Below, piece after piece: positions 1 to 7,781 of a stretch of 7,781 nucleotides of DNA. The stretch lies in NCBI GenBank assembly GCA_021828605.1, contig JAJZEG010000084.1:1-7781 (forward strand). Direction: 5' to 3'. The translations under genes were made by a program, and so were the position numbers. The notes beneath the pieces were generated by a model. That model had not been told where the DNA came from, did not search any database, and saw only the letters and a program-made list of their open reading frames with translations. The DNA is from Pseudomonadota bacterium. Lineage in GTDB: Bacteria > Pseudomonadota > Alphaproteobacteria > Acetobacterales > Acetobacteraceae. Within the stretch, counting starts at the first letter, position 1. The number at the start of each line of letters is the position of its first letter.

Positions 1-238
1 CGTCGAGATTTCCAAACAACAACAAACCAGCGATTGGGGCTCGCTTAGCCTGACCCCCGAGCAATGCGCCTATGCCGCATCGGACGTGCTGCATTTGCAC
101 GCGCTCTGGGCGAAGCTTGACGCGCTGTTGCAGCGCGAAGGCCGCCGTCCGCTCGCCGAAGCCTGCTTTCGCTTCCTGCCCGCCCGCGGCGCCCTCGACC
201 TGCTCGGCTATGACGATCCCGATCTGTTCAGCCACTGA
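1..238 (+). CDS. rnd: Ribonuclease D, 3' end (partial)
   Basis: This is the C-terminal 78 residues of a DEDDy-type 3'-5' exonuclease that trims structured RNA such as tRNA precursors; the gene starts left of the window and base 1 ends a split codon. The fragment opens with the family hallmark SKQQQTSDW, followed by the Exo III motif Y-x3-D in YAASDVLHL (fragment residues 24-28), which supplies the catalytic tyrosine and last metal-binding aspartate. Only about 50 residues follow that motif, so there is no room for the HRDC domains of E. coli RNase D. This fits the short single-domain form common in alphaproteobacteria. It ends with TGA at 236-238, 81 bases before kdsD, which is a usual neighbour in this class. 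The family is clear; the N-terminal part cannot be judged. Confidence 0.88.
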   Translation, partial: VEISKQQQTSDWGSLSLTPEQCAYAASDVLHLHALWAKLDALLQREGRRPLAEACFRFLPARGALDLLGYDDPDLFSH

Positions 239-284
239 CCCTTCTGTCTCTGACGTCCATTTACACTTGGTTGCGCACTCTCTG

Positions 285-314
285 TTGACCCGGCATCGCC
301 CTCGGTCGCATACA
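285..314 (+). promoter_or_regulatory. Candidate sigma-70 promoter for kdsD
   Basis: TTGACC at 285-290 matches five of six bases of the -35 consensus. It is followed after 17-18 bases by a weak -10 candidate (GCATAC at 308-313 or CATACA at 309-314). Transcription would then begin at about 320, the A of the kdsD ATG itself, giving a leaderless or nearly leaderless message. No Shine-Dalgarno sequence is visible before that ATG. The -10 match is poor, so this is tentative. Confidence 0.3.
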
Positions 315-319
315 GAAGC

Positions 320-1339
320 ATGACATCCCGCCTGACCCTGGGCCGGGCCGAGGTCCATGCTGACGCAACCGGTACCGATGGCGCTGATATCGCCATTGGC
401 CGCGACGTGCTGGACACTGAAGCCCAAGCCCTGCACGCCCTTGCCGCATCGCTCGACCAGCGTTTTTCCGAGGCGGTGGCCACGCTCGAACGCGTCACCG
501 GGCGCGTCGTGATCACCGGCATGGGCAAATCCGGCCATGTCGCCCGCAAAATCGCCGCCACCCTGGCCTCCACCGGCACGCCTGCTCTGTTCGTCCATCC
601 CGCCGAAGCCAGCCATGGCGATCTCGGCATGGTGGTCGCGGGTGACGCGGTGCTGGCCTTGTCCAATTCCGGCGAAGCCCCCGAACTCGCCGATATCATT
701 GCCCACGCAAGGCGCATCGGCCTGCCACTCATCGCCATCACCGCGCGCGCCACCAGCAGCCTGGCCCAAGCCGCTTCGGTGCTTTTGCTCCTGCCGCCCG
801 CGCGCGAAGCCGGGCCGATCGGCCTTGCTCCGACCACCAGCACCACCATGCAAATGGCCCTGGGCGATGCGCTGGCGGTCGCCCTCCTGGCCCGCCGGGG
901 TTTCACCAGCGCCGCCTTCGGCCAGTTCCATCCCGGCGGCAAGCTCGGCGCCCGTCTCAAGCGGGTCCACCAACTCATGCATACCGGTGACGCCGTGCCG
1001 CTCGCGCGCGGCCATCTCACCATGGACAAGGCCATCCTGCGCATCACCGAAAAACATTTCGGCTGCCTCGGCGTGATCGATGAGGCCCAGCATTTGCTCG
1101 GGGTGGTCACCGATGGCGATTTGCGCCGCGCGATGGGCCCCGATCTGCTCACCCGCCCGGTCGCCGACATCATGACCGCAGCGCCCCGGGTCATCGGCCC
1201 CGACGCTTTGGCCGAAGACGCTTTGCACGCGATGACCGATCAATCGCCGAAAGTCACCTCGCTGTTTGTTGTCGACGCCCAGCGCACGGTGGTCGGCATT
1301 GTCCATATCCATGATTTGCTGCGCGCGGGCGTCGCATAA
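320..1339 (+). CDS. kdsD: D-arabinose-5-phosphate isomerase (KpsF/GutQ family)
   Basis: This cytoplasmic enzyme interconverts ribulose 5-phosphate and arabinose 5-phosphate, the precursor of KDO in the LPS inner core. The protein has 339 residues, close to the usual 320-330. The N-terminal SIS sugar-isomerase domain (about 30-215) shows GMGKSG (67-72), HPAEASHGDLG (93-103), SNSGE (115-119), PTTSTT (171-176) and FHPGGKLG (203-210). K70, E119 and H204 fall in motifs that carry catalytic residues in the E. coli enzyme. Two CBS domains follow (about 217-272 and 282-337), the second ending in VVGIVHIHDLLRAG. The ATG at 320 leaves a normal-length N-terminus before the conserved VLDTEAQAL helix. The gene lies 10 bases upstream of lptC, so KDO synthesis and LPS export are probably co-transcribed, as in other alphaproteobacteria. 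Confidence 0.95.
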   Translation: MTSRLTLGRAEVHADATGTDGADIAIGRDVLDTEAQALHALAASLDQRFSEAVATLERVTGRVVITGMGKSGHVARKIAATLASTGTPALFVHPAEASHGDLGMVVAGDAVLALSNSGEAPELADIIAHARRIGLPLIAITARATSSLAQAASVLLLLPPAREAGPIGLAPTTSTTMQMALGDALAVALLARRGFTSAAFGQFHPGGKLGARLKRVHQLMHTGDAVPLARGHLTMDKAILRITEKHFGCLGVIDEAQHLLGVVTDGDLRRAMGPDLLTRPVADIMTAAPRVIGPDALAEDALHAMTDQSPKVTSLFVVDAQRTVVGIVHIHDLLRAGVA

Positions 1340-1349
1340 TGGTCGCGCG

Positions 1350-2042
1350 ATGAAGAGCACCGACCTGCCCAAACTCACCCGCGATCACGCCGAAATCCTG
1401 CCGACCCTGGCGCGCAGCCGCCGGGTGCAGCTCGCCAAGCGCGTACTGCCCTTTCTCGCCGTCTTGCTGCTGGTCGCCCTGGTCGCTTTGCCTGATTTGC
1501 GCTCCGGCACCGCGTTCGGTCGCTTTACTTACCGCAAAACCAACGGCACCAGCCCGCACGGCCCGATTTCCGAGGTCAGCGGTGCGCATTATCACGGCAT
1601 CAACCGTCAGGGCGAAAAATTCTCGATCTCCGCGACCACCGCCACTCAAATCACCCAAAACCAGCTTCGCCTGCAACGCCCGCAAGGCAATATCCTGCTC
1701 AATTCCGGCGCCTGGCTGATGCTCCATGCGCGCCATGGCCTGTATCATCAGCGCAGCGGCGCCCTCGGCCTGCGCGGCGGCGTCACCCTCTATCGCGCCG
1801 ATGGCACCACCATGAAAACCCACACGGCATCGATCAATCTGCATCAAGGCACCGCCACCGGCACCGATAAAGTGCTGGCTTACGGCCCGTTCGGCACATT
1901 GCACGCCGCCCATGGTTTTTCCGTCATTAATCGCGGCGCCGCCGTGCAATTTAACGGCAAAATCCATCTCACCCTGATCGGCGCCGCCTCCCAGGCCACG
2001 CCCCAAACCACCCCGATTCAAGCCGTGAGCCCGCCGAAATGA
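1350..2042 (+). CDS. lptC: LPS export system protein LptC
   Basis: LptC is the bitopic inner-membrane member of the Lpt bridge. It receives LPS from the LptB2FG transporter and hands it to LptA in the periplasm. The 230-residue product has a basic cytoplasmic N-terminus (RSRRVQLAKR, 22-31), one hydrophobic segment (about 31-48, rich in L, V and A) and a periplasmic part predicted to be beta-rich. That part carries the 'G...I..G.F.I.A..A' pattern of the LptC/OstA fold, here HYHGINRQGEKFSISATTAT. The C-terminal tail is rich in T, P and Q. The ATG at 1350 fits the membrane topology. An earlier in-frame ATG at 1266 lies deep inside kdsD and would add 28 unrelated residues. No clear Shine-Dalgarno is seen, so translation may be coupled to kdsD. 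The stop overlaps the lptA start (ATGA, 2039-2042). Sequence conservation in this family is low, so the position before lptA carries much of the weight. Confidence 0.88.
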   Translation: MKSTDLPKLTRDHAEILPTLARSRRVQLAKRVLPFLAVLLLVALVALPDLRSGTAFGRFTYRKTNGTSPHGPISEVSGAHYHGINRQGEKFSISATTATQITQNQLRLQRPQGNILLNSGAWLMLHARHGLYHQRSGALGLRGGVTLYRADGTTMKTHTASINLHQGTATGTDKVLAYGPFGTLHAAHGFSVINRGAAVQFNGKIHLTLIGAASQATPQTTPIQAVSPPK

Positions 2043-3022
2043 GCCTCCAACGCCAGCGCCGCGCGCCGCTCACCCCCGGCTTGATCCTATTGTCACTCGC
2101 CTTGCTCGCAGCACCCGGCATCAGCCACGCGCAATCTTTGGGCTTCGGCCAAAACACCGCAGGCGCCACGCCGCAACCCATCCAAATCACCGCCTCGAAC
2201 GGGCTCGAATGGAACCAAAAAACCCGCATCATCACCGCCAACGGCAATGCCCAGGCGGTGCGCGGCAAAGTCACCATCACCGCCAATCAGCTGATCGCCC
2301 ACTACGCCGCCAATAGCACCGGCCCCGCCGCCCAACCGACCTCATCCGGTACCGATCCGCTCTCGGGCCTCGATCAGGGCCAATCCAAACTCACCCGCCT
2401 CGAAGCGGTGGGGAACGTTCATATTTTCACCGCGACCGAACAAGCCTTCGCCGATCACGCGATCTATCACATGGCCAGCGGCGAATTGGTGCTCACCGGC
2501 AACGCTCTCCGCCTGATCACCCCATCCGATACCATCACCGCCGCCCAATCCCTGCAATATTGGTCCAAGGACCGCCGCGCCGTCGCCATCGGCCACGCTC
2601 AGGTGGTGACCAAAAATCATCGCTCAATCCAGGCCGACCAACTCACCGGCTATTTTGCCGCGCGTCCCACCAGCCCAACCACCCAAACCACCGCCACATC
2701 CACAGCGGGCAAACTCCGCAAAGTCATCGCCCAAGGCCATGTCATTGTCCGCACCGCCGCCGATATCGCGACCGGCGATCACGGCGTCTATCGCCCGGCC
2801 ACCGGCATCGCGGTGCTCACCGGCAATGTCCATATCACCCAGGGGCCGAACGAGCTGGCTGGCGGTAAAGCGCAGGTCAATATGAAAACCGGCATCGCCA
2901 CCTTGCTCGCAGCCCCCGGCCATCGGGTGCAGGGTGTGGTGCTGCCCAATTCCGCGCCGCCCGCTCTTACCGCCGCACCCGCCGTCAAATCGCCGCAAAC
3001 CCCGGCAAAAACACCACCATGA
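2039..3022 (+). CDS. lptA: LPS transport periplasmic protein LptA, long form with two OstA modules
   Basis: LptA forms the periplasmic bridge that carries LPS from LptC to LptD at the outer membrane. A signal peptide is visible: a basic start (RQRR), a hydrophobic core (about 14-26) and a likely cleavage after SHA at residue 31. The mature protein shows the OstA pattern of short strands such as ITANGNAQAVRGKVTITANQL, split here by low-complexity linkers. The pattern appears twice: module 1 at about 50-162 (ending ASGELVLTGN) and module 2 at about 165-295 (ending KTGIATLL). It has 327 residues against about 185 in E. coli. The C-terminus (about 303-327) is rich in P and A. Start and stop both overlap the neighbours by ATGA, pointing to coupled translation with lptC and lptB. 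Family assignment is firm; the reading as an internal duplication is my own alignment by eye. Confidence 0.9.
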   Translation: MSLQRQRRAPLTPGLILLSLALLAAPGISHAQSLGFGQNTAGATPQPIQITASNGLEWNQKTRIITANGNAQAVRGKVTITANQLIAHYAANSTGPAAQPTSSGTDPLSGLDQGQSKLTRLEAVGNVHIFTATEQAFADHAIYHMASGELVLTGNALRLITPSDTITAAQSLQYWSKDRRAVAIGHAQVVTKNHRSIQADQLTGYFAARPTSPTTQTTATSTAGKLRKVIAQGHVIVRTAADIATGDHGVYRPATGIAVLTGNVHITQGPNELAGGKAQVNMKTGIATLLAAPGHRVQGVVLPNSAPPALTAAPAVKSPQTPAKTPP

Positions 3023-3807
3023 ACGAGACGTTGCGGGTCACCGAGGATTTTCGCGGCACGGAGGAGCACGGCGCTGGCCAGGGGGGGACTGGTCTCATCG
3101 CCACCGGCCTCGGCAAAACCTTTCGCAAGCGCGCCGTGGTGCGCAATGTCTCCCTCACCCTCCGGCGCGGCGAGGCCATCGGCCTGCTCGGCCCCAACGG
3201 TGCCGGTAAAACCACCACCTTCTATATGCTGGTCGGGCTGATCCAGGCCGATAGCGGCACCATCACCCTCGATGGCGTCGATATCTCAACGCTGCCGATG
3301 TATCGCCGCGCCCGGCTCGGCATTGGCTATCTGCCCCAGGAAGCCAGCGTGTTTCGCGGCCTCACCGTCGAGCAAAACATCGCCGCCGCCATCGAGGTCG
3401 TCGAACCCGATCGCGACCGCCGCGCCGCCTTGCTCGATGCCCTGCTCGCCGAATTCGGGATTTCCCACCTGCGCCGCACCCCCGCTTTGGCCCTGTCCGG
3501 TGGCGAGCGCCGCCGGGTGGAAATCGCTCGTGCCTTGGCCACCAACCCGCGCTATATTTTGCTCGATGAACCGCTCGCCGGGATCGACCCGATTGCCGTC
3601 AGCGAAATCCGCGACCTGGTCGCCCATCTCAAGGATCGCGGCCTCGGCGTGATCATCACCGACCATAATGTCCGCGAAACCCTCGAAATCATCGATCGCG
3701 CCTATATTCTCCACGAAGGCCAGGTCTTGATGGAAGGCGAACCCGACGTCGTCGTCGCCAATCGCGATGTCCGCCGGGTCTATCTCGGCGAACGCTTCAT
3801 TCTCTGA
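3019..3807 (+). CDS. lptB: LPS export ABC transporter ATP-binding protein LptB
   Basis: LptB is the cytoplasmic ATPase that, as a dimer bound to LptF and LptG, powers extraction of LPS from the inner membrane. The 262 residues hold all nucleotide-binding motifs: Walker A GPNGAGKTT (58-66), Q-loop Gln107 in GYLPQEAS, signature LSGGERRR (159-166), Walker B YILLDEP (179-185), D-loop AGID (187-190) and the switch histidine H216 in IITDHNV. The sequence GYLPQEASVFRGLTVEQN and the end RRVYLGERF are typical of LptB rather than of amino-acid transport ATPases such as LivF. The ATG at 3019 overlaps the lptA stop. It gives an N-terminal stretch of about 24 residues before the core (LIATGLGKTF), longer than in E. 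coli (241 residues). lptF and lptG are not in the window; they are usually encoded elsewhere. Confidence 0.96.
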   Translation: MNETLRVTEDFRGTEEHGAGQGGTGLIATGLGKTFRKRAVVRNVSLTLRRGEAIGLLGPNGAGKTTTFYMLVGLIQADSGTITLDGVDISTLPMYRRARLGIGYLPQEASVFRGLTVEQNIAAAIEVVEPDRDRRAALLDALLAEFGISHLRRTPALALSGGERRRVEIARALATNPRYILLDEPLAGIDPIAVSEIRDLVAHLKDRGLGVIITDHNVRETLEIIDRAYILHEGQVLMEGEPDVVVANRDVRRVYLGERFIL

Positions 3808-3826
3808 TTATCCCGGCCAACAGCCC

Positions 3827-3838
3827 GAGGCCCGCTTG
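3827..3838 (+). promoter_or_regulatory. Ribosome binding site and TTG start for the TauE-like permease
   Basis: GAGG at 3827-3830 lies five bases before an in-frame TTG (3836-3838), in the short gap after the lptB stop. It decides the start: it places translation just ahead of the first hydrophobic segment. The in-frame ATG at 3767 would overlap lptB by 41 bases and add 23 polar residues. Confidence 0.6.
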
Positions 3839-4654
3839 CTCCTGTCCGATCTCCTCCTCTACGCCTTAGCGGGCGCCGCCGCCGGGTTTCTCGGCGGGCT
3901 GCTGGGCATTGGCGGCGGCCTGCTGATCGTCGCCGCCCTCACCCTCACTCTGCCCGCCTCCGGCCTGACCGGCCCCGCGATTATCCATGTCGCGGTCGCC
4001 ACCGCGCTCGCCGGCATGGTGCTCACCTTCAGCGCCTCAACTTGGGCGCATTACCGCACCGGCAACATCATGGGTGCAAGCTGGGCGCGCCTCGCACCGG
4101 GCATGGTCATCGGCACAATAATCGGCACCGCGCTCGAAGGCTTAATGAGCGGCATCGTGCTCCGCCTCGCGATCACCCTGTTTTGCGCGCTCACCGCCTG
4201 GCGGATGATCGCCAGCAGCAACAAGCCCCAGCCCGATCAAACCAATATCCCCTGTTCTCTCTGGCTGTTCCCCACCGGTATCGGCATCGCCACCCTGTCC
4301 TCGATTGTCGGCATTGGCGGCGGCTCGCTCACCGTGCCGCTGTTGCTCAGCCTGCGGGTCAAGCCGGTGCGCGCGGTCGCCACCAGCGCCGCGTGCGGCC
4401 TGGTCATCGCCTGCTCCGCCGCCGCGTTAAACATGCTGATCACCCATCAAGCCAATCCAACTGCTGGCCATAGCCATCCCTGGGGCCTGATCGGCACCGT
4501 CTATCTCCCCGCCGCAATCACCGCCGCCCTCGCCTCAACCCTCACCGCGCGCTGGGGCGTGCGCGTCGCCAACCGCCTGTCCGGCCCCGCGCTCAAACGC
4601 AGTTTCGCGTTTTTTCTCCTGATCATCGGCGCGATCATCGCCTTCGGCGGCTAA
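3836..4654 (+). CDS. TauE/SafE-family membrane permease (YfcA-like)
   Basis: This is an integral membrane protein of the TauE/SafE family, whose members are linked to export of sulfite, sulfoacetate or related organic anions; the substrate here cannot be read from sequence. With the TTG start it has 272 residues, near the usual 240-280, and about eight hydrophobic segments. The two family repeats are evident: GFLGGLLGIGGG (GIGGG at 24-28) and SSIVGIGGGSLTVPLL (GIGGG at 159-163), each starting one half of the protein. A polar loop (about 127-140, rich in N, P and Q) separates the halves. It starts 28 bases after lptB, so it probably shares the lpt transcript, but nothing ties it to LPS transport. 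It could also have its own promoter or simply lie between two operons. Family confident, role unknown. Confidence 0.88.
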   Translation: MLLSDLLLYALAGAAAGFLGGLLGIGGGLLIVAALTLTLPASGLTGPAIIHVAVATALAGMVLTFSASTWAHYRTGNIMGASWARLAPGMVIGTIIGTALEGLMSGIVLRLAITLFCALTAWRMIASSNKPQPDQTNIPCSLWLFPTGIGIATLSSIVGIGGGSLTVPLLLSLRVKPVRAVATSAACGLVIACSAAALNMLITHQANPTAGHSHPWGLIGTVYLPAAITAALASTLTARWGVRVANRLSGPALKRSFAFFLLIIGAIIAFGG

Positions 4655-4681
4655 CCCACAATCATCCATCCTGCCTGCAAC

Positions 4682-4697
4682 TGGCCAGCTTCTTGCA
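4682..4697 (+). promoter_or_regulatory. Candidate sigma-54 (-24/-12) promoter upstream of nasT
   Basis: TGGCCAGCTTCTTGCA matches the sigma-54 consensus TGGCACG-N4-TTGCW at 10 of its 12 fixed positions. The invariant GG (4683-4684) and GC (4695-4696) are separated by the required ten bases. Transcription would start near 4708, about 29 bases before the nasT ATG. The mismatches are A-to-C and C-to-A at the fifth and sixth bases. The sigma-54 enhancer protein would be NtrC by analogy with other nitrate assimilation genes. I see no clean NtrC site upstream, where it would lie inside the permease gene. Confidence 0.5.
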
Positions 4698-4736
4698 TCA
4701 CCAAATCCATGGACCCGTCTTAACCGCCGACTCCTC

Positions 4737-5318
4737 ATGGATATCCTCATCGCCGACACCGATCCCGCCCGCGCGCTCGCCCTCAATGCACGGCTGCTCC
4801 GTGAATTCCCCGGCGTGCGGGTGCGCATCGCCCCGCCCGAAGGCAGCCTCGCCGAACTCGCCCGTGACACCGCGCCCGATGTGATTGTCGTTGATCTCGC
4901 CCGCCCCGACCGCGACGGCCTCGATCAGATTCGCGGCCTCGCCGCAGGCCCGGCGCCGGTCATGCTGTTCATCGATGAGGACGATCCCGGCTTCATGGAA
5001 CAAGCGATCAACGCCGGGGTGATCTCCTATCATGTCGATGCCGCCTCGATCCGTGACATCAAACCGATCCTGCGCAGCGCGATTGCGCTTTATCGCCATC
5101 TCCATGCCCGCGAAACCCGGCTGCACCAGGCCGAAGCTGCCTTGCTTGATCGCCGCGCCATCGATGCCGCCAAGCGCCGCCTGATCGAGCGCGACCGAAT
5201 GAGCGAACCCGCCGCCCATCGCTTTTTGCAACGCCGCGCGATGGATCAACAAGTCAAACTCGCCGATATCGCCCGCTCTCTCCTGCAAGACCCACCCGAC
5301 ACTGACGGAACCGCCTGA
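4737..5318 (+). CDS. nasT: NasT-type ANTAR antiterminator (receiver + ANTAR)
   Basis: This cytoplasmic RNA-binding regulator of nitrate assimilation prevents premature transcription termination by binding paired hexaloop hairpins in target leaders; without nitrate/nitrite it is held by NasS. The 193 residues comprise a receiver-like domain (about 1-115, D53 at the phosphoacceptor position in VIVVDLARPDRDG) and a C-terminal ANTAR domain (about 131-186). The ANTAR domain shows the family pattern RRAIDAAKRRLIERDRMSE, then AAHRFLQRRAMDQQ and LADIARSLL. The receiver looks degenerate: the N-terminal acidic pair reads D7-T8, and where the usual lysine is expected the sequence is SYHVDA (97-102). This suits a regulator driven by partner binding rather than phosphorylation. 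The bases before the ATG hold no good Shine-Dalgarno. Its stop overlaps the nasS start (TGATG). A target RNA is visible upstream of the transporter gene. Confidence 0.92.
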   Translation: MDILIADTDPARALALNARLLREFPGVRVRIAPPEGSLAELARDTAPDVIVVDLARPDRDGLDQIRGLAAGPAPVMLFIDEDDPGFMEQAINAGVISYHVDAASIRDIKPILRSAIALYRHLHARETRLHQAEAALLDRRAIDAAKRRLIERDRMSEPAAHRFLQRRAMDQQVKLADIARSLLQDPPDTDGTA

Positions 5319-6235
5319 TGAGCCAGCCTGCCCAAATTATACGCATCGGACTGCTCCGCTTGCTCGATTCCGCGCCGGTTCTGCTCGCGGACCAGCAAGG
5401 CTATTTCACCCAAGCCGGTCTCGCCGCGACCCTTCTGCGTGAACCGTCCTGGGCCAATATCGCCGACAAGCTCGCTTACGGCCTGCTCGATGCCGCGATC
5501 ATGCCCGGCCCGCTCGCTTTGGCCATTATGCTCGGCCTGCGCGGCCGCGCCACGGCTCTGCACATCGCCGGATTATTAAGCCGCGAAGGCAACGCGGTGG
5601 TGATGGCCAACCTTGCATCCGCCAACATTGTCGTGCCCCATTGGGCCACCGTCCATATTTTTTCCAATCATACGCTCCTGCTCCGCCGGGTTTTCGCCGA
5701 ACGCGGCATCACCCCCGCCGCCATGCTGGCTTTGCCCCCCGCCGAAATGACCAACGCCCTCGCCCAAGGCCGGATCACCGGCTTTTGCGCAGGCGCACCC
5801 TGGGGCGCACACGCGGCAGCGCAGGGTGCTGGCACTATCATCGCCAGCTCCGCCAGCCTCGCCCCCAACCACCCCGAAAAATTCATTGTGCTCCGCGCCG
5901 ATTTCGCCGCTGCTCACCCGACGATCGCCGCTGCCCTGCGCGACGCTTTGTCCGCCGCCACCCTATATGGCCAACAACCCGAACAGTCTGACGCCATCGC
6001 CCATTTCCTCGCCGCACCCGACCAACTCAACCTACCGCACCCCCTCCTCGCCGCCGCTCTGCGCTCCGGCCAAGGCAACCCCATTTTCATGACCGGCGTT
6101 GATGTGCGTCCTCACGCGGATGAGTGGGCGAATGATTGGCACTGGACCATCACCCAAATGCAGCACGCCGCCCAATTTTCCACCGCCCAAGCCGCGCAGG
6201 CTCGGCGCCTGATCCTGACTAACGACAAAAAATAA
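5318..6235 (+). CDS. nasS: NasS-type nitrate/nitrite sensor (NrtA-like, cytoplasmic)
   Basis: This protein resembles the periplasmic nitrate-binding component NrtA/CmpA but begins MSQPAQIIRIGLLRLLDSAP, with no signal peptide. That marks it as the cytoplasmic sensor NasS, which sequesters NasT and releases it when nitrate or nitrite binds. Family features are the opening strand IRIGLLRLLDSAPVLLADQQGYF split across residues 8-30, REPSWANIADKLAYG (41-55), LLDAAIMPGPL (56-66) and the C-terminal DEWANDWHWTITQM region. It has 305 residues, shorter than many NasS/NrtA relatives, with no frameshift or internal stop seen. The start ATG shares one base with the nasT stop, which implies translational coupling and roughly balanced amounts of the two partners. 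An alternative reading as an ABC transporter binding protein is unlikely, because no permease or ATPase gene is adjacent and nasT is. Confidence 0.9.
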   Translation: MSQPAQIIRIGLLRLLDSAPVLLADQQGYFTQAGLAATLLREPSWANIADKLAYGLLDAAIMPGPLALAIMLGLRGRATALHIAGLLSREGNAVVMANLASANIVVPHWATVHIFSNHTLLLRRVFAERGITPAAMLALPPAEMTNALAQGRITGFCAGAPWGAHAAAQGAGTIIASSASLAPNHPEKFIVLRADFAAAHPTIAAALRDALSAATLYGQQPEQSDAIAHFLAAPDQLNLPHPLLAAALRSGQGNPIFMTGVDVRPHADEWANDWHWTITQMQHAAQFSTAQAAQARRLILTNDKK

Positions 6236-6329
6236 TCAGTTGAATAATAAATAGGCACATAATGCGTATCATAAATCCACTCTACCAAATTTCACGATAA
6301 AACGCCCTATTTTACATCACAATCTAGTT
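6236..6329 (+). other. AT-rich non-coding stretch upstream of the transporter promoter
   Basis: I count 29 G or C in the 90 bases from 6241 to 6330 (about 32%), against a strongly GC-rich coding background. No ORF, no clear Rho-independent terminator after nasS and no convincing sigma-70 promoter are seen. The position directly upstream of a sigma-54 site suits an enhancer or DNA-bending region (NtrC, IHF). I could not find a full-consensus site for either; GGCAC at 6254-6258 is at most a half-site. Confidence 0.6.
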
Positions 6330-6345
6330 TGGCACTCTCTTTGCT
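6330..6345 (+). promoter_or_regulatory. Sigma-54 (-24/-12) promoter for the nitrate transporter operon
   Basis: TGGCACTCTCTTTGCT matches TGGCACG-N4-TTGCW at every fixed base except the seventh (T for G). The invariant GG (6331-6332) and GC (6343-6344) are exactly ten bases apart. The predicted transcript start is near 6356, which places both ANTAR-type hairpins entirely within the leader RNA. It sits next to an AT-rich upstream region. Control by sigma-54 and NtrC is the known mode for nitrate assimilation genes in several proteobacteria. Confidence 0.78.
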
Positions 6346-6372
6346 TAACTCATGCTGCACCGCAACGTGCCC

Positions 6373-6396
6373 GCACCCGCCAATGACGGCGCGTGC
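6373..6396 (+). promoter_or_regulatory. ANTAR hairpin P1, hexaloop AATGAC
   Basis: Four pairs close the loop (CGCC 6378-6381 with GGCG 6388-6391). A single C-C mismatch (6377/6392) is followed by four more pairs (GCAC 6373-6376 with GTGC 6393-6396). The loop 6382-6387 reads AATGAC, with A1 and G4 as required for ANTAR recognition. Confidence 0.75.
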
Positions 6397-6419
6397 AGAG
6401 CTGACTGAGATGTGAAATC

Positions 6420-6438
6420 GCGCGCCAATGAGGGCCGT
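6420..6438 (+). promoter_or_regulatory. ANTAR hairpin P2, hexaloop AATGAG
   Basis: Three pairs close the loop (GCC 6424-6426 with GGC 6433-6435). After a bulged C at 6423, further pairs G22-C36, C21-G37 and G20-U38 (last two digits of 64xx positions) extend the stem. The loop 6427-6432 reads AATGAG, sharing AATGA with P1 and again having A1 and G4. Confidence 0.68.
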
Positions 6439-6441
6439 CAT

Positions 6442-6456
6442 GCGGGATTATCCCGC
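6442..6456 (+). terminator. GC-rich leader hairpin, putative regulated terminator without U-tract
   Basis: GCGGGA and TCCCGC form a perfect six-pair stem around a TTA loop, starting three bases after P2. Its position is where the leader terminator of ANTAR-controlled operons is expected. However, it is followed by CGGAGTCC rather than a run of T, so intrinsic termination would be weak. It may instead pause the polymerase, act with Rho, or limit ribosome access to the Shine-Dalgarno that begins two bases later. Confidence 0.4.
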
Positions 6457-6457
6457 C

Positions 6458-6461
6458 GGAG
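6458..6461 (+). promoter_or_regulatory. Ribosome binding site deciding the transporter start
   Basis: GGAG lies seven bases before the ATG at 6469. It supports that start over the upstream in-frame GTG at 6412. The GTG lies between the two ANTAR hairpins, lacks a Shine-Dalgarno, and would make the RNA element part of the coding sequence. Confidence 0.75.
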
Positions 6462-6468
6462 TCCGCCG

Positions 6469-7698
6469 ATGCGTTCATCCTCAGCGCCCTCATTCCTGAA
6501 ATCCGGCCACTGGCCCACCTTGCTCGCTGCCTTCCTGTATTTCGATATGAGCTTCATGATCTGGGTGCTGCTCGGCCCGCTCGCCGTGCAAATCGGTCAC
6601 GCTCTGCATCTCAGCGCCGCGCAAAAAGGCCTGATGATCGCGCTGCCGGTGCTCTCCGGCGCTTTGCTGCGCATCCCTGCGGGCTTTGCGGTTGATCAAG
6701 TCGGCGCGCGCGCCACCGCCATTATCGGCCAAATCATCCTGATCGCGGGTCTCGCTTATGGCTGGTTCGCGGGCATCAAGTCCTACCCCGAAATCCTCGC
6801 TCTCGGCCTCATTCTCGGCCTCGGCGGCGCGTCATTCGCCGTCGCTTTGCCGCTCGCCTCGCGCTGGTATCCGCCGCAGCATCAAGGCACCGCGCTCGGC
6901 ATTGCCGGTGCAGGCAATATCGGCACCGTGGTCACCGCCCTCGCGGCGCCCTCGCTCGCCATCGCCCTCGGCCTTGGCGGCGTGTTTGGCATCGCCGCTT
7001 TGGCCATGATCGCCACCCTGATCGTCTTCGCGCTGCTGGCGAAAAACCCGCCGCTTTACAAGTTCCCGCAACCGGTCACCGATTTTTTCAAAATCCTGCG
7101 CATCGCCGATGTCTGGTGGTTCATGGGGTTCTACGGCGTCACCTTTGGCGGCTTCGTCGGCCTGTCCGCCGCTCTCACCCTTTATTTCCATAGCGTCTAT
7201 GGGTTGAGCGCGGTCCATGCCGGTTTCGCCACCGCCGCCTGCGCCTTTGTCGGCGGCTCAATCCGCCCGTTCGGGGGCTATCTTGCTGATCGTCTCGGCG
7301 GGGTGCGCGTGCTGGGCGCGCTCTATCTCGCCGCGAGCGCCTGCCTGATCGTGTTGAGCCTCGGTATTGGCGGGTTCTGGCCCGCTTTCGCGGTCTTTAT
7401 CCTGGTGATGGCCGCCTTCGGCATGGGCGATGGCGCGGTGTTCCAGCTGATCCCCGCCCGCTTTGGCCGCGAAATTGGCACCGCCACTGGCTTTGTCGGC
7501 ATGGCGGGCGGCGTCGGCGGTTTTTATCTCGCCTCCAGCCTCGGCGTCTCCAAACAACTCACCGGCAGCTACAGCGCCGGATTCCTGATTTTCGCCGGTC
7601 TCGCTCTGCTCGCCTTCACCGGCCTCGCCATCGTGCGCCGCCGCTGGCGCGCCGATTTCACCGAAGCCAACCCGACCGAATCCGCCATTCGCATTTGA
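6469..7698 (+). CDS. nasA: NarK/NasA-type nitrate/nitrite transporter (MFS)
   Basis: This inner-membrane major facilitator protein of the nitrate/nitrite porter family brings nitrate and/or nitrite into the cytoplasm for assimilation. The 409 residues form about 12 hydrophobic segments. Family marks include an arginine in TM2 (R68 in GALLRIPAG) and one in TM8 (R266 in GGSIRPFGG), corresponding to the two substrate-binding arginines of NarK. Also present are SRWYPPQHQGTALGIAG (131-147), the nitrate-signature stretch GAGNIGTV (147-154) and the second signature FVGMAGGVGGF (342-352). The MFS loop motif YLADRLGG (271-278) is present too. The start at 6469 has a good Shine-Dalgarno and gives a short cytoplasmic N-terminus. 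The gene follows nasTS and a sigma-54/ANTAR leader and directly precedes nirB, so assimilation rather than respiration is the likely role. Whether nitrate, nitrite or both are carried is not decided by sequence. The symbol nasA follows Paracoccus usage; narK is equally used. Confidence 0.92.
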   Translation: MRSSSAPSFLKSGHWPTLLAAFLYFDMSFMIWVLLGPLAVQIGHALHLSAAQKGLMIALPVLSGALLRIPAGFAVDQVGARATAIIGQIILIAGLAYGWFAGIKSYPEILALGLILGLGGASFAVALPLASRWYPPQHQGTALGIAGAGNIGTVVTALAAPSLAIALGLGGVFGIAALAMIATLIVFALLAKNPPLYKFPQPVTDFFKILRIADVWWFMGFYGVTFGGFVGLSAALTLYFHSVYGLSAVHAGFATAACAFVGGSIRPFGGYLADRLGGVRVLGALYLAASACLIVLSLGIGGFWPAFAVFILVMAAFGMGDGAVFQLIPARFGREIGTATGFVGMAGGVGGFYLASSLGVSKQLTGSYSAGFLIFAGLALLAFTGLAIVRRRWRADFTEANPTESAIRI

Positions 7699-7702
7699 GG
7701 AG
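7697..7702 (+). promoter_or_regulatory. Ribosome binding site of nirB overlapping the transporter stop
   Basis: GAGGAG at 7697-7702 shares its first two bases with the transporter TGA and lies seven bases before the ATG at 7710. It is the strongest Shine-Dalgarno in the window and suggests efficient translation of the reductase from the same message. Confidence 0.75.
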
Positions 7703-7709
7703 CCCACCC

Positions 7710-7781
7710 ATGGACGGTTTCACTGCCCCACGCCCCCGCCTCGTCGTTGTCGGCAACGGCATGGCGGGCATGCGCACAGTC
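7710..7781 (+). CDS. nirB: NAD(P)H nitrite reductase large subunit, 5' end (partial)
   Basis: Only the first 24 codons are present; the gene runs off the right edge. After MDGFTAPRPR the sequence reads LVVVGNGMAGMRTV, the FAD-binding GxGxxG fold that opens NirB/NasB, the siroheme and iron-sulfur enzyme that reduces nitrite to ammonium in the cytoplasm. The gap to the transporter stop is 11 bases, so the two genes are co-transcribed, and the context (nasT, nasS, transporter) agrees. The same motif opens other FAD/NAD-linked reductases, for example the NADH-oxidising subunit of assimilatory nitrate reductase. The call therefore rests on the NGMAGMRT variant plus the neighbourhood. Confidence 0.82.
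   Translation, partial: MDGFTAPRPRLVVVGNGMAGMRTV

Follow-up and report, generated by a model that had tools for sequence, protein, structure and literature searches.

Is the leader between nasS and a narK-type transporter gene in this locus the RNA target of the NasT protein encoded just upstream and, if so, how might binding of NasT be conveyed to the transporter gene? The window, by which we mean the whole stretch of 7,781 nucleotides analyzed here, holds the following genes:

320-1339: SIS/CBS-domain protein, in a run of cell-envelope genes
1266-2042: LptC, in the same run
2039-3022: LptA, in the same run
3019-3807: ABC ATPase, in the same run
3767-4654: TauE/SafE permease
4737-5318, plus strand: nasT, with a receiver-like and an ANTAR RNA-binding domain (Pfam ANTAR, 53.4 bits)
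5318-6235, plus strand: nasS, an NrtA/CmpA-like nitrate-binding partner of 305 aa (Pfam NMT1_2, 162.7 bits)
6469-7698, plus strand: narK-type nitrate/nitrite transporter of the MFS (ATG at 6469; TIGR00886, 251 bits; Pfam MFS_1, 131.9 bits)
7710-7781, plus strand: start of a nirB-like gene that runs off the window (from a reading of the translation)

The order nasT-nasS-narK-nirB agrees with the sequence-only reading of this DNA, which had placed nasT and nasS ahead of its element and a nitrate transporter behind it. The ANTAR domain of NasT is complete (its score compares with a Pfam cut-off of 27.3, and model positions 2-54 of 54 are covered), and the nearest solved relatives of the protein in the PDB are 1s8n (a putative antiterminator), 6wsh and AmiR (1qo0). 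NasS resembles nitrate/bicarbonate binding proteins in the PDB, with E values to 2.9e-30, and the transporter is NarK-like, its score on TIGR00886 lying under the family cut-off of 311.7. The end of nasT is 1.05 kb upstream of the first hairpin described below, and an ANTAR protein is thus encoded in the same genome as its candidate target.

Of the genomes found, those nearest to the window come from the genus that includes Acidiphilium multivorum (13 genomes). NasT is present in seven of these at 58-66% identity, and NarK occurs in the same seven at 61-82% identity (one match partial); the annotation of Acidiphilium multivorum gives the order transporter-nirB-nirD. On plasmid pACMV1 of that species, an IS110-type element splits nasS, between nasT and a conserved narK leader (L106 1967-4235, equal to NC_015178.1 177350-179618; also L045). 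With nasS split, the NasT of Acidiphilium multivorum may lack its nitrate-sensing partner.

The gap between nasS and narK in the window is 233 bases, and the features assigned there are as follows:

6330-6344, plus strand: sigma-54 promoter TGGCACTCTCTTTGC, from the sequence and a TGGCA-N8-GC pattern in relatives
6373-6396, plus strand: hairpin P1, with the loop AATGAC at 6382-6387, from its fold and covariation in 22 relatives
6397-6419, plus strand: linker of 23 nt, without the hairpin M of relatives
6418-6445, plus strand: extended P2 (P2x), in which 6418-6422 pairs with 6441-6445; it excludes P3
6424-6435, plus strand: core of hairpin P2, with the loop AATGAG at 6427-6432 and a C-G closing pair kept in relatives
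6442-6456, plus strand: hairpin P3, GCGGGA-TTA-TCCCGC (z -3.09), with covariation in seven aligned leaders
6458-6461, plus strand: Shine-Dalgarno sequence GGAG, 7 nt before the start codon

The promoter site reads TGGCAC-N5-TTGC, and the TGGCA-N8-GC pattern lies upstream of P1 in 19 of 24 narK leaders, the window included, bearing out the earlier placement of the element downstream of a sigma-54 promoter and upstream of a transporter. Only 15 of the 45 elements found later have a sigma-54-like site (looser pattern), and the promoter therefore does not belong to the constant parts of the element. A sigma-70 scan of 6100-6700 returned just two weak sigma-70-like sites, both on the other strand. 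By eye, TAGGCA/TGCCTA half-sites and dyads recur upstream of the sigma-54 site, at about 6250-6275 in the window and in several relatives, with a clear palindrome in L051; these are possibly the binding site of an enhancer-binding protein.

The two hexaloop hairpins are confirmed in the window as they had been described. P1 is GCAC-C-CGCC[AATGAC]GGCG-C-GTGC, a stem of eight pairs with one C-C mismatch, exactly the stem that had been claimed for it, and the P2 core is GCC[AATGAG]GGC; both loops, their GCC/GGC closures and their positions are as first reported. The 23 bases of the linker separate the 3' arm of P1 from base 6420, and the loop-to-loop distance is 45 nt. On its own P1 folds well (-13.9 kcal/mol, z -2.4), and the P2 region on its own folds poorly (z +0.95). 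Two alternative pairings were seen in the window: 6383-6390 with 6434-6441, and 6427-6435 with 6486-6494. In the second, AATGAGGGC (6427-6435, the loop and 3' arm of P2) is perfectly complementary to nine bases of narK coding sequence. No counterpart of either was noticed in relatives, and the two pairings play no part in the interpretation.

Among 1000 dinucleotide shuffles of the window leader, 2.3% held any qualifying pair of A..G.. hexaloops (three closing pairs each, 40-70 nt apart), and 0.1% held a pair with AANGR loops. Applied mechanically to the 24 narK leaders, the same rule is met by 20 (0.66 expected from shuffles), and 19 have AANGR loops (0.02 expected).

To these counts, comparison of the leaders read from 22 narK relatives adds evidence from substitutions; L107, having no P1 at the expected distance, was left out of the 23-leader counts and of the model described below. 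The sequence of P1 varies freely while its pairing is kept, with 84.8% of cells paired and double-sided changes in eight of nine pairs in the 22 relatives. The covariation score over P1, M and P2 is 0.473 against 0.209 when shuffled and at most 0.216 for slid versions, and 0 of 500 shuffles reach it. Compensatory changes had been proposed as a check on both stems: P1 bears this out, whereas in P2 the closing C-G pair, like that of P1, is invariant (22 of 22 relatives), the three core pairs and position 7 alone are firm, and positions 4-6 pair in about half of the 23 leaders. Because loops were chosen by the A..G.. rule and inspection, the constancy of A1 and G4 in these first 23 leaders is partly a matter of choice.

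A covariance model built from the 22 relatives, with the window left out, matches the window at 6372-6444 with 45.2 bits (E 3.4e-7), the next match in the window reaching 13.6 bits. It matches 24 of 25 whole genomes at E 0.5; the best genome match sits in the nas region wherever inspected, and second matches per genome have E 0.17 or worse. Among the 45 elements that the model found beyond its training rows, all 90 loops have A1 and 89 of the 90 have G4 (179 of 180 letters, the model itself favoring these letters), in keeping with the earlier expectation that both would be fixed in relatives; the sole exception is G4 in P1 of L161. One of these 45, L148, equals training row L045, and further near-duplicates are L147 and L149, close to L109, and the close pairs L043/L105 and L002/L054. 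Among 48 model matches, L059, L077 and L107 (weak, 18-20 bits, none of them a training row) and L106 (the same as L045) are not in the 45. The proposed search with the ANTAR family of Rfam came out negative, with nothing relevant from Rfam 15 matching the window at E values up to 10.

Based on the loops, the covariation and the ANTAR protein in the genome, we assign the leader as a predicted ANTAR target RNA. Its attribution to NasT draws further on co-occurrence. A search of the 299 genomes in the family to which G002 (a Rhodopila MAG) belongs gave NasT in 94 at E 1e-20 and the element in 48 at E 0.02: in 42 of the 94 genomes with NasT and in six of the 205 without (Fisher p 9e-19, relatedness ignored). 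Without the 18 training genomes, the element is found in 24 of 76 genomes with NasT and again in six of 205 without (p 1.8e-10, relatedness ignored). Missed elements are expected in this set because the search of the 299 genomes uses stricter filters, and 52 of the 94 NasT genomes have no model match at E 0.02. The six elements in genomes without NasT at E 1e-20 are L146, L148, L161, L163, L164 and L165 (G031, G086, G202, G181, G023 and G283); incomplete assemblies, a weaker NasT or chance matches among low scorers are possible reasons.

The genes behind the elements point the same way. Elements away from nasT precede narK, nirB (L153, L154, L155, L159 and L162) or, once, a cobA-like gene, as named from translations, and another group has the element between nasT and a following nasS/nrtA-like gene, so that the identified target genes all belong to nitrate/nitrite assimilation. 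L163 and L166 have no clear target gene, and four matches beside nasT (G124, G175, G243 and G290) among the 48 genome matches were left unread. The cobA-like gene, for siroheme synthesis, directly follows a model match of 39.8 bits (L160, in G067), which suggests that NasT may also control siroheme synthesis in trans.

Could the hairpins nevertheless be a chance occurrence, or serve another factor, with NasT not binding them? The six genomes with an element and no NasT, the 52 with NasT and no match, and a window P2 of just three core pairs in a region that folds poorly alone all lean that way. Against this stand the shuffles, the covariation, the match of the model built without the window, the co-occurrence with NasT and the restriction of nameable target genes to nitrate assimilation, and we consider such an explanation very improbable. 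The leader is very probably a target of NasT, as had been proposed, a prediction supported by the conserved loops, the covariation and the co-occurrence with nasT as well as by the shuffles and the model match.

The spacing of the two hairpins varies. Loop-to-loop distances in relatives are bimodal (40-48 nt or 54-72 nt), and the window belongs to the short mode. Between P1 and P2, 20 of 22 narK relatives have a GC-rich hairpin, M (from a reading of folds), with double-sided changes in three of five pairs; the linker of the 22 relatives has a mean folding z of -1.19, against +0.30 for the window linker at 6397-6419, in which no M was found. According to the parts of PMC3369931 that treat the EutV eut leaders, natural linkers there are 5-12 nt and one of 14 nt cripples induction, so the Acetobacteraceae element apparently tolerates other spacing; the 23-nt linker of the window is outside this Enterococcus faecalis range and within the actinobacterial range of 2-25 nt. 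How the hairpins would act on narK depends on what follows P2.

ANTAR proteins are textbook antiterminators. We scanned each leader, beginning at P2 and continuing 60 bases into the gene, for a perfect stem of at least five pairs with a loop of 3-8 and then five T in eight; the 60-leader set leaves out L056, L057, L064, L093, L147, L148, L163 and L166. This simple scan found a canonical terminator in none of the 60 leaders, and within 6100-6700 of the window no terminator overlaps P2 or lies elsewhere. What follows P2 in the window is P3, which ends one base before the Shine-Dalgarno GGAG. P3 could be scored in 48 of the 60 leaders, seven having a short spacer and five no recognized Shine-Dalgarno sequence. 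The spacer after P2 is more stably folded than shuffled versions of it (mean z -1.78, 48 leaders), and P3 ends within 3 nt of the Shine-Dalgarno sequence in 43 of the 48, the window included (27.8 expected, relatedness ignored); with an energy of at most -6, the same placement is found in 42 of the 48 (13.3 expected). By type, this close placement holds for 26 of 27 narK, 16 of 16 nasS-type and one of five nirB leaders, and in four of the five nirB-type leaders P3 ends 5 nt away.

P3 is 98% paired in seven aligned leaders of the clade, the window included, and its covariation score is reached by 0 of 500 shuffles; double-sided changes occur in five of seven pairs (14 of 500 shuffles reach this), and P3 does not exceed the shuffles in its number of pair types (362 of 500), all these P values treating related leaders as independent. 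At the level of leader sequences, the comparisons establish that P1, P2 and P3 exist and are conserved. The sequence-only reading offered no downstream mechanism and had missed both P3 at the Shine-Dalgarno sequence and the absence of a terminator.

P3 shares bases with the extended form of P2, and the two are mutually exclusive. All seven aligned clade leaders keep P2x, although one of its five pairs is gapped in two of them; the changes in P2x are one-sided only. In the window, the P2 core with P3 is favored when no protein is present (-12.7 against -6.4 kcal/mol for P2x), and NasT binding could tip this balance towards P2x. Our best explanation, in which we have slightly more than even confidence, is that NasT-driven formation of P2x opens P3 and frees the Shine-Dalgarno sequence for translation of narK. 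Nitrogen shortage would start transcription at the sigma-54 promoter, as expected from the site. On sensing nitrate, NasS would release NasT, as shown in Paracoccus, and NasT would then grip the loops of P1 and P2, as the conserved loops, the covariation and the co-occurrence with nasT suggest. This would favor extended P2, the 3' strand of which is the 5' strand of P3; P3 would open, the adjoining Shine-Dalgarno sequence would be cleared and narK, followed by nirB, would be translated. With no nitrate, P3 would form and hinder ribosome loading. We infer both the switch itself and its level, that is, translation and not transcription.

The same exclusion of P3 by P2x would fit transcription attenuation equally well, in which P3 or a surrounding P2-arm hairpin stops the polymerase (with Rho, or without a U-run) and NasT at P1 and P2 prevents this. 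EutV and NasR are known to act by antitermination, and passages of PMC6759348 report the same of NasT on Bradyrhizobium nosR; NasT antitermination is proposed in Paracoccus, where transcriptional fusions of the Paracoccus denitrificans nasA leader respond to hairpin changes (both in parts of PMC5424462). By eye, that leader too lacks a U-run after its hairpins, and the systems described in PMC3369931 have the classical arrangement, in which P2 overlaps an exclusive hairpin downstream. However, the scan found a perfect hairpin with a U-run in none of the 60 leaders, P3 ends at the Shine-Dalgarno sequence and not before a U-run, and in seven narK leaders the start codon follows the P2 loop by only 26-32 nt, which leaves little room for a separate terminator. 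We regard attenuation as the less likely of the two.

An effect of P2 on ribosome access was also sought in the leaders directly, with results that differ by leader type. Complementarity between the ribosome-binding site and the P2 loop with its 3' arm is seen in nasS-type leaders (18 leaders, mean z -1.27, p 1e-4) and also in nirB-type leaders (five closely related ones, mean z -2.0, p 0.049). For the 33 narK leaders, the complementarity of the P2 arm to this site does not exceed that of shuffles (mean z -0.31, p 0.14); it is below chance in the window (z +1.49), where the site is abutted by P3, and likewise before the cobA-like gene (z +1.55). When P2 arm and ribosome-binding site were compared in an exchange test, p was 0.019 in 15 nasS-type leaders (control segments, p 0.57 and 0.95) and 0.16 in narK leaders, while the coding-sequence control there gave p 0.001. 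These results support, as a prediction, a direct pairing between the P2 arm and the ribosome-binding site in nasS- and nirB-type leaders and do not support it in narK leaders.

When P2 is favored in silico, the initiation region becomes more open in 15 of 18 nasS-type leaders (p 0.004), and the Shine-Dalgarno sequence itself is not opened in these (5 up and 6 down of 16, p 0.78). Openness in narK-type leaders responds weakly to switching P2 on or off (p 0.13-0.16); in the window, favoring P2 raises that of the Shine-Dalgarno sequence from 0.13 to 0.49 and that of the whole initiation region from 0.41 to 0.44. We therefore rate control of ribosome access as about an even chance and prefer it to antitermination, with attenuation in second place.

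Two narK leaders, L108 and L109 (Acetobacter and Komagataeibacter), have a strong hairpin around the Shine-Dalgarno sequence (GTTTCCGT/ACGGAGAC in L108), which stays paired regardless of P2. The 3' arm of their P2 is a near copy of the 5' strand of this hairpin, so that two anti-Shine-Dalgarno copies would compete; the TGGCA-N8-GC pattern was not found upstream of narK in either. A three-way junction seen in Acidiphilium-type folds, joining the 5' flank of P2 to the interval between the Shine-Dalgarno sequence and the start codon, was rejected for the window, which has no partner sequence.

The position of P2, 26-32 nt from the start codon in the seven narK relatives, also brings to mind repression, in which NasT bound near the ribosome-binding site would block ribosomes, by analogy with mycobacterial ANTAR targets; repression at such sites is reported in work cited in PMC8164766. 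This would run contrary to Paracoccus, in which, according to parts of PMC3795266, the nas genes need NasT as a positive regulator, and NasT freed by nitrate would shut nitrate uptake when nitrate is present. Moreover, P3 intervenes between P2 and the ribosome-binding site in 43 leaders, the window among them. We regard repression as improbable.

The dual hexaloop motif and its A1/G4 rule were described by Ramesh 2012 (PMC3369931), which in the portions relevant here also suggests that motif matches lacking a terminator may act on translation, and NasS-NasT nitrate sensing, with binding of NasT to the nasA leader RNA, is shown in Paracoccus in parts of PMC3795266. Judged by its sequence, the element is an Acetobacteraceae type of ANTAR target RNA, a variant form of the known motif. 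With the EutV eut, NasR nasF and AmiR amiE leaders as presented in PMC3369931 it has in common two six-base-loop hairpins with A1 and G4 fixed and conserved closing pairs, placement in a nitrogen-gene leader, an ANTAR protein in the genome and a P2 that overlaps a further, exclusive hairpin. It differs in that a U-run terminator follows there, whereas here the hairpin touches the Shine-Dalgarno sequence, and the Enterococcus linkers of 5-12 nt compare with 23 nt in the window and with loop-to-loop distances of 40-48 or 54-72 nt in relatives.

With the NasS-NasT systems of Paracoccus nasA and Bradyrhizobium nosR, the locus shares the regulator pair, the kind of target gene and leader hairpins, as far as these are covered in sections of PMC3795266, PMC5424462 and PMC6759348. 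In our reading of an unannotated stretch, the Paracoccus leader differs in that its two candidate loops, separated by 25 nt, lie about 155 and 130 nt upstream of nasA, and our covariance model (R1) does not match it at E 1. The actinobacterial and mycobacterial ANTAR RNAs, as represented in parts of PMC8164766, resemble the element in a motif at or near the ribosome-binding site, few terminators and translation control (here as we propose); there the protein represses and the site is inside the motif, whereas here activation would be expected and a separate P3 lies between.

A further likeness is to an engineered system. The NmPAL photoreceptor is an ANTAR protein. In the NmPAL riboptoregulator, as outlined in portions of PMC11381354, protein binding relieves a blocked Shine-Dalgarno sequence, as we propose here, although that device is synthetic, light-driven and has one aptamer, whereas the present leader is natural. 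In the open-access literature, queries by Acetobacter and Acidiphilium returned no paper on an Acetobacteraceae ANTAR target, and no paper was found on natural ANTAR-driven translational activation. We tentatively propose, at a little short of an even chance, that the leader represents a natural ANTAR switch turning translation on, with the same three-hairpin plan across the Acetobacteraceae before narK, nasS/nrtA-like genes and nirB (there with P3 slightly further off), and with the optional M giving distances of 40-48 or 54-72 nt.

If this is true, the same ANTAR protein-RNA module can be wired to translation, activating it and not repressing it, and the short-linker rule derived from EutV would be relaxed by the Acetobacteraceae elements. 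The covariance model also offers a searchable description of NasT regulons in acetic acid and acidophilic bacteria, where Rfam 15 gave no match.
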